IMG/VR virus record: IMGVR_UViG_3300029319_000010
Coordinates: 1 to 64,000 of that record
Length of the DNA stretch: 64,000 nt
Reading direction: 5' to 3' (one strand)
Source: a virus
Below, one piece after another: positions 1 through 64,000 of this stretch. The position numbers and the translations under genes were made by a program. Each line of letters opens with the position of its first letter. The stretch's first letter is position 1. The notes under the pieces were generated by a model. The model was given only the letters and a program-made list of their open reading frames with translations. It made no database searches and had not been told where the DNA came from.

Positions 1-3000
1 CATCATTTGGTTTATTTCTTTTATCAAACTTATTGTTCTTATCAAACTCTGGAAACTTAACTTCACCTTTTTCTGCCCTTTTTAATGTTTCTTGATACTT
101 TTCATATTGAGGATTTCTATCTATTGTTAATGTAGCTTCATTAAGTTTTTCTTGTGTTGTTGTACTAAGCACTCTTTCAAATGCTAGTTGTGCCTCAGTA
201 GCAGAAAGTGTTTCTGCATTAGGATCTGCAAACTTTCCAAACTTTACTAAACCTGGATTAAAAGGATAAAACTTTACTCCATTATCTATAGGAATCTTTT
301 TAATTGATTCAGATATAGGTCTATCAGTTTTACCTATAATAGTCCACTCTTGATCAGTCCAATCTTTTTTAGTTTTAATAAAGTCCTTTCTCTTCTTAGA
401 ATATGGTTTACCTATATCTTCACTATGTACTATATATAAATTTTTATTTTTATTAAATGTACTCTCTGTTGATCTTACAATCCATACATTCTTAGGATCT
501 CCTTTTCTTACAAGTCTATCACCTGTTTGAAAAGTTTCTCCAAATAAATCTTCAATTACAAAAGGATTTATAGGACTATACTCATTAATTCTTTTAGCTG
601 CTAACTTTGCTTGATCTAAAGTTTTATATGAACCTATATCATCTGGTGATATATCTTTTATTCTACCAAAAATATTATTTCCACTAGCATCAACAACAGC
701 ATAAATAAATCTATCTTGCTTACCAGTCTCAGATATTCTTGTTTGTTTTATGAAGATGCCGTCATAATTTGTATCTTTTATTTCAATATTATCTGATTCT
801 GTAGGTACATCTTCTTTAGTAGCTTTTTTATTAAACTCTACTGTAGATACAAATCTTAACTCTGTTTCATATTTCTCAATTATATCAAATACAGCTAACT
901 TATTATTTGGATCTATAATCCAATTATCAAAATCCCTAGCCCCTGTTTTTTTATAATTTTCACTCTCTTTATATTTTTCAAATAAATCATATCTTGCACC
1001 TAGTATTTGAAAACCACCATCACCTAATGGTAGTTTCTTTTTCTTCCAATCTGAATAATCTAAAGATGGTCTATCTGAATTTGCATATAATGCGTAAACA
1101 TCTTTCATTAAAGTTTGAGTAGGTTTATTAGCAGAATAAAAATTATCTCTTGCTTTAATTGCAGCTATAGTAGCATTAGAATTAGGATCTTCATCAACAG
1201 GCACTATAACTTCATCATTTTCTAAAGCATTCTCATAAGGATCATTCCCTTGTTGTAATTCATCTAACTGTTCTTCTACTGTAGCTTCTTGATTTTGCTC
1301 TTCTTCTTTTTTCTCAACTACTTCTGCTGCTTCAATAGCTTGTCTATAAGATCTTTCTAACTTTTTAATCTCTGCAAACTCAGGCATATCTTCTGTTATG
1401 GGGCCTTTTTCAAAAGATATGTATTCACTTGGCAGTTTATTTTGTTTTATAAATGCTTCTACTTGTTCTGGTGCAGGTTGAACTTGTGTTAAACCTTGTG
1501 CTTCACCTAATTTAGATAATTGATTTAAAAAAGTTCTTTGTGCATCTGTTAATATAGTTCTGTTTACTCTTTTAATTGAAGCATTTTTAGATGCATATTT
1601 ATTGTAAACTTGTTTGTGTACAATAGCCATTTCGTCAGCAAACCGTTTAGCAGTAACTGGATTAGCAAAAAAGTTAATAGCATCATTATATCTTGCTGCT
1701 TGTACATCTAAAGTTGTAAAATCTATAATCTTATCTATGTTTTCTCTTAAATCTTTATTTACTACTGACCCTCCTCTATAGGTAGCAATTTTTGCAAAAT
1801 AAGTTTGTATTAAATCTTTTAACTCTTCAACCATAAACTCAGGTAAATCAGAAACATCTAAACCTCTTTTTAAAGCTTGTATATTTGTAGCATCAAATAA
1901 AAGAGGTTTTATCTTTTGTAGTAAATCTAACTTTGCTCTTTTAAAATCTAAGTCTTCTTTTGTTTCAGGAGTTACTTCTGCATTTGCTAAAGTTTCTTTT
2001 AAAAATAAAATCTCTTTAGTCATACTTCTTTCAGATAATAATACATCTAACTCAGAAGCTTCTAAATTAGATACAACTGGAATTTGTGTTAATGATTGTA
2101 ATATATCTGCTTTTCTTTTTGTATAGTTTCTAAAAGAATCTCTAGAAAATAAAGCCATATCTCTCATAAACTCCCAACCTTGATAGTTAAAATACGCAGC
2201 ATTATATTCATCAGTACCCTTTTCATACTGAGTATATATGTATGGATTAGGTAACTTATCTGCTATATCTCTTTTATCTTTTTTTAATATTTTTGCATTT
2301 TCTATTGCTTCATCTAATCTTGTTCTTATTTTTTCAGGATCTGCATTTTTATCATCTACTATATTTACTATTTCTTTATCATCTAATTGTTTATATGATT
2401 CCATTTGATCAATAAATACATCATGACTTCCGCTATTAAGACTTGCTTTAATAGCTTGAAAAAGCTGTCCAGCCTTTGTATCAAAGTATTTTTTTACTTC
2501 ACCAGTTGTCACATGTTGAAAAGCCTCACGATCTGCTAGTAGTGTTGCTGCAGCATTCATTGTAGTTGGATGATAAAAATTAACAACATCATTGTATATA
2601 GCATTATCTCTTGCTGCCTGTATTTCTCTATACTTATCTGTTGCTTTTTTAAGATTTGCATAATCTTTATCTACCCTAGTATTAATAAAATCAGGAAGTA
2701 CATTAAATACTATTGATTGAGGTATTACTGTCGCACCTCTCATAAAAAAACCAGATAAAAACACTTTTAAACCTTGTGGTGACCATTGTTTGCTTATACC
2801 CTTTTTTGCATACTTAGAATATTCTTGAGGTGAAGATGCTAAAGCAGAAATTTCAGTTGATAATTGTTCTCCTGGTGTTTTATTAGAAGTCATATTATTA
2901 GCACTCTCCCAAACATTATCAACCAGCCCAAGAGATTTTTGTATTTCTGAATAAGTTAAACTATCAAGCATATTATTATAATATGCAGTCACTCCATCAG

Positions 3001-4660
3001 CAATTGCTTCTTGTGATACTTCTTGAACACCTTCCGGTATACCTAATATTGTAAATCTTAAAGCTCCGCCAGCAAGTCCTTTTGCTACACCTTTAGGAGA
3101 TGCAGCTTTTAAATTTTTTAAAAACCCCCTAATTCCTTGCTTTTTAGCAGCTACAGCTACAACAGGTTTTGTTGGAGTTCCTGGTTTAAATGCTCTACCT
3201 GCAGCAGTCCTTACTGTAGCACCTCTTGCACCATCTATACCTGTCTCTATTGCATCACCTGTTATCTTACGGAAACCTCTCATTGCTGTTCCAATAAGAA
3301 GTTTATTACTTAAATATATAAGTGGAAAGTTTTGATACAATGTCTTTAAACCTGCTCTCTTACCCATCTCTACTGTTGTTAACATTTCACCAGGTGTTAA
3401 AGGTCTACCAAATTTTTCTTCTAATTCTTTTTTTGATAGCTCTTGTATCTTCATCTCTTCCATACCTGCCTCCATCTTTGACTCAGCTAGTGCTAGATTA
3501 ATAGATCTTAAATCTCTATAGAATCCACCAAATGTTGTTTGTGCTTTAGCAAGAGATGTTAAATTATCACCAATAGAAGCAGAATGTTTTAATTTAGCAA
3601 AAGCACGCATTGTTTCTGGAGCAAAGAAATTACCTATACCTCTAGCTGTGCCTTGAAATCCATATTTAGCTGCTTGATAAAAATTCTCTGCATTCTTTAC
3701 TTTATTTAAAGTGTGACTGAAATTTCCTACTTGAGAAGTAAATCTTCTTACATCTGCTGCTCTTTCAAATGTTGTTTTAATTCTATTTATATTTCTAGCA
3801 GTACCAGCAGCCTTTGCATAAGCACTACCACCTCCTGTAAATGGAGAAGCTAAAACAGCTCCTCCCCATAATGCTAATTCTTCTAAAGCTATACCACCTA
3901 TTATACCAAATGTATATGCACTATTAACAAAAAAATCATTAATATGTCCTCTAGCAGTACCAGGGTTGTTTGTCATACCAATTCTCATTTGATCACTCAT
4001 AGCTCTAGCACCTTGAAAATCAGATAAGAAAGGATCACCTCTAAATAAATCCATTGTAGATCTATATGAAGAACCTACCGCGCTTTTAAATAATGATTTA
4101 AATGAGCCCCAACTTCTAGCCATTGCCTCCTGATTAGTCATATTTTGGTTATAATATCTTTCATTATCTCCAAAAGGATTAAAACCTAATCTAGAAAATG
4201 CAGAAGAAGAATAATATCTATCTAAATTAGTTGCAGCTGTATTAAGCTTTAGTGACTCAGTATAGTTAGGAGTTAAACCATCTTCAAAACCTAAAGCACC
4301 ATCAACTATTTGACGGTATCTCCCTTCTCTTTTTTGAACATCAGTACCTTGAAAATCACCAGATGATTCTGAATAAGGATCAAAGTTAGGTGTTACCTTA
4401 CCTGGATATGGTGCACTCATACTATTATTAGGTGGAAAGTATGGAAGAAACTGAGTAAAATTTTTAGCATCTTCTATAAGGGCATCTGTATATGGATCAA
4501 TAGGGCCAACATTATCAAACTCAAAAGCTTGAGATGCCATTTTTTGAAATGTATCTGGTGGTGGTAAATCAATCCTTGCATCATTAAGATTAATTTCTGG
4601 AGTAGAAAAAGAATCCTGCAAGATGTTATTTTCTGATAAGTTTAGTTTCTCTGTAGCCAT
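1..4660 (-). CDS. Very large internal virion (cargo) protein, partial
   Basis: Reading leftward from the ATG at 4660, the frame stays open to the window edge, giving 1553 codons with no stop, so the C-terminus is missing. The product is rich in Lys, Asp and Asn. Residues about 230-290 hold a Gly/Ala-rich, partly hydrophobic stretch, and several long charged helical segments follow. I see no RNA polymerase DxDxD motif, protease or lysozyme motif in the visible part. It follows the 1195-residue gene by 5 bases, so it belongs to the giant-protein cassette downstream of the tail genes. In crAss-like phages this cassette encodes proteins stored in the capsid or tail and ejected with the DNA, including a virion RNA polymerase. 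That role is inferred from position and size; no family was recognised by sequence. Confidence 0.75.
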   Translation of the reverse strand, partial: MATEKLNLSENNILQDSFSTPEINLNDARIDLPPPDTFQKMASQAFEFDNVGPIDPYTDALIEDAKNFTQFLPYFPPNNSMSAPYPGKVTPNFDPYSESSGDFQGTDVQKREGRYRQIVDGALGFEDGLTPNYTESLKLNTAATNLDRYYSSSAFSRLGFNPFGDNERYYNQNMTNQEAMARSWGSFKSLFKSAVGSSYRSTMDLFRGDPFLSDFQGARAMSDQMRIGMTNNPGTARGHINDFFVNSAYTFGIIGGIALEELALWGGAVLASPFTGGGSAYAKAAGTARNINRIKTTFERAADVRRFTSQVGNFSHTLNKVKNAENFYQAAKYGFQGTARGIGNFFAPETMRAFAKLKHSASIGDNLTSLAKAQTTFGGFYRDLRSINLALAESKMEAGMEEMKIQELSKKELEEKFGRPLTPGEMLTTVEMGKRAGLKTLYQNFPLIYLSNKLLIGTAMRGFRKITGDAIETGIDGARGATVRTAAGRAFKPGTPTKPVVAVAAKKQGIRGFLKNLKAASPKGVAKGLAGGALRFTILGIPEGVQEVSQEAIADGVTAYYNNMLDSLTYSEIQKSLGLVDNVWESANNMTSNKTPGEQLSTEISALASSPQEYSKYAKKGISKQWSPQGLKVFLSGFFMRGATVIPQSIVFNVLPDFINTRVDKDYANLKKATDKYREIQAARDNAIYNDVVNFYHPTTMNAAATLLADREAFQHVTTGEVKKYFDTKAGQLFQAIKASLNSGSHDVFIDQMESYKQLDDKEIVNIVDDKNADPEKIRTRLDEAIENAKILKKDKRDIADKLPNPYIYTQYEKGTDEYNAAYFNYQGWEFMRDMALFSRDSFRNYTKRKADILQSLTQIPVVSNLEASELDVLLSERSMTKEILFLKETLANAEVTPETKEDLDFKRAKLDLLQKIKPLLFDATNIQALKRGLDVSDLPEFMVEELKDLIQTYFAKIATYRGGSVVNKDLRENIDKIIDFTTLDVQAARYNDAINFFANPVTAKRFADEMAIVHKQVYNKYASKNASIKRVNRTILTDAQRTFLNQLSKLGEAQGLTQVQPAPEQVEAFIKQNKLPSEYISFEKGPITEDMPEFAEIKKLERSYRQAIEAAEVVEKKEEEQNQEATVEEQLDELQQGNDPYENALENDEVIVPVDEDPNSNATIAAIKARDNFYSANKPTQTLMKDVYALYANSDRPSLDYSDWKKKKLPLGDGGFQILGARYDLFEKYKESENYKKTGARDFDNWIIDPNNKLAVFDIIEKYETELRFVSTVEFNKKATKEDVPTESDNIEIKDTNYDGIFIKQTRISETGKQDRFIYAVVDASGNNIFGRIKDISPDDIGSYKTLDQAKLAAKRINEYSPINPFVIEDLFGETFQTGDRLVRKGDPKNVWIVRSTESTFNKNKNLYIVHSEDIGKPYSKKRKDFIKTKKDWTDQEWTIIGKTDRPISESIKKIPIDNGVKFYPFNPGLVKFGKFADPNAETLSATEAQLAFERVLSTTTQEKLNEATLTIDRNPQYEKYQETLKRAEKGEVKFPEFDKNNKFDKRNKPND

Positions 4661-4665
4661 TATAG

Positions 4666-7600
4666 TTAGTTTTTAGCTTCGTTCTCATCAGCAATATTCT
4701 GTATTGCTGTTTCTATTAAATGTTGCTCCAGTGCTCCCTTTAATTGTATAATTTGATCTGCTCTATATATTCTTTCATCTGGTATAATTTGAGCTGGGAC
4801 TATTGCTAAAGAATCAGAGTTCCATCTATAGTCTTGCACTTTTACTCCAAAATTACCCCCACCTAAATGTTCTATTATTGCTGTACCAGCATTTGGTAAT
4901 TGCATTTTATATGTTTGATCATCACTTGTCATTATATACTTAGCTAATTCATCTACAGCATATGATGAATCCATATTTCTATTTTGATCTAAATCTTTTC
5001 TCATATACATTACTATACCATTAGTCATAATAGCTTGGTATGCTTTTAAACCATCTTCATTTAATTGAACTTTAAAAGTACCTGCTTGTGTTGGTGATGT
5101 TGATCCAAATGATTGTCCATCTTCATTTGTAATTGTTGCAAGCATGTCTTCTATAATTGGTCCTGATTGTATATTGGGTTGTAATTTATATGCTGTAAAA
5201 GTATAATTACCATCAGGCCCTAACTCATTAGATCCTGTCTTACTCCATGAAATATCAAAAATAGATCTTTTAGTATCATTCTTTTGAGCCATTAATAAAT
5301 AATCTATCATTTGCTCTAATATTTGATTTGAAGCAATATTCTTTTCATCATTTATTAAAGCATTAACATCAGCTCCAAAACCTGTTTCACCAGTTCCTGG
5401 TATACTAGCTTGCCAATCTTTACCAGGAACTCTACTTCTTAATACTTCAGCCATGTTTAAAATAAAATGTGTAGCATCTGTAGGAACTCTTTGACCATCT
5501 ACCATTTGATATTTAGGATATGTATTATCATAATAAGCATCCATAATAGGATCTAACTTTACATCTTGTCCCATTTGTGGTAAATTGCCACTTATATAAT
5601 CTTTATAATTAAATGAATACTTACCAGGAGCATCAGCTTCTCTCATTAGTATTTGTAAATTTTGTAGCATACCTACATCATCAGCACCTGATAATCTTTC
5701 TTCTCCTTGTGCATTCTCTGAACTATCTACTCCATCATAAACCTCATAAGCCAGCTCTCTCAATGCTTCTATTTTTTTATCATTATCTTTTTGTTCTCTT
5801 CCTCCAAAAAATCCAGTTCTTGAAGCATATGGTTCAAAATACCATTGACCTGGATTATCACCAAATCTACCTTCAATACCTAATTGATAGTCATCATTTT
5901 CTTCATACCAAAAGAAAGATTGTGCAAGTAATGGATTCTTTTCAAATATATCTATTTTTACATCATCATCAGGATTATACTCTTTAAATTGTCTTCCAAC
6001 TTGTCTATATGTAGACTTAGCAGCACGTGAATGATTTTTATTTAAATAATCTAAAATTTCATCAACTTTACCACCATTAGTTGCCATTGCCACAACTTGA
6101 TCAGCAAAAGTTTCTTTATCCACAATTACAAAAGTACTATCAGAATTTTCATTTAAAATGCTTGATATAGATTCTCCTCTTAAAGCCATATCTTTTTGAG
6201 TTAAGCTTTGCACTATAGGAGGAAAACCTTTTTGATTAACAGCATTATCTGTTATATTTTCTGCTTGTAAATTTCTAAAAATTCTATTTTTTTCTTTTTC
6301 TCCTTGTACAAATAGTCCCTTTTGTACATCTAAATTCTGTATTATAGCAAGAAGATTTGCATATGCTTCAGGTCTATTATTTAAAGTAGCAAGATTTGGA
6401 TTAATTAATATATCTTGTTCTATAAGAGAAGTATTAGGATCCCCTGGTATTTCACTTCTATATCCTGCAGTTAATGTACTATCAACTAAAGATCTAAAAT
6501 GATTTACTACTAAATCTTTATTTGCTTCATTTCCTGGACTTTGATAATCTTCTATCATATCATTTACAGTTCCAGTCTTAGTAATTGTATTATCAAAACC
6601 TACATTAATAGGATATTTAAATTGTGTTCCTAAACTGTCAGTGACTATATATGGAGAGTTTTTAAATTCATCAGGCATACTACCTATTAAACTCAAAAGT
6701 AAATCTTCATTTTGTTGTACCTTTGAGTATTGGTCATTACTATCTTTAAGAATATTATCTAGAATATTAAATTCCATATTTCCCAAATCCTCTTCTTCTA
6801 AATCATAATTTTTAAAATCAAATGCTTTTGGTTTTGCATCTCTAAAGTTTTCATATATAGATCCTGTAATACCATCTGCTTGTGCATCTAAGATTGCTTT
6901 CTGTTGTTGATTTAATCTAGTTTGTCTCCCTCTTTCTGCTATTAGACCCATTTCAAGTTGGTTTTTATAACCTTCTAATAACCACTTAAACTCTTGTTCT
7001 TTCTTTAACTTAGCTAATTCATTTACTTTAAAAGTTGTCTCTGCTCCAATTCTACTGTACTGAGAACCTGCCTCTTTTAACTTAGGGCCTACAGTTAATA
7101 AGCTAAAAGCTTGATACGCTGTTGACAAAAGTTTATCTAGATCATTAGCAGGAGACTTTAATGTTTGAACTTGCTGTTGTATTAAATCTTTATTCTTTTT
7201 AGCTAGATCTAATTCAAAAGCCTTTTGCATAACTAAGTTTTCTGTAGGACTACCTGGTATTATATTATATTGTTTTTTATAATCTTCCCAACCTTTAACA
7301 GTATTCTCTAAATTTTGCTCTAATGAATCTGTCTCTGCTAATTCTACCATACCTGCATCTACAGCTTGATTTATATAATCTTCTGCCCAAAACTGATAAG
7401 CAGCTTCTTCACTACCATACTCTTGTATATTTTCTGGATTTGTTGCAAAGTTCCTTGCATTTACATAAGCTTCTGTTTGCATACCTAATTGAACTTTAGG
7501 ATCTGTAAGCATTGTATTTTTTAAAAAGGTAAATGTATCATCAACAGTTATAGGTATAGGTTCACCTTCTGAATCTAATTTATATTCTTTTCCATCATCA

Positions 7601-8253
7601 CTTAATTCATATCCTATAACTCTATTAGTTAAAGCTGTTCCATTCTTTGTAGTTATCATCCAATCTCCATTAGGAGTTGTTTGTGTAAAAGATAATCCTG
7701 ATGCTTTTAATGATTCTAATGCTCTTTCAAAATAGTTTGGATTATCAACATAACTAGGAAGACCCATACCTCTTGCACCATTAGTATCAGCATTTTTAAA
7801 ATCCTCTAGATGCATACCTAATCTATCTACACCTATTTGCCACCACTTATCATTATCTTGTGGGTTAGGAGAGTTAAAATAAAAATTAGCTTTTTCCATT
7901 TGATCACTAACTCTTTTAGTAAAAGCCATATCTTTTCTTATATCTTGATCTTCATAGAATGGTCTAAATAAACCTTTAGCTGCATCTACATTTTGTTGTA
8001 GTGATAAATCTAATCCAGCAACTTGTTTTAAACCCTCAGATAATTTATTTATATATTGATCTCTTCTTTCAATATTCTCATCTCTAGTTAAGGGTGCATT
8101 AATAACATCATTATATAAATTATTTAATGCTTTAAAGTTTGTATCATACCTATCCTGTCTGACAGTTAATACATCAGATAGAAACTTATAGTCCGGCTTA
8201 AACGGCTCTAAATTCGGTATGTAATCCTGTACTCCAGGTAAATATGTAGCCAT
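4666..8253 (-). CDS. Large internal virion (cargo) protein, 1195 aa
   Basis: This is a soluble, charged, mostly helical 1195-residue protein. The N-terminus (roughly residues 1-110: 'YIPNLEPFKPDYKFLSDVL', then 'DLSLQQNVDAAKGLF') resembles, from memory, a conserved opening of large proteins encoded beside crAss-like tail genes. No catalytic motif is apparent. It sits between the 1160-residue gene and the left-edge giant gene with only a short gap on either side, and a weak copy of the late promoter-like element lies just before its start (8260-8270). The likely role is a cargo or ejection protein packed in the virion. The exact counterpart in other phages is not certain. Confidence 0.72.
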   Translation of the reverse strand: MATYLPGVQDYIPNLEPFKPDYKFLSDVLTVRQDRYDTNFKALNNLYNDVINAPLTRDENIERRDQYINKLSEGLKQVAGLDLSLQQNVDAAKGLFRPFYEDQDIRKDMAFTKRVSDQMEKANFYFNSPNPQDNDKWWQIGVDRLGMHLEDFKNADTNGARGMGLPSYVDNPNYFERALESLKASGLSFTQTTPNGDWMITTKNGTALTNRVIGYELSDDGKEYKLDSEGEPIPITVDDTFTFLKNTMLTDPKVQLGMQTEAYVNARNFATNPENIQEYGSEEAAYQFWAEDYINQAVDAGMVELAETDSLEQNLENTVKGWEDYKKQYNIIPGSPTENLVMQKAFELDLAKKNKDLIQQQVQTLKSPANDLDKLLSTAYQAFSLLTVGPKLKEAGSQYSRIGAETTFKVNELAKLKKEQEFKWLLEGYKNQLEMGLIAERGRQTRLNQQQKAILDAQADGITGSIYENFRDAKPKAFDFKNYDLEEEDLGNMEFNILDNILKDSNDQYSKVQQNEDLLLSLIGSMPDEFKNSPYIVTDSLGTQFKYPINVGFDNTITKTGTVNDMIEDYQSPGNEANKDLVVNHFRSLVDSTLTAGYRSEIPGDPNTSLIEQDILINPNLATLNNRPEAYANLLAIIQNLDVQKGLFVQGEKEKNRIFRNLQAENITDNAVNQKGFPPIVQSLTQKDMALRGESISSILNENSDSTFVIVDKETFADQVVAMATNGGKVDEILDYLNKNHSRAAKSTYRQVGRQFKEYNPDDDVKIDIFEKNPLLAQSFFWYEENDDYQLGIEGRFGDNPGQWYFEPYASRTGFFGGREQKDNDKKIEALRELAYEVYDGVDSSENAQGEERLSGADDVGMLQNLQILMREADAPGKYSFNYKDYISGNLPQMGQDVKLDPIMDAYYDNTYPKYQMVDGQRVPTDATHFILNMAEVLRSRVPGKDWQASIPGTGETGFGADVNALINDEKNIASNQILEQMIDYLLMAQKNDTKRSIFDISWSKTGSNELGPDGNYTFTAYKLQPNIQSGPIIEDMLATITNEDGQSFGSTSPTQAGTFKVQLNEDGLKAYQAIMTNGIVMYMRKDLDQNRNMDSSYAVDELAKYIMTSDDQTYKMQLPNAGTAIIEHLGGGNFGVKVQDYRWNSDSLAIVPAQIIPDERIYRADQIIQLKGALEQHLIETAIQNIADENEAKN

Positions 8254-8259
8254 AATACT

Positions 8260-8270
8260 AAGATACTAAA
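8260..8270 (-). promoter_or_regulatory. Weak candidate promoter element (8260-8270)
   Basis: Minus strand TTTAGTATCTT, just before the ATG of the 1195-residue gene. It shares the GTAT core but diverges after it, so the call is weak. Confidence 0.25.
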
Positions 8271-8312
8271 ATTTTATAAGTTTTTCTTTTTTTCATTTTA
8301 CACTTTTTAAGT

Positions 8313-11300
8313 TTAACGCCTTGTTCTTTTTAAAAAGTCATTAAGTGCCATACCACTTCTAGCAAGTCTTAACTCTCTACCTTTTCTAGATATATTATCA
8401 TAACCACTATTCATTACAGCATCTGAATCAGTGTTTGTACTTTGATTATTAAAGTTCTTATTCCATGTATTAAAATTAGGAATATTATCTTCAGGTATAC
8501 CATCTAAAACCATATTTCTATAAAACTCCACATACTGATCAGTTGCATCTCCTGAACTTCTATAATTTGGATCTTTATTAAACTCCTTTGGATTTACAAT
8601 ATCAATAAACCCTCCTGTGCCAGGCATAACATTAAAGTTAGGATACAAAGTATTCATATTATATGTATTAGCTGCATTAGTATACATATTTTGCATTTGC
8701 TTTGTAATCTCTGCATTAGCTTTTCTTAATGAGTTATCATAGTTTTGTTCTGTTAAGACAGTATTATCATATAGTTTTTTTAATTCATTATTATTTAAAA
8801 GCTGTGTTTTATATTTAATCTCTGCATTCTTTGCTGCTACTGTATTAGCTATAGTAACATTATCATTTTGAACTCTATTCATTGCGTCAGCTATTTGTGC
8901 TGCTGCTTTACCTTGTGCTTTTGCTTGAACAGCTGCAGCTCTTTGTGGTCCTGAGAAAGCAGAAGCTGTATCTGCTGCAATCACAGCTTGTTCACCTATT
9001 GCAGCTATTTCTCTTTCTGGGTCTTTAAATACAGGATCAATCAAGTTTTCATTATACTTAGGTGCCCATGGGTAATACTTTTTAAGACTCATCTTAGCAT
9101 CTAAAGCATTAGCTACACCCATCTTATCTTGTAACCAAAACTGAGGATCTGGAGGTGTAGTTACATCTATATCAGGCACATCCAATTCTTCTAAAGGTGA
9201 TTCACAAGTACATCCCTCACCTGTTGCAGGATCATATGGTATAAATGTACCACCCTTTTGATCACACTCTTCTTTTATTTGTGCAGCATTAGCACAATCT
9301 GTAGTTTCTGTTACAGCACTTTCTACATTAAATAGTGTATCATTACCTATATATGTGCTTAGCTTAGATGCATTAGCATCAGCATCTAATTGATCAGTAT
9401 CAATATTTTGTTTAGTATTTATACTAAAATCTTGATTATCCATTTTAGATAATATAGCACCAGAATTAATTGCTGCTTGCATATGTACACCTTCTTCCTC
9501 AGTAAATGCATTAATAGGATTACCATCTGCATCAACTAAACCAAGTTTATTATATTCTTGATTATAGTACCAGTTTTTACCTACACGCTCTCCTTTTCTC
9601 CAAACATTACCTCTGTAGTTTTTACATCTATTATTTCTAATATCATCTGCTGTACATGTATCATCCTTAGTCCATCTAAATTCACTATCCCAGTTTGGAT
9701 CATCTCTATATAAAGGATCATCTTTTGCTTTTTGATTAAATGCATCAGCAACTCTATTATGATGAGCATACATTCTGTGAAACTCTTCTTCTGATAAAGG
9801 TTGAAAGTTTGGATTCTTTTTCAAAAACTTTGAGTCTCTTGTTTTTTGATCTTCTATATATGTTTTATAAATTTGATATCTTTTATCTCTATAATCTTTT
9901 TGCTCTGGAGCTGTATACCAAGAAGACCAATCATCATAACCAGAATAATTATTTTGTATTGTTTGAATATCTCTTTCTGTAACATTTGTAGATTCTCTTT
10001 CTACTTGTTGATAATTTTGTTTATATGCTCTTAAAATTAACTGATAAGTTTCAGGATCAGTATTTGCTAATCTTGCAAGTTCTATAGAGTTAGCTATAAC
10101 TGTACCATCTTCTAATTCTATAGGAAATGCATTTCTATCCAAGGATTCTTTTAACTCTTCTCCTGTTGCTGCTTTTGGAAGCTCACCTCCTTCACTCATT
10201 GTTTCTAATGTATCTCCTGCAGCAAATGCTGACCCTACATAATAAGGACTTGTTTTATCTGTATAATTTAAGTCATCTTGGTCTCTAAAAGTTAAACCTT
10301 TATCATCATCACTTGAATAAGGATTTTCTTTATCTTTTAATTTATTAAATAATTCTAGTAATGCTTTATCATTATTTTCAACATAGTTCTTCTGAGTATC
10401 TAAAGCATTATCTAATTCATCTTCTTCTTTACCTATAGTAGTTTCTATTTTATTCTGATAAACTTGCTTATATGCTTCTAAATAAGCTGCATTTGGTTCA
10501 GCAGGTGGCGGATTACCATCTTCAATATATTTAACCCAATATTCCACTGTAGCTTCATCCATACTTTGTTGAGATGAAGTAAGATTTTTTTGTAATAATA
10601 AATCTCTTTCTTGATTAGCTAGTTTTGCAAGTTCAGCATTTAATCTTTTTAACTCTTCATTAAAATCTGTTAACTTTGATATTTGCTCTTGATTAGTAAT
10701 AGTTTTCTCATCATTACTAGCTTTCATAAAAGAACTTTCTAAAGGTGTAGTGCTTGTTAAAGGTTGACCATCATAAGTTTGAGTAGGAACATTAAAGTTA
10801 GGTATATTCATTCCTGAAGTACTTGTATTATCTATTGGAAAAAACATATCAGGCATATCATATTCACCTCTAGTTTGATATTTATCTAACTCACCCCCTT
10901 CTTCTAAATTAGCAATAGGCTTTGTATTCATATCAGGATTCTGCATATCAGCACCTAGATCTCTCATTGCTAATGCTTCTGGATCATTAATCACTCTATT
11001 TTCCTCAGTTGTTTCTATTTGTCTTTGAATATCTTGAACTTGAGCTTTTAACTCCATAACTTTTTCTCTAACCTCTATAGGCAGTTGCATCATAGCTTTT
11101 AACTCTGCTTGTTCTCTAGTTATGTTTTCAACTTCTTGACTAAATTCTATTGGATTAACTCCTTGTTTTTGTAAGTAAGGATATGATGCTAATGGTACAC
11201 CATCTTCAAATTCTTTTTTAGCTTCTTGTAAAAAAGCTAATTGTGAAAGAGACTCCTTATTTTTTTGTAACATATACTCTGCAGTATCTTTTGATATTTT

Positions 11301-11795
11301 ATCTGTATGTTCATCATCTAAAACAGCTATATATTTGTTCAGTTCATATTTTTTAGATACATCAGCCGGAGTCATTTTCTTTTTAGATTCTATACCCATT
11401 TCAGCAAGTTCACTAGGGTTTAACTTCATAGACGTTGTATCAGAATAAATAAAAGATTGAGGAGGTAAATTTAAAGGTGTTCCTCCCTCTGAATGTCTTT
11501 TACCAGATATATCATATAATTCAAAATCACCATCATTATTCATATCAGTTAAAGCAGTCTCTCCCCTTTCAGCTTCTAAATTTGCTTCACTTCTATCAAC
11601 AGGCCCTAAAGTAGTATTTACTTTACCAAATGGTGTAGCAGGAATATTAGAAATATCATCATACATCATATTGTCTGTAATCAAACCATAACTAGAATCT
11701 TGTTGTCCTGTTGACCCTCCATGCATAGACTTCTTAACTATTTTTCCATCTACTAGGGCAAAACCTTCTGGTAATTTATTTATTTTTACTTTCAT
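8313..11795 (-). CDS. Large virion protein with conserved N-terminal 'GK-H-x-GG-x-PL' region, 1160 aa
   Basis: Residues about 75-125 contain 'ERGETALTDMNNDGDFELYD' followed by 'ISGKRHSEGGTPLNLPPQSF'. From memory this block recurs in large proteins of Bacteroidota phages. The D-x-N-x-D-G part resembles an EF-hand or dockerin-type calcium loop. Two copies of the Y-Q-D-x-G-like motif occur, near residue 303 ('GGELDKYQTRGEYD') and near residue 540 ('EGGELPKAATGEEL'). Around residue 840-860 a Cys cluster (C-x-C spacing) may bind metal. The C-terminal third is Ala/Gln/Asn-rich and helical. It lies between the 950- and 1195-residue genes, separated by 2 and 59 bases. The likely role is a capsid or tail cargo protein; function unknown. 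Confidence 0.72.
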   Translation of the reverse strand: MKVKINKLPEGFALVDGKIVKKSMHGGSTGQQDSSYGLITDNMMYDDISNIPATPFGKVNTTLGPVDRSEANLEAERGETALTDMNNDGDFELYDISGKRHSEGGTPLNLPPQSFIYSDTTSMKLNPSELAEMGIESKKKMTPADVSKKYELNKYIAVLDDEHTDKISKDTAEYMLQKNKESLSQLAFLQEAKKEFEDGVPLASYPYLQKQGVNPIEFSQEVENITREQAELKAMMQLPIEVREKVMELKAQVQDIQRQIETTEENRVINDPEALAMRDLGADMQNPDMNTKPIANLEEGGELDKYQTRGEYDMPDMFFPIDNTSTSGMNIPNFNVPTQTYDGQPLTSTTPLESSFMKASNDEKTITNQEQISKLTDFNEELKRLNAELAKLANQERDLLLQKNLTSSQQSMDEATVEYWVKYIEDGNPPPAEPNAAYLEAYKQVYQNKIETTIGKEEDELDNALDTQKNYVENNDKALLELFNKLKDKENPYSSDDDKGLTFRDQDDLNYTDKTSPYYVGSAFAAGDTLETMSEGGELPKAATGEELKESLDRNAFPIELEDGTVIANSIELARLANTDPETYQLILRAYKQNYQQVERESTNVTERDIQTIQNNYSGYDDWSSWYTAPEQKDYRDKRYQIYKTYIEDQKTRDSKFLKKNPNFQPLSEEEFHRMYAHHNRVADAFNQKAKDDPLYRDDPNWDSEFRWTKDDTCTADDIRNNRCKNYRGNVWRKGERVGKNWYYNQEYNKLGLVDADGNPINAFTEEEGVHMQAAINSGAILSKMDNQDFSINTKQNIDTDQLDADANASKLSTYIGNDTLFNVESAVTETTDCANAAQIKEECDQKGGTFIPYDPATGEGCTCESPLEELDVPDIDVTTPPDPQFWLQDKMGVANALDAKMSLKKYYPWAPKYNENLIDPVFKDPEREIAAIGEQAVIAADTASAFSGPQRAAAVQAKAQGKAAAQIADAMNRVQNDNVTIANTVAAKNAEIKYKTQLLNNNELKKLYDNTVLTEQNYDNSLRKANAEITKQMQNMYTNAANTYNMNTLYPNFNVMPGTGGFIDIVNPKEFNKDPNYRSSGDATDQYVEFYRNMVLDGIPEDNIPNFNTWNKNFNNQSTNTDSDAVMNSGYDNISRKGRELRLARSGMALNDFLKRTRR

Positions 11796-11797
11796 AA

Positions 11798-14650
11798 TTA
11801 TAATATTTCTATATCTGCTCCTGCAGCAATTAAAGCTTTATATGTATTAATGTCTATCTCTGCTTCTCCCCCTGTTCCAAAAAATGTTCCACCATATAAT
11901 GCTTTACCTTCCTGAGTTTGAGGTGTATATTCTTCATCATCCCTTTGTGATTGTGGGACATATTCTTTTTGCTCTCTTTGTGATTGTGGTATATATTCTG
12001 TAGCATCAGTTTCTACATTACCTTCACTAGTATCTTGATTTGAAATATTAGATAAATTTGCTTGTGTTGTACCACGTTCTATTATAGGTATAGTGTTAGA
12101 TGGCATATTAGGTGTAACTGATGTTACTTTTCTAGGTTGCAAAGTTGTTGAAGGTGGTGCTGCATCAGTTAATACTACCTCATCAAGCATAACACTTTCA
12201 ACTGGAGGTCTTTGACCAGTTAATGTAATCTCATCTAACATAAAAGGAGTAGCTGTTGATCTAGTTGGAGATTGTTCATTAGTAGGTGTAAATATATTTA
12301 TATCTTCTTCCTCTTCTGGTTCTTCTTCTATTTCTTTAAGTCTAAGATTTTTAAAATACTCATCCGCTTCTGCTCTTTCTTCTTTTTTAATATTATAAGC
12401 TTCTCTAGAAACCATTCTATTAAAGTCTCTTTCATTTTCAGCATCTATAGCTTCTTGATCTAAATTAGGATATCTTGATACATTTACTCTATCAGATAAA
12501 GCTAATAAAGATTCTATCATGTCTGCATCATAATTTCCATATACAGTATTCCATGGTCCTCGTCCAGGTAGATCATCTTTATATCCAAATCCTGAACCTA
12601 AAAATTTATATTTTTCTTTCTTCTCATCATCAAAAGATTGGTATCTATTATACTTATCTATATTATAATCAATAGCTGCTGGTCCTCTATAACCTTCTAA
12701 AAATCTATAATACCCTTCAACTACATTAGGATCTAAATTTCCACTGGCTACCTGTCCCTTCATATACCTTGCCATTTCATCATCTACAATAATTCTACCA
12801 AAACCTTCATTAGGTGTTTTTAACCAATCAGGTAATTCAGAAATAGCTGGATTATAACCAACAGTTCTATTCTCATCTTTATAAGCCATAGTATCTAAAT
12901 ACTGATCAGAATAATCATCTCCAAAGGATCTATTATTGCCTACATTGTATTGGTTAAGAACTTGATTTTGTTCATCAGCAGTTAAGTCATCAAAACCAGG
13001 ATATCTATTTGCAACAAACTCTGTCCCTATATCTGCCTGTGGTAATTCTACACCATATCTACCAAGCCTACTAATAACTTTGTCATCAGGTCTAAATATA
13101 CCTGTATTTGGATCATAATCACCTTTAGAGCCTGAAAGATCTGCATCTGTAGGCATAAACACATTATCTGATAAATAACCCAGTCCCATTCGTCTTCTTC
13201 TTTTTCTCTCTTGTCTTTGTCTTAAATATCTAGTTATAGGTTTTGCTATGTTTACTGCAGTTGTACCTATCTTGTCAAGTGTATTAAGAACCTTTTCTCC
13301 AAAGCCGCTTCTATTTGCTCTTCTAATAGCTCTTTTATCTTCTCTAGTCATTCTATCAAAATCCGCATCACCTTCTTCAGTACCTACAGTATATAATGCA
13401 TCACCATCTCTTTCTAATTCTATATCATCTGTTGTTCCATCAAACATATCATCTTCTGGATCTTCTTCTTCTGGCGGTGTATAGTATTCTATTTCTTCTT
13501 CTTCTTCCGGCTCCTCTTCTATTATAAATAACCCCTCATCATCTAAGTCTTCTGGATTAGCATTTTCAAAAGGATCATCATATATATCTTCATCTATTTC
13601 TAAATCTACATCTTCAAAAACATCATCAACTTCATCACCATCTTGATACATAGATAGTCCGCCTCCAAATCTTTCTTCAAGTAGCTCATCATCATCATAG
13701 CTAGAAAAATCTGATTCTATTCCTGCATTTTCAGCTACAATATCAAATCTAGGATTACCATAAAAAGCAGCCATATCATAGGGTGCTGGTGGTTGTAATT
13801 CAAAATCTGTATCTACTGGAAATCTAAAATTAGAATCTAATGGAGCGCTTTCTATTTCTATAGGTTCTGTAATACCTTTAAGGGAGATAGGAAACTCTTG
13901 CATCTCTCCATCAACTTCTTTAAAATAAGAAATAGGTGTTCCGTCTTCATCATAATTTATATATTGAGCATCTGGATATTCAAACATCTCTAATCTATCA
14001 CCCAACTTCATTGTTTGTCTTTTCTTTTTAAAATCACGTTTTCCTGTTTTTCTATATTCTTCTAAATCTACTTTTTCTTTTTGATATAGTTCAGGATACA
14101 TTTCAGCTCTGTAATCTAACTCTCTTTGTATTAGCCACTCATCATACTCATCTGGAGTTTGAAAAAATTTAGTAGGGCTGTTAGGATACTTTTCTTGTAA
14201 TTCTGCGTTTATAATAAACTTACCTGTTGGATCAACTGGATAAGGAGGTCTTTGCTTAGATAAATCTTTTTCTTTCCAATATTGAACAGAGTCATATATA
14301 GCACCAGCAAGATCTAAAAAAGGATTATCACCCATTCCTAAATAATAAGGGTTACCCATTGATTTAATTAAATTAAGATTTTGTTGATTTATTATAGGTC
14401 CTTGATTAAGTAACTCTTCTTCATCTCTTATTGTTTGATTAAAATTAACAGAGTCTATATCTTGATCAGGATTATTTCTATTAAATTGTACACTGCTAAT
14501 ATCAAAGTCATTAGAGTATTGTTCATAAGCCTCTTGTGCTTTTGCAATATCACTTTCACATAGCCCACCTCCTTTTTGTGTGCACCATTGATCAAAAGTT
14601 AATTTAACTTCCCCTTGATCTTGATATGTTTTTAAATAATTTTTATACAT
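11798..14650 (-). CDS. Acidic, repeat-containing virion protein, 950 aa
   Basis: The protein opens with 'YLKTYQDQGEV', and a second related motif ('GGGLSMYQDGDEV') lies near residue 330. Residues about 335-410 are extremely acidic, with runs of Glu and Asp; residues about 465-500 are a basic patch ('RQRQERKRRRRMG'). Near residues 805-835 there is a doubled unit 'MLDEITLTGQRPP' / 'MLDEVVLTDAAPP'. Near 890-930 there are three copies of an EY-x-PQ-[ST]-Q unit. Such short repeats suggest flexible linkers or binding tails. A strong copy of the promoter-like element lies upstream at 14675-14686. No enzymatic domain is visible. By position it is an internal or tail-associated virion protein. Confidence 0.7.
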   Translation of the reverse strand: MYKNYLKTYQDQGEVKLTFDQWCTQKGGGLCESDIAKAQEAYEQYSNDFDISSVQFNRNNPDQDIDSVNFNQTIRDEEELLNQGPIINQQNLNLIKSMGNPYYLGMGDNPFLDLAGAIYDSVQYWKEKDLSKQRPPYPVDPTGKFIINAELQEKYPNSPTKFFQTPDEYDEWLIQRELDYRAEMYPELYQKEKVDLEEYRKTGKRDFKKKRQTMKLGDRLEMFEYPDAQYINYDEDGTPISYFKEVDGEMQEFPISLKGITEPIEIESAPLDSNFRFPVDTDFELQPPAPYDMAAFYGNPRFDIVAENAGIESDFSSYDDDELLEERFGGGLSMYQDGDEVDDVFEDVDLEIDEDIYDDPFENANPEDLDDEGLFIIEEEPEEEEEIEYYTPPEEEDPEDDMFDGTTDDIELERDGDALYTVGTEEGDADFDRMTREDKRAIRRANRSGFGEKVLNTLDKIGTTAVNIAKPITRYLRQRQERKRRRRMGLGYLSDNVFMPTDADLSGSKGDYDPNTGIFRPDDKVISRLGRYGVELPQADIGTEFVANRYPGFDDLTADEQNQVLNQYNVGNNRSFGDDYSDQYLDTMAYKDENRTVGYNPAISELPDWLKTPNEGFGRIIVDDEMARYMKGQVASGNLDPNVVEGYYRFLEGYRGPAAIDYNIDKYNRYQSFDDEKKEKYKFLGSGFGYKDDLPGRGPWNTVYGNYDADMIESLLALSDRVNVSRYPNLDQEAIDAENERDFNRMVSREAYNIKKEERAEADEYFKNLRLKEIEEEPEEEEDINIFTPTNEQSPTRSTATPFMLDEITLTGQRPPVESVMLDEVVLTDAAPPSTTLQPRKVTSVTPNMPSNTIPIIERGTTQANLSNISNQDTSEGNVETDATEYIPQSQREQKEYVPQSQRDDEEYTPQTQEGKALYGGTFFGTGGEAEIDINTYKALIAAGADIEIL

Positions 14651-14674
14651 GTTGAAATACGCAGTTTACTATAA

Positions 14675-14686
14675 TAATATACTAAA
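14675..14686 (-). promoter_or_regulatory. Candidate late promoter element (14675-14686)
   Basis: Minus strand TTTAGTATATTA followed by TTATAG, upstream of the 950-residue gene and 25 bases before its ATG. Well-matched copy of the recurring motif. Confidence 0.42.
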
Positions 14687-14706
14687 TAATATTGACAATC
14701 ACTAAA

Positions 14707-17700
14707 TTATATTCTTGCTAATGATTGTAAGTAGCTTAACACATTACCACCTGTTTTTTTTGTTTGCAGATGATACATCTTATTTAGCTTTTTAAAAATT
14801 TGATTTGCCCTGTTTTGTTTTGGTCCATTATCAAAAGAACCTTTTATATAATCTTCATAAAATTTTATTTGTTGATTTAAATTTAAATTTAACTGTCCTC
14901 CCTTTTTATAGTTAACATCATCTAAATTATATTCAAAATTAAATCTAATACCTTTTAAATTTAATTTTTTATTAGGTTTATTAGCTAATCCTAATTTATA
15001 TAATTCTTTTAAAACTGTAGGTGATATTTTTTCACCTTCTAAATTTTTCTTATAGTCTTTAAATAATCTACTATACTTTCTTACTGAACCACCTTTTCTT
15101 CTATAAGCATTTATATATTTTTGAACACTTTTTTTACCCTCTAATGTTTTTACTTTATCTTCAAATTTATCATCATTACGTAAAACTAACATGTTTACAT
15201 AATCCCTAGTTTCTTTAGGTAAATCATTAACCCAAGACATATCATCACTATAGATATCTACACCCGCATTTTTCTTTTCATTTAAAAAGTTGTTAAGTTT
15301 AGTAGAACCCCAATTATATGCTGCTAATGTTTTAGCTAGTCTTACATTTTGATCTTGATTACCTTTATTAATCCATGGTCTATTATATAAATCATTCATA
15401 TACCACTTTTGAACAGCCATAGCATCTCTATAATCTGTTAAATCTACATCTTTGTCTCCTGTAGCATTTATATAATCTGTTAAAGTATCTGGCATTATTT
15501 GTGTTAAACCTTTAGCTCCTGCAGGAGAAATAGCATTAGGATCTAATGCAGACTCTGCCATAGCTTGTAATAATAATATATCTTTTCCAACTTCTGTTGA
15601 GTCATCTCTATCTATACCAACTGGTAAACCATCATCATCTCCATCTTTAAATGTATCTTGTAATGTTATTGGTCCGTATGATTCACCTCCATCATCATAT
15701 CTTGGACCACCAGATTGCTGATCTAAAATAAAAGGACTGGCTATAGCAGGAGGTATAATTGCAGGTAACCTATTTAATTGTTGAGATAAAAAATTTATAT
15801 TGCTTGGATCCTTTGACATAAACTGTGGTATCCTAGGCATATAAGGAGGATTTCCTGTAACACTTGTTATATTAGGAGCTCCAGGGGTAGGAACATCAAT
15901 TGCATTTAAATACTTGGTAAGAATACTGGGTGTTATCTCATCATAAGTATTTTTAATAAATCCTCTTTGTAACATATCCCCTCTTAATTCAGCTAAGTAT
16001 GGCATGCCTTCTCCACTTGTTCCTATAGGGTTAGTTGAACTTATTCTTGTTGATGATAAATTTTTAGGATTAGGTTCTAACATCCTTGCAAAATAATTAT
16101 ATTGTTTTTCATTTCCACCAACTTTACCTAAGTTTCTTAACACATAATCTATTTGACGAGAACTCAAGTCATTTATATCCGTGTTATATAACGTCCTATC
16201 CATATTACTTGCTGGACCTGCTTTATAATTATAATTAGTTTTTAAACCTTTTTGTATAGCTCTATCTATATCTGTATTGTATACGGAAAATTTACCGGTA
16301 TATTCTGGATATATATCACTTAAATCTTTTTTAAGTTTTGTAGTAAGTGACTGTCTAATACTAGGATTATCAAAGTGTTTAGGATGTATTTTTCCTATAT
16401 TATATGGTAAATATTTAGTAATTCCTGCTCCAATAAAATGACCTATTTCATGGTCTGTAACAGGTATATTAGCTGTACTATGATAAGGTAAATTTTTATG
16501 TAAATATACTCTTGGTAAACCTGCTTGTATTGCACCAGGATTATTGCTTCTAAAAGGAGCATTAAAACCAAATGATCCATAGTCATCAGTCATATTTACT
16601 ACTCTCATTTGTGATGCATCAACTATCATGTCATCTATTACACCATTTACCAAACGTTCATATTGATTTACTTTACCCGCCTCAGTAACAGGTCTTTTAG
16701 TAAATAATTTACCAGGCCCTATAATTTCTTCATCAATTAAACCCCTCATTCTTAATCTAAATTCAGGTGTTAACATTCTTTGTTGTAAGTCAGTAACTCT
16801 TGAATTTGCTAGTTGTGAATAGTTATAACCCTGTTCCATATTTTCTCGCATCAACATCACTTCTTCTGCAGTAAATTCTTTACCAGATGGCCCTCCTTTA
16901 AGAACGCCTGGAGAGGTTGATGGTGTTGGATTTGTATTTTTTAATAAAGGAGAATACTTAAATTTATTAGCCATGTGTGCTACTTCAAGACCACCAAAAG
17001 TAATACCAAGTAAATCTAAACCTACATTAACTCCTGTACGTAATGAAGGATCTTCAACAAAATCTTTAACATCTCCAGGTAAACTATATCCACCGTATAA
17101 ACCACCTGCTATATTTATTCCACCTCCTACTGTTGTACCTGTATAAGGTATTGGTGTATTTAATAATGCACCAGTAGCTTGAATAATTGATGGTCCTGCT
17201 ACACCCGCTGTTGTTAAAACAGGTATAGCTTGAATACCATAATCTATTGCTTTAGTTGTTGCTTGTAATCCTTCAATACTACCATACAATGGATCTACTA
17301 CTGCATTAAAAACAGGATTTGTTAATTCTTGTCTTCTAAGATATGGTGTATTATAATTAGAACGTTCCCATTCAATACCCATAAAGTCTGTATCTTTACC
17401 AGTTTTATCTCTTAAATAGTCAGCATACTCAAGAACTGGATCCTTATCTATAAGCTCAACTGGATCTAATTCATAAAGTTGGTTATATAAATATCTATGA
17501 TCTCTTGATCCATAATCTGTGCTAATCATAGGAACTCCCTCTTCATTATAATAAGTTATAGGAAATTCTTTTTTACCTACTTTTACTACACCATCATCTT
17601 CAATAAATTGTCCTTGTGAATTAAACTGTCCTTTATCTTGATATGATGGTAGTTCTGCACCATATTTAGCATAAGTAACATTACCATCACCTTCATCCAT

Positions 17701-20700
17701 TGCAATCTCATTTAGATACTTAAATACATTTTCTTTAGTGTCATTTAATTTATTTTCATAATGATCATATAAATCATTTACTACCTTATCTTTTAAATCA
17801 ATATAATTTTGCTCAAAGTTTTTTAAATATTGTAATTCTTCTTCTGTAAGTTCTTGTCTATTAAATTGCCAATCATCTGGTTTATCTCCATAGTACTCAC
17901 TATTCTCTTTATGAAATCTAGAGTTCTTTTTAAGTATATCATTTATTTTTTTATGAGTTTCTTCTGTAAAAAAATTATTAAACTGTTTATTTATTTTTTC
18001 TTGTTGTTCTCTACTTGCATCTTTATATCCAGGTATATCCATTTCAAATGTCTCACGGAGTTTGTAGTTATCTGGATCATATTTACTTGAAAAATATCTA
18101 TGATTTTTACTAGCAAATAAACCCTCAAAACGGTCATCTCCAATCAAATCTATAGGTTTTTTATCTCTTACACTTCCATAATACTCTACATCTCTTGGAA
18201 ATAAAGGTTTACCTCCTATATTTTGTAATATACGTTTGCTTCTACCTGTAAAAGGAACTGTTATCCCTGAGATCTGGTCAAAATTACCTTCTTCATTATA
18301 GTAGCCATCTTCCCCATACCATGTTGCACCTGTTTCTAAATCATCTAAGGTAAACTTATCACTCAAAAAATCTTTTACATTTTTATTTTCAAATCTTTCC
18401 CTTCTTTTATATGTTCTTCTTTTATCCCCCTCTCTATCTAAATGTTCAGGTACTTGATATTTACTATCTATTTGTTTTAATATATTTTGACTTTCTAATA
18501 ATTGATTTCTAGGAGATATCTCATCACCAGAAAAGAAATCACTTTTATCAAAATCAGTGCCTTCTCCTTGAGGAAATTCTAAATTTACATAACCTTGATT
18601 TGCCCAAGGAGTATAATCTTCTAAAATTCCTGTTGGATTTAATATACCTAAATCATCTAAATATGTAGCTCCTTCATTTTGTACTCCTACTAAACGTAGT
18701 GGATCTTTTTCATAACTTATAAACCCTCCTGCACCTGTACCTGGATGAGCTAAAAAGTCTGGGTTATCTAAATTCTTTATAAGTTTTTTATAATTTTTTT
18801 CTGTAAAAGGTCCTTCATTAGGATCCCATATATTAAAATCTTTTAATGCTTTTTCAAACATAACTTTACCAGCTCCTATTTCTCCTATGTCTGATATATG
18901 AGGTAATTGTTCTTCAATAAAATTTTGATCATATTTACCTTGTTGATCAAATATATTTTTATAAAAATCTATTTCATTAGTTGGTGTTGTATATCCTTCT
19001 ACACCTCTCCATAATGGAGAGTGTGGACTATTATATAAATGACTTACCTCATGCTCTTTTATTATATCTGCATATGGATGTATTCCATCTTCACCATAGA
19101 GATATGAAAAAGATTCTGGCCCACCAGGAGCATAAAATCTTGCTAAAGCTTCAAACTCTCTTGGCCCTAATAAAGCTAAATCCTTAAAATCATATTCTCC
19201 AGTATCCTCATTTAATTCATATTCTACATGACCGCGGCTTTGATTTATTATATTTTTTAATAAATCAGGGTTCATCCTTGACAGATTATTTATACCTTCT
19301 TCTGTATAAAAATCATATGCATTTTCATCATTTACTGGTAAGTCATAATTAATAGGAGTTGCTATATCTGGAACTTGGCTTGTATATTCAATTTGTTCTG
19401 CAATTCTTCTATTCCATTCGTCTTCAGTCATATCATTCCCAGTAACATTTTTATATTGTTTAAAATATCTATCTTTAAATGCAGGAGAATTATATTTTTC
19501 AATTAAATTTTCTTTTTGTTTTGATATATCATAAAAATCATAATCAGGATAATATGTTTGTGTACGTTTAGGTTCAATTAATTCAACTTCCTCTAAATCT
19601 GTTACTTCACCTTGATCTTGATATGTTGGTAGTTCTTGAATAGAACCTCCATCTACCTTTTTCAAATATTTACTTAACCCTTTACTACCATAGTAAGCAC
19701 CTTTTAAAAGTTTAGGGATACCACCCATAAAACCTAAAGGAGCAGTTCCTCCCATAGGTGTAATATCACCATAATCTACACCTAGCATTAAATCACCATC
19801 TTCATTTCTTACATAACCTGCAATTCTTTCTGATTCAGATTTTTGTTCATCAGTAAGTTCCATGTTTGCACTAAATGCAGAAAAGTCTTCTTCATCTATC
19901 TCACCATCTGAATCTAATTCTTCACCAGTTTCAGCTATTGGTAATAGTTTTATTTTATGGGGATCATCAGGAACATTAGCTGGAGCTTTATACTTTTTAA
20001 GTTGTTCCATTTCCTCATCAACCTTTTTATTTGATCTACTGCCTATTTCACTTATAGGTGCACCTAAAATATTTGTTTCTATTATAGGTCTAATGTCTGG
20101 ACCAGCATGTGCACCTTCTTCCATTGTACCATGTGTATGATATAAAGCATCTTGATCACCTCCTGCTTCTATATAGTCCTTAGCATAATCTTTTAAATAG
20201 GCAGCTCTACCTCTTTCATTATGTTGAAATGTATGAGTGGCTTCATTTATAAAATCTAATAATAATTGATAATCACTACGCACTAAAGGTTCACCAGTTT
20301 CAGGATGTGTATTTTTAAGCATTATTGTAGGACGCTGTCCTAATGACCAATTATCAAAATAGTCTCTAGTACCCTCATATATATGTACTGCAGGACTATT
20401 TAATCTTGTATATTCATTTATAAAATTTTGTTTTATTTCATCAGTGAGTCTTCTATCATCTGAATTCATAATTCTATCTATAAATTGTTGTGTTTGCTCA
20501 TCATGTTTAGCTTCTCCTTTCTTTTCATTAAGATATCTTTCTCCCCGCCATATAAACATTTCTGAATCAGCATGATTTTTTTGAGCATTAGAAAATGCCT
20601 CATTTAAATTACCTCCCTCTACAGTTGGATACATTTTAGGAATTCCAAATTTATTAAAGTCACCTGAATAATTATAAGGATTTGTCCAAGCTGGCATAGC

Positions 20701-21282
20701 TGTATCCCAACTAGAATATACAGCATCAGCCGTGCCCTTTAAAAAATCTATAATACTAGTTTCGGTTCCATCCTGTGCTTCTTCTAATTCTTGTTGATCC
20801 TTTGTGCTATAAAATTTTTCATCTTGTTTATCATTAACCGGGTTAGTTCTTTTTCTTTCTAGTTGATAATCTCTAGCTGCTTGTACAATTTCTATTGGGT
20901 ATGCTTGAGGACTTGATAGTACTATCTGTAAAGCTTCTTGTACATCCATACCTTGTGATTCTGCAAACTTTTCAAATGGATGATTATCATATGCAGTATC
21001 CATAGTACCTCCTACTTGTGCTAATGGTATTTCTATAACTATATCTCCAGGAAATTGATAATTAAGATCAGGCATCATAATCTCACTATTACCAAAATTA
21101 TCTGTGCCCATAACAGGAAATGGAACGCCCTCCATAGTAATATTACTTGACTCAATAATATTAAAGTCATTATTAAAATCAGGACTACCTTCTTTATATC
21201 CTTCTACAGATATAGAGCCTTTTGAAGTTACCTCATTAGGTCCTCCTGGTAAACCACGTCTGTTATTAAATTTTATATTCAT
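14707..21282 (-). CDS. Giant virion protein with lytic transglycosylase and metallopeptidase-like modules, 2191 aa
   Basis: Near residues 1895-2000 is a soluble lytic transglycosylase domain: the Glu in 'AMAESALDPNAISPAGAKGL' is the catalytic acid, followed by 'TQIMPDTL'. Lytic transglycosylases cut peptidoglycan between MurNAc and GlcNAc, here presumably during DNA entry. Two HExxH motifs, 'KEHEVSHLYN' (about 743) and 'TDHEIGHFIGAG' (about 1609), suggest zinc metallopeptidase folds; a third region near 347 ('NEATHTFQHNERG') looks like a degenerate relative. Residues about 1350-1400 are Gly-rich and hydrophobic. An Asp/Gly-rich calcium-like stretch precedes the transglycosylase domain. Y-Q-D-x-G motifs occur near residues 552 and 1214. 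It overlaps the hub gene stop by one base. The likely role is a multidomain ejected protein that opens the cell wall. Confidence 0.85.
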   Translation of the reverse strand: MNIKFNNRRGLPGGPNEVTSKGSISVEGYKEGSPDFNNDFNIIESSNITMEGVPFPVMGTDNFGNSEIMMPDLNYQFPGDIVIEIPLAQVGGTMDTAYDNHPFEKFAESQGMDVQEALQIVLSSPQAYPIEIVQAARDYQLERKRTNPVNDKQDEKFYSTKDQQELEEAQDGTETSIIDFLKGTADAVYSSWDTAMPAWTNPYNYSGDFNKFGIPKMYPTVEGGNLNEAFSNAQKNHADSEMFIWRGERYLNEKKGEAKHDEQTQQFIDRIMNSDDRRLTDEIKQNFINEYTRLNSPAVHIYEGTRDYFDNWSLGQRPTIMLKNTHPETGEPLVRSDYQLLLDFINEATHTFQHNERGRAAYLKDYAKDYIEAGGDQDALYHTHGTMEEGAHAGPDIRPIIETNILGAPISEIGSRSNKKVDEEMEQLKKYKAPANVPDDPHKIKLLPIAETGEELDSDGEIDEEDFSAFSANMELTDEQKSESERIAGYVRNEDGDLMLGVDYGDITPMGGTAPLGFMGGIPKLLKGAYYGSKGLSKYLKKVDGGSIQELPTYQDQGEVTDLEEVELIEPKRTQTYYPDYDFYDISKQKENLIEKYNSPAFKDRYFKQYKNVTGNDMTEDEWNRRIAEQIEYTSQVPDIATPINYDLPVNDENAYDFYTEEGINNLSRMNPDLLKNIINQSRGHVEYELNEDTGEYDFKDLALLGPREFEALARFYAPGGPESFSYLYGEDGIHPYADIIKEHEVSHLYNSPHSPLWRGVEGYTTPTNEIDFYKNIFDQQGKYDQNFIEEQLPHISDIGEIGAGKVMFEKALKDFNIWDPNEGPFTEKNYKKLIKNLDNPDFLAHPGTGAGGFISYEKDPLRLVGVQNEGATYLDDLGILNPTGILEDYTPWANQGYVNLEFPQGEGTDFDKSDFFSGDEISPRNQLLESQNILKQIDSKYQVPEHLDREGDKRRTYKRRERFENKNVKDFLSDKFTLDDLETGATWYGEDGYYNEEGNFDQISGITVPFTGRSKRILQNIGGKPLFPRDVEYYGSVRDKKPIDLIGDDRFEGLFASKNHRYFSSKYDPDNYKLRETFEMDIPGYKDASREQQEKINKQFNNFFTEETHKKINDILKKNSRFHKENSEYYGDKPDDWQFNRQELTEEELQYLKNFEQNYIDLKDKVVNDLYDHYENKLNDTKENVFKYLNEIAMDEGDGNVTYAKYGAELPSYQDKGQFNSQGQFIEDDGVVKVGKKEFPITYYNEEGVPMISTDYGSRDHRYLYNQLYELDPVELIDKDPVLEYADYLRDKTGKDTDFMGIEWERSNYNTPYLRRQELTNPVFNAVVDPLYGSIEGLQATTKAIDYGIQAIPVLTTAGVAGPSIIQATGALLNTPIPYTGTTVGGGINIAGGLYGGYSLPGDVKDFVEDPSLRTGVNVGLDLLGITFGGLEVAHMANKFKYSPLLKNTNPTPSTSPGVLKGGPSGKEFTAEEVMLMRENMEQGYNYSQLANSRVTDLQQRMLTPEFRLRMRGLIDEEIIGPGKLFTKRPVTEAGKVNQYERLVNGVIDDMIVDASQMRVVNMTDDYGSFGFNAPFRSNNPGAIQAGLPRVYLHKNLPYHSTANIPVTDHEIGHFIGAGITKYLPYNIGKIHPKHFDNPSIRQSLTTKLKKDLSDIYPEYTGKFSVYNTDIDRAIQKGLKTNYNYKAGPASNMDRTLYNTDINDLSSRQIDYVLRNLGKVGGNEKQYNYFARMLEPNPKNLSSTRISSTNPIGTSGEGMPYLAELRGDMLQRGFIKNTYDEITPSILTKYLNAIDVPTPGAPNITSVTGNPPYMPRIPQFMSKDPSNINFLSQQLNRLPAIIPPAIASPFILDQQSGGPRYDDGGESYGPITLQDTFKDGDDDGLPVGIDRDDSTEVGKDILLLQAMAESALDPNAISPAGAKGLTQIMPDTLTDYINATGDKDVDLTDYRDAMAVQKWYMNDLYNRPWINKGNQDQNVRLAKTLAAYNWGSTKLNNFLNEKKNAGVDIYSDDMSWVNDLPKETRDYVNMLVLRNDDKFEDKVKTLEGKKSVQKYINAYRRKGGSVRKYSRLFKDYKKNLEGEKISPTVLKELYKLGLANKPNKKLNLKGIRFNFEYNLDDVNYKKGGQLNLNLNQQIKFYEDYIKGSFDNGPKQNRANQIFKKLNKMYHLQTKKTGGNVLSYLQSLARI

Positions 21283-24200
21283 TATCTAAAACTATAATTT
21301 ACTTTTGTATTTGCTAATTTTAACACCATCTTTCTATTTTTTGAAACTGTTCTTCTTAATAGTATTTTATTATAATAATGTCTAAACTTCTTTCTTTGCA
21401 ATTGATTTTTATTATAATTTAAGTTTGCTTCATTTAAGTCTCTTATATACCCATTTAGCTGTGTAATAAATATTGACTCTGTAGCATCACTAAATTCACC
21501 TCTATCATAAGTAATATCCCAGAACTGATTAAATCTAAATTTCTGCTCCTCTTTACTATATAATATTCTTATATCATTTGCTGTTACTATTGGATAATCT
21601 GTAATTAAAGGTACATCATTTTTAGGATTAAGATCTAATGTTAATAATCCAGATACTTGTTCTGAGTTATGAATAATTGCCTCATCAAAGTTAAAATCAA
21701 GATCATGAAATCTATCTCCACAGTTATTATCTAAATTACCTTTATATATCCAACTCTCTAACTGATACTCTATACTCTTAACCGTATTAACTTGTTGACC
21801 AATTGCTTCAACCCATTCTATTTCCCAAGGATAGTCTTCATCATAATAATTTGTATATAAATCACAACGTACATTATGCTTCCAGGTACCTCCCCTTAAA
21901 TAACTTGGAGGAACTTGACAGACACCATCAAACAAACATGTTTTAGGAAATGGTTCCATATCCCCATTAAGGTAATCTTGATAATATCCTGGATCTCCTA
22001 AAAGATAAAAATCAGGACAATCTCCTTGTTCAGTTATAACAGTTTCTGGTGAAACATTAGAATCATCACAAAAACAATCTACTCTTCTACATATAAAACT
22101 ACCTGGGTTACATTGTCCAACAGGTGATGCAAAGTATCCTGATTCATCTTGAAATACAATTTCAAAACCTGGTTCATTATCACAATCACATATATTATCA
22201 CCATCAACTCTATATGTACAATCTAAACTAGCTACAACATCAATTGCAGGTTGAGCAAAAGTACCAGGATAAACTTGATAAGCACTTCTTGGATTAGCAG
22301 CAACTGCTCCTTGATAATCATCCATTATCCAAGCTTCATCCCACCACCACTGATCTACATCATAATAAATTTGTTGAAACTTATAAATAGACCAAACATA
22401 TTCGTCTGTTGCTTCTTGTCCTGCCTTAACAGCAATAACACCAATATTCATATGAGTTTGACCTAAAGCTGCAAAACAATCCGCAAGAGGATCTTCACCT
22501 GGTAAAAGACCTTGTGTAACTCCTACATGATTAGCAAATTCTATATTAGGATAGGTTGGAGTAACACAACCAGCAGGTGCAAAACTACTTGCCGCTTCAT
22601 GTAAGCCCAGCTCTCCAGTTCTCCATAACATAGCATTTAATGTAGGACCTGTACCAACACCATCATCAGCTAAACAGTTCTGTTCAAATTCACTATTATC
22701 ATCAACATCAGCACCAGCACCAGCATCTGTAATTATTACAGCTATTCTTTTTAAATTTGGATTATCAAATCTACTACCTGAGTGTGATAAACCCTGTGCA
22801 TTTACAACTGAAGCATCAGGATATTCAAATGGATCATCTGCATATACTCTTGCAGAATTTACAGCACCAGCATATGTTGTTGAACTATTACCAAGATCTG
22901 CTTGATCTAACTCTCCCAAGCCAGTATAGCCAGGAGCAATACCTATAAAATTTCTTATAGAAGAATAACTATTTGTAAAACGTAAATTTTTTCTATTAGA
23001 ACTTGTAATATCTAAATCACGGTTCACTGATGCAAGACCAGCCCATTGTACAATTGCTATTTGAACAGCACCACTAGTTATTTCAGCTTCTAGCTCTTCT
23101 ACAAATCTATCCATAAATAGCAACTCAGCTTTCCATGCAGCATCACCACTATATCCTGTACTACCTGATGCATCTACAGCAAGCACAATATCATAAGGAC
23201 ATGCTGCTGTTTCAGAAGATACATTGTCATCAAAGTTACCTTGTCTTTCTTCTACTTGTATTGTTGCTGGAAATTCTCCTGCAAGAAATTGTTCACATTG
23301 ACCTGTTGTAGGATTAAAATTAAAACCTGGAGGACATAATGGATCTTCTGTTATTTTAGATTTTGTAGTTAAGAAATGATTTAAACTTGGTAAAACTAAT
23401 TCTGGATGCCAATCATGGAATGATATCCAAGCCTTAGCTTTTGGGTCATAACTGACTGTCCATGATACATCTTCAAAATATTTTGTGTCATCTAAAGCAA
23501 CTGGTGTTGTTTGATCTATCAATCCAAGTGGCGCAGCCATTTCAAGACATTCACATGTCCAATTATTATTTGCATCTTGTATAGGTTCACATTCAGGTGG
23601 GCACTCAATTATCTCTGTAGTAGTTGTAACACCTTCAAATAATTGTATTGCCATATTATTAGCAACTTCCATATTATATCCTCCAATACCCCACTGATTT
23701 GGACCAGGACCAGATCTTGCTGCTGTATAATCTATATTTCCTTGAGTAGGTTCTACAACTGCAGGATAATCTGAAAGTAGTTCTGGAAATGTTCCATCAG
23801 GGTTTAACATGCTAGGATGAAGAATTTTTGGTTCAAAGTGAAAAGCCCACACTTGTAGTTGACCATTAAAAGCAAGTGCATCTTCATTTTGATAATTTGA
23901 TGTAGGATCAAATATATTATTATTCAACCAAGTTATAAAACTATCATTTTGTTCTAAATCATTATAAGAAGATGTTATTTGAGCTACCTCTGCATATGGC
24001 AAATAACCTATTAAAGGACCATCTGGAATATTATCAATATTAATACCCCATTCATTTTCTTGATAGAAAGATAAATCTCCTGGTTGTCCAGGATTTATTG
24101 ATAATGTATTTACCATTGGTGTAGTAGTAGGTGTTGCTGTACTTGTACCACTATCATATCCGTATCCATCCCCCAAGTGACTTGGTAGTGCAGTTGTATC

Positions 24201-27200
24201 ATACCTATCATCAATTTGTACATGAACTTTATTTACATCTGTTCTACCATTGGTATATAAATAATCTAAAGCTTCCCAAAATGCTCTAGTATTATTAGCA
24301 CCACCTGATATACCTACATCATATTCTTGATAAGCAATTTCATCCTCTTCACTCATAGGTATTTGATATTCCTCTAATCCTGTTTGATTACCTGGGAAAA
24401 GTACATTATTTGCCCACCATATTAATTGTCCAAAATCATCTGTAAAAGGTTGTATGTATCTACCTGCAGTATCCCAAGTTCTAATAGCTATTTGAACATC
24501 TCCATCAGCTAATTGTTCTCCAAAAGAATTTATAATATTTAATAAAAGAGCTTGAAGTATCTCTATATTGTCTTCTATATCTGCTCCACGTGTTACTTGA
24601 ACACTAAGTATTATATCAAACTTTGGTTTTGCAATAGTTGTTGATTCTGTTATATCAGGATCAACATAATAAACTCTTTCACATTTACCATTTCCTACAT
24701 ATGTAAATCCTTCTGGACAACATTCAATTTGAGGTAGTCCATCACATTTTGTTTGGTTATAAACAAAACCATCACAAGCATTAAACTCAATACAATCAGA
24801 AGTACAAGAAAAATCTTTTTTCATAAAATATACTAGATCATAATTAGGATCATATACTGATTGACAGCCTACACCTGCAACTGGATTATCAGACCATTTA
24901 GGACAAGTTTCTAATTCTGGAAATTGTTTAATTAACTGTGATGGTAAGTATTGATTAAACCATTGTTTCATACCTAGATTAGATATGTTATTTAATCCTT
25001 TACCTGCCATATGAAATATCTTACCCTGTGCTTGTGATATATAAAACATACCAGCTGGTGTATTAATAACACTTCTAGCACTTTCACAAGATCCATATTC
25101 ATGCGGTAAGTCTGCATTTACAAGATTTTGCATAGGTTGACTAAATAGTCCTCCATCACCAATAGTAAGCTTAGTACCAAGATCTGTTCTTAATGTATCT
25201 ACACCTTGAAATAAAGCTGGTGCTAAATGTGGGAATAAAATTACTGCACCGCTTTTAGATATAGGTTTAATGACATTTACTTGATTTTTAAAATCTTTAT
25301 AATTGTTTGGCAGGAATACTCTCCAAAAATCTTTTTTGGCTTCATTCTGAGCTTGTAATGAATATGCTAACCTTTTAGGGTAGTGTGTATTACATGTTTC
25401 TGCAACAAATGGATCATAGTCTCTTGGTTGTAATCTGCCTGAATTAATTCTAGTAGTTGGAAAGTTAGCATATGTAAGAGAATTGTCATACTTATAGAAA
25501 TTTCCTATTGAAAGAATTTCTGCATGAAATAAATCATTTATATCAGCATACTCTAACCAATCATAATGTCTTTTACCTTTTTGATCTTCATAATCTCTTT
25601 GAGCCACATTAATTTCTGACTCAACCCAAAAATCTTGAATTCCATTTACATGTGTATAAAAATATCTATCCTTTATATGGAAAAAACTTTTACCTCTTTT
25701 ATCATGTGTCTCATCTACAGTATCTGGACCAGAATTTATAGGTTGAACTGAACCATATGGATTAGTTGCTTGTAATGGTTCAAGTGAAATAGAACCCCCG
25801 TCAGCACCATCTCCACCTCCTTCATATCCTATTACATTACCGTCATCATCAAGTATTTCTTCCATATCTCCTCCGCTAGCATCGCTTCCATCAAAACTCC
25901 AATTCATAGTAACTAAACCAGGATCACCGTCTGGATATTGAATTCCTGTCATACCTTCACTTTTATCTACACCACCAATAGTAAAAGCTTCACACTGTAC
26001 ACTACCATCATCTAAATGAAAAAAACCATTAGGCATAGCACCATATAGAGAAGCTGGAGTATCTAACCATGCAAAGTTAGTTATATATCTAGCAAGGTTA
26101 GAAAGATCATATCTAATGAAATTTGCCCAATACATAGGAAACATTACATTTGCTCTAAGCCTGTAATCATAAGGAAAGCCATCAGGTTGACCTAATAAGA
26201 AGTCCCAGTAAAAAGGCATTATATTTTTTTCTGTATATCTATTTATATAACAATCACCTCCATATAGAGTGTCAGATTTTAATCTTGTATCAATATTAGC
26301 TATTAAAGTAATATCATCACCAGAATAACCTCCTTCAATTGATGGTAACTGATTCTTAACATATTGTATACCACTTCCAAACTCTCCATTAGTTATAGGC
26401 ACTTGTTTAACTTGATCAAGTTGACCATATTGATTTTCAAATTGTACTTTTAAACCAACATATTGTGCAGCAATATTTCTTGTAAAAGGTCTAGTAGGAT
26501 AAGTTGTATTACCTTCTTGACCTATAGTCCTTCTTGAATTGTCAGCACCATCAGCTCCTGGAGCTATATAACCTAACATCTTTGCCTGATCTCCTTCTAT
26601 TGGAAGGCTGCCATCAAGAAGCCCTTCATATCCTTCTCCTACTAATGCTACTGTATTTGGTCTAAACAAATTATTCATTTTAATAGTAGACGTCAAGTTT
26701 TGCATTGTATTTTTTACATATCTTGCTTTTCTACATCTTGTCCTCATAGGGGTATTTACACCTCCCTTATCTCCATCACCATCTAAATATTGCAACTCAG
26801 TTCTCCAATAAAGACCATGGCCATTATATTTCATAGCATAGTCTTGAAAACTACATAACTCATATATTAAGTTAATAATATGATTACCACCCTCTGCAGT
26901 CATATTTATAAACGCAAACACACCATACAAAGGTTGTAGTACAGCAGGAAGATCACCAAACCATGCTTCACCTCTATCATAATTAACTTGAACACCTCCA
27001 TCTTGATAACCACCTACCATACCTTGAGTAGTTAATGCAAAACCAGCAGTATTACCAGCCTGTGCTAGTTGTTGACCTATACCAGGAGCACCAAAAACAG
27101 TGGATGCAGTTGAAACAGTTTCTGTTCCAGCTGCTACACCTTGCTGTCCATATAAAGCTAATAAGTTACCACCAGAAATACCTGCACCAAGAAGTGGTGG

Positions 27201-29480
27201 ATTTACTGTTACCATAGGTTGTGGATAATCAACGGTTACTTGCCTTTTACCTCTTGTTCTTCCTATAGCATATCCTACACCTATAATAATTGCTATAAAT
27301 GCAGAAATATTTGTTAGTAGTTTTTGTTGTGGATGTTTCTCAGACACTTTAAATCTTCCTATACTTTGTCCAGTAGTAATACCATAACTTTTAATTTCAT
27401 AAGGACTTAAAAAAGGTTGATTAATAGATGTATCTGGAGAATGAAAAGTAAACATGTTTTTATATACAAATCTCCACTGTCTAGAAGCCGAATCAGGTAT
27501 AGTACCCAAACCTTGATATGGATTTGCATTATTTCTACTAGGGTATGCAAATTCAGGTATATCATCATCTGGTACATCACCTGGATCATGCAAGAATGCA
27601 TCACAACCTAAATCATTAAAAGGATAGTTTGCCATAACACCTATAGTGTCATTTGCTATACTTTCAGTAGAATCATTACCAACAGCATCTGGTGGTAATC
27701 TATATCCTTTCATATTTCTAGCTAATCCTTTTGCTATAATAGACTTATTGCCTTTTCTTGATCCAACTAATATTTCATAACCAACTATACCTGGCACTAA
27801 TGCACCTTCTCCTTGTGGATCTTCGCATACACCTACCGTTTCAGGATTTAATCTAGGTAATGCTATATTTTTAAACTTAACACCAAGAACTTGTATAGTT
27901 TGATTAAAATTAGTAGCCCTATGTATTGAACCAGTTAATGTAGATTGTTCATCTGGCATTTTATGATGTCTTATTGGTTTACCACATAAATCACCCCACC
28001 TCACTGGATCCATTGGATATCTTTCTGTTGATTCCCAGTATGCCATGTATCCCTCTTCAAAAATAATACCACCATCATTAGTTCTATAATTTGGCAAACT
28101 AAAAGGACCATCTACAGCATAACGTGCTGTATTATAAGATTGAAAAACCTTCTCTTCTCCAACATCTAAATTATTATTATCTCCGGCTGGAGTTAAATCT
28201 GTTACGGCTCCCATTGGTGGAGCATAAAATTCAGGGCCTCTACCAGGTATATGATATGAACTAGATTTTTCACCGGTATTATATATCCATCTAATAAAAA
28301 ATGCATACACTTCATCTCTCATAAATGTAGGCTTATTCCCTCCTTTTTTATAATAGTCAGCAGGAAATTTAGTTGACATCCATGTTGTTTCTATTTGATT
28401 TGCTAAAGGTTGATAATTAAAATCAAATCTTTCATATGGTCCTGATCTAATAAGATAGTCATTAACAACATACATCTTATCAGACTTTTCATAAACAGGA
28501 TTTCTTAAAGGTAAAAGTTCTATTGGAACTGATTTTAATGATCTATCAATATAATCTATCCCTATATGAGTTGTCTCCACACTATAAAAACCTATGTGTT
28601 TAGCAACAACCTCATTTTGATTATTACTTAATATAACAAGTTTAAACTCTTCAAATAAACCACCTCTATCTAAATTTCTTAGTTTAATATCTAATGAACC
28701 AGAAACATCTTCATGATCCCACAATGATTGTACATTAGAGACGCCTATATAATCACCTATTTGTTGTTCATTGATTGTATATGCTATAAATGCCTGATAT
28801 GATCCATTTCTTAACTGACCACCATTATCTGAACTAGATAAAATAACTTCAGGTGTATCCATTAAGGGAGCTAATCTTAGTAAATCACAATCTATTTGTA
28901 AAGGTTCTATTGGAACATATTGTATACAATCAGTATTTTCTATATCAACTACTTTCTCTGTCTTCCAAGGTATATTACTAATGTTCATTGTTCTAGATGG
29001 ATTTCTTCCATCATCCCAATATACTTGCCAAGTACAATCAAAATTTTCTTTTGATGCACCAGTAATTAAACAAAGTCTATTAAAATTTAAACAATTTTCA
29101 GGTGGACATTGTGTACTTGCACCATCATTAACTAAAGTTTCATAGGTACATTGACTATCATCAAAAATTCCTATTTCACTATTTATATCATCTGTTGAAT
29201 AAATAACCCACTTATCTCCATATAAATGTATTGTACCTATTACTGTATAAGTAATCTCTACACAGAATAAATTAGCTGGCTCATTACCTATTGCACCTAC
29301 ATCACCTTTGCTAGAATTATTTATAGCATTACGTGCATGTGTCCAATTATTTTTATCAGTTAAAGCAGCATTAGGGTCTTTACTCATACCCTTCAGAAAC
29401 ACATCTGTGTCTGTCTGCATAGTATTTTGCATACTAGCTTTACGCTGCCTTCTACTTTGATTTCTTCTTTTTTTAGCCAT
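21282..29480 (-). CDS. crAss-like tail hub/muzzle protein with inserted vWA domains, 2732 aa
   Basis: The N-terminal region ('DVFLKGMSKDPNAALTDKNN', then 'ARNAINNSSKGDVGAIGNE') and the C-terminal 100 residues ('KFRFNQFWDITYDRGEFSDA', then 'QLQRKKFRHYYNKILLRRTV') match, from memory, the large protein that follows the ring proteins in crAss-like phages and forms the distal tail (muzzle). Unusually, about 700 residues sit before that C-terminus. Residues about 1610-1800 form a vWA-like domain lacking the metal-ion motif, and residues about 2095-2330 form a vWA domain with an intact DASGS metal site. Short Cys-rich EGF-like segments flank them (about 1555-1600, 1940-1960, 2060-2075). A 'GGYQDGGVQV' motif occurs near residue 823. 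The likely role is a structural tail tip with added adhesive modules. Confidence 0.85.
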   Translation of the reverse strand: MAKKRRNQSRRQRKASMQNTMQTDTDVFLKGMSKDPNAALTDKNNWTHARNAINNSSKGDVGAIGNEPANLFCVEITYTVIGTIHLYGDKWVIYSTDDINSEIGIFDDSQCTYETLVNDGASTQCPPENCLNFNRLCLITGASKENFDCTWQVYWDDGRNPSRTMNISNIPWKTEKVVDIENTDCIQYVPIEPLQIDCDLLRLAPLMDTPEVILSSSDNGGQLRNGSYQAFIAYTINEQQIGDYIGVSNVQSLWDHEDVSGSLDIKLRNLDRGGLFEEFKLVILSNNQNEVVAKHIGFYSVETTHIGIDYIDRSLKSVPIELLPLRNPVYEKSDKMYVVNDYLIRSGPYERFDFNYQPLANQIETTWMSTKFPADYYKKGGNKPTFMRDEVYAFFIRWIYNTGEKSSSYHIPGRGPEFYAPPMGAVTDLTPAGDNNNLDVGEEKVFQSYNTARYAVDGPFSLPNYRTNDGGIIFEEGYMAYWESTERYPMDPVRWGDLCGKPIRHHKMPDEQSTLTGSIHRATNFNQTIQVLGVKFKNIALPRLNPETVGVCEDPQGEGALVPGIVGYEILVGSRKGNKSIIAKGLARNMKGYRLPPDAVGNDSTESIANDTIGVMANYPFNDLGCDAFLHDPGDVPDDDIPEFAYPSRNNANPYQGLGTIPDSASRQWRFVYKNMFTFHSPDTSINQPFLSPYEIKSYGITTGQSIGRFKVSEKHPQQKLLTNISAFIAIIIGVGYAIGRTRGKRQVTVDYPQPMVTVNPPLLGAGISGGNLLALYGQQGVAAGTETVSTASTVFGAPGIGQQLAQAGNTAGFALTTQGMVGGYQDGGVQVNYDRGEAWFGDLPAVLQPLYGVFAFINMTAEGGNHIINLIYELCSFQDYAMKYNGHGLYWRTELQYLDGDGDKGGVNTPMRTRCRKARYVKNTMQNLTSTIKMNNLFRPNTVALVGEGYEGLLDGSLPIEGDQAKMLGYIAPGADGADNSRRTIGQEGNTTYPTRPFTRNIAAQYVGLKVQFENQYGQLDQVKQVPITNGEFGSGIQYVKNQLPSIEGGYSGDDITLIANIDTRLKSDTLYGGDCYINRYTEKNIMPFYWDFLLGQPDGFPYDYRLRANVMFPMYWANFIRYDLSNLARYITNFAWLDTPASLYGAMPNGFFHLDDGSVQCEAFTIGGVDKSEGMTGIQYPDGDPGLVTMNWSFDGSDASGGDMEEILDDDGNVIGYEGGGDGADGGSISLEPLQATNPYGSVQPINSGPDTVDETHDKRGKSFFHIKDRYFYTHVNGIQDFWVESEINVAQRDYEDQKGKRHYDWLEYADINDLFHAEILSIGNFYKYDNSLTYANFPTTRINSGRLQPRDYDPFVAETCNTHYPKRLAYSLQAQNEAKKDFWRVFLPNNYKDFKNQVNVIKPISKSGAVILFPHLAPALFQGVDTLRTDLGTKLTIGDGGLFSQPMQNLVNADLPHEYGSCESARSVINTPAGMFYISQAQGKIFHMAGKGLNNISNLGMKQWFNQYLPSQLIKQFPELETCPKWSDNPVAGVGCQSVYDPNYDLVYFMKKDFSCTSDCIEFNACDGFVYNQTKCDGLPQIECCPEGFTYVGNGKCERVYYVDPDITESTTIAKPKFDIILSVQVTRGADIEDNIEILQALLLNIINSFGEQLADGDVQIAIRTWDTAGRYIQPFTDDFGQLIWWANNVLFPGNQTGLEEYQIPMSEEDEIAYQEYDVGISGGANNTRAFWEALDYLYTNGRTDVNKVHVQIDDRYDTTALPSHLGDGYGYDSGTSTATPTTTPMVNTLSINPGQPGDLSFYQENEWGINIDNIPDGPLIGYLPYAEVAQITSSYNDLEQNDSFITWLNNNIFDPTSNYQNEDALAFNGQLQVWAFHFEPKILHPSMLNPDGTFPELLSDYPAVVEPTQGNIDYTAARSGPGPNQWGIGGYNMEVANNMAIQLFEGVTTTTEIIECPPECEPIQDANNNWTCECLEMAAPLGLIDQTTPVALDDTKYFEDVSWTVSYDPKAKAWISFHDWHPELVLPSLNHFLTTKSKITEDPLCPPGFNFNPTTGQCEQFLAGEFPATIQVEERQGNFDDNVSSETAACPYDIVLAVDASGSTGYSGDAAWKAELLFMDRFVEELEAEITSGAVQIAIVQWAGLASVNRDLDITSSNRKNLRFTNSYSSIRNFIGIAPGYTGLGELDQADLGNSSTTYAGAVNSARVYADDPFEYPDASVVNAQGLSHSGSRFDNPNLKRIAVIITDAGAGADVDDNSEFEQNCLADDGVGTGPTLNAMLWRTGELGLHEAASSFAPAGCVTPTYPNIEFANHVGVTQGLLPGEDPLADCFAALGQTHMNIGVIAVKAGQEATDEYVWSIYKFQQIYYDVDQWWWDEAWIMDDYQGAVAANPRSAYQVYPGTFAQPAIDVVASLDCTYRVDGDNICDCDNEPGFEIVFQDESGYFASPVGQCNPGSFICRRVDCFCDDSNVSPETVITEQGDCPDFYLLGDPGYYQDYLNGDMEPFPKTCLFDGVCQVPPSYLRGGTWKHNVRCDLYTNYYDEDYPWEIEWVEAIGQQVNTVKSIEYQLESWIYKGNLDNNCGDRFHDLDFNFDEAIIHNSEQVSGLLTLDLNPKNDVPLITDYPIVTANDIRILYSKEEQKFRFNQFWDITYDRGEFSDATESIFITQLNGYIRDLNEANLNYNKNQLQRKKFRHYYNKILLRRTVSKNRKMVLKLANTKVNYSFR

Positions 29481-29490
29481 TGTTTAAACT

Positions 29491-30375
29491 TTAATAACTT
29501 TTAAACATGTCATAATAGTTACAATACTGAGCCTTTCTATTAACTTCCCATATTTTTCTCATCTCTTCAAATCCTGGTGTATTAATAAAGCCTAAAGCAT
29601 TATTTCTAGCAGCTCTTAATCTTTGTTCTACAAACTTAACTTGGTTACCAACATTCTCACCGTCAAATAACATATTTTCTAATATCCTTTGTTTTAATGC
29701 ATATTCATAGTATTCATTACAATAAGGATGATCTAACACTAAAAGATTACCTTCATCATCTTCCATATCTGCTTGATAATTTAAATAAACTTTACCCGTC
29801 TTAAAATTAGTCATTAAAAAGTTATCTCTTATTTCTGCTATATTAACTGCTTGAACATTTATATTTGGACAATCATCATCACAGAATACAGTATTTACAT
29901 CTCTAAATCTTAGTTGAAAAAAATCAGAGTATACTCTATACTGACTAGCTCCAATATATTGAATAACCATATATTGACTTTCTTGACTTGTATCATTGCA
30001 AGTTTTAACAACACATACATCATTACACTCAGGGTCATCACAAGGTCCTGTATCATCAGGAGATGGTACATATTTAGTTTGTGTAGTATCTACAACTGTA
30101 CCAGCTGGCATTGTATTATGTATTTTAAAACTATTGCACACAAATGCATAATTTAAATATTTAAAGTCTGTGGGTAACTTTGCTTTAGAGTGTTCTACAT
30201 CTAAAACTTTTTCTCTTGTTCTATGTATTCTTAATCCAAGATCATAATTTACTCTTTGAGCAACTTTAATTAATTGCTGAGGTTCAACATGACCTGCAAG
30301 ACTATATGCAGCAAAATCTATTGTTACATCTTCTAGCAATTGGTTAAAAGTTCTATATTTATTTGATACTGCCAT
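29491..30375 (-). CDS. crAss-like ring / tail stabilisation protein, 294 aa
   Basis: This soluble protein opens with 'YRTFNQLLEDVTIDFAAYSL', then 'QQLIKVAQRVNYDLGLRIHR', a pattern I recall from the connector/stabilisation protein next to the tail hub in crAss-like phages. A Cys-rich insert lies near residues 105-125 ('DPECNDVCVVKTC'). The C-terminal part is helical and predicted soluble. It sits immediately upstream of the hub gene (10-base gap) and its start overlaps the stop of the next ring-like gene. In crAss-like virions such proteins stack as twelve-fold rings between portal and tail hub. The assignment rests on recognition and position; which ring it is cannot be decided here. Confidence 0.72.
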   Translation of the reverse strand: MAVSNKYRTFNQLLEDVTIDFAAYSLAGHVEPQQLIKVAQRVNYDLGLRIHRTREKVLDVEHSKAKLPTDFKYLNYAFVCNSFKIHNTMPAGTVVDTTQTKYVPSPDDTGPCDDPECNDVCVVKTCNDTSQESQYMVIQYIGASQYRVYSDFFQLRFRDVNTVFCDDDCPNINVQAVNIAEIRDNFLMTNFKTGKVYLNYQADMEDDEGNLLVLDHPYCNEYYEYALKQRILENMLFDGENVGNQVKFVEQRLRAARNNALGFINTPGFEEMRKIWEVNRKAQYCNYYDMFKSY

Positions 30376-31046
30376 TATCTAAGAATATTTAATTTATTAT
30401 CTGCATCTTCTGCAGGAATTTTCATAGTATTCATTAGTTGGTTTACAACTTGTTGTTCTATTTCTGCAAACAAAAATTCAGGAACATATAAGTTTTGTAA
30501 ATATCTTGGTGTGCAATTATATTGTGTTTCACATTTATAATTCTCAATATCTCCTTCAAACACACCTTCTAATTTTATAGCATGCCAATCTATATTAGGA
30601 AAATACATATAATTATTTAACCACCAAAAGTATCTAGTTTTGTTATATTTAAATGATGTTGACTTTGTCATAGAAGTATATGTACCAGGATGTGTAGCTT
30701 GCAGCTCAGTTGATCCATCTATGCTAGTTACACTTCTAATTAATGGGCCCCAGTAACCTTCCATAAATATAGGAAGTTTATCTTTTGTTCTCATAATAGT
30801 ACAACCACTCTGTATTCCACTACATTTTGCTTCTACTTTATCTACTTCAATCAGTTCAACAAAAGGTAAGCTTTGCCATACACTATTGAATTTTTTAAGT
30901 TTATTAGTGCTATCTTGCCTTCTCATTAATAATTGAGCAAACTTAAGAACTAAGCTATAAATCATTCTATCAGTGACAAAAGCATCTTGAACTTCAGCTT
31001 TAGTTATTTGTCTAATCCTTGAGATTACATCTCCTATTTTTGTCAT
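30375..31046 (-). CDS. crAss-like ring (connector) protein, 223 aa
   Basis: I chose the ATG at 31046 ('MTKIGDVISRIRQITKAEVQ') rather than an in-frame ATG at 31076, because the latter lies inside the preceding gene, whose stop is at 31051. The N-terminal helix with 'AFVTDRMIYSLVLKFAQLLM' and a central beta-rich segment with Cys residues fit, from memory, a second ring protein of the crAss-like connector. It shares its stop region with the start of the 294-residue ring gene, which indicates translational coupling. The expected location is the head-tail connector beneath the portal. No catalytic motif is seen. Confidence 0.68.
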   Translation of the reverse strand: MTKIGDVISRIRQITKAEVQDAFVTDRMIYSLVLKFAQLLMRRQDSTNKLKKFNSVWQSLPFVELIEVDKVEAKCSGIQSGCTIMRTKDKLPIFMEGYWGPLIRSVTSIDGSTELQATHPGTYTSMTKSTSFKYNKTRYFWWLNNYMYFPNIDWHAIKLEGVFEGDIENYKCETQYNCTPRYLQNLYVPEFLFAEIEQQVVNQLMNTMKIPAEDADNKLNILR

Positions 31047-31050
31047 AGTA

Positions 31051-31569
31051 TTACTTTTTTTTGTACATATGAGCAACTTTTCTATTGTTACCCATTATAA
31101 TGTATCTTGTCCAATTCTTTGGATAAGTCTTTGCTACTGCTCTTTTAAACTGTCTTACAGCTGTAAATTGCCAAAGTTCTCTATTCCTAAATCTATACTT
31201 AGTTGTATAGTTAGTATAGAAAATTTTTGCAACTTTACCATCAGTATCCCAGTTTTTGTTTTGCAAAACCTTTCCATATTTTTTGGATAGTGCGTAATCA
31301 GTATTTACACTCTTAGCTGCAGGACAAGTACCTATAAATAAATAACCTAAAGAATAAGGAAGTTCAACGCCATCTCTATTTTGTATGACTTCCTGCCAAA
31401 TCTTCTCATTAAAAAATTTAATTATATTTTTTAATTTATCATTATCTATGTTTTTATAAGCAGGATATTTCTCCTTAAATTCTTTTAATGTTTCTATATT
31501 TAAAATACTAAATACCTTTTCACGGTATCTAGGAGCATTTAAATTAGGTTTTTTAAAGTTACTTATCAT
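31051..31569 (-). CDS. Conserved phage protein of unknown function, 172 aa
   Basis: A basic protein, rich in Lys, Tyr, Trp and Asn, with no membrane segment or signal peptide. The middle part 'ELPYSLGYLFIGTCPAAKSV' and the C-terminal 'RNRELWQFTAVRQFKRAVAK' look like a compact globular domain. I do not recognise a function. It lies between the phosphoesterase gene and the two ring genes, with a promoter-like element (31586-31597) just upstream, so it may head a short transcript with the ring and hub genes. A structural, connector or assembly role is plausible from context only. Confidence 0.6.
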   Translation of the reverse strand: MISNFKKPNLNAPRYREKVFSILNIETLKEFKEKYPAYKNIDNDKLKNIIKFFNEKIWQEVIQNRDGVELPYSLGYLFIGTCPAAKSVNTDYALSKKYGKVLQNKNWDTDGKVAKIFYTNYTTKYRFRNRELWQFTAVRQFKRAVAKTYPKNWTRYIIMGNNRKVAHMYKKK

Positions 31570-31585
31570 CTTGCACTATACATTA

Positions 31586-31597
31586 TAATTTACAAAA
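31586..31597 (-). promoter_or_regulatory. Candidate late promoter element (31586-31597)
   Basis: Minus strand TTTTGTAAATTA followed by TAATGTATAG, upstream of the 172-residue gene at 31051-31569. One position differs from the consensus. Confidence 0.35.
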
Positions 31598-31631
31598 AAA
31601 AGGGGATTAATAAAAGTTTAGACACTATAGA

Positions 31632-32840
31632 TTAATCTGGAGAATATGTAAGCTCACATATATTGCCTTTTACATAATCATGAAGTTCTATTACACCGGA
31701 ACGTTTTGATCCTATAAATTTATTATGATAGTGCCAATAATCTGTTCTAGAAAGGCTTGGTAATATCTTAAGCATAAACCCTGTACGTTCATTTGTAGTA
31801 ATATATTCTATCTTCTTTTTATGATGTAAATGACCAGTAAATAAAGTTCTATTTTTTGTTATACCCCATTGTTGTGGAAACTCTGTAGCATAAAGTAAAA
31901 GTGAATTTTTAGTATTTACATCACCATGTTCAAAAGCAAAAAAGTTATCACCCCAAACATGAACTTTTCTTTCTAAATAATTTACATCCCATAGTATATT
32001 AGGATCATCTATAGATCTAGATAAAGCATGAGCTAAATGAAATGAAGATAATCTATCATGATTACCTGGTATATATACTACTTGAAGATCATCACAATAT
32101 TGTTTTAAATAATTTATACTCCAATATAATGCATCAAAAGCTTGCATATAAGCATCAGTTGCTGTAGTACAATTTTCTAGTGGAGTGCCACTAGTAGTTG
32201 TTCCAGCCCAAGTATCCATATTTATTAAATCTCCTCCTACTACATAAAATATTTTTTTAAGATTATGTCCTCCATGTGCCCTTTCTACAAGATCAACTAT
32301 TGTTTCTTCAAAATCTTTATCTATTGTTTGATTACCTTCTTTTCCAAAATGAATATCTTGTAATGATAAGATAGCACAAACATCTTTTTTACTTTTACTA
32401 TTTATTCTTTTTACAGGTTTAAATTTTTTAGGCTTCCAAACCTTAAGTAATTGTTCTATATGTTCTGTATCACTATTCTTAAGCTTAGTTATTAAAGCTG
32501 ATATACGCCAGTGATCTGACATTTGTTTATTCCAATATTGTGACAACTTCCATTTTGTTGTATCAATATTTAATAGTTGTATAATTTCTTCAGCAGACTT
32601 AGGTTCTGTATGTGAGACTCCAGTAATTTTTCCTTGACCTTTTTCAACATCAAATGATGATGTACAATCATCTGTGACATATCCCATATCTCTTTCTTCT
32701 TTTCTTTTTTCTCTCCCTTCTGCATATATTTCTTTTTTAATTTTATTAAATTCATCTTCTGATATACCTAATTTTTCTGCACAATATTCTGAAGTTTTTT
32801 TCCATTTAAGTGCATTTTTTACCTTATTTTTAAGTGACAT
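31632..32840 (-). CDS. Metallophosphoesterase (calcineurin-like, SbcD/Mre11-type fold), 402 aa
   Basis: All five metal-binding blocks of the calcineurin-like phosphoesterase fold appear in order: 'LQDIHFG' (about 160), 'GGDLIN' (about 200), 'GNHDRLS' (about 258), 'FEHGD' (about 305) and 'TGHLHH' (about 338). The N-terminal 45 residues resemble a helix-turn-helix with 'YCAEKLGISEDEFNKIKKEI', suggesting DNA contact. These enzymes use two metal ions to cleave phosphodiesters or phosphomonoesters; the Mre11/SbcD branch trims DNA ends. The substrate here is unknown. It is oddly placed in the tail region, between fibre and ring genes, with its own promoter-like element (32869-32880) and a terminator just before it (32888-32918). 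Confidence 0.85.
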   Translation of the reverse strand: MSLKNKVKNALKWKKTSEYCAEKLGISEDEFNKIKKEIYAEGREKRKEERDMGYVTDDCTSSFDVEKGQGKITGVSHTEPKSAEEIIQLLNIDTTKWKLSQYWNKQMSDHWRISALITKLKNSDTEHIEQLLKVWKPKKFKPVKRINSKSKKDVCAILSLQDIHFGKEGNQTIDKDFEETIVDLVERAHGGHNLKKIFYVVGGDLINMDTWAGTTTSGTPLENCTTATDAYMQAFDALYWSINYLKQYCDDLQVVYIPGNHDRLSSFHLAHALSRSIDDPNILWDVNYLERKVHVWGDNFFAFEHGDVNTKNSLLLYATEFPQQWGITKNRTLFTGHLHHKKKIEYITTNERTGFMLKILPSLSRTDYWHYHNKFIGSKRSGVIELHDYVKGNICELTYSPD

Positions 32841-32868
32841 TTAATTTATGTATTGGTTATAACGTTGG

Positions 32869-32880
32869 CAATATACAAAA
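32869..32880 (-). promoter_or_regulatory. Candidate late promoter element (32869-32880)
   Basis: Minus strand TTTTGTATATTG, 28 bases upstream of the metallophosphoesterase start and just after the terminator at 32888-32918. One position differs from the consensus. Confidence 0.38.
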
Positions 32881-32887
32881 TAATTAT

Positions 32888-32918
32888 AAAAAAAGAAAGC
32901 CCTGAAAAACAGGGCTCT
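32888..32918 (-). terminator. Rho-independent terminator after the 190-aa fibre gene
   Basis: Minus strand: a 7-bp stem AGCCCTG/CAGGGCT (32910-32916 and 32898-32904) with a five-T loop, followed by TTTCTTTTTTT. It lies downstream of the gene ending at 32964 and upstream of the promoter-like element of the phosphoesterase gene. Confidence 0.8.
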
Positions 32919-32963
32919 CCACGATGGTAGAGTTAAAACCAACAAAAAAATCTCTACTTCTCG

Positions 32964-33536
32964 TTATTCATTTAATGTTCTTACAAGTAACTCTACTGAA
33001 TAACATGTTTCTGTTTTTAATCTAAACCTATATACAGTATTTGGTAATAATGGAGTTACATTACCAACTGTATATGTAATATTTCCTGGATATGGTAAAG
33101 CAACTGCATTATCTTGTACAAATGCTCCATTTTCAGTTGCATATTCTACATTTATTGCAGTTTGCCCTGCTGGAACACTATCCCAATTTATTGTAACAGT
33201 AGTTGATGTTGTTGCAGAATCATCATGCCATATATGTGGTATAGATATATTATAACAAGCTGGTGTTGTAGCAAAAATAAACATTCTTTGTAATATTACA
33301 TCTAGCTTATCTCCAGCAAATGCATATAATGTTTGATTAGCATCATTAGTCTTTTGAAAAGTATTTCTGCATCTAGCCACACAATCTGTACAAATTATTT
33401 CATCACAATGTTCAGGATGTCCTCTTTTACTATCAAATGATCCTGTACAATCTGTATAAGAACAAGGTGTTGTCAATCCGTGATCTTTACAAGCACATGG
33501 TGATGATTTAGTATGTCCGCATTTATTACAAGCCAT
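32964..33536 (-). CDS. Cys-rich fibre-associated protein with fibronectin III-like C-terminus, 190 aa
   Basis: The first 65 residues carry many Cys pairs ('MACNKCGHTKSSPCACKDHG', later 'CDEIICTDCVARC'), a likely zinc-binding or disulfide-stabilised module. Residues about 95-188 have the pattern of a fibronectin type III domain (beta strands around 'VTINWDSVPAG', then 'TVYRFRLKTETC'). Such domains are common in tail fibres and surface adhesins. The gene follows the 1207-residue fibre gene by 18 bases and ends before a terminator (32888-32918), closing a fibre transcript. The likely role is a small fibre tip, adaptor or decoration protein. Confidence 0.62.
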   Translation of the reverse strand: MACNKCGHTKSSPCACKDHGLTTPCSYTDCTGSFDSKRGHPEHCDEIICTDCVARCRNTFQKTNDANQTLYAFAGDKLDVILQRMFIFATTPACYNISIPHIWHDDSATTSTTVTINWDSVPAGQTAINVEYATENGAFVQDNAVALPYPGNITYTVGNVTPLLPNTVYRFRLKTETCYSVELLVRTLNE

Positions 33537-33554
33537 TTCTTTATTTTTTAATTA

Positions 33555-36500
33555 TTAACATGTTGATGAATTTATCCAGTAATTAGGTCCTGCTGGTACA
33601 TATTGCGCCCTTTTATTAGTACCTCCATCATTGTAAGCATACCATCCTGCTGCTAATTCATAAGCTGATTGTGCATTTGTACAACCTGATTGAGAACTAT
33701 AAGCTTTTACTGTAGGATCAAATACAGTTCCTGTTGAATTCCATATCTTTGTTGCAGCTGATCCAACTCCACTACACGCTGTAGAAGATGAAGAAGCATC
33801 AAATGCAAATAATGTACTATTACTGTGCATTCTTGGACAATTTGATGTACTCGGAGCATTTAATAAAGATCCTTCGGTCAATCCCATCATTCCTAAGAAT
33901 GCATCTTTTACTGTAGTATTATCAGTACCCCAATCTATTCCATTTTCAAAATACATATGTGGAACTACTTTATGATTCTCTAAACCTACTATTGTATTAG
34001 ATCCTGTACCTGTACCTCCAGTGTATGGATTTGTTCCTGCAGCAACACCATCTAATAAGTAAGCTTGAAGATCTACTGGAAACTGAACACCACCTATCTT
34101 AGATCCATAGAAGTTTCTACCTGCCATTTTAGCTCCTGTTGTTGCAGCTAATATTTGTAATGCTGCAGCCGCAGACTCATTGATAGAACCAGTTAGCATA
34201 TTTATAATAAAATGATTATATACAAATGGAATAGATCCATTTTTCCAATCTCCTGTTGCTGGATACTTAGCTTGAATAGCTGTTGCCCAAGCTTGCATAG
34301 TTGATGTTGTATCATTTATATTTAATACAGCATCAAAATCTTGTTTATACTGAGTATCATTTGTTGTACCACCAGATGTAGGTTGTGTAGGTGTAGTAAA
34401 TCCATTAGCTAGTAATGCACTACCATAATTACCATTAGTATTTGTTTGATTTACAAATGAAAATACTGTAACTGATGCTTTCCATGATCCACTAGATGAA
34501 GAAAAATATCCTGGTAATGATTTCCATGTATCCCAAGTTCCTGACCCGGCAGCAATATCTATACTAGTACTAACTTGTCCGTTTTGTGAATCAATAAGAC
34601 CTCTAATATGTTTTATATAATCACCTGGTTCTAATGTACCTGAACCACCACTTCCTAATGGAATATAATGTACGTCTCCTGTCCAATTAAATGTATTTAC
34701 CAATGATGTTTTTAATGCATTAAATGTAGCTTTTATCTTAACAGCATCTGAATAACTAAAAGTTGTTGTATCTAAAAATACTACAATATCCTCATCATTA
34801 TGAGTTAAAGGTTGTGCTTTTACTATAGGTACATTACATATAGCTGTTGTATTACATGCATTTGTAAATTTAACAGTAAATGAATCAGATGTCCATACTC
34901 CACCATTATGTTGATAAGCAAAACATCCTTGTGAACTAGTAGATCTTGCTGCATCATATGTAACAGTACCATTTGCAGGTTGATTAACAATTGTCCATTT
35001 AGGTGTAACTGTAGTTTTACTTACATCACCTACTATATCAATTTTACATTCAGTAGATCCCCCTGTAGTACAATAAAATACACCACCAACTAAAGGAGTA
35101 GCTGGTTTTAATGTAATTTGTTTACAATCACAACAGAACACTACCTCTGTAATTGTTTTTGTTACTGAGTTAATTAAAGCATATGCATAAAATATAGTTC
35201 CAGCAGGAGAAGTTAATGCGCCTGCATATTTCCAACCGCTATCTTCCATAGCAGTTGTCATACCTGTTGCTGTATAAGTTACACCCCCACATGATATAGC
35301 TGCTACAGGATTTTCTGCAACAAAACTTCCCGCATGACTCCATGCCACTGTAGGAGTTGTAGTTATAGTTGAGTATATAACAATTGGTGTATTTGAGCTA
35401 TCAAATGTTGCTAACCATTGATACACATTTAATGTATCATTATAAACAGCAAGTTCTAATGAATTAGATCCTGCTACTTGATCAGTGGTGGAGCTGGAAT
35501 ATGCAGAAGAAGTTACTCTAACTGATGTACAGCTTGGTGCTGAAGTAACCAATGTATCTGAAGGACAAGTTGTAGATATTCCTGCAGAGGTTGTCATTTG
35601 AAACTGCAATTGATATGTAGTTCCAGCAGTTAAACCTGAAAATGAACCACTCACACCACTACCCCATGATGAGTATGTTTTTGTTTGTATAACAGAACCT
35701 AGAGAATTTAAAAGATTTACATAAACTTTTGCACTTCCTCCAGATGCTAATCCTACATTGCTATATGTATAACTAATTGAATTTTCTGTAGAACCTGAAC
35801 TTGTTAATGTAGGGCAGGGAGATGCATTTGTTACATTTAAAGTAACTGTTTCTCCACAGTCATTTGTTTCATTAGAAACAGCAAACTCAACCTTTACAAC
35901 AAGATTACTAGTTTTATCTACAGTACCTAAATCAGAAAGTTGTAATGGTTGATTGCTTTGATATCTACCTGAAACATCAACAAATGTTGTAAATACATTT
36001 AATGATGCGTCTGTTATAGTAATTTTAGTTTGTCTTCCTGTTCCAGAATCTCTATATCCTGTAGGTATACTTGAGCCTCTAAAATCTAAACCTAAATAAC
36101 TCCATGCTCCACCTGATGTTCTTTTAATAGTAGCTATACAATCAAAAACTATATCTTTACAACCTGATGGAGTTGTAGTAGCTTTTAGGTCTGCTACTGC
36201 TGCTCTCATGTCATTTGTTGTAATCCAAAGATTTTTTATAGCATCAGCTACAGTACGTGGTGAACCATTAAAACCATTAATAAGACCCATATTACCAGTA
36301 CCATTTAATCTATCCTCTAAAGCTAAATTTTGTTGCTGATAAGCAATTGCTTTTAAAAGTTCAGATGGTCTACCTGTTGCTCTTCTAAGTTCAAAAAGTT
36401 GTTTTTCTACTTCTGATACTAATTTTCCAGCTGTAACTGTTCCAGATAGTAAATATCTAGAAACTACTTGTTCAGCACCAGCTGACATAATTCCTCCACC

Positions 36501-37178
36501 TCTTGCACCTCCTGTTGCAACTGAACCTGTTGGTGTAATAGGATTACCATTAGCATCTACACTAGTAGGTCTAACTGTATTAGATCCGTATGCTGTAGTT
36601 CTTGCACCACCTATTGTTGTACCACCCGCACTTCTTTCAAGGTTAGCAATTCTTTCTTCATGGTTTTCTAAAGTTCTTTGTATAGATGTTACAGAGTCTT
36701 GTAAACCTGCCATATAGTTTCCTATAGTAATAACCCAACCTGTATCAGTTACTTCATCATACAATACTTGTTTTTTAATTCTTGTAGATCCTTGATCAAA
36801 TTGAGCAGCTTCAGGTAATGGCATAGAATATGCTGTAGCAAATCCTTTTGGATCAGCAGCAGCAGTTCTACTTAGTGCATCATCAGTTTCACATATTTTA
36901 TCAATAATAAACTGTAATAGTTCTTGTAAATTTTCAGCAGAACGCCCTTGACTTACAGTAATACACTTTTGTACAATACCATTTATTTCTGAATCAGCTA
37001 TTCTACCTCTTGCGGCAGTATTTGCAGTATCACATATTTCTTCAGCTATCTTTGCAACAATATCACTTATTGTATCACCCTGACATACATCAATACAATC
37101 TAGATCTGGACCCTGCCATACTACACAGTTAGAAGATAATGGATTACACCCATTAGTATTTTTCTTATTAGGTATCAT
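33555..37178 (-). CDS. Tail fibre / host-recognition protein, 1207 aa
   Basis: The N-terminus ('GCNPLSSNCVVWQGPDLDCI', then 'DVCQGDTISDIVAKIAEEIC') matches, from memory, the attachment region of tail fibres in crAss-like and other Bacteroidota phages. A short coiled coil lies near residues 153-177 and a Gly-rich linker near 180-230. A fibronectin III-like domain spans about 453-550. A region near 796-990 starts 'DEDIVVFLDTTTFSYSDAVK' and resembles a vWA fold with a degraded metal site. The C-terminus is Ser/Gly/Asn-rich with paired Cys and ends 'YVPAGPNYWINSSTC'. A strong promoter-like element is just upstream (37222-37232). Expected location: outer tail, binding the host surface. Confidence 0.78.
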   Translation of the reverse strand: MIPNKKNTNGCNPLSSNCVVWQGPDLDCIDVCQGDTISDIVAKIAEEICDTANTAARGRIADSEINGIVQKCITVSQGRSAENLQELLQFIIDKICETDDALSRTAAADPKGFATAYSMPLPEAAQFDQGSTRIKKQVLYDEVTDTGWVITIGNYMAGLQDSVTSIQRTLENHEERIANLERSAGGTTIGGARTTAYGSNTVRPTSVDANGNPITPTGSVATGGARGGGIMSAGAEQVVSRYLLSGTVTAGKLVSEVEKQLFELRRATGRPSELLKAIAYQQQNLALEDRLNGTGNMGLINGFNGSPRTVADAIKNLWITTNDMRAAVADLKATTTPSGCKDIVFDCIATIKRTSGGAWSYLGLDFRGSSIPTGYRDSGTGRQTKITITDASLNVFTTFVDVSGRYQSNQPLQLSDLGTVDKTSNLVVKVEFAVSNETNDCGETVTLNVTNASPCPTLTSSGSTENSISYTYSNVGLASGGSAKVYVNLLNSLGSVIQTKTYSSWGSGVSGSFSGLTAGTTYQLQFQMTTSAGISTTCPSDTLVTSAPSCTSVRVTSSAYSSSTTDQVAGSNSLELAVYNDTLNVYQWLATFDSSNTPIVIYSTITTTPTVAWSHAGSFVAENPVAAISCGGVTYTATGMTTAMEDSGWKYAGALTSPAGTIFYAYALINSVTKTITEVVFCCDCKQITLKPATPLVGGVFYCTTGGSTECKIDIVGDVSKTTVTPKWTIVNQPANGTVTYDAARSTSSQGCFAYQHNGGVWTSDSFTVKFTNACNTTAICNVPIVKAQPLTHNDEDIVVFLDTTTFSYSDAVKIKATFNALKTSLVNTFNWTGDVHYIPLGSGGSGTLEPGDYIKHIRGLIDSQNGQVSTSIDIAAGSGTWDTWKSLPGYFSSSSGSWKASVTVFSFVNQTNTNGNYGSALLANGFTTPTQPTSGGTTNDTQYKQDFDAVLNINDTTSTMQAWATAIQAKYPATGDWKNGSIPFVYNHFIINMLTGSINESAAAALQILAATTGAKMAGRNFYGSKIGGVQFPVDLQAYLLDGVAAGTNPYTGGTGTGSNTIVGLENHKVVPHMYFENGIDWGTDNTTVKDAFLGMMGLTEGSLLNAPSTSNCPRMHSNSTLFAFDASSSSTACSGVGSAATKIWNSTGTVFDPTVKAYSSQSGCTNAQSAYELAAGWYAYNDGGTNKRAQYVPAGPNYWINSSTC

Positions 37179-37221
37179 AAATATATTTATTACAGGTGTC
37201 AGTTAATACACGTATACATTA

Positions 37222-37232
37222 TAATATACAAA
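37222..37232 (-). promoter_or_regulatory. Candidate late promoter element (37222-37232)
   Basis: Minus strand TTTGTATATTA, followed by TAATGTATACG, upstream of the 1207-residue fibre gene. Lies in the 84-base gap 37179-37262. Shares the element TTATAATGTATA with the copy at 31586-31597. Confidence 0.42.
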
Positions 37233-37262
37233 TTTATTAACTAACAACCAAGTTGTTATTTC

Positions 37263-38594
37263 TTAAAGGCAATCAATTGCCAAATTTGTACAAACAGGTG
37301 TAACTTCATCTGAAAGTACTATGTCTATTTTTTGTTGGTTACAGGCTCCAGTTGTTGTAAAACATTTACAGCCATTAATTATATGTTTAGTATCTACACT
37401 AGCATTCTTTATATTAACAATTAAAATGCCAGATGCATCTGTTTTTCCATAATGTGTATTATCTATAAATACATCATAATCTTTTACAGCCGCAGCATTT
37501 TTATCTTTGACTGTTATAAATAAAAGTTCTGAATCATCATTACAAATTTTATATTCAGCATCTGTTATGGTATCATCTATACTAGTATTTGCATATTTTG
37601 TAAACCCTCTTATTTCAGCTGCAAGTGGAGTACTTTGAGGTGTTCCTCCCTGTCCACCATTACTACCCAATATATAAAATCCCATCCCACCTCCTGCTCC
37701 TGTCAAAAATGCTGCATTATCAGTTGCAACATTAGAACTACCATTATATCCATAATTAAATCTACTATCAGCATTACTTCCAGTTTCTGATATTGTAAAA
37801 AAATTAGTAGTACCATCAGCTTGTGAATAATTAAATGTACCATCCAAAGAAAATACAAGCCATACATAATCTCCTGGTTTTGCACCATTTTTTTCTCCTA
37901 CTGAATTAGTATTTTGTCTCAGTGTAATTGCTGGGTTTGTTAAACCTTGTGGAGCAATACCTCCTCCAGATACCTCAATCCATCTAAATTTCCACCATTG
38001 ATTAAGTTCATGTGGTCCACCCTGTCTTCTTAATGGAGTATCCCACTGTCCAGTACCATCACCAGTACCAAAAAAAGCAGGGCTATTATTATCATTATCT
38101 CTCCTATTGATTATATTTAACCAAGCAGGATTATCTATTTCTGGTAAACCATCCACATCTCTCATAACAAATGCATAAAGTCTAACAGTATCTGGAAAAG
38201 AATCAATAGTAGTACCATATACTGCACTTAAAATAACTACAGGATAGTTTGTAAAACCGTTTGAAGGTGCACTCCCTGTTATAATGTCAGGGTTTTGAAG
38301 TCTTCTAGTAGAATATATTGTAGGTTCAAACTGAACCCATGAATCTACTGTACCACCTGATGACTGATATGTTGCAAGATTAAATGTTGTAAATGTATAA
38401 GTGGATTCATTATATAATGTTTTTGAGTTTGCTTCCCAATCACATATTTCATTTACATTAGTATGATTATTAAAGTTTGTAGGACAACAGAATGTCATTC
38501 CATATTTACTTGATCTATACTCTTTATATGCAAGATCAGCAAATGTTTGTTTTGTTTGTATTATTTTTATTAATTCTTGATCTGGAGTAGCCAT
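37263..38594 (-). CDS. Putative fibre or receptor-binding structural protein, 443 aa
   Basis: A Gly/Asn/Thr-rich, mostly beta protein. Residues about 30-60 contain paired Cys ('FCCPTNFNNHTNVNEICDWE'). The body has aromatic-rich beta segments and Gly loops ('GGGMGFYILGSNGGQGG', about 300) typical of surface-exposed phage proteins. The C-terminal 80 residues ('NAAAVKDYDVFIDNTHYGKT', then 'DASGILIVNIKNAS') look like a carboxypeptidase-regulatory or Ig-like sandwich. It lies 3 bases after the 192-residue adaptor-like gene and before the fibre gene. The role is inferred from composition and position. Confidence 0.62.
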   Translation of the reverse strand: MATPDQELIKIIQTKQTFADLAYKEYRSSKYGMTFCCPTNFNNHTNVNEICDWEANSKTLYNESTYTFTTFNLATYQSSGGTVDSWVQFEPTIYSTRRLQNPDIITGSAPSNGFTNYPVVILSAVYGTTIDSFPDTVRLYAFVMRDVDGLPEIDNPAWLNIINRRDNDNNSPAFFGTGDGTGQWDTPLRRQGGPHELNQWWKFRWIEVSGGGIAPQGLTNPAITLRQNTNSVGEKNGAKPGDYVWLVFSLDGTFNYSQADGTTNFFTISETGSNADSRFNYGYNGSSNVATDNAAFLTGAGGGMGFYILGSNGGQGGTPQSTPLAAEIRGFTKYANTSIDDTITDAEYKICNDDSELLFITVKDKNAAAVKDYDVFIDNTHYGKTDASGILIVNIKNASVDTKHIINGCKCFTTTGACNQQKIDIVLSDEVTPVCTNLAIDCL

Positions 38595-38597
38595 AGT

Positions 38598-39176
38598 TTA
38601 ACAACATATTTCACATGTGATCTTCTTAAGCTTATTATATGCAAAAGTATAAAGCTCCATGCCTTCATTAGGACTATTACAATATTCTACCTTAGCTTTT
38701 GCAGCATCTATTAGCGTTCTAATATATTTCATTTCAGCTAATAATTTTTGTTGATCAGAGCTAGGCTCACAAGGTTTAACTTGTAATGAACAAAGTTTTT
38801 TATAATATTCAGCTAGTATTTCTGATATTCTTAAATGATTATATTCAACATAAACTTTATCATGAGGTGATACACTATATTTTATAATAAATATACCATC
38901 TTTAATAATAGTTCTTGTATTTGTACAATCTAAGGTTGTTAAACCTAAACTACATGCGTTTAAATTTATTGTTCCAAAATTATTCCACTCACCTGATGAA
39001 GATTTTGTAATATCCACCTTAATTAACTTTGGTGCTGTGTATCCAGGTGCGGTAATTTCTATTTGAGGGCAATCTACTTTTAAATTTTTACAATACGTAC
39101 TTGTATCTGTTAAAGTAAATATGTCACAATTAGACATGGTTGGTGCTTCTAGACTCAAAATATGTTTACATGCCAT
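38598..39176 (-). CDS. crAss-like fibre adaptor-type structural protein, 192 aa
   Basis: Two parts are visible. The N-terminal beta region of about 110 residues has scattered Cys and 'IIKDGIFIIKYSVSPHDKVY'. The C-terminal helical region ('EMKYIRTLIDAAKAKVEYCN', then 'ELYTFAYNKLKKITCEICC') ends in three Cys. From memory this architecture recurs beside tail-fibre genes of crAss-like phages. A promoter-like element lies upstream (39214-39225), and a terminator (39241-39278) separates it from the 475-residue gene, so it probably heads the fibre transcript. The likely role is an adaptor between tail and fibre. Confidence 0.65.
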   Translation of the reverse strand: MACKHILSLEAPTMSNCDIFTLTDTSTYCKNLKVDCPQIEITAPGYTAPKLIKVDITKSSSGEWNNFGTINLNACSLGLTTLDCTNTRTIIKDGIFIIKYSVSPHDKVYVEYNHLRISEILAEYYKKLCSLQVKPCEPSSDQQKLLAEMKYIRTLIDAAKAKVEYCNSPNEGMELYTFAYNKLKKITCEICC

Positions 39177-39213
39177 GTTATAATCTGTTTAAAATACTAT
39201 ACTAGTTATATAA

Positions 39214-39225
39214 TAATATACAAAA
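39214..39225 (-). promoter_or_regulatory. Candidate late promoter element (39214-39225)
   Basis: Minus strand TTTTGTATATTA, followed by TTATATAAC, 38-49 bases upstream of the 192-residue gene and downstream of the terminator of the 475-residue gene. It is one of the best copies of the recurring motif. Confidence 0.45.
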
Positions 39226-39240
39226 TATATAAAATAAAAG

Positions 39241-39278
39241 AAAATAAAAAAGGGGTAGAATTGATCCACCCCTCTTTT
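39241..39278 (-). terminator. Rho-independent terminator after the 475-aa virion gene
   Basis: Minus strand: stem AGGGGT/ACCCCT (39268-39273 with 39251-39256), flanked by paired A/T runs, followed by a T-rich tract. It follows the stop at 39305, directly before the promoter-like element of the 192-residue gene. Confidence 0.75.
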
Positions 39279-39304
39279 AGGTTATAGATATAGTGAGTTA
39301 ACTA

Positions 39305-40732
39305 TTAATAGTCACCTCCTAATGCTTCAAGATCTGCAATAGAACTAACCACTGCTGATCCATCTCTTTTCATGATCCCTGCTTGGATAGCTATTGTTAC
39401 CCAGTCATTATCAATTGATGTTGTAGCAGCACCTGCTCCTGAACATGGAACGTATACTTTATAATGATATTGATCATTATTAAACATTCCAGATGGATTA
39501 TTAAATCTTGGCACATTATGCAATAAGTGATACACTCTGTATGCACCTACACAATCTCCTGCACCTGAAGTAGTAGCATCTCTACCAATTGCTGTAATAA
39601 TACCAGATACACCTTCTTGCTCTCTCATTCTAGACGCATCTTTTGTACCTTGTGTGTAAGGAGATTGTCTGTATGATTCAGTTAAAAGAATGTCTCTAGC
39701 TGCTGTGTCAGCTGAAGTTCTTCTTTGTTTAAACTCTTGTGCACTTTCTGCAAAAGTTACATAGTTTAAACAAGGAACACATGCTGCACCTGTTTCATCT
39801 TGCATATCAACTATAGTCTTAAGATCTCCCATTAAATAGAAATCTCTAGTATCAAATGAAGAATCACCAAATTGTGTTTGTAATGCACAACTAGTTTTCA
39901 TTTCAAAATCAACTCTATATTGATCCGCTACTGCCCAAACACCTGATGTTCCTGTTGTTGCTGACGCTATACCAGCAGCAACACCTAGTGCACCACCATC
40001 ATAAATAAATTCCTCTTGAGCTTTACTTACTGCAGTAAATGTAGCACCACTATTTGTTGATACATACAATTTAGCTGTAGCAAATTTACTTAAGATTGGA
40101 TCATTATTAAATTGATCTCTTAAATTAATTGCAACTATTGATGGAGCAATACCAACAGAACCTGTAGGATCTTGTGTTCCACAACACATGTCTACACCAT
40201 TAGCTGTTACAGCTGCAGAGAGTGATAAAGCACCTGTACCGTCTTGAGCATTTGTAGCTGGCATTGGTAAAGCACCATTTAATGTAGCATATGCATTATG
40301 ATTTAAGAATCTTAATACTGCTGTTCCTTTAATATCTGCTCTAAACATGGGTTGTACATCACATGGAAAACATGATTGATTATCTGCAGTAGCTTTTATA
40401 GTTAATCTTCCTATATCTGCTACTTCTGCAGTACAGTCTGAAACCCACATGCTAGATATATATTTACTCATAATCATCTTTGATTTAGATGATTCTTTAT
40501 AACCACCCATTCCTGGGTTGTTACCAATTTTGTCATTAGCCTGAAATGCAGCTTGTGCTAAATAAAATCCTCCTTTATTGTTTTGCAAATCTGCAGCAGC
40601 CATAATACCAAAATCACTTGCTAAAATAGCAAACTCTCCAACAACACTTAAGTCTGCTGAAGTTTGCGTATTTGTTTGTTCGTGCGTTTTAGCTAAAAAA
40701 GCTTTACTAAACGCGTGATTGAAATAACTCAT
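39305..40732 (-). CDS. Probably abundant virion protein, 475 aa
   Basis: The protein is Ala/Gly/Thr-rich with a mixed helix and beta pattern. The N-terminal part includes 'SYFNHAFSKAFLAKTHEQTN' and 'AAADLQNNKGGFYLAQAAFQ'; several Cys pairs follow ('CFPCDVQPMF', 'GVDMCCGTQD', 'CVPCLNYVTF'). No enzyme motif is seen. The gene has its own promoter-like element (40796-40806) and its own strong terminator (39241-39278), an arrangement shared here only with the major capsid region. That suggests high independent expression. It could be a head decoration or fibre protein, or a tail component; I do not recognise the family and cannot choose. Confidence 0.6.
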   Translation of the reverse strand: MSYFNHAFSKAFLAKTHEQTNTQTSADLSVVGEFAILASDFGIMAAADLQNNKGGFYLAQAAFQANDKIGNNPGMGGYKESSKSKMIMSKYISSMWVSDCTAEVADIGRLTIKATADNQSCFPCDVQPMFRADIKGTAVLRFLNHNAYATLNGALPMPATNAQDGTGALSLSAAVTANGVDMCCGTQDPTGSVGIAPSIVAINLRDQFNNDPILSKFATAKLYVSTNSGATFTAVSKAQEEFIYDGGALGVAAGIASATTGTSGVWAVADQYRVDFEMKTSCALQTQFGDSSFDTRDFYLMGDLKTIVDMQDETGAACVPCLNYVTFAESAQEFKQRRTSADTAARDILLTESYRQSPYTQGTKDASRMREQEGVSGIITAIGRDATTSGAGDCVGAYRVYHLLHNVPRFNNPSGMFNNDQYHYKVYVPCSGAGAATTSIDNDWVTIAIQAGIMKRDGSAVVSSIADLEALGGDY

Positions 40733-40795
40733 AACTTTACGTTTTTTAAAAATTAATAAATATTGATATAATAATATAGCACTATGCTATATATA

Positions 40796-40806
40796 TAATA
40801 TACTAA
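40796..40806 (-). promoter_or_regulatory. Candidate late promoter element (40796-40806)
   Basis: Minus strand TTAGTATATTA followed by TATATATAGC, in the 97-base gap upstream of the abundant 475-residue virion protein gene. The gap also holds an inverted repeat AGCAYAGTGCTAT-like (40778-40790). Confidence 0.4.
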
Positions 40807-40829
40807 TTAATCATATGATTACCATATAA

Positions 40830-41582
40830 TTAATTATTTTTTTCTGCTTGCTGTGCGCCTCTAATATAATTATTTACATCAGTGACATCACCAGCAAGTA
40901 TTGATACTGCCTCATCTACAATAAGTTCTGCTACATCATCTTTAAACTCACACTCAACATCTACAGGTGAAACACCTTGATTTTGTTCTGCAGGTATAGT
41001 AGGATCAGTACATCCTTCAAATTCTATAGGACGTGGTTGTCTATAGTATTGAAAAATAATATTCTGTATTTCAAAGTCATTATTTGTATAAACTCTTAGT
41101 GTATTACCTTGGAAAGTACAAAATGTTTCAGACCATTCAAAACTTGGTTTTTTTAGCGGATCTCTTAGCATAAGATTTACATTTGCTGCTTCAGCTAAAT
41201 AAACTTGCATTATACGTCCATTTGGATCTTCTTTACAACATTCCTTTGTTGCATAAGCAGTTACTTTTTTAAATTCTAAAAAATCTTCTGCTATTCCTTC
41301 AGTAAAAAGAGTATATTGAACAGCTGCACCACTTGGTATTGCAGGACCACCCGGACCAAAAGCCAATTCTCTCAATAAAGGTTGTAAATCATCAATACGT
41401 CTCTTAGACATTTCATCTCCTTCTTTATATTGATTAGTACCTCTTAATTGTCTTCTACACCATTCTATCTGAGCCTTATTGAATGCCTCAACTATTTGCC
41501 AACACTCAATGTTGTCAAAATCATTACTAGCTAATTTATTTAACCTTTGTCTAATTTTAATTTCTATTTGAGTATTGTTCAT
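40830..41582 (-). CDS. Head-tail connector (ring-type) protein, 250 aa
   Basis: A helical N-terminal region ('EIKIRQRLNKLASNDFDNIE', then 'CWQIVEAFNKAQIEWCRRQL') is followed by a beta-rich core and a helical C-terminus ending 'AQQAEKNN'. From memory this pattern fits the connector/ring proteins encoded downstream of the capsid gene in crAss-like phages, similar in layout to the two ring proteins at 29491-31046. It begins 3 bases after the 362-residue gene. The expected location is the neck, below the portal. Confidence 0.65.
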   Translation of the reverse strand: MNNTQIEIKIRQRLNKLASNDFDNIECWQIVEAFNKAQIEWCRRQLRGTNQYKEGDEMSKRRIDDLQPLLRELAFGPGGPAIPSGAAVQYTLFTEGIAEDFLEFKKVTAYATKECCKEDPNGRIMQVYLAEAANVNLMLRDPLKKPSFEWSETFCTFQGNTLRVYTNNDFEIQNIIFQYYRQPRPIEFEGCTDPTIPAEQNQGVSPVDVECEFKDDVAELIVDEAVSILAGDVTDVNNYIRGAQQAEKNN

Positions 41583-41585
41583 AAT

Positions 41586-42674
41586 TTACATATTCCAATA
41601 ATATTCTACATCATTAAGCAACTTAACTAATTGCTCTTCATTTATAGGGTTTTTAAAGTAATGTAACATATCTTCTGTAGTTTTACCTACTCTACCTCCT
41701 TGATAAAAATAAGTTCCGTCTGCACCAAATTTTATAAAGTTGTAAAATACAGCATCTTTAACTGCTGACTTAATTTTTAAATCTTCCATTTCCATTCTAG
41801 AAGCATCTAAAAATGATTGAGCAGCTCTTCTTTTATTACTATCTGTACCATGCCCATGAATATAATTGTCCATATTTTCATAGATAATGTCATTTGCTAC
41901 AGTCTTATTATATTGTACACTATCTGCATCTACTACTTTTGCTACATAAAATAGTTTACTATTATTACTATCATACATACTTGTTAGTGCAGCTAACGCT
42001 CTATTTCTTAATTTAGATATTTCAGTTCTTGAACTTACAGTATCCTCTAATTTATCTAAATAAAACTTAAAACTACCTTGTTGTTTTGCAATTCTTAAAT
42101 TAGGTGCAATTATAGAAAATCCACCTGCCTCAATTGCATAAAGTTTTATTAAATCATAAGGGTCAGTTGAAGGATCTAAATATAAAGGTTCATTACCAAC
42201 TCTTATACTAATTTTTTTCCAGAACTCATGATTATCATGTCTTAACAATTTTACTTTATTCCAAAACTCAGGATCTTCTGCATCTATAATATTTGCTGCT
42301 AAATCAGCTTCTAATTGTGCTACAGCTTTTCTTATCTCTTTAATCTTAGCATGTCTCTCTGCTGTAGGTAATTTCTTTACTTCAGGTGCAAATTCATTTA
42401 AACCTGTAACATATCTTTTTATACCGTTAATTTCAAGACATGTTAGTTCCTCTTCATGAACTACTCCTTCAAAAAGTGACATTGCATAATGTTCTAATCC
42501 CATATTTTCATTAGATTGATCAAAATAAACTCTTATTGCAATGTTTTGATTTTTTCCTTCTTGATATTTTTCAATTAATGTAAAATCTTTTTTTACATCA
42601 ATTGGTTTAGTATCAATTATTTGTTCAACAACTTCAGTTGTTTCTTTTTTAATATTAGTTTTTTTCTTTGCCAT
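41586..42674 (-). CDS. Conserved head-region virion protein, 362 aa
   Basis: A Lys-rich N-terminal tail is followed by 'IRVYFDQSNENMGLEHYAMS' and a long helical body. No enzymatic motif, signal or membrane segment is seen. The gene sits between the major capsid protein and the ring-type protein, a position held in crAss-like phages by a conserved structural protein. It is preceded by the strong terminator that follows the capsid gene (42690-42729) and runs directly into the ring gene. A structural or assembly role is inferred from context; I do not know the exact function. Confidence 0.6.
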   Translation of the reverse strand: MAKKKTNIKKETTEVVEQIIDTKPIDVKKDFTLIEKYQEGKNQNIAIRVYFDQSNENMGLEHYAMSLFEGVVHEEELTCLEINGIKRYVTGLNEFAPEVKKLPTAERHAKIKEIRKAVAQLEADLAANIIDAEDPEFWNKVKLLRHDNHEFWKKISIRVGNEPLYLDPSTDPYDLIKLYAIEAGGFSIIAPNLRIAKQQGSFKFYLDKLEDTVSSRTEISKLRNRALAALTSMYDSNNSKLFYVAKVVDADSVQYNKTVANDIIYENMDNYIHGHGTDSNKRRAAQSFLDASRMEMEDLKIKSAVKDAVFYNFIKFGADGTYFYQGGRVGKTTEDMLHYFKNPINEEQLVKLLNDVEYYWNM

Positions 42675-42689
42675 TTTAGTTAGGTTTTA

Positions 42690-42729
42690 AAATTAAAAAA
42701 AAAGATAAAAGAGGGGAACTTGTCCCCTC
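42690..42729 (-). terminator. Rho-independent terminator after the major capsid gene
   Basis: Minus strand: stem GAGGGGA/TCCCCTC (42723-42729 with 42711-42717) with a 5-base loop, followed by a T-rich tract of about 20 bases. It insulates the capsid gene from the genes that follow. Confidence 0.8.
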
Positions 42730-42748
42730 CTTAATCCATACATAAATA

Positions 42749-44383
42749 TTAGAATGATCCTCCAGTAACTGGATTTTTCATTACTATTTTAAGGACTTTA
42801 GTCGGATCCTTAACCCATACAGCTGGGAAGGTTTGAGTCATATAAACTCTATACCCATTAAACTGTCCAGATGAAGCAAATCCTTGTGTTCTACCCATGT
42901 AGTCCATTGTACCATTTTGGTAGAACCATTTTAATTGATTATCCCAAGAAAGTTTCAACAAGTGAATGTTGTCATTTCCAGTCTCAGTAACGTCAAAGAT
43001 AATAAAGCTATAAGAGCTTAAAGGTCTTCCGTCAATAAGTGGATTCTCAATATCATTAGTGTGTAAGTTATCAAAAGCAGGATTTAATACAAATCTTACG
43101 TTTGCTAAGAAAGGTATTACATAAGATGTGAATGCATATCCAAACCCTAAATCCATACCTGATCCAGAAACAATACCATTATTGTCTGCATTGATAACAT
43201 AATTATTTCCTAAACCTGCTGCTTCTGCTGCAATAGCATCATTTACAAGTTTCATACCACCAATACCTGTTTGAACAATTAATGTTCTTTGTGGATCTGG
43301 TCCTTCTAATTCAACTTTACCTTGATAGAAGTTATAAAGTTCAGACTTAAACATATCTAAGCTGAAAGAAGACTTATTATAGATTCTCTTGTAAGAGTTA
43401 TCTAATTGCTTCCAAAGACCTACAGACATTCTAATATCATCTGGCCCATCTTGTCTAACTCTACCTCCGTGTCCCCACATTAGGTAAGTCTCAATATCTG
43501 CTGCAATCTTATTTAAGTGTGCAGCTTCTAAATTTGTTAAGAAAGTTCTTGTTAAGTTTCCTTCATCAAATGCTCTTTTTACATAATCAGCACCCATGAT
43601 CTCAACCATGCTTTCTAAAGAAGAAACTGATGGATTTACATCTTGATCAAAAGTTCTCCAAATTTCTGTAACTGGAATAGAACCATCAGCATTCATTCCA
43701 CCTTTAAGCATTAAATCTGCTCTAGATGAAACTGAATAGTGAACGTGTGCTTCAGCTCCTCCTACAAAGTTGTAGAACTCTCTGAAACCTGTTCCTGTTT
43801 CAATATCTGAAAATCTTTCTCCGTATTCTCCTCTTGCAGAACCTTTTCTAAAGAACTTGGTTCCTGACTTTAAGTAATCATCTTTTAAACCTGCAGTATT
43901 ATCACTGTTAACAAGTTGTACAGTATAAACAAATCCGTCACCTGATGGTAAAATGTCATCAGCTGTAACGTAAAGTTCTTTACCGTTATACTTGTCATAA
44001 GTAATAATATCTCCATGTCCAAATGTTCTCTTACTTAAAAGAATTTTGAATGTTTGCCCATCAATACCTCTAATAGTTCCTGCAGTGTCAGTGACACCGT
44101 CAATCTTACCTAGAGAGTAAGGAAGGTCTTGTACAATGGGAGTTTGCCATTTATACTCACCTCTAGCGTTGTCTACCATAATTGTATTCTGTCCACCAAA
44201 TGAAGCTAATTGATACAAAGGCATCTCTACCTTTTGTGTCATAGCCCATAAGTCAACTGGACCCATATCCATAGGTTCAGCAGATCCTAACATTGCTGTT
44301 AAGTGGTAAGAATCAACATGAGAACTAGCCTTGTAGTTTGTATCTCTTAGGAAAATCCCATTATTTAAAACTGGTGTTGCCAT
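42749..44383 (-). CDS. Major capsid protein, 544 aa
   Basis: This is called as an HK97-fold capsid protein from position and sequence character: it follows terminase, portal, a scaffold-like protein and a small head protein, and it begins 'MATPVLNNGIFLRDTNYKAS', close in style to crAss-like capsid proteins. Residues about 170-260 contain 'GTGFREFYNFVGGAEAHVHY' and Gly/Ala-rich loops; the C-terminal third is beta-rich ('FIIFDVTETGNDNIHLLKLS'). The gene is visibly less A/T-biased than its neighbours, as expected of a highly expressed gene. A strong terminator follows at 42690-42729. It assembles the icosahedral head. Confidence 0.85.
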   Translation of the reverse strand: MATPVLNNGIFLRDTNYKASSHVDSYHLTAMLGSAEPMDMGPVDLWAMTQKVEMPLYQLASFGGQNTIMVDNARGEYKWQTPIVQDLPYSLGKIDGVTDTAGTIRGIDGQTFKILLSKRTFGHGDIITYDKYNGKELYVTADDILPSGDGFVYTVQLVNSDNTAGLKDDYLKSGTKFFRKGSARGEYGERFSDIETGTGFREFYNFVGGAEAHVHYSVSSRADLMLKGGMNADGSIPVTEIWRTFDQDVNPSVSSLESMVEIMGADYVKRAFDEGNLTRTFLTNLEAAHLNKIAADIETYLMWGHGGRVRQDGPDDIRMSVGLWKQLDNSYKRIYNKSSFSLDMFKSELYNFYQGKVELEGPDPQRTLIVQTGIGGMKLVNDAIAAEAAGLGNNYVINADNNGIVSGSGMDLGFGYAFTSYVIPFLANVRFVLNPAFDNLHTNDIENPLIDGRPLSSYSFIIFDVTETGNDNIHLLKLSWDNQLKWFYQNGTMDYMGRTQGFASSGQFNGYRVYMTQTFPAVWVKDPTKVLKIVMKNPVTGGSF

Positions 44384-44438
44384 AATTGATTGTTGTTAAT
44401 TGATTAATATTCTTGTTATCTATTGTTGTTATATTTTT

Positions 44439-44807
44439 TTACAATAAGTATCCTACTGTAAAGTTAAATTTTCCTGCTGTTAAAGTTGCTGTTGCTATTG
44501 TAACTCCAATTGCCGCATTAGATGTAGCTGTAATTGGTGTATTAGGTGCAGTGCCAAGTGGCATAAAACCTGTTCCAGTTAAATTAGCAATTGTGTATGC
44601 CGGTGATATGTTTACACCACCTCCTGTTAATGTTAAAGTAGCACTACCTCCACTAGTCATAGCTTCAGTTTTCTCTACTATAATTTCAACAACAGTAGCC
44701 CCCTTTGGTATATTATCAGTAACAGCTAAAGTTTGTGCTCCAGCAGTAGCTCCATCAGAACTGTAGTCATATGAAGCTTTTACATAGTATTTTTGTGGAT
44801 TTCCCAT
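44439..44807 (-). CDS. Small beta-rich head protein, likely decoration type, 122 aa
   Basis: The sequence is low in charge and rich in Thr, Ala, Gly and Val, with alternating beta strands ('GDIPKGATVVEIIVEKTEAM' style core after residue 30, then 'GGSATLTLTGGGVNISPAYT'). Similar short proteins immediately upstream of capsid genes in many phages serve as capsid decoration or stabilising proteins. No signal peptide is present. It lies 55 bases before the capsid gene and 46 bases after the scaffold-like gene. A long in-frame reading on the opposite strand at 44413-44766 is a shadow of this low-complexity gene. Confidence 0.65.
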   Translation of the reverse strand: MGNPQKYYVKASYDYSSDGATAGAQTLAVTDNIPKGATVVEIIVEKTEAMTSGGSATLTLTGGGVNISPAYTIANLTGTGFMPLGTAPNTPITATSNAAIGVTIATATLTAGKFNFTVGYLL

Positions 44808-44853
44808 GATTAAAAATTATTTAAGTGTTAATATTCTAGTTAATTATTTGTTT

Positions 44854-46140
44854 TTACATTCTTTTAAAAATATTATTTCCTCTTGGTATTCTTCTAGGAG
44901 CTTTTTTCCTAGTAGCAGCTTCTTCTTTCTCTTGTACTGCTGAAGAAACTTTATTAGCTTGTGCAGATTTTAATTTTCTAACTGTATCTGCTACTGCTTT
45001 GTTTTCTCCTTTCTTCATTATATTACTTTTATATCCTTTTGGATCTGCTAGTAACCATAATGCTTCTGTTATCAAAGGATAGTTTGGTTCTACAAACTGA
45101 TACTTTTCTAACAAATGTCCCAATAGGTTTGTGTTCTTTCCACTAATTGATGGATATGCTGGATTTACTAAACCATTGTATAATAAATTCTGTGTTCTCT
45201 TATCTACTTTAACCTCTCCTACTTTTCCATCTTTTAATGTGTTGTACACATTCTGCATATAATTTTTAGATGCTTGTGCTTGCTTTCTTTTCTTCATTTC
45301 TTGCTCTTGAAGTTTTCTAGCAATTACTTTCTCTTGCATCTTATCTAACTTTGGTTTAAACTTTAAAGCTTGTTTTTCAAGTTTTCCTAAGTCTTTCCAA
45401 ACATCTATTTCTTCTTCAATCTCTTCTGCTGTTCCGAAACCTGTTGCTCCCAAAAAGTCTCTTACAATCTTTTCTTGATCTTTTTCTTTCTTAGGATTTA
45501 ATTCTCTTACTTCTTCTACATGTGATAATGCACCAAATAAGCCTTTTAAATCTTTACCTCCGTCAGCTACATATCTTGCAGCTACTTGTAATTCTTGTGG
45601 CAAACTGTCAAAGAACTGTTTAGGAGTTTCTTTCCTTACTGCTCTTGCTTTTTCATCTAAGTTAGCTTGAATTAATTCTTGCCAATCCTTAGCTGTGTAT
45701 TCATCTAACTCTTTTCCATCATCAAAAGCTAATAGTTTTTCTTCATCTATTAACTTTTTAAATACATCAGATACACCTTCAATCTTCCTTCTCCCTCTTT
45801 TCTTTTGTTCTACTTGCTCCTCTTCTACTTCATCTTCAACTCCTAGAACTTCATCTATATTTACAGGATCTTTTTTTGCTTCAACTTTTACCTCTTCTAC
45901 TTTTTCTTCTACCTTTTCTTCTGTTTCTTCTGTCTCTGCTTTTGTTTCTTCTTTTACTTCTGGAGTTTTATCTATAAAAGAAACATCTACATCCTTTTTT
46001 TTGCTAAAAATATTTGGTTTTGCTGGTTCTTCCGGTGTTGTTATTGATTCACTCCCAGGAGCTCCTCCAAATATTTCATCTAAGTTGACATCTACTTTTT
46101 CAACTTTAGTTTTTTCTACGGTTTTATTTTCTTCTGCCAT
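44854..46140 (-). CDS. Scaffold-like head assembly protein, 428 aa
   Basis: The first 130 residues are very acidic and repetitive (runs of Glu, Lys and Val), followed by a basic spot ('QKKRGRRKIEGVSDVFKKLI'), long charged helices ('QEKVIARKLQEQEMKKRKQA' near residue 280) and a basic C-terminus ('TRKKAPRRIPRGNNIFKRM'). This highly charged, helical composition and the position between portal and capsid genes are typical of a scaffolding protein that guides capsid assembly through its basic C-terminus. No protease motif is visible. The assignment is by composition and order. Confidence 0.65.
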   Translation of the reverse strand: MAEENKTVEKTKVEKVDVNLDEIFGGAPGSESITTPEEPAKPNIFSKKKDVDVSFIDKTPEVKEETKAETEETEEKVEEKVEEVKVEAKKDPVNIDEVLGVEDEVEEEQVEQKKRGRRKIEGVSDVFKKLIDEEKLLAFDDGKELDEYTAKDWQELIQANLDEKARAVRKETPKQFFDSLPQELQVAARYVADGGKDLKGLFGALSHVEEVRELNPKKEKDQEKIVRDFLGATGFGTAEEIEEEIDVWKDLGKLEKQALKFKPKLDKMQEKVIARKLQEQEMKKRKQAQASKNYMQNVYNTLKDGKVGEVKVDKRTQNLLYNGLVNPAYPSISGKNTNLLGHLLEKYQFVEPNYPLITEALWLLADPKGYKSNIMKKGENKAVADTVRKLKSAQANKVSSAVQEKEEAATRKKAPRRIPRGNNIFKRM

Positions 46141-46249
46141 AATTCTTTGGTTTTAATTATTACTACATTAATAATATAATAAAAAGTTTTTAGTAAACTT
46201 CAAAAATTTTTTATTTTAAATTAGATTTTTATCAGTATATAGCTATCTA

Positions 46250-49009
46250 CTATTTTTCTTCCTTTTTATCAGGATTTTTAACGTCATATCTATTTTTATT
46301 CTCTTTTGCTATTTCTAATTTAGTATTAGCTATATCACGTTGTGCTACTATCTTTTCTCTATCTAATGCTGCTTTATTATTACTTATAGCTGTATCTCTC
46401 ATATTTTTCTCTCTTGCCATGTTCATTTTCTCTCTAAATTGATCTCTTGATGCTAAAGTTTTCTCAGCTTCATTAAAAGTTTTAGCTAAATCTTGTTGTG
46501 TTACATCATCATCCATTCTTGTTGTTCTGATCTGTGCAACTGCAACATCTTTATCACGGTCAGCTTGATTCTCTTGTGCTTGGAATTCACGTTCAGCAGC
46601 TTTCTCTTGAGCTTGAGCTTGAAGTTGTTCTTGCTGCATTTGTTGTTGTTGTTGCATTTCTTGTTGTCTTTGTGACATTTGTTTATCTTCAGCACTCTTT
46701 AATATAGTAGATACTTCAGCAATAGAGTCTGCTTTTATAATATTTCCTAAATCAAAGATGCTTGCTCCAGTAGTATTATTAGATATTGCTAATTGTTTTA
46801 ACTGTTCTAAAGTAGCTCTATGATTTGATTTAGTAGTACAAAATATATTAAAGTCACGCATTAATAATTCTGTTCCATTTATTTGAAAGTTAACTTTTTC
46901 TGCTTCACTAGATATGTAGTTTAATCTTACACTTGGTTTTGTACTATGATAATACTGAGAAAGATCAGTTCTCATTTTGTGTACTCTTGGCATAAGATTA
47001 TCTGAATGTTGAATAAAATACATTTCAGTTTGTGAATATGAAGATTGTACAGCTTGTTGCACACCAGTTGCAGTTTGTCTAGCTATTTCTTGACCCATTC
47101 TTTGAGGATTTACACCAATAGCTTCAAATGCTTGATTTTTAAAATGATTTGCTAACTGTATTCTAGACATTAGCCTATTAGTTTGTTCAAGATTTAATGT
47201 TTGATAATGATTAAAGTTTGTAGCATTTTCTGTATTAGTTATAGAAGTATCAAGTGGTAACATACCAAAGTCTTTCATTGCTACATATGCTTTTGCATAA
47301 TTATTCTTACCCCAATCTTCTCCCATAGAATGACGCGGTAATGCATTCTGATCAAACATAATAACTGTACCAAGTTCATCTACAAGTATATCAGCTATTT
47401 GATTATTTACCATATTATAACCAACTTGGTATGCTTTCATTAAATCTACTAAAGAAGTAGATCTAGTATTTCTATCAGAAAATACTCTACCTTCTACTGG
47501 TAGTTTACAACCATATAAATTATTATCCCCTTTAAATTGAAACTCAACTCTACCTGGAGTTGACTTATTTATACCTATATAAATTGGATTTACATTATTT
47601 TCATCAACTTCTGACATATATGATGTAGGTAAGTTTGGCCCTATTTTTACACCACCCCATACTTCATTAATCCATATCCAATCTACATGTTCTCCCTGTA
47701 CTAAATTATCTCTAGTTTTTTGTTTAAATAGATTTGTATTGTATACGGGTTCTTCTGTTTGTTTCCAATGCTCATCAATTATATGTTGCTGAACAGATCC
47801 ATCATCCATAACTCTAGTTAAGTGGCCAACCTTTCTTTGTGTTTTCCAATATGCTGTAGTAACTCTCATTAATGTACTATCACCCCACATTGCATAATCT
47901 TCACCCTCTCCTAATATGTAATCTACAATATCAGATCCTTGTGAAGTATGATTATAGTTACTCATAAACTGTCTAAAACCTAAAGATGGTGAATCAGTAT
48001 TCCACTTATGAGATTTTGTAGGATCATAAAATGTACCATCATTTTGATAACCTGTTAATTGATATCTTGCTGATTTAGCAGGATGTATTTCTTGTAATGA
48101 TTTTAATTGTTTCTCTGTCATTAAATATCCAAAACAATCTATAACATCTGATACTGTCATCATCTCACACTTACCTACATAGTTACCATCTGATATATAT
48201 CTTGTATCTGGAGACTTTTGATAAAATGTTAACGCAGGATTCCATAGCTCTACCTCATAATCATCTTCCATCATTCTAAAATGCCAAAACTCTCTATCAC
48301 AAATAAGCATATCTCTAAAACCTCTTTCCTCTAACTCTTGCATTTTAAATCTTTCTTCATCTACTTTTAATTGATGACTGGCCCATTCTTCAACTAAACT
48401 TCTATAGTCTTTTTGAAAAAATTCTTCTATCTCAGGTAATGATTTTAAATTTTCTGGTTGCAATTGCTGCTGTGCTTCTTCTGATCCTACATCTACACCC
48501 ATCTTAGCCATTTCTGACATTATCTTTATCTTAGCATCTGCAAGTAAATTTTCTTCTATCATTATTCTTTTTTCTTCTATCATTTCATTATATGATAGAT
48601 CATCTACTGCTCTAAATTGTACTCTAGAATATCTTTTAGAAAACTCTCCAGATAAAACATTAATTACATTTGGGATAATAGGGTAAAATTTTAACTGTAA
48701 TGCAGAACTATCTTCTTGTGTTAAAACATCCATTAGATCTTTATACTCATTATCTTCTTCTATTACATAATCAGTTTTATCTATAATACCTTTTGCAAGC
48801 TTATAATTTTTAAGAATTTTACGTGCATTATTTCTTAACTGCATCATACCTTGATTTTCTAACCAATCTAAGTTCCAAGCAGCCCAATTATTATTTTTCT
48901 TTTTACTTGATAAAAACTGAACAGGTTGTGTCAAGTTAAGACCAGAAGGATAGCCAGAAGATTTTACTTTAGCACCTTGCTTTAATTGTAATGCATTATA
49001 TACTTTCAT
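46250..49009 (-). CDS. Portal protein, 919 aa
   Basis: The protein shows the crAss-like portal pattern: 'LQLKFYPIIPNVINVLSGEF' then 'SKRYSRVQFRAVDD' near residues 100-125, a central core with 'GWKDF'-free but Trp-rich segments ('HVDWIWINEVWGGVKIGPNL', about 450), and 'IGVNPQRMGQEIARQTATGV' near 640. The last 150 residues are Gln/Glu/Arg-rich and helical (around 'QMSQRQQEMQQQQQMQQEQL'), a likely coiled-coil barrel or flexible tail. It follows the terminase gene, separated by the mini-gene. It forms the dodecameric channel through which DNA is packaged. Its size is near that of crAss-like portals with an extended tail. Confidence 0.83.
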   Translation of the reverse strand: MKVYNALQLKQGAKVKSSGYPSGLNLTQPVQFLSSKKKNNNWAAWNLDWLENQGMMQLRNNARKILKNYKLAKGIIDKTDYVIEEDNEYKDLMDVLTQEDSSALQLKFYPIIPNVINVLSGEFSKRYSRVQFRAVDDLSYNEMIEEKRIMIEENLLADAKIKIMSEMAKMGVDVGSEEAQQQLQPENLKSLPEIEEFFQKDYRSLVEEWASHQLKVDEERFKMQELEERGFRDMLICDREFWHFRMMEDDYEVELWNPALTFYQKSPDTRYISDGNYVGKCEMMTVSDVIDCFGYLMTEKQLKSLQEIHPAKSARYQLTGYQNDGTFYDPTKSHKWNTDSPSLGFRQFMSNYNHTSQGSDIVDYILGEGEDYAMWGDSTLMRVTTAYWKTQRKVGHLTRVMDDGSVQQHIIDEHWKQTEEPVYNTNLFKQKTRDNLVQGEHVDWIWINEVWGGVKIGPNLPTSYMSEVDENNVNPIYIGINKSTPGRVEFQFKGDNNLYGCKLPVEGRVFSDRNTRSTSLVDLMKAYQVGYNMVNNQIADILVDELGTVIMFDQNALPRHSMGEDWGKNNYAKAYVAMKDFGMLPLDTSITNTENATNFNHYQTLNLEQTNRLMSRIQLANHFKNQAFEAIGVNPQRMGQEIARQTATGVQQAVQSSYSQTEMYFIQHSDNLMPRVHKMRTDLSQYYHSTKPSVRLNYISSEAEKVNFQINGTELLMRDFNIFCTTKSNHRATLEQLKQLAISNNTTGASIFDLGNIIKADSIAEVSTILKSAEDKQMSQRQQEMQQQQQMQQEQLQAQAQEKAAEREFQAQENQADRDKDVAVAQIRTTRMDDDVTQQDLAKTFNEAEKTLASRDQFREKMNMAREKNMRDTAISNNKAALDREKIVAQRDIANTKLEIAKENKNRYDVKNPDKKEEK

Positions 49010-49014
49010 ACTTA

Positions 49015-49113
49015 TTATTTCTTAATTGTATACTTGATTGACACATCAGTGTAAGAAGAATTAGTTGTCCAAGATATATTAACCATTGTAGGTGTACTGT
49101 TCCAGTATTTCAT
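49015..49113 (-). CDS. Possible 32-aa mini-protein between terminase and portal
   Basis: The ATG at 49113 overlaps the terminase stop as TAATG, a coupling seen elsewhere in this operon, and the frame runs 32 codons to TAA at 49015. The product contains 'MVNISWTTNSSYTDVSIKY', which has the strand pattern of half a fibronectin III-like domain. It may be a real small protein, or a leftover of a longer gene. Support is the stop-start overlap and the lack of another use for these 99 bases; length alone gives no support. Confidence 0.4.
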   Translation of the reverse strand: MKYWNSTPTMVNISWTTNSSYTDVSIKYTIKK

Positions 49114-51305
49114 TATTTTATATTTTTAAATGCTGATTTCTTAAATTTTTTACCTCCTAATCTGCGTTTGTTACGCCCTAAATTTCTAAAAGGACTACTA
49201 GATAATTTATACAAATTTTTAGACTTTTCCAAGCTATCTGCTGACTTATCCTTTTCTCTGTGCTTTAAATAACCTCTATTAGACTGTTGTATTTTTGCAA
49301 ATGCTATCAATGCAGAAAAAGCTACAAGTCTATCCACGTTAAGACCAGGGTAATACTGTCTCATTTCTATTAGTAACATTTTGTCTGGTATTCTTGATAC
49401 TCCTAACGTTTGTCCTATAACATTTCCATTAACATCTAGATCTTCATCAATAACCTCTCTTATATACTCTATAGCATAAGATATTAAATGACTTTTAAAT
49501 AATGTTCCAGTATTTTTCCAACCATATTCTTGAAATACATTCTTATTTGATCCTAGATCTTTTAAAAATAAAATTTGTTGTTTTGGTACTAGATATTTTT
49601 GTTTCTTTCTAGCTATCATATGTTGAATAAACAATGATATATTATTCTCAACTATAGTCCATGCCTTATACCATTCTATTATAAGCTCTAGTTGTTCATG
49701 TGTTTTATTTATATCATCATATCTACCACACCAAGATGCTACTATCTTATCTTTTTCTATAAATGTTTCAGGTCCATCCGGTGTATTTCTTGTAACCTCA
49801 ACAGCATTCTTATAAACAAATATACTACATAAAGAATCTGATGTTGTTGTTTTACCTTCTGATACAGGGTCAATAGATGCATAATACATCATAAACTTTG
49901 GATTCTTTACAGGTCTTTCCCATACAACTATAGATCCGGTTTTATCTTCTAATTTTTTCTTAACAGGAAATGTAGTTATAGGTAATTTGTTTGTCTTGCT
50001 AGCTTTTATACCATCTTGATCACGTTCTAACTTTATAAACTCATATGCATATTTTTTTTCTTCTATACTTCTTATTTGTTTTTCTAGTATGCTTTGTGGA
50101 AATACAGCTTCTTTTCTATAAGCAAATGCTTCTGCAATATTTATTGGTTTTTGTGATATACGCAATTGATACTGTTCTGGTGCTAAATCTTTTTTCCATT
50201 CATTTCTTTCTTCAACAATAGCTGTAAGAGCTTCTTGTATCATAGAATTGCCGTATTTATCAATAAAGGGCGGCATAGACCATTGTTCTGGTATAAAAAG
50301 ACCTGCAATACCAATACCTCCCTTTTCATCCATTAGATCTGTTTCTACAGCAAATATATCATTTGCCTGTGGATTAAGTATCATTTCTTTTAATGGGTTG
50401 CATTGATCAAGATCACCCACTGATCCTGCAGCAATAAACATACCTGTAGTCATCATACCTGAAGACATTGCTGGTCTAATGTACTCATATGTTTGATCCA
50501 TCTTTGGTGCAATACCAGCCTCTTCATGAAAAAAATAAGTACAAGGTCCACCTACACCTGTTGTAGCATTCTTTTCAAAAGATGCTCCTTGTATTTTAGA
50601 CATAAGTCCTTTATTTGTTTTTCTATTATTTATTCTAACTTCTATCTTTTGCTCCCATAATAATACTTTCTCAGGTGTACATGGTCTATACCATGCAGTA
50701 TGTTCATTAAGAAATGTCTTATATTCATCTAAAAACTTCCAAGAACCTTTATCATTAATATAATCTTTTAGTGATGCTCCCATCTTACATATAGATCCTT
50801 CTTCAAACCAAAATTGATTTATAAGTTTAGCCATATGAAAATATGATGATGCTATCTGTCTTTTCTTTAGAATAGCTGCATGTTTATAATTAAGTTCTGC
50901 TAGAAGCTCATATATAGCCATATGATATTGTGCATCTCTTACTTTAGCAAAGCCATACTTCTTTTCCTCTTTATCAAATATTGGTAAAAAGTTTAACCAC
51001 ATATAGTAGTCTCTTGTTAGATACCATGTTTCCTTTTTTCCTACGTAAATTACACCATCTCTACACTTTTTCTTTTGATCATTCCAATAATTTATAAAAT
51101 CTTTAGATCTAAATGGTTTATCACAATAATATCCTTGCTCATTAAAAATCTTAGCCTCTTTATTAAAGAGATATGCAGTTTTATCAAAATTATATTGACC
51201 TGGCTCTTTAAATAAAACTACTACAAACTTTTTAAACTCATCTTGTGTCTTAAAATCTGTAGTAGTCCACTTATTATCTTTATATGTAGGTATAGATTTA
51301 TACAT
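49113..51305 (-). CDS. terL: Terminase large subunit, 730 aa
   Basis: The N-terminal ATPase part has a nucleotide-binding loop that departs from the usual GxxxxGK[ST]: 'ILKKRQIASSYFHMAKLI' near residue 145, as in other divergent phage terminases. A Walker B-like 'TYFFHEEAG' (about 257) follows. The C-terminal RNase H-like nuclease begins with 'MYYASIDPVSEGKTTTSDSL' (about 475); later acidic residues include 'FLKDLGSNKN' and 'NVDRLVAFSALIAF' near 675. The enzyme powers DNA translocation into the head through the portal and cuts the genome. It overlaps the GroES-like gene by 8 bases and is followed by the mini-gene and the portal. Confidence 0.88.
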   Translation of the reverse strand: MYKSIPTYKDNKWTTTDFKTQDEFKKFVVVLFKEPGQYNFDKTAYLFNKEAKIFNEQGYYCDKPFRSKDFINYWNDQKKKCRDGVIYVGKKETWYLTRDYYMWLNFLPIFDKEEKKYGFAKVRDAQYHMAIYELLAELNYKHAAILKKRQIASSYFHMAKLINQFWFEEGSICKMGASLKDYINDKGSWKFLDEYKTFLNEHTAWYRPCTPEKVLLWEQKIEVRINNRKTNKGLMSKIQGASFEKNATTGVGGPCTYFFHEEAGIAPKMDQTYEYIRPAMSSGMMTTGMFIAAGSVGDLDQCNPLKEMILNPQANDIFAVETDLMDEKGGIGIAGLFIPEQWSMPPFIDKYGNSMIQEALTAIVEERNEWKKDLAPEQYQLRISQKPINIAEAFAYRKEAVFPQSILEKQIRSIEEKKYAYEFIKLERDQDGIKASKTNKLPITTFPVKKKLEDKTGSIVVWERPVKNPKFMMYYASIDPVSEGKTTTSDSLCSIFVYKNAVEVTRNTPDGPETFIEKDKIVASWCGRYDDINKTHEQLELIIEWYKAWTIVENNISLFIQHMIARKKQKYLVPKQQILFLKDLGSNKNVFQEYGWKNTGTLFKSHLISYAIEYIREVIDEDLDVNGNVIGQTLGVSRIPDKMLLIEMRQYYPGLNVDRLVAFSALIAFAKIQQSNRGYLKHREKDKSADSLEKSKNLYKLSSSPFRNLGRNKRRLGGKKFKKSAFKNIK

Positions 51306-51567
51306 CCTCTATAGCCCAAATATCTTGTTGCTTTAATAGAATATGTTCATCTCCCATATGAGATACTTTTACAGGTTGAATAAATTGATTAAATAGAACA
51401 ACTTCACCTTCATGTATACCTTTAACATCATCTCCAATTGCTACAACTGTTCCTTTGTCTTCTGACTCTTGTGCTGTTTCTGGTATATAAATACCACTAC
51501 TTGTTTTTTCTTCAGCTTTGTGTCTTATAATTAGGAGCCTGTCTCCTACTGGTCTTATACTTTTCAT
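51298..51567 (-). CDS. groES: GroES-family co-chaperonin, 89 aa
   Basis: The protein has the whole GroES pattern: 'IRPVGDRLLIIR' at the start, a mobile-loop region 'EEKTSSGIYIPETAQESEDK', 'GTVVAIGDDVKGIHEGEVVL' and the closing 'LLKQQDIWAIEDV'. The ATG at 51567 begins directly at the fold; an upstream in-frame ATG would overlap the preceding gene. GroES caps the GroEL folding chamber; phage versions such as T4 gp31 help host GroEL fold the large capsid protein. Its place directly upstream of terminase and the head genes fits a role in folding virion proteins. Confidence 0.88.
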   Translation of the reverse strand: MKSIRPVGDRLLIIRHKAEEKTSSGIYIPETAQESEDKGTVVAIGDDVKGIHEGEVVLFNQFIQPVKVSHMGDEHILLKQQDIWAIEDV

Positions 51568-51577
51568 AGTTTTAAAT

Positions 51578-52096
51578 TTATAATTGATCATATGCTAACC
51601 CTTGTCCACCGCGGACAGAGCTTTTTTGTTCATCTTTCATATCATTATATGCTCCTTTAAATGACTGTCTTATTTGGTCAAATTTAGCAGCAGTATTAAC
51701 TAAAGATGTTAAATTACCGTCTCTACCATGTTCTATAGATGTAGTTTCCATATATCTTGCTAATCTATCTAACATTGTCTTAATACCTTTATATGCTCTA
51801 TATGTAGGCGTTTGATATAATTCTTTACAAGTATCTAAACCATGTCTTATTGGACCATCCTCTGGTGAATCCTCTAAACCTATTTCTTCTATAATCATAT
51901 CTTCTTTTTCATGCTCAGGCATATTAAAAAATGGATTCATATCAGGATCAGGACATGTCATGTAAAATATATACTGATATATAGACAAATAAGTTTTAGG
52001 ATATTTATCCATAATAGTCTTTAGAGACTTTAATGTATAGCAGTGTTCAGTAGGAACAACTTTGCCATTTTGTATGTCAAATAATTTTATTAGCAT
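51578..52096 (-). CDS. Conserved protein next to terminase, 172 aa, function unknown
   Basis: The protein is acidic and helical, with 'LKSLKTIMDKYPKTYLSIYQ' near the N-terminus and 'FNMPEHEKEDMIIEEIGLED' in the middle. From memory similar proteins sit beside terminase genes in crAss-like phages. A small-terminase role is possible from position, but no DNA-binding motif is evident. It overlaps the end of the PD-(D/E)XK gene by 7 bases, and the GroES-like gene starts 10 bases after it, so all belong to one translationally coupled run. Confidence 0.55.
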   Translation of the reverse strand: MLIKLFDIQNGKVVPTEHCYTLKSLKTIMDKYPKTYLSIYQYIFYMTCPDPDMNPFFNMPEHEKEDMIIEEIGLEDSPEDGPIRHGLDTCKELYQTPTYRAYKGIKTMLDRLARYMETTSIEHGRDGNLTSLVNTAAKFDQIRQSFKGAYNDMKDEQKSSVRGGQGLAYDQL

Positions 52097-52923
52097 TGTG
52101 GATTATCTTTTAACCATTTAATTATACTTTGTACTTCATCTTTTAAATACTTTAATGTATATATTTTAATATCTTCTATTATAGGTTCACCTTGCTCATT
52201 CTTTTCTGTAATAGGATATCCATGTTCATTATCACCTATCTTTTTAAATTTTACATGTTGTATTTGTAATTTACCTATTTTTAGTTTAGGATTATGCTTT
52301 TTTATTATATAAGCATATAAACTTAACTGTAAATTATAATGATTAAGATTACAATCATCTAAATGACTTACAGGATTATACATTTTAGATGTTATACCTT
52401 CCCAGTTAGTAAATCCTTTTTCCTTTATTTCTTTATTAGTTTTATAATCAATAATATGTATTTGATTATTAACTATAGTTACTAAATCTGCTTGACCGCA
52501 TATACCTAAAGATTTAAGATAAACAAAATGTTCTGGATATACACCATCAGAAACTTTTTGATCCGGTGCAATCTTTGTACCGCTACCATCTACTATAGGT
52601 CTAACAATAGGAACAACTACCCCATCTCTTTCTATAGTTTTAAATTCACATAAGTTTTTTTCTCTTTGATCATGATACCAATTACCAAGTTCAATAGCTC
52701 TTTGAGATTCACCATCCCAAGCTGCTAGTATTTCTTTTGGTGTCATACCATGCCATTTAGATCTTTTGTTTTTAGATGATTTTTTTGCTTGTGCCTCAGC
52801 ATCAAACTTAGGTTTAAATAAACCAACAAAAGATGTAACACTAGTCCATTTAATAGCATCTTTTGAAAGATCTTCATTTAAACTTTCATATATGTGACCA
52901 TCCTCTTTAAATATTACTGTCAT
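52090..52923 (-). CDS. PD-(D/E)XK nuclease, RecB/Cas4-like, 277 aa
   Basis: The nuclease core is visible as 'GICGQADLVTIVNNQIHIID' followed by 'YKTNK' (about 140-162), where the Asp of 'GQADLV' and the Asp and Lys of 'IDYKT' are the metal-binding and catalytic residues, and 'YNLQLSLYAYIIKK' (about 195) is the trailing helix with the Gln-x3-Tyr pattern of the RecB family. The N-terminal 90 residues include 'SVTSFVGLFKPKFD', often seen in this family. Likely a DNA exonuclease or endonuclease for genome processing or host-DNA breakdown. It overlaps genes on both sides. Confidence 0.8.
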   Translation of the reverse strand: MTVIFKEDGHIYESLNEDLSKDAIKWTSVTSFVGLFKPKFDAEAQAKKSSKNKRSKWHGMTPKEILAAWDGESQRAIELGNWYHDQREKNLCEFKTIERDGVVVPIVRPIVDGSGTKIAPDQKVSDGVYPEHFVYLKSLGICGQADLVTIVNNQIHIIDYKTNKEIKEKGFTNWEGITSKMYNPVSHLDDCNLNHYNLQLSLYAYIIKKHNPKLKIGKLQIQHVKFKKIGDNEHGYPITEKNEQGEPIIEDIKIYTLKYLKDEVQSIIKWLKDNPQC

Positions 52924-53299
52924 CTTCTCTAAGTTTTAAATTTTTACTCATTTGTTTTATTTTTTCATCATGCTCCTTTTTTTCATCTGCAATTATTTGT
53001 TGTTTAAGTAAATTTTCTATTGCACCTGGCATTACTGCTTTCCATCTACCTTTTGGACATGCTGATGATAAAGCTCTTAATTTTAAACTTAAACTGCATC
53101 CACAATCAGAACAACAGGGCTGTGTTCCATTAACAGCACATGCTTTACCTGTCTTATCTAATAAAGGACATATTTTACATTCTAGCCATCTTAATTTAGC
53201 TACAGCTTCTACATCATCTTTTTTAAATACTTTATTCTTTACACCTTCAGTAATTTGTTTTATATTTCCTAATGCACCTAATAATTTACTTATTCTCAT
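52907..53299 (-). CDS. Cys-rich, probably zinc-binding protein, 130 aa
   Basis: Residues about 35-80 contain 'CKICPLLDKTGKACAVNGTQ', then 'PCCSDCGCSLSLKLRALSSA' and 'CPKGRW', giving at least nine Cys in a spacing suited to one or two zinc sites. The ends are Lys-rich and helical. From memory this Cys-rich module recurs as small proteins in the packaging region of Bacteroidota phages, sometimes with the 'CP-x-GRW' ending. It overlaps the HU-like gene and the nuclease gene. Likely nucleic-acid binding; the target is not evident. Confidence 0.6.
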   Translation of the reverse strand: MRISKLLGALGNIKQITEGVKNKVFKKDDVEAVAKLRWLECKICPLLDKTGKACAVNGTQPCCSDCGCSLSLKLRALSSACPKGRWKAVMPGAIENLLKQQIIADEKKEHDEKIKQMSKNLKLREDDSNI

Positions 53300-53645
53300 T
53301 TTTAAAATCCTTTTTTTGTTGTATTTTTTTATTTAATTCAAGAAGAGCTTTTTCCATTTGTTCTAACTTATTTTTTACAGCTACAGACTTTTCATAACCT
53401 TTGTATGTAGTCTTTTGCAAATTACCTAATATATCTTTATTTCTCTTAATTGCTTTTTCAAGTTTAGTTTTGCGTAAACTAAATGTGCCTAGATTAGGTA
53501 ATATAATTTTACTTGATGTTAGATTAGATAAATTATCTCTAAACTTCTCATAGAAAAAATATACTAAATCTGCAACTACATCTTTATGTACATCTGCTTT
53601 TTCTGCTACTTCTTTATAAAATTGTTTACTCTTCTTGGGATTCAA
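53286..53645 (-). CDS. HU/IHF-like DNA-bending protein, 119 aa
   Basis: Residues 1-75 match the HU/IHF fold: 'FYKEVAEKADVHKDVVADLV' (two helices), 'FYEKFRDNLSNLTSSKIILP', then 'NLGTFSLRKTKLEKAIKR', the equivalent of the 'G-x-GTF' turn before the DNA-binding arm. The arm is shortened, and a helical Lys/Glu tail of about 40 residues is added. IHF-like genes are a hallmark near the packaging genes of crAss-like phages. The likely role is bending phage DNA in replication, packaging or late transcription. It overlaps its neighbours by 14 and 20 bases. Confidence 0.72.
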   Translation of the reverse strand: MNPKKSKQFYKEVAEKADVHKDVVADLVYFFYEKFRDNLSNLTSSKIILPNLGTFSLRKTKLEKAIKRNKDILGNLQKTTYKGYEKSVAVKNKLEQMEKALLELNKKIQQKKDFKNENK

Positions 53646-53997
53646 AACTTAATATTTTATAATCTAATAAGATTGTTTCTTCTGTTTGTATATTCATAAT
53701 AGGATTTATCTTTATAATCTTCTTATTCTTACCTTCTTTTACTATTAAGTTTTTCTTTTCTGCTTTTGATAAAGCATTTCTACATGATTGTGAACTTTTA
53801 AAAATACCACTGCTAGATATATGCTCACAAAATTTAGTTAATTCAATAGAATCAAGTTTAGATAACTCTAATAAACAATTAAGATCTGACAAACTTATTT
53901 GTATATTATTTAAAAAGCAATAAGTAAGGATCTGATATTTTATTACCATATCCTTACTCATTCTTACTTTCTTGTCAACTTTATTAACTATAGCCAT
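53626..53997 (-). CDS. Winged-helix-like small protein, 123 aa
   Basis: The sequence suggests a helix-rich DNA-binding domain: 'MSKDMVIKYQILTYCFLNNI', then 'LTKFCEHISSSGIFKSSQSC', 'RNALSKAEKKNLIVKEGKNK', where the last strand-like segment reads as a wing. Proteins of this layout next to the HU-like gene are found, from memory, in crAss-like packaging regions; a transcription-regulator or small-terminase role is possible. It overlaps the endolysin-like gene upstream and the HU-like gene downstream. No specific family is claimed. Confidence 0.5.
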   Translation of the reverse strand: MAIVNKVDKKVRMSKDMVIKYQILTYCFLNNIQISLSDLNCLLELSKLDSIELTKFCEHISSSGIFKSSQSCRNALSKAEKKNLIVKEGKNKKIIKINPIMNIQTEETILLDYKILSFESQEE

Positions 53998-54605
53998 GAA
54001 GTAACAATATCTTTACTATCTAGTAATGTATATGTAAAATTATTATTCCATGTATCTCTAGCTTTTCTACATATTTTCATAAATAATCTCCAATCATCAT
54101 TAGAAGCTATCACTTGACAACCTGCTGACCATTTATCTACTTGACTAGATTTTTTACCAGCATATTTAGTTGCTCTATGAATGTTAATACCAAAAAGCCC
54201 TGTTTGCGTATTATTATCATCTAGATCATAATTATTATCCCTATTATTATCTCTATAGACTGTCATAGGGTTTTGCTGACCAAGAGCTTCATATCTACCT
54301 TGATGTTTTCTAATCTTATGACTATGCCTATATTGACCTGGTTTTAGTACAGCAACTCCTTCTTTTCTCATTATGTTCTCAACCCAATGAGTACCTGGAT
54401 CTGTTGTACAATCAAATGTATGAAATTTCCATATGCCATTTTCTTTGTAAGACAAAGTCATTAAATCATCAAATCTATTTGTAACTTTAAAACCTGTTGA
54501 AGAGTTTCTGATCCCAATTACGTTAAGATTATATTCACCTCTTGTGAAGTACTTATATTCTTTTTGTTTCATAGTCTCTTCTATTTGTTCTCTAGTATAT
54601 TTCAT
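53988..54605 (-). CDS. Putative endolysin with L,D-transpeptidase (YkuD)-like active site, 205 aa
   Basis: Residues about 138-165 read 'GINIHRATKYAGKKSSQVDK' and then 'WSAGCQVI'. A His followed some 17 residues later by [ST]-x-GC is the signature of the YkuD-type L,D-transpeptidase fold, where the Cys is catalytic. The N-terminal half looks soluble, with no signal peptide, and contains 'FDCTTDPGTHWVENIM'. In phages such proteins are placed with peptidoglycan-acting lysis enzymes. A holin-like gene lies 440 bases upstream in transcription order, which supports a lysis role, but no enzymatic activity is shown by sequence alone. Confidence 0.6.
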   Translation of the reverse strand: MKYTREQIEETMKQKEYKYFTRGEYNLNVIGIRNSSTGFKVTNRFDDLMTLSYKENGIWKFHTFDCTTDPGTHWVENIMRKEGVAVLKPGQYRHSHKIRKHQGRYEALGQQNPMTVYRDNNRDNNYDLDDNNTQTGLFGINIHRATKYAGKKSSQVDKWSAGCQVIASNDDWRLFMKICRKARDTWNNNFTYTLLDSKDIVTSWL

Positions 54606-54970
54606 GATTTTGCACGTTTTAAAGATCTTTTCATATCTTTCTTAATAGATTCTGCCATTTCCTTTCCGGATTTAGCAGCAGATTCAACAGAACTAAGATC
54701 TGGTTTTACATTCGTAGTTGGAGAAGGTGTGGAAGGTGCAGCAGGCATATCATCATTACCTGGACCTGCCATACTTTGAGCAATAAACATTTGTGCCTGT
54801 AATCTTTCAGCACGTGTTTTTTCTATATCTCTTAAGAGACCTTCATATTCTAACTGAGTTTTAAGAGATGGAATTGTGCTTTTATAATAAGCATGAATCT
54901 CTTTTCTTTTCTTTTCCATTTCCTCCTTAGACATTTCTGCAGGATTTGGAATATTGGTTTCATTTGCCAT
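54602..54970 (-). CDS. Conserved helical protein of unknown function, 122 aa
   Basis: A charged helical region ('MSKEEMEKKRKEIHAYYKST', then 'LEYEGLLRDIEKTRAERLQA') is followed by a Pro/Ser/Ala-rich linker ('MPAAPSTPSPTTNVKP') and a Lys-rich C-terminus ('KKDMKRSLKRAKS'). There is no signal or membrane segment. The stop overlaps the endolysin-like start by four bases (ATGA type), so the two are translationally coupled. The composition suggests a small virion or accessory protein; I do not recognise it. Confidence 0.5.
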   Translation of the reverse strand: MANETNIPNPAEMSKEEMEKKRKEIHAYYKSTIPSLKTQLEYEGLLRDIEKTRAERLQAQMFIAQSMAGPGNDDMPAAPSTPSPTTNVKPDLSSVESAAKSGKEMAESIKKDMKRSLKRAKS

Positions 54971-55045
54971 GTTAAAAAAATTTTAATTAATAATAAGGCA
55001 AATATAAACAAATAAAATTTAAATCAAAAAAGTTTAGGATATTTT

Positions 55046-55261
55046 TTATTTTCCTTTAATTTTTTCAAATGAACTTATACCAAAGCTACCTAATGTAACA
55101 ATAACAAATGAGTTATATATAACTTCGTTTATAACTAGTTCCATACCACACCATCCTGTAATTAGATCACATATAGCAAATATTACCATTAAAATAAATG
55201 ATGCAAAGCCAACTATAGCTTTTTCATTTATATCATTTTCATCTTTAAATAATTTCCACAT
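55046..55261 (-). CDS. Holin-like membrane protein, 71 aa
   Basis: Two hydrophobic segments span about residues 16-35 ('AIVGFASFILMVIFAICDLI') and 40-60 ('IYNSFVIVTLGSFGISSFEK' at its end), joined by a short loop and ending in a basic 'SFEKIKGK' tail. Size, hairpin topology and the neighbouring endolysin-like gene fit a small holin that permeabilises the inner membrane at the end of infection. A role in the membrane other than lysis cannot be excluded. It precedes the A/T-rich 75-base gap before the 122-residue gene. Confidence 0.6.
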   Translation of the reverse strand: MWKLFKDENDINEKAIVGFASFILMVIFAICDLITGWCGMELVINEVIYNSFVIVTLGSFGISSFEKIKGK

Positions 55262-55264
55262 AAC

Positions 55265-55600
55265 TTAACATTTCCATTTTTTTCTTGCAAGACATGCTCT
55301 TTTCTTAGGAGTTTTCCTGCAATCTATATTAAACTTTTTAATTTGACCTAAATTTCTTGCACAGAAAGATCTTTTACGCGGCCCTCCTCCTGGTTGAGGT
55401 GGTTTTAAATTAGATCCTGTTTTACGGTTAATCATCTTACGGCCTTTAGCTGTAAGTCCCCCTGATTTACTTTTACAACCATTTTTAATTGTACAGCCTG
55501 CCATACCACCTTTTTTGAATGATTCATACATTCCTGGTACTTTTCTGTTTCTATCATCATATATTGGGGCAACATCTGTCCCTGCTAATATTTGACTCAT
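55265..55600 (-). CDS. Small basic protein with 'GGLTAKGRKMINRKTGSNLK' signature, 111 aa
   Basis: I start at the ATG at 55600 ('MSQILAGTDVAPIYDDRNRK'), which lies just before the stop of the 70-residue gene and begins at a recognisable domain; the longer upstream frame would cross that gene. The signature 'GLTAKGRKMINRKTGSNLKP' with 'GPRKRSFCARN' is, from memory, shared with small proteins in marine phages and some large DNA viruses. It has a 'KKGG' motif and many Cys. Very basic, so DNA or RNA contact is plausible. Function unknown. Confidence 0.62.
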   Translation of the reverse strand: MSQILAGTDVAPIYDDRNRKVPGMYESFKKGGMAGCTIKNGCKSKSGGLTAKGRKMINRKTGSNLKPPQPGGGPRKRSFCARNLGQIKKFNIDCRKTPKKRACLARKKWKC

Positions 55601-55601
55601 T

Positions 55602-55814
55602 TTATTTCTTTTTATTTTTTTTCCAACTAATTCTTTTTTTACTGGTTTTTTTTCTAGCCGCAGATGTACATTGTGCTTTAGTAGGTCTACAAGCAGGATA
55701 TGGTCTTTTAGAATCAGTTCTAGACTTTCTTCCACAAGGCTTTCCAGTCTTACAATCTATCCAACCTTTACCCTGGTTTCTACTAAACCATTTACGTAAA
55801 CCTTCTTTAGCCAT
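55602..55814 (-). CDS. Small basic Cys-containing protein, 70 aa
   Basis: It contains 'GWIDCKTGKPCGRKSRTDSK' and 'RPYPACRPTKAQC', a short motif family that, from memory, also occurs in marine phages and large DNA viruses. The C-terminus is Lys-rich ('KKTSKKRISWKKNKKK'). The start overlaps the stop of the 68-residue gene as TAATG, and its stop is 2 bases from the next start, so it is part of a translationally coupled cluster of basic mini-proteins. A nucleic-acid-binding or virion role is only a guess. Confidence 0.6.
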   Translation of the reverse strand: MAKEGLRKWFSRNQGKGWIDCKTGKPCGRKSRTDSKRPYPACRPTKAQCTSAARKKTSKKRISWKKNKKK

Positions 55815-56020
55815 TATTTTTTCTTTTTCTTCTTTTTAGAATTACCCCAATTAGCAGCACCTACCTTTCTACACTTTACTAAAGCTCCTGATCCATAAGC
55901 AGATGGCCAGGTACCTCCATTTCTAGTATATCTTGCTTTTACTTTATAATAGCATGCATCTTTTTTACTACCACCTTTTTTATATTCTTTATCTTCTTTA
56001 ACTTTTTTTAATACTGACAT
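55814..56020 (-). CDS. Small basic protein, 68 aa
   Basis: I start at the ATG at 56020 ('MSVLKKVKEDKEYKKGGSKK') because it lies 5 bases after the preceding stop; the longer frame would overlap that gene by about 50 bases. It contains 'YYKVKARYTRNGGTWPSAYG' and 'SGALVKCRKVGAANWG', which, from memory, resembles a small conserved family that often occurs with the 'GWIDC' type protein next door. The poly-Lys tail is extreme. Function unknown; nucleic-acid binding is plausible from charge. Confidence 0.6.
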   Translation of the reverse strand: MSVLKKVKEDKEYKKGGSKKDACYYKVKARYTRNGGTWPSAYGSGALVKCRKVGAANWGNSKKKKKKK

Positions 56021-56024
56021 CTTT

Positions 56025-56258
56025 TTATTTTTTACTATGTAATTTCTGTACTTTAAATTTAGCAACAAGTGATGCACCTTTATGTGGTTTAAACTTGCCT
56101 GTATGCTTCATTAATTTATATCCAGATCCACTTTTCATCCAGTGAAAGCCAGCAGGAGCCTTTACAGACTTCATACTAGTAGATCCACCTTTTTTATAAA
56201 CACTCTTAGGCATTTTAGCATTTGACTTTGTAACTTTTCTTTTATTTAAATGTCCCAT
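56025..56258 (-). CDS. Small basic protein, 77 aa
   Basis: The protein is almost entirely Lys/Ser/Gly-rich: 'MPKSVYKKGGSTSMKSVKAP', 'AGFHWMKSGSGYKLMKHTGK' and 'FKPHKGASLVAKFKVQKLHS'. The central 'GFHWM-K-SGSGYKLM' looks like a small folded unit. It carries a 'YKKGG' motif shared with its neighbours. It is closely packed between the 114-residue and 68-residue genes. I do not recognise it; composition suggests DNA or RNA binding or a virion core protein. Confidence 0.5.
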   Translation of the reverse strand: MGHLNKRKVTKSNAKMPKSVYKKGGSTSMKSVKAPAGFHWMKSGSGYKLMKHTGKFKPHKGASLVAKFKVQKLHSKK

Positions 56259-56260
56259 AA

Positions 56261-56605
56261 TTAAAACGGTATTGTTATTGTTAAACTTCCTGAACCTTTA
56301 CCTATATTTAAACTACCCCATATACACATTCCATATTTGCAAAACCCCCTTGATGGTGGTTGTGTGCATTGACAATTAGGTAGATTTAATCTAGGATCAC
56401 CAGTTCCACCTACTTGTTCTGTAAATTTAATTTGTGCAGCTAAAAAACTTCTTAATTCAGCTAGTGTTAATTTATCTTCTTTTAATTGTCTAGCTCCTGC
56501 TTCTCCTCTTCTTCTTGCTATAGTATTAAATATAAATTCAGATGTATCTATAAGGGTATCACTATCTACAATGATTTCATGATATGTTTTTACTTGATCA
56601 TTCAT
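56261..56605 (-). CDS. Conserved protein of unknown function, 114 aa
   Basis: I start at the ATG at 56605 ('MNDQVKTYHEIIVDSDTLID'), 2 bases before the end of the nuclease gene at 56607; the longer frame has no support. The first 70 residues are helical and charged; the rest has a Cys-rich patch ('PNCQCTQPPSRGFCKYGMCI') and a Gly/Ser-rich end ('GKGSGSLTITIPF'). It lies in the cluster of small basic genes after the nuclease. No family or function recognised. Confidence 0.5.
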   Translation of the reverse strand: MNDQVKTYHEIIVDSDTLIDTSEFIFNTIARRRGEAGARQLKEDKLTLAELRSFLAAQIKFTEQVGGTGDPRLNLPNCQCTQPPSRGFCKYGMCIWGSLNIGKGSGSLTITIPF

Positions 56606-56606
56606 T

Positions 56607-56987
56607 TTAAAAAGTTTTACGTTTACCACCGTCATACTCCACGGCATAACCTTCTTTTACAAGACAATCATTTACACAAACTTTAGTTATTGTGTCTTTG
56701 CCTGCTATTTTATCTATATGTAATCTACCAAGAACTCTACCATATTTACCCAGCTCTTGTGATTCTAACTCAAAACAATTAGCCGCACCATCTAACATAT
56801 CTGTTAGCCTTTCTTTTGCAGCCAAACCTAATTTCTTTTCAACTTTATTTCTTGTTCTAGATTCTGGTGCATTAATACCAGCAAGTCTAATCCTTTTTTT
56901 AACGTGTACACCAAACCCTAGATCTATCATTGCATCTATTGTATCACCATCAACTACCTTTACACACTTTGCATTATAGTTATACAT
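56607..56987 (-). CDS. Thermonuclease-like (SNase) nuclease, 126 aa
   Basis: The start at 56987 gives 'MYNYNAKCVKVVDGDTIDAM', then 'KKRIRLAGINAPESRTRNKV', 'GKYGRVLGRLHIDK': the Asp of 'VVDGDT', the Arg of 'IRLAGINAPE' and the second Asp/Glu and Arg positions match the staphylococcal nuclease active site. These are Ca2+-dependent nucleases that hydrolyse DNA or RNA. Phages use them to degrade host DNA or to process nucleic acid. The start lies 8 bases inside the end of the 103-residue gene, so the pair is coupled. No signal peptide is present. Confidence 0.8.
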   Translation of the reverse strand: MYNYNAKCVKVVDGDTIDAMIDLGFGVHVKKRIRLAGINAPESRTRNKVEKKLGLAAKERLTDMLDGAANCFELESQELGKYGRVLGRLHIDKIAGKDTITKVCVNDCLVKEGYAVEYDGGKRKTF

Positions 56988-57291
56988 TATTAAATATTTT
57001 ATTCTTAATCTTGAGCAACTCTGCACATTTTTCATATTCTTCTAGATCTTCATAATAATATATTGTATCATTATAAACATCTTCATCTGGCTCATCACTT
57101 GGATTATATATCATAATTGCTTTTAAACCATACTTATCATTTACATCTAAAAGATCCTCAAATGAAGCTTTTTTTGTTAAAACCATATACGAGTTTTCAA
57201 ATGCTTGTTCTACAATATAGTTTTCATATTCTATTTTTTCTTCAAGACTCATCTTTTCAGATGATTCTTCATTGAAAGGATCTTTTGACAT
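56980..57291 (-). CDS. Acidic protein of unknown function, 103 aa
   Basis: An acidic, helical protein ('MSLEEKIEYENYIVEQAFEN', then 'LDVNDKYGLKAIMIYNPSDE', 'PDEDVYNDTIYYYEDLEEYE'). No signal peptide, membrane segment or catalytic motif is visible. The Tyr/Glu/Asp-rich C-terminal half could bind metal or mimic nucleic acid, but this is a guess. It overlaps the SNase-like gene, which starts just before its stop, and follows the 57-residue mini-gene after 19 bases. Confidence 0.5.
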   Translation of the reverse strand: MSKDPFNEESSEKMSLEEKIEYENYIVEQAFENSYMVLTKKASFEDLLDVNDKYGLKAIMIYNPSDEPDEDVYNDTIYYYEDLEEYEKCAELLKIKNKIFNNV

Positions 57292-57310
57292 AATTTTAAG
57301 TTTTAGTTTT

Positions 57311-57484
57311 TTAACCTCTTCCTCTACTTCTCTTTAGAGAAGAAGAACCTTTGAATCTTGCAGCTTCCATTCTTGGGTCCATATTATGAGATCCACCATA
57401 CATCATGTATCCCATACCCATAGTTTTAGGCTTCTTTTTGTCACCACCCGCACGGTAGTTCATTCTTTTTCTAGTTCCTGGCAT
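57311..57484 (-). CDS. Small basic Met/Gly-rich protein, 57 aa
   Basis: Read directly from the sequence: an ATG at 57484 opens 57 codons to TAA at 57311. The product has 'PGTRKRMNYRAGGDKKKPKT' near the N-terminus and a basic tail ('KGSSSLKRSRGRG'), with Met/Gly-rich middle. The reading fits the gap between the 235-residue gene and the 103-residue gene with 29- and 19-base spacing, and its composition matches its basic neighbours. It is below common length cut-offs, so support is positional and compositional. Confidence 0.55.
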   Translation of the reverse strand: MPGTRKRMNYRAGGDKKKPKTMGMGYMMYGGSHNMDPRMEAARFKGSSSLKRSRGRG

Positions 57485-57513
57485 AATTTTAAATTTTAAT
57501 AGTTAATAAATAA

Positions 57514-58221
57514 TTACATCATGTTTCTTCTAAACATTCTGTCTCTTTTTCTATCCATACGTCTATCACGTCTTGCTTGCTGTCTCTCTGTTCTAGCATC
57601 TATTCTACCCATCTTTCTAGCTTGTCTGTCCATACGTCTATCCATTCTTCTTTCTTGTCTGTTCTCTCTTCTGTCCGCTCTACGTGCTTGTCTTTCCTCT
57701 CTTCTATCAGCTCTTCTAGCTTGTCTCATCTCTCTCATTAGGTCACGACCTTCTTTTCTAGCCGCTCTACGCATAAATCTGTTTCCTATTCTAGTTAAAG
57801 CTGGATCTGGTCCTCCCATTCCAGGTGCCATATAGTTAAATCCCATAGTTCCTGGTCCTGACATTCCCATCATATTAAATCCTGGTCTTGCATAAGCTGT
57901 TTGCATAGGGTTTACAACAGGCATTATATTTGATCCTGTACCCATGCCTGCTTCAACGGCAGAGCTTAAATCTCCAGTAGTATTATAATTAGCTATTCCT
58001 TCATCAACCATATCTGGATTTAGACCTGCATCTATTAATTCTTCTCTAATTTCTCCCGTATCTTGATACGAAGTCAATTTCTTTCTAGTTCCGCCTCCAT
58101 ACCCCATTCTTCTACGAGCTGTCCCACCAGATTTAAGATAACCCATTTTCTTTCTAACACTAGGGTCTAATGCTCTTAATCCGTTATATTTTTTACCTTT
58201 TGGTATTGCTTTAAGTGCCAT
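57514..58221 (-). CDS. Arg-rich protein with coiled basic C-terminus, 235 aa
   Basis: The first leftward gene. Residues about 1-45 are basic and Gly-rich, followed by 'LTSYQDTGEIREELIDAGLN', a copy of the Y-Q-D-x-G motif shared with other virion proteins. Residues about 80-140 are Met/Gly/Pro-rich. Residues about 145-235 are almost only Arg, Asp, Met and Gln ('RRADRREERQARRADRRENR'), a long basic helix likely to bind nucleic acid. A candidate promoter element lies at 58288-58300. Virion-packed DNA-binding protein is the likeliest role, by inference. Confidence 0.55.
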   Translation of the reverse strand: MALKAIPKGKKYNGLRALDPSVRKKMGYLKSGGTARRRMGYGGGTRKKLTSYQDTGEIREELIDAGLNPDMVDEGIANYNTTGDLSSAVEAGMGTGSNIMPVVNPMQTAYARPGFNMMGMSGPGTMGFNYMAPGMGGPDPALTRIGNRFMRRAARKEGRDLMREMRQARRADRREERQARRADRRENRQERRMDRRMDRQARKMGRIDARTERQQARRDRRMDRKRDRMFRRNMM

Positions 58222-58446
58222 AATTTTTATTTTAAAATTAGTATTTCATTTTTAAGTTACCCTTCTGTAAAGGATCCCCTCACTATTTAATATACAAAAA
58301 CTCCCCCGGTAATGCAAAAATAATGTGTTTAAGGTTCTAATGGGGTTTATGTTTTTGGCTCCCCCAATAAAGTCCGGCAGTGTACTACCCCCAGGTTGTA
58401 TACTGGCAATATATATAAATCTTAAATAAATTTAAAATTAATAGCT
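58222..58446. promoter_or_regulatory. Divergent intergenic region (late and early gene starts)
   Basis: This 225-base spacer separates the leftward virion block from the rightward block. It contains the promoter-like motif at 58288-58300, three runs of five C (58293-58297, 58362-58366 and 58387-58391), and an A/T-rich leader before the ATG at 58447. The G/C runs are unusual in this A/T-rich genome. A bidirectional promoter region or a replication origin is plausible; neither is proven. Confidence 0.55.
58288..58300 (-). promoter_or_regulatory. Candidate late promoter element (58288-58300)
   Basis: On the minus strand this reads TTTTTGTATATTA, about 67-79 bases before the ATG of the 235-residue gene. 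It is one of at least seven occurrences (listed separately) upstream of leftward genes. The assignment as promoter is inferred from recurrence and position only. Confidence 0.4.
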
Positions 58447-58782
58447 ATGGCGACAATAAAAATTAAGAACCACGGTTCTCAAATATTAGTAACTGACTCT
58501 GATGTAGTCAGAGATGTGCAAGGTAATGAAAAGTGTAATGAAGAGTTTCCTTTTCTAAAAGATGTACCAATGTTAAACATTGATCCAACCGGCAAAGTTG
58601 GCATCCTTCCATTAAAGAAAGGATCCAAAATGGCTGAAGTATTTCTTGGCTTACCCAAAGGTACAAAAGTACCTGTTGAGTTAACCAAGAAAGAAATAGA
58701 AGGTGCAGATGGTAAAATCTACTACCGTGCAAGATTAATCTCTTCATACTTTACAGCAATAAAAGCAAAGGCAGATAAATAA
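58447..58782 (+). CDS. First rightward gene, unknown, 111 aa
   Basis: The product is small and mixed beta/helical ('MATIKIKNHGSQILVTDSDV', then 'KVGILPLKKGSKMAEVFLGL', 'GTKVPVELTKKEIEGADGKI'). No domain is recognised. The gene is preceded by the 225-base divergent region and is followed by a hairpin that includes its stop codon and then a second terminator-like hairpin, so it is an independent transcript. Its position at the head of the rightward block suggests an early function. Confidence 0.55.
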   Translation: MATIKIKNHGSQILVTDSDVVRDVQGNEKCNEEFPFLKDVPMLNIDPTGKVGILPLKKGSKMAEVFLGLPKGTKVPVELTKKEIEGADGKIYYRARLISSYFTAIKAKADK

Positions 58783-58793
58783 ATCTGCTTTTT
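58771..58793 (+). terminator. Terminator overlapping the stop of the 111-aa gene
   Basis: GCAGAT (58771-58776) pairs with ATCTGC (58783-58788), followed by TTTTT. The TAA stop at 58780-58782 lies in the loop. A second hairpin follows at 58813. Confidence 0.7.
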
Positions 58794-58812
58794 GCTTTAG
58801 CTTGTCTTATGG

Positions 58813-58847
58813 AAGCTACGGTAATATGGAACTTACTGTAGCTTTTT
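58813..58847 (+). terminator. Second hairpin terminator
   Basis: AAGCTACGGTAA (58813-58824) pairs with TTACTGTAGCTT (58833-58844), with one mismatch, around an 8-base loop, followed by TTT. It backs up the terminator at 58771-58793 or forms the start of the structured region. Confidence 0.65.
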
Positions 58848-59503
58848 ACCTGCTTATATAGCAATCCAGGTCCTGAACTTACGCAGAACAGTTGTACCTG
58901 CAACTATACAGCAACTTTTTTATCTTTTTGCTCCCAAAATAATTTTTGCACAGCAAAAAGTTGTGTGTGTTAGTGTGTAAAGATGAGGTATACAATACCA
59001 CATTTTACCACTTAACACCACATGGTCTAACGGAATGAACCGTATTAAATAATATAGCTATAACTACTACATCAGGCGTGCCAAACAGAAGAGTACAAGG
59101 TAGTACTCACGGATTGATAGTAGTAGTTGTAGTCTTATGTTCTCTCTCTATAGGATAAGAGACATAGTAACCGCAAGGTTATAAATTGGAATTAAATAAA
59201 TAGAGGTTTAGTTCTTCGGTAATATAAGTAAAGCACAGTAGGATGCTGTTGAGGAGTATTACTGCACCGGTCTACAAAGCTAGTAGATTGCCAGAGATCT
59301 TAGGTAGAAACACTACTTAGTCTATTAGAGATGTAGTTATAATATATGTGCACAATGTATTATAACTCTCTCTTCTTATAATCTAACAGAGTAAACTGTA
59401 TAAAAGAAACTAGGAGAAGTTAACTGCACATGGTTGCAAACATAGATGCAGAGGGTTAGGAGTAATTACCTAATCTTCTGTCTTCTCCATCACATAACGT
59501 CCA
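58848..59503 (+). ncRNA. Structured intergenic region, candidate non-coding RNA
   Basis: Between the 111-residue gene and the 92-residue gene there is no reading frame of useful length. Instead several base-paired elements appear. A 13-bp stem is formed by CTATAACTACTAC (59058-59070) and GTAGTAGTTGTAG (59120-59132, one GU), enclosing the hairpin GAGTAC/GTACTC (59091-59096, 59103-59108). A 10-bp hairpin spans 59335-59344/59358-59367. A three-way junction is formed by GGAGAAG/CTTCTCC (59413-59419, 59482-59488) enclosing CTGCA/TGCAG and GGTTAGG/CCTAATC (one GU). This is far more pairing than the surrounding genes require. The strand is assumed from transcription direction. No known RNA family was recognised. 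Confidence 0.5.
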
Positions 59504-59541
59504 CATACTACGTTCAAAGTATGAATTCACTTAAATTTAAT
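59496..59541 (+). repeat. Leader element copy 1 (46-base repeat with hairpin)
   Basis: Begins AACGTCCACATACTACGTTC and carries the hairpin CATACT (59504-59509) / AGTATG (59518-59523), followed by AATTCACTTAAATT. It matches copy 2 at 59929-59974 at all but about six positions. In this copy the ATG at 59521 opens a seven-codon frame ending in TAA, so it could encode a leader peptide just upstream of the gene at 59551. Confidence 0.7.
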
Positions 59542-59550
59542 TAACTAAGA

Positions 59551-59829
59551 ATGGAAACATATGAAATAAGAATCTATCCTCATGAATATATGGATAGAGC
59601 TAAACAAGATCACTTTGCTGCATTTAATATAGCAGATAAAATATCTAATGTAATAAAATTAATGTTAGATTCTGATACTGAAGTAAAATATATTGATGAA
59701 TCAACTAATGATAGTTATCAGTATTTAATACTTAATCCAAATAGTCTTGTTACAAAGGAACTAAGAAAGAAAATAGAATTAGTTTTTCCTAAAGTACATT
59801 TTGGAAATAGATGGAGAGAGGTAGCTTAA
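59551..59829 (+). CDS. Small protein of unknown function, 92 aa
   Basis: A charged, helical protein ('METYEIRIYPHEYMDRAKQD', then 'AFNIADKISNVIKLMLDSDT', 'ELRKKIELVFPKVHFGNRWR'). No motif recognised. The gene starts 28 bases after leader element copy 1, and its stop lies inside the loop of a hairpin terminator (59817-59841). This arrangement, shared with the gene at 58447, marks it as an independent small transcript in a structured region. Confidence 0.55.
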   Translation: METYEIRIYPHEYMDRAKQDHFAAFNIADKISNVIKLMLDSDTEVKYIDESTNDSYQYLILNPNSLVTKELRKKIELVFPKVHFGNRWREVA

Positions 59830-59841
59830 TGTTACCTCTTT
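59817..59841 (+). terminator. Terminator overlapping the stop of the 92-aa gene
   Basis: AGAGGTA (59817-59823) pairs with TACCTCT (59833-59839) around a loop that contains the TAA stop; a short T stretch follows. The T-tract is weak, so this may be a regulatory or processing hairpin instead. Confidence 0.5.
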
Positions 59842-59847
59842 ACTATT

Positions 59848-59921
59848 GGACCGTAACTCACCTATCTTTGGTTGGGCTTGATCACCTGTAATCATTGATC
59901 CAAATGACGTGAGTGAGGTCC
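59848..59921 (+). ncRNA. Long base-paired spacer between small genes
   Basis: GGACC (59848-59852) pairs with GGTCC (59917-59921), and ACTCAC (59856-59861) with GTGAGT (59909-59914), separated by 3- and 2-base internal loop strands. Inside, TTTGG and GATCA can pair with TGATCCAAA. The spacer is thus almost entirely a folded element immediately upstream of leader element copy 2. Confidence 0.5.
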
Positions 59922-59928
59922 TCATTAT

Positions 59929-59974
59929 AACGCTTGCATACTGCGTTTAAAGTATGAATTCACTTAAATTAAAT
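59929..59974 (+). repeat. Leader element copy 2 (46-base repeat with hairpin)
   Basis: Begins AACGCTTGCATACTGCGTTT and carries CATACT (59937-59942) / AGTATG (59951-59956), then AATTCACTTAAATT. Here the ATG at 59954 continues in frame into the next gene, whereas the matching ATG in copy 1 stops after seven codons. Confidence 0.7.
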
Positions 59975-59977
59975 GAT

Positions 59978-60244
59978 ATGAACTTAGGAATAAAAATATT
60001 TAATAAAGCAATGTTTAAAAGATTTATGGGATTTGCTGACCAAGGTCAAGTATTTAAAAAGGACGCTCTTTATGTACTTAGAAATGAATGGAAATATTCA
60101 GATGGAAGTACAGGAAAATTCTTTGTTACAGGTAAAATGATTTATCAAGCACTAAATGACTCTACAAGTAATGACAGATTTAGTGATATAGATATTAATC
60201 ATAAAGATTTTATTAATCAAATGATTCTAAATCTTTGCGTGTAA
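59978..60244 (+). CDS. Small protein of unknown function, 88 aa (or 96 aa from 59954)
   Basis: The frame is open from an ATG at 59954, but that ATG lies in the repeated leader element and in copy 1 is followed by a stop, so I prefer the ATG at 59978 ('MNLGIKIFNKAMFKRFMGFA'). The product continues 'DQGQVFKKDALYVLRNEWKY' and 'SDGSTGKFFVTGKMIYQALN'. No domain is recognised. It ends at 60244, followed by the hairpin ACGTCA/TGACGT (60252-60267). It belongs to the small-gene and structured-RNA region upstream of the tRNA. Confidence 0.5.
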   Translation: MNLGIKIFNKAMFKRFMGFADQGQVFKKDALYVLRNEWKYSDGSTGKFFVTGKMIYQALNDSTSNDRFSDIDINHKDFINQMILNLCV

Positions 60245-60251
60245 AGTAACA

Positions 60252-60378
60252 ACGTCACCACTGACGTACAAACAATACCAGTATTAAAAGTACTGTTATA
60301 GTAAACAGTTGTTATGATTGTTTATTTAAGTGGGTAGTGATTAAGGAGGGACATTATAGCTACTGTTCTTCCTTAATC
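60252..60378 (+). other. Structured spacer before the tRNA
   Basis: Two hairpins are visible: ACGTCA/TGACGT (60252-60257, 60262-60267) and a 9-bp stem GATTAAGGA/TCCTTAATC (60339-60347, 60370-60378), the latter ending 6 bases before the tRNA. No reading frame is supported here. The second stem could be a terminator-like or processing structure for the tRNA transcript. Confidence 0.45.
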
Positions 60379-60384
60379 CGTTTT

Positions 60385-60458
60385 GGTCTCATAGCTCAAT
60401 TGGATAGAGCAACAGCCTTCTAAGCTGTAGGTTCTAGGTTCAAGTCCTAGTGGGATCA
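60385..60458 (+). tRNA. tRNA-Arg, anticodon TCT
   Basis: A complete 74-base cloverleaf: acceptor GGTCTCA/TGGGATC with discriminator A, D-arm from GCTCAATTGGATAGAGC, anticodon arm ACAGC-CTTCTAA-GCTGT (loop 60417-60423, anticodon 60419-60421), and T-arm with GGTTCAAGTCC. No CCA is encoded. It reads AGA (and AGG by wobble), codons favoured in this A/T-rich phage. Confidence 0.92.
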
Positions 60459-60485
60459 CGAAATAAATTGTATAACTTAATAATA

Positions 60486-60944
60486 ATGACTATGAATCTA
60501 AATAATATTTTAAAGAAACTAATAACAACAGAAGATAGAAAAAACTTACATGACTATGTTTTTAATATGCTATTACACAATACAGATACAGCAGTATTAG
60601 AGTATTGTATACATGTTATCTGTGAAGATAAAAAGCCAATGAGAATAGATATAGCTGATGATATATGGTTTGACCCTAAAGATAATATGTATGACCTTGA
60701 AGATGTACTTATGTATAAAGATAGATTAATTGATGCTAATCTTATGACTGAAGAAGGTCTACTAAAAGGCAAAATTATATCAGACACAAGTTATAAAGAA
60801 GAATGTAACCCTTATGCAGCAGAATATAAAGTAGAATTTGGTATGAAAAAGTTTAAAGATATTGATAATACCAACTTCTACAAAGAGATAAGGGTTAAAA
60901 GACAAAACATATGGGGAATAGTAGAACCAGAAGATTTGGTATAG
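60486..60944 (+). CDS. Unknown protein, 152 aa
   Basis: The open frame extends back into the tRNA 3' end at 60450, so I start at the ATG at 60486 ('MTMNLNNILKKLITTEDRKN'). The product is acidic and helical ('LHDYVFNMLLHNTDTAVLEY', then 'PKDNMYDLEDVLMYKDRLID'). The C-terminal part ('EIRVKRQNIWGIVEPEDLV') ends at a TAG that overlaps the next gene by 34 bases. No domain recognised. Confidence 0.6.
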   Translation: MTMNLNNILKKLITTEDRKNLHDYVFNMLLHNTDTAVLEYCIHVICEDKKPMRIDIADDIWFDPKDNMYDLEDVLMYKDRLIDANLMTEEGLLKGKIISDTSYKEECNPYAAEYKVEFGMKKFKDIDNTNFYKEIRVKRQNIWGIVEPEDLV

Positions 60945-61165
60945 TTGACCATGATGTTGTCACTGATCCTGATTTGTCTCTACAAGCTAAAGGTGTTTAT
61001 GCAGTCATAAGCACCTTTTGCAACACCAACAGAACTTGTTATCCATCCATTGCAACTATTGCAGATTTATGTGATGTGAGTACAAGAACTGTGGATAGAA
61101 AGCTTAAAGAATTGAAAGATAAAGGTTATCTTCATAGAAATGGAAAAATAATTAAATTATTATAG
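60911..61165 (+). CDS. Small helix-turn-helix protein, 84 aa
   Basis: The segment 'LSLQAKGVYAVISTFCNTNR' and 'YPSIATIADLCDVSTRTVDR', then 'KLKELKDKGYLHR' follows the winged-helix HTH found in phage replication initiators and repressors (recognition helix in 'CDVSTRTVDRKLKEL'). The protein is probably a DNA-binding regulator or short initiator. The start overlaps the preceding gene by 34 bases, and no nearer in-frame ATG was seen. Confidence 0.65.
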   Translation: MGNSRTRRFGIVDHDVVTDPDLSLQAKGVYAVISTFCNTNRTCYPSIATIADLCDVSTRTVDRKLKELKDKGYLHRNGKIIKLL

Positions 61166-61242
61166 CTATATATATGCTATATTTATTTATTGCTGTCTCA
61201 ATTAGATTAGTATAAATAAATATAATAGTATACTTTTGTGCT

Positions 61243-61509
61243 ATGATATATCAATTACCAAACGGGCGTATAATAGAACTGACATTAGAACAATACCTAG
61301 ATTTAACTGATGATGAGTTAAAAGATTTAAACGGTCTAGATTCTAGCTACACTACTGACCCTAAAGGTCCTTTCTATAAATCAATTCTTGATAAAGCAAA
61401 GAAAGAAAAGAAAGATATCTCTTCTTCAGGTAATTATGAACCTGGAGTTGATGAGATATCCAAAGATGATATCATTAATGATGAATATTTTCATCGTGAT
61501 GATACCTAA
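61243..61509 (+). CDS. Small conserved acidic protein, 88 aa
   Basis: The opening 'MIYQLPNGRIIELTLEQYLD', then 'LTDDELKDLN', is a pattern I recall in small proteins of Bacteroidota phages. The rest is acidic and low-complexity. The gene starts shortly after an A/T-rich element with TTAGTATA (61206-61215), which resembles the recurring minus-strand motif. Function is unknown; a regulatory or adaptor role is speculative. Confidence 0.58.
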   Translation: MIYQLPNGRIIELTLEQYLDLTDDELKDLNGLDSSYTTDPKGPFYKSILDKAKKEKKDISSSGNYEPGVDEISKDDIINDEYFHRDDT

Positions 61510-61542
61510 ACAACCAAATTAATTAACTAAATATTTTTAAAA

Positions 61543-62130
61543 ATGATTGAAAACAACCAACCAGTTGTCATTTCACGTGATGAAAGTGGCAACATTATTA
61601 GAGTATCAAAGAACAATCCTGAATACGGCTTTGTTAGAGTAGAGCAACCAACTTTTGCAATAGCAGGAGGATGGGTAGATGACAAAACTAGATCTGCAAT
61701 TATCAACGGTAAGCTTGAAAAACTACAAAGAATGCTACCAGCGTTAGAAAAAAATGAAAAGAACTTAAAAGGACAAATTATTATTACTGAACAGTTTGAT
61801 CCATTCTTTACTAACACTGAACATCCTAAGTATGAGCAATTAAGAGATAAAAATCTTAAAGTTGCAGGTGATACAGGTGTAGTTCTTAAAGGTGTAGATC
61901 CTGAAACAGGTGAAGAAAGACCTATTTATAGAAAAACTGAATTCACTAGTGATATGAATGCTACTGATACTTTTATTTCTCACATTAACAGTGATGAGAT
62001 AAGAGCAGCACAAGCAGGAACTACAACTAAAGAAGCAAAAGAAGATTTCATGGCAGCAGCAGAAGAAGCTGACAAAGAAGTTGAGAAAGAAGAAGAAGTA
62101 GAAATGCAAGATGAAACTTTTGAGCTATAG
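61543..62130 (+). CDS. Early protein with acidic C-terminal tail, possibly ssDNA-binding, 195 aa
   Basis: The N-terminal 80 residues ('VVISRDESGNIIRVSKNNPE', then 'YGFVRVEQPTFAIAGGWVDD') look like a beta-rich domain. The C-terminal 30 residues are very acidic and end in 'EEEVEMQDETFEL', as in phage and bacterial single-strand DNA-binding proteins, where such tails recruit partners. No OB-fold signature is secure, so this is a hypothesis. It lies among early genes before a clear terminator (62173-62206). Confidence 0.5.
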   Translation: MIENNQPVVISRDESGNIIRVSKNNPEYGFVRVEQPTFAIAGGWVDDKTRSAIINGKLEKLQRMLPALEKNEKNLKGQIIITEQFDPFFTNTEHPKYEQLRDKNLKVAGDTGVVLKGVDPETGEERPIYRKTEFTSDMNATDTFISHINSDEIRAAQAGTTTKEAKEDFMAAAEEADKEVEKEEEVEMQDETFEL

Positions 62131-62172
62131 GTCTGTTAACACCTTAAGTTAATAATTTATTTCAAGTGAATT

Positions 62173-62206
62173 AGGGATTGTTAGAAATAGCAATCCCTTT
62201 TTCTTT
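62173..62206 (+). terminator. Rho-independent terminator after the 195-aa gene
   Basis: AGGGATTG (62173-62180) pairs with CAATCCCT (62191-62198) around a 10-base loop, followed by TTTTCTTT. A strong 8-bp stem that ends the early transcript before 62231. Confidence 0.85.
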
Positions 62207-62230
62207 ATACAAACATTTAAATAAATAATC

Positions 62231-62716
62231 ATGTTAGATAAAAATCAAGCAAATAAAATAAAATTACAACAAAGAAAAGATAGATACGAATACATGGGTT
62301 TACTAACTGAGTATCAATTAGTTATGAACACAGGTAGTTTCGTTGAGTATACTAAATTAAATCCAAAGCAACACTTTATATTTAAAAGAGTATTGCATGG
62401 TCTAAAGATGTATAATGAAGCAGAGATTGCTAAAATGCATTGGGATAAAAAGAGAAGAGTGATTAAAGTATGGAAGCGTGGTCAAGAGGTTATTAATGAG
62501 TTAAAACAATGGGTAGCTTATAAGCAAGTTCAACCTATTTTTCGTATATTTGCTAAGTCTGAATTAGGCAGGGCAATATATGAATCTGAGTTTGAATATT
62601 TACCAGACTACAGGAATAAACATACACTTAAAGACTTAGGATTAAACTATTCAGATTTAATTCTAAAGTTTATGAGTGTAGGATTAGTTCCTAAAAACTT
62701 TTATAGTTTAAAATGA
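62231..62716 (+). CDS. Unknown protein, 161 aa
   Basis: A basic, helical protein ('QANKIKLQQRKDRYEYMGLL', then 'LNPKQHFIFKRVLHGLKMYN', 'VIKVWKRGQEVINELKQWVA'). Its C-terminus ('DLILKFMSVGLVPKNFYSLK') overlaps the start of the HNH-like gene by four bases (ATGA), indicating coupling. No domain recognised. Confidence 0.6.
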   Translation: MLDKNQANKIKLQQRKDRYEYMGLLTEYQLVMNTGSFVEYTKLNPKQHFIFKRVLHGLKMYNEAEIAKMHWDKKRRVIKVWKRGQEVINELKQWVAYKQVQPIFRIFAKSELGRAIYESEFEYLPDYRNKHTLKDLGLNYSDLILKFMSVGLVPKNFYSLK

Positions 62717-62976
62717 GACAGAAATCAAAAAAAATGCAGAAGCTTGATGCAAAGTATAGTAAATTAAGGAGGGTATTTCTTGATGACTATCCTATGTGTC
62801 AAGCTGCACTGCCTAAATGTACTGTTAAATCTACAGATGTGCATCATAAGAAAGGTAGGGGGATCTACCATAATGATGTAAGTACGTGGTTATCAGTATG
62901 TAGGAACTGTCACAACTGGATAGAACTAAATCCAGTAGAGGCAGAAGAATTAGGATTTTCAATTAAAAGAATATGA
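62713..62976 (+). CDS. HNH-type endonuclease-like protein, 87 aa
   Basis: The core 'CQAALPKCTVKSTDVHHKKG' followed by 'SVCRNCHNWIEL' shows paired Cys ligands around a His-His centre, the layout of an HNH/zinc-ribbon nuclease domain (metal-binding Cys, catalytic His in 'DVHHKK', and Asn/His in 'CRNCHNW'). Many phages carry such small nucleases, near terminase or replication genes. The start overlaps the previous stop and its stop overlaps the next start. Confidence 0.7.
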   Translation: MRQKSKKMQKLDAKYSKLRRVFLDDYPMCQAALPKCTVKSTDVHHKKGRGIYHNDVSTWLSVCRNCHNWIELNPVEAEELGFSIKRI

Positions 62977-63209
62977 TTAAATTATTACAATACTTAGCAG
63001 TAACTTTAAAAAGAGAAGATTTATATAATCTTGCAATGTTTTTGTCAGAGAATCCTGACATTATAGATCAAGAAACTTTAATGCATATAGTAGATGAAGT
63101 TGATGGATGGAACAGTAACAATGAACTGTACCGTGAAGAACACAATAAACTTATTGAAGATAAAAAACTTAAAGATTTATTAAGAGATAATAACATTAAT
63201 TTAAATTAA
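62973..63209 (+). CDS. Small protein of unknown function, 78 aa
   Basis: The helical, charged sequence ('MIKLLQYLAVTLKREDLYNL', then 'EETLMHIVDE'-like acidic middle and 'LIEDKKLKDLLRDNNINLN') has no recognised motif. It is coupled to the HNH gene by a 4-base overlap and lies 1 base before the membrane protein gene. Confidence 0.58.
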   Translation: MIKLLQYLAVTLKREDLYNLAMFLSENPDIIDQETLMHIVDEVDGWNSNNELYREEHNKLIEDKKLKDLLRDNNINLN

Positions 63210-63210
63210 G

Positions 63211-63408
63211 ATGAGAAAAAAAATTTTTAATATGAGTAAACATTTATTAGTATTACTTATAATGTTAACAGCACTTAGTTGCGGATCATACGGTATGTTT
63301 TATACACTATTTCATGGATGGGTATACATAATATTATTTATAATTAGTGGTGCATCATTTGCACTTAGTATGTTTATACTATATACACTTTCTAATCAAT
63401 CAAAATAA
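63211..63408 (+). CDS. Small membrane protein or lipoprotein-like, 65 aa
   Basis: A basic N-terminus is followed by a hydrophobic segment ('LLVLLIMLTALSCGSYGMFY') with a lipobox-like LSC|G, and a second hydrophobic segment ('WVYIILFIISGASFALSMFI'). It is thus either a lipoprotein-signal protein with a membrane helix or a two-helix membrane protein. Its stop overlaps the helicase start (TAATG). Function unknown; small phage membrane proteins sometimes block superinfection or modify the envelope. Confidence 0.6.
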   Translation: MRKKIFNMSKHLLVLLIMLTALSCGSYGMFYTLFHGWVYIILFIISGASFALSMFILYTLSNQSK

Positions 63409-64000
63409 TGGAAGTGAAGGAAATATCAAGAGATAAAGTACAAGCTGATGCATTAGATGTAGCAATACAGAATGTAAGAGCAACTCTAGCAGTATCTATG
63501 GGAGTAGGTAAAACTAGAGTTGCTATTCAGCATTTAATGAAACTATATGATTCTTTTATAAGGGTGTTAGTTGTTGTACCAAAGTGGTCTGTAAAAGATT
63601 CTTGGGAAGATGAACTACAAAAGATGGGTGAGCTTAGACTTGTACATCATATAGAGTTTTGCACATACTTATCATTAAATAAAAAGAATCCAAATGATTA
63701 TGATATAGTCTATCTTGATGAATGTCATAGCTTATTAGAATCACATGAATCATTTCTCTCTGAGTTTAAAGGTAGAATACTGGGACTTACTGGTACACCA
63801 CCAAGATCAGGAGAGAAGCTAAAGATGGTTAATAAGTATTGTCCTGTTAAATATACATTTAGTGTAGATGATGCAGCTGACAATGATATACTTAATGACT
63901 ATCAGATTATAGTACATGAACTTGAATTATCAAGAGTAAAAAATGTTAAGAAGTCTACAAGAGATGGAAGAACATGGTATACATCTGAGAAAGCAGATTA
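63408..64000 (+). CDS. SF2 DNA helicase, N-terminal part (runs off window)
   Basis: The frame starts at the ATG at 63408 (overlapping the preceding stop) and remains open through the last 197 full codons in the window. The helicase core is clear: Walker A 'AVSMGVGKTRVAIQ', motif Ia-like 'VLVVVPKWSVKDSWEDELQK', DECH box 'DIVYLDECHSLLES' and motif III 'GLTGTPPRSGEK'. It is thus a superfamily 2 ATP-dependent helicase of the kind that unwinds DNA in crAss-like replication modules. The C-terminal RecA domain lies beyond the edge. Confidence 0.85.
   Translation, partial: MEVKEISRDKVQADALDVAIQNVRATLAVSMGVGKTRVAIQHLMKLYDSFIRVLVVVPKWSVKDSWEDELQKMGELRLVHHIEFCTYLSLNKKNPNDYDIVYLDECHSLLESHESFLSEFKGRILGLTGTPPRSGEKLKMVNKYCPVKYTFSVDDAADNDILNDYQIIVHELELSRVKNVKKSTRDGRTWYTSEKAD

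Follow-up and report, generated by a model that had tools for sequence, protein, structure and literature searches.

A large post-muzzle protein of a Crassvirales-related phage joins a lytic transglycosylase to exchangeable, putatively zinc-binding cassettes

In the phage phiCrAss001, the gene for the muzzle protein gp44 is followed by that for a cargo protein, gp45; parts of gp45 occur in the capsid as well as in the tail, and the protein is presumed to be ejected (PMC10172136). Combinations of zincins and lysozymes in single phage proteins have already been described by Iyer, Aravind and colleagues (2017) under the name of polyvalent proteins, which carry one to five zincin-like metallopeptidases (HExxH plus a Glu on a second helix) and sometimes a lysozyme or transglycosylase (PMC5512222).

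We analyzed a 64,000-nucleotide stretch (the window) that makes up part of a 114,213-base virus record, IMGVR_UViG_3300029319_000010, and contains on its minus strand an ATG-initiated ORF (14707-21282) encoding 2191 aa. The major capsid protein matches the Crassvirus capsid family (PF23898, E=6.8e-33), terminase and portal match those of crass-like phages, Cellulophaga phages, and Leptolyngbya phage Lbo-JY46, and the upstream neighbor of the ORF, a protein of 2732 aa, matches the crass muzzle. By its capsid, portal, terminase, and muzzle homologues, the phage is Crassvirales-related. The muzzle homologue has roughly twice the length of crAss001 gp44, and its aa 2097-2162 weakly match von Willebrand A (PF00092, E=0.013). 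Two contigs from one metagenome, L131 and L002 (39.7 and 73.9 kb), both break off inside a gene of the 2191-aa type and are 86% identical where they overlap; their summed length is about that of the window's record, and they possibly represent sister phages of the one in the window. The ORF and its parts, all on the minus strand, are as follows.

14707..21282, minus strand: whole ORF, modular virion cargo protein by its predicted role, 2191 aa; next gene after the crass muzzle homologue
20953..21270, minus strand: N-terminal domain, aa 5-110, putative docking or delivery domain (IMG/VR pattern matches, alignment A7)
20755..20781, minus strand: linker 1, EAQDGTETS, aa 168-176; cassette boundary relative to L131 and L002
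20083..20601, minus strand: z1, aa 228-400, zincin-like in register but non-canonical, with NEATH at 346-350 and MEEGAH at 387-392
19924..19944, minus strand: degenerate linker LPIAETG, aa 447-453; aligns with LPKAQNG of L002
19606..19632, minus strand: linker LPTYQDQGE, aa 551-559; aligns with LPKAQDG of L002
18721..19332, minus strand: z2, putative zincin, aa 651-854, with ligands H744, H748, and E801 and catalytic E745 assigned from homologue conservation
17626..17652, minus strand: linker LPSYQDKGQ, aa 1211-1219; identity to L002 restarts about here
15895..16548, minus strand: z3, putative zincin, aa 1579-1796, with ligands H1611, H1615, and E1758 and catalytic E1612 assigned from 13 homologues and a profile match to the z2 family
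15265..15594, minus strand: SLT lytic transglycosylase domain, aa 1897-2006, catalytic Glu E1910 (PF01464, phrog_342)
14722..14970, minus strand: conserved C-terminal tail, aa 2105-2187 (family alignment; 47 matches in the fetched loci)
21282..29480, minus strand: neighboring gene, crass muzzle homologue, 2732 aa (PF25731 crAss_MUZ, E=2.3e-22)

The original prediction for this protein, made from the letters of the DNA, was of a virion protein with a clear transglycosylase domain and several metallopeptidase-like motifs. The transglycosylase is indeed clear. In a PF01464 profile search, aa 1897-2006 scored 48.9 bits against a cut-off of 21.3 (E=5.6e-13), and E1910 lies within an intact SLT catalytic-Glu motif (MAESALDP..GAKGLTQIMP). 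The same region matches phrog_342, 'internal virion protein with endolysin domain' (E=1.6e-9), and the endolysin phrog_669. With its score above the cut-off and its catalytic Glu in place, this is an SLT lytic transglycosylase domain.

Both predicted HExxH motifs are also present (HEVSH at aa 744-748 and HEIGH at aa 1611-1615); when the same protein was shuffled, a mean of 0.032 such motifs arose by chance, and two or more appeared in 0.05% of shuffles. In z2, H744, E745, H748, and E801 are the only invariant columns of an alignment of 32 sequences (A13) whose mean column identity is 15%. Iterating the z2 profile yielded 60 matches, with HExxH in every row covering the site except one L002 cassette, and the downstream Glu is kept in 55 of the 57 rows that have a residue there. 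Because HExxH helped to anchor the z2-family alignment, we regard this downstream Glu as the more independent evidence. Among 13 homologues of z3, E1758 is invariant and H1611, E1612, and H1615 are nearly so, and comparison of the z2 profile with that of z3 gives a match across the Glu helix (95%, E=3e-8). When the z2 family (A13) was compared with PDB profiles, the top matches were all zinc metalloproteases, albeit weak ones (E of at least 0.006); the weak Pfam matches of the zincin set are to the M91 effector, SprT-like, and MPTase-PolyVal families, which are protein-cutting. The PDB profile search with z3 returned unrelated matches only. An AlphaFold model of z3, built from the 13-row alignment, reached a pLDDT of 44, too poor to use, and we discarded its PDB matches as meaningless; the zinc geometry is therefore a prediction from residue conservation. 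Judged by their homologues, z2 and z3 each have a complete HExxH+Glu zinc-ligand set and are predicted to bind zinc. Thus, of the three regions in which a third zinc ligand had been anticipated, z2 (E801) and z3 (E1758) supply one, and z1 has no canonical ligand set.

The z1 region did not bear out its reading as a degenerate third motif. What had been read as HTFQH (aa 350-354) reads better as NEATH (aa 346-350), where all six rows of z1 relatives, two of them the same cassette, have [N/D/E]ExxHxxQ; the first zinc His of HExxH is absent from every one of these six rows, and ExxAH follows downstream in all five related rows that extend that far. Structure prediction, suggested as a check, gave a z1 model with a pLDDT of 70.7 whose fold search returned nothing significant, and we count its weak matches to PPEP-2, Wss1, and IrrE-like zincins as no evidence. 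A profile comparison of z1 with the z2 family was negative (0.2%) and does not support their homology, and a joint z1 and z2 alignment (A9) was dropped since it misplaced z1 rows on z2. We conclude that z1 represents a consistent, distinct family that cannot be called a zinc protease.

Other metallopeptidase-like sequences were seen outside this gene. A putative DUF2201 metallopeptidase fused to a VWA-like domain lies in the genome's other half (L003:8667-9833; G000 72667-73833, plus strand), and a 3663-aa ORF in the record's far half (G000 103080-114071, minus strand, in L004-L005) has the HExxH motif HEAGH at aa 685. A metalloprotease domain is also annotated in crAss001 gp77.

The N-terminal domain defines a large family. 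Its pattern (GYKxxSPD..ITMxxVDFPVxGxDNLGN..MxPGxxYxFPGxxVxExPxAQxG) matched 436 IMG/VR stretches, 422 of which encode a relative, and the family alignment shows that the C-terminal tail is common to its members. Across 101 non-redundant N-domain proteins there are 44 HExxH motifs, compared with 1.2 expected; one or more occur in 32 proteins, two or more in 10. A domain scan of 26 N-domain proteins found LysM in 15, YkuD in 10, and SLT in 8, with Amidase_2, NlpC/P60, and Phage_lysozyme2 in single members each, and zincins co-occur in one chain with LysM, YkuD, SLT, or PG_binding. The N-domain is also found C-terminally or mid-protein in other cargo proteins (L108, L122, L104, and L019) and in the gene after the muzzle neighbor (e.g., L055:4031-6361); because it occurs at these other positions and in another gene, it may be a mobile delivery domain. 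Leptolyngbya phage Lbo-JY46 encodes a 495-aa protein (L128:6045-7532) with the same N-domain, a weakly transglycosylase-like C terminus, and no HExxH.

Evidence that proteins of this kind are carried in virions comes from cultured phages. In the Cellulophaga phage phi4:1, gp041 adjoins the structural protein gp042 at the muzzle position, is annotated from MS/MS proteomics, and contains two zincins recognized by the z2 profile (1e-33 and 4e-25); Cellulophaga phage phi17:2 gp042 is 98.6% identical to it and matches Phage_lysozyme2 (tail lysozyme) with E=9e-32. In phi14:2, a Cellulophaga phage classified in Crassvirales, gp081 adjoins a large structural gene, contains two zincins by the same profile (5e-24 and 5e-20), and was likewise detected by MS/MS. 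Because of this detection, at least two cultured phages can be said to carry zincin proteins of the post-muzzle position in their virions, and the prediction that the window's protein is one too gains from its equivalent position, from which we infer that it is packaged. These counterparts differ from the window's protein in having neither SLT nor LPKAQ motifs; instead, GGxVDPP[T/S]K precedes their zincins, and in phi4:1 the N-domain sits on the neighboring gp040 and not on gp041. Starting at GGxVDPPTK, the first zincin regions of phi4:1 gp041 and phi14:2 gp081 share 181 of 225 residues. The two phages, both of which infect C. baltica, are placed apart in classification, and the sharing is likely due to exchange. 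Cultured phages such as phi4:1 and phi14:2 allow a direct test of what zincins carried in a virion do.

In relatives of the window's protein, the linkers take the form GG-x-LPKAQ-x-G, and a scan found at least 120 such stretches in viral contigs. Prokaryote genomes gave 62 matches in 257 Gb, compared with about 60 computed by chance for the 33 bits specified; because these are near chance level, no host source of the motif is indicated. ORFs with LPKAQ have 43 HExxH motifs in 149,472 aa, versus 13 in 377,623 aa of other ORFs of the same loci. Comparison of close relatives revealed changes of whole blocks: L063 has an extra block relative to L047, between motifs at 522 and 1238 and with flanks 88-97% identical, and it differs from L093 by two cassettes, one of 204 aa and a zincin cassette of 322 aa. 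All of these cassette ends fall within about 12 aa of motifs. Between the window and L002, the flanks are 68% identical and the modules at z1 and z2 are unrelated, the L002 replacement module having an HExxH of its own. Whole cassettes are therefore inserted, lost, or replaced between close phages, often ending at GG-x-LPKAQ-x-G, which is newly reported here; our text searches of the open-access literature returned no description of this linker.

Taken together, these observations are probably best explained if the 2191-aa protein is an ejected, polyvalent, wall-breaching virion cargo of a Crassvirales-related phage, in which the SLT domain cuts glycan and the zincins cut proteins. The conserved N-domain and C-terminal tail would hold exchangeable middle cassettes between LPxxQxG-type linkers. 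After adsorption, the protein would be ejected through the muzzle, the SLT domain would open glycan strands, and the zincins would go on to cut proteins, with host envelope or defense proteins as the most likely substrates. We favor host proteins as the zincin targets because the zincins are hypervariable and exchanged as units, and the linkers and both ends are constant, although relaxed constraint would also fit the rapid divergence of the zincins.

A different target for the zincins would be the phage's own multidomain cargo, which they might process into units, possibly at the LPKAQ linkers. Self-processing of this kind has been proposed for polyvalent proteins (PMC5512222), and the linkers do lie between domains, at cassette boundaries. 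However, 19 of the 34 proteins with at least two LPKAQ motifs have no HExxH, which makes the motif independent of zincins, and the linker is nearly invariant, which the zincins are not. We consider such processing unlikely.

One role that the original prediction suggested, besides the processing of other virion parts, was drilling through the cell wall. The zincins would then be wall peptidases that cut stem peptides or cross-links, so that, with SLT, the protein would breach the wall alone. The family is dominated by peptidoglycan-binding and -cutting domains, and zincins occur in the same chains. On the other hand, known peptidoglycan metallopeptidases are mostly of LAS/M23/M15 type and not HExxH+Glu zincins; the usual substrates of such HExxH zincins are proteins, and wall peptidases mostly have other folds. 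The weak Pfam matches point the same way, and such hypervariability would be unexpected against peptidoglycan, which varies little. A wall-peptidase role is, in our judgment, slightly less probable again than self-processing, and the zincins more likely cut proteins, whether of host or phage, than peptidoglycan.

The linker might also be a DNA recombination site and not a functional peptide. Consistent with this, a motif is found within 20 aa of 11 of the 19 internal breakpoints, which come from seven pairs that are not independent; the figure for random points is 12%. The five LPKAQ codons of the linker, however, have 44 synonymous spellings in 127 occurrences, and identity within a locus (88%) hardly exceeds that of random pairs (85%). 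Because so many codon combinations encode it, we conclude that the motif is kept as peptide and not as DNA, and a recombination site seems very unlikely. That the zincins are inert structural relics, as the loss of the first His throughout z1 and the NEISH of one L002 cassette could suggest, is more improbable still, since z2 and z3 retain all four catalytic residues despite extreme divergence.

Within our preferred reading, in which the protein is ejected cargo, GG-x-LPKAQ-x-G may, tentatively, be a peptide tag that functions in docking, ordered packing, or cleavage and marks the limits of the plug-in effector cassettes that environmental crass-like phages have in their cargo. If this is true, these phages could exchange hypervariable proteases against host proteins, in an injected counterpart of polymorphic toxin arrays. 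With the linker as a sequence rule, single domains of injected effectors could also be located and delimited in a phage group that is abundant and has largely unannotated cargo.

The protein thus resembles, and departs from, known systems in several ways. Like phiCrAss001 gp45, a virion cargo presumed to leave the particle first (PMC10172136), it is encoded directly after the muzzle. The crAss001 gp45, however, has neither HExxH nor LPKAQ and no significant N-domain or zincin profile match, so that orthology is not supported by such profile matching and the 2191-aa protein looks like an extra post-muzzle gene and not a proven gp45 orthologue. The lack of any counterpart in crAss001 between gp45 and the muzzle gp44 counts against our reading of the protein as ejected cargo. 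With polyvalent proteins it shares a very large, multidomain architecture in a late-gene or virion context (PMC5512222), and, by its predicted domains, it is polyvalent in the sense that disparate enzymatic domains, SLT and two zincins, are joined in one polypeptide; given the virion presence of its counterparts, it may be injected into the host. The MPTase-PolyVal family PF18818 did not match the window's protein and weakly matched one relative in the zincin set (E=0.0094). The window's protein differs from polyvalent proteins in being a crass-type post-muzzle gene product with its own N-domain and LPKAQ-bounded cassettes. Finally, the presence of SLT, LysM, YkuD, and amidase domains in virion proteins likens the family to virion-associated peptidoglycan hydrolases and tail lysins, from which it is set apart by the fusion of these domains to hypervariable zincin cassettes.
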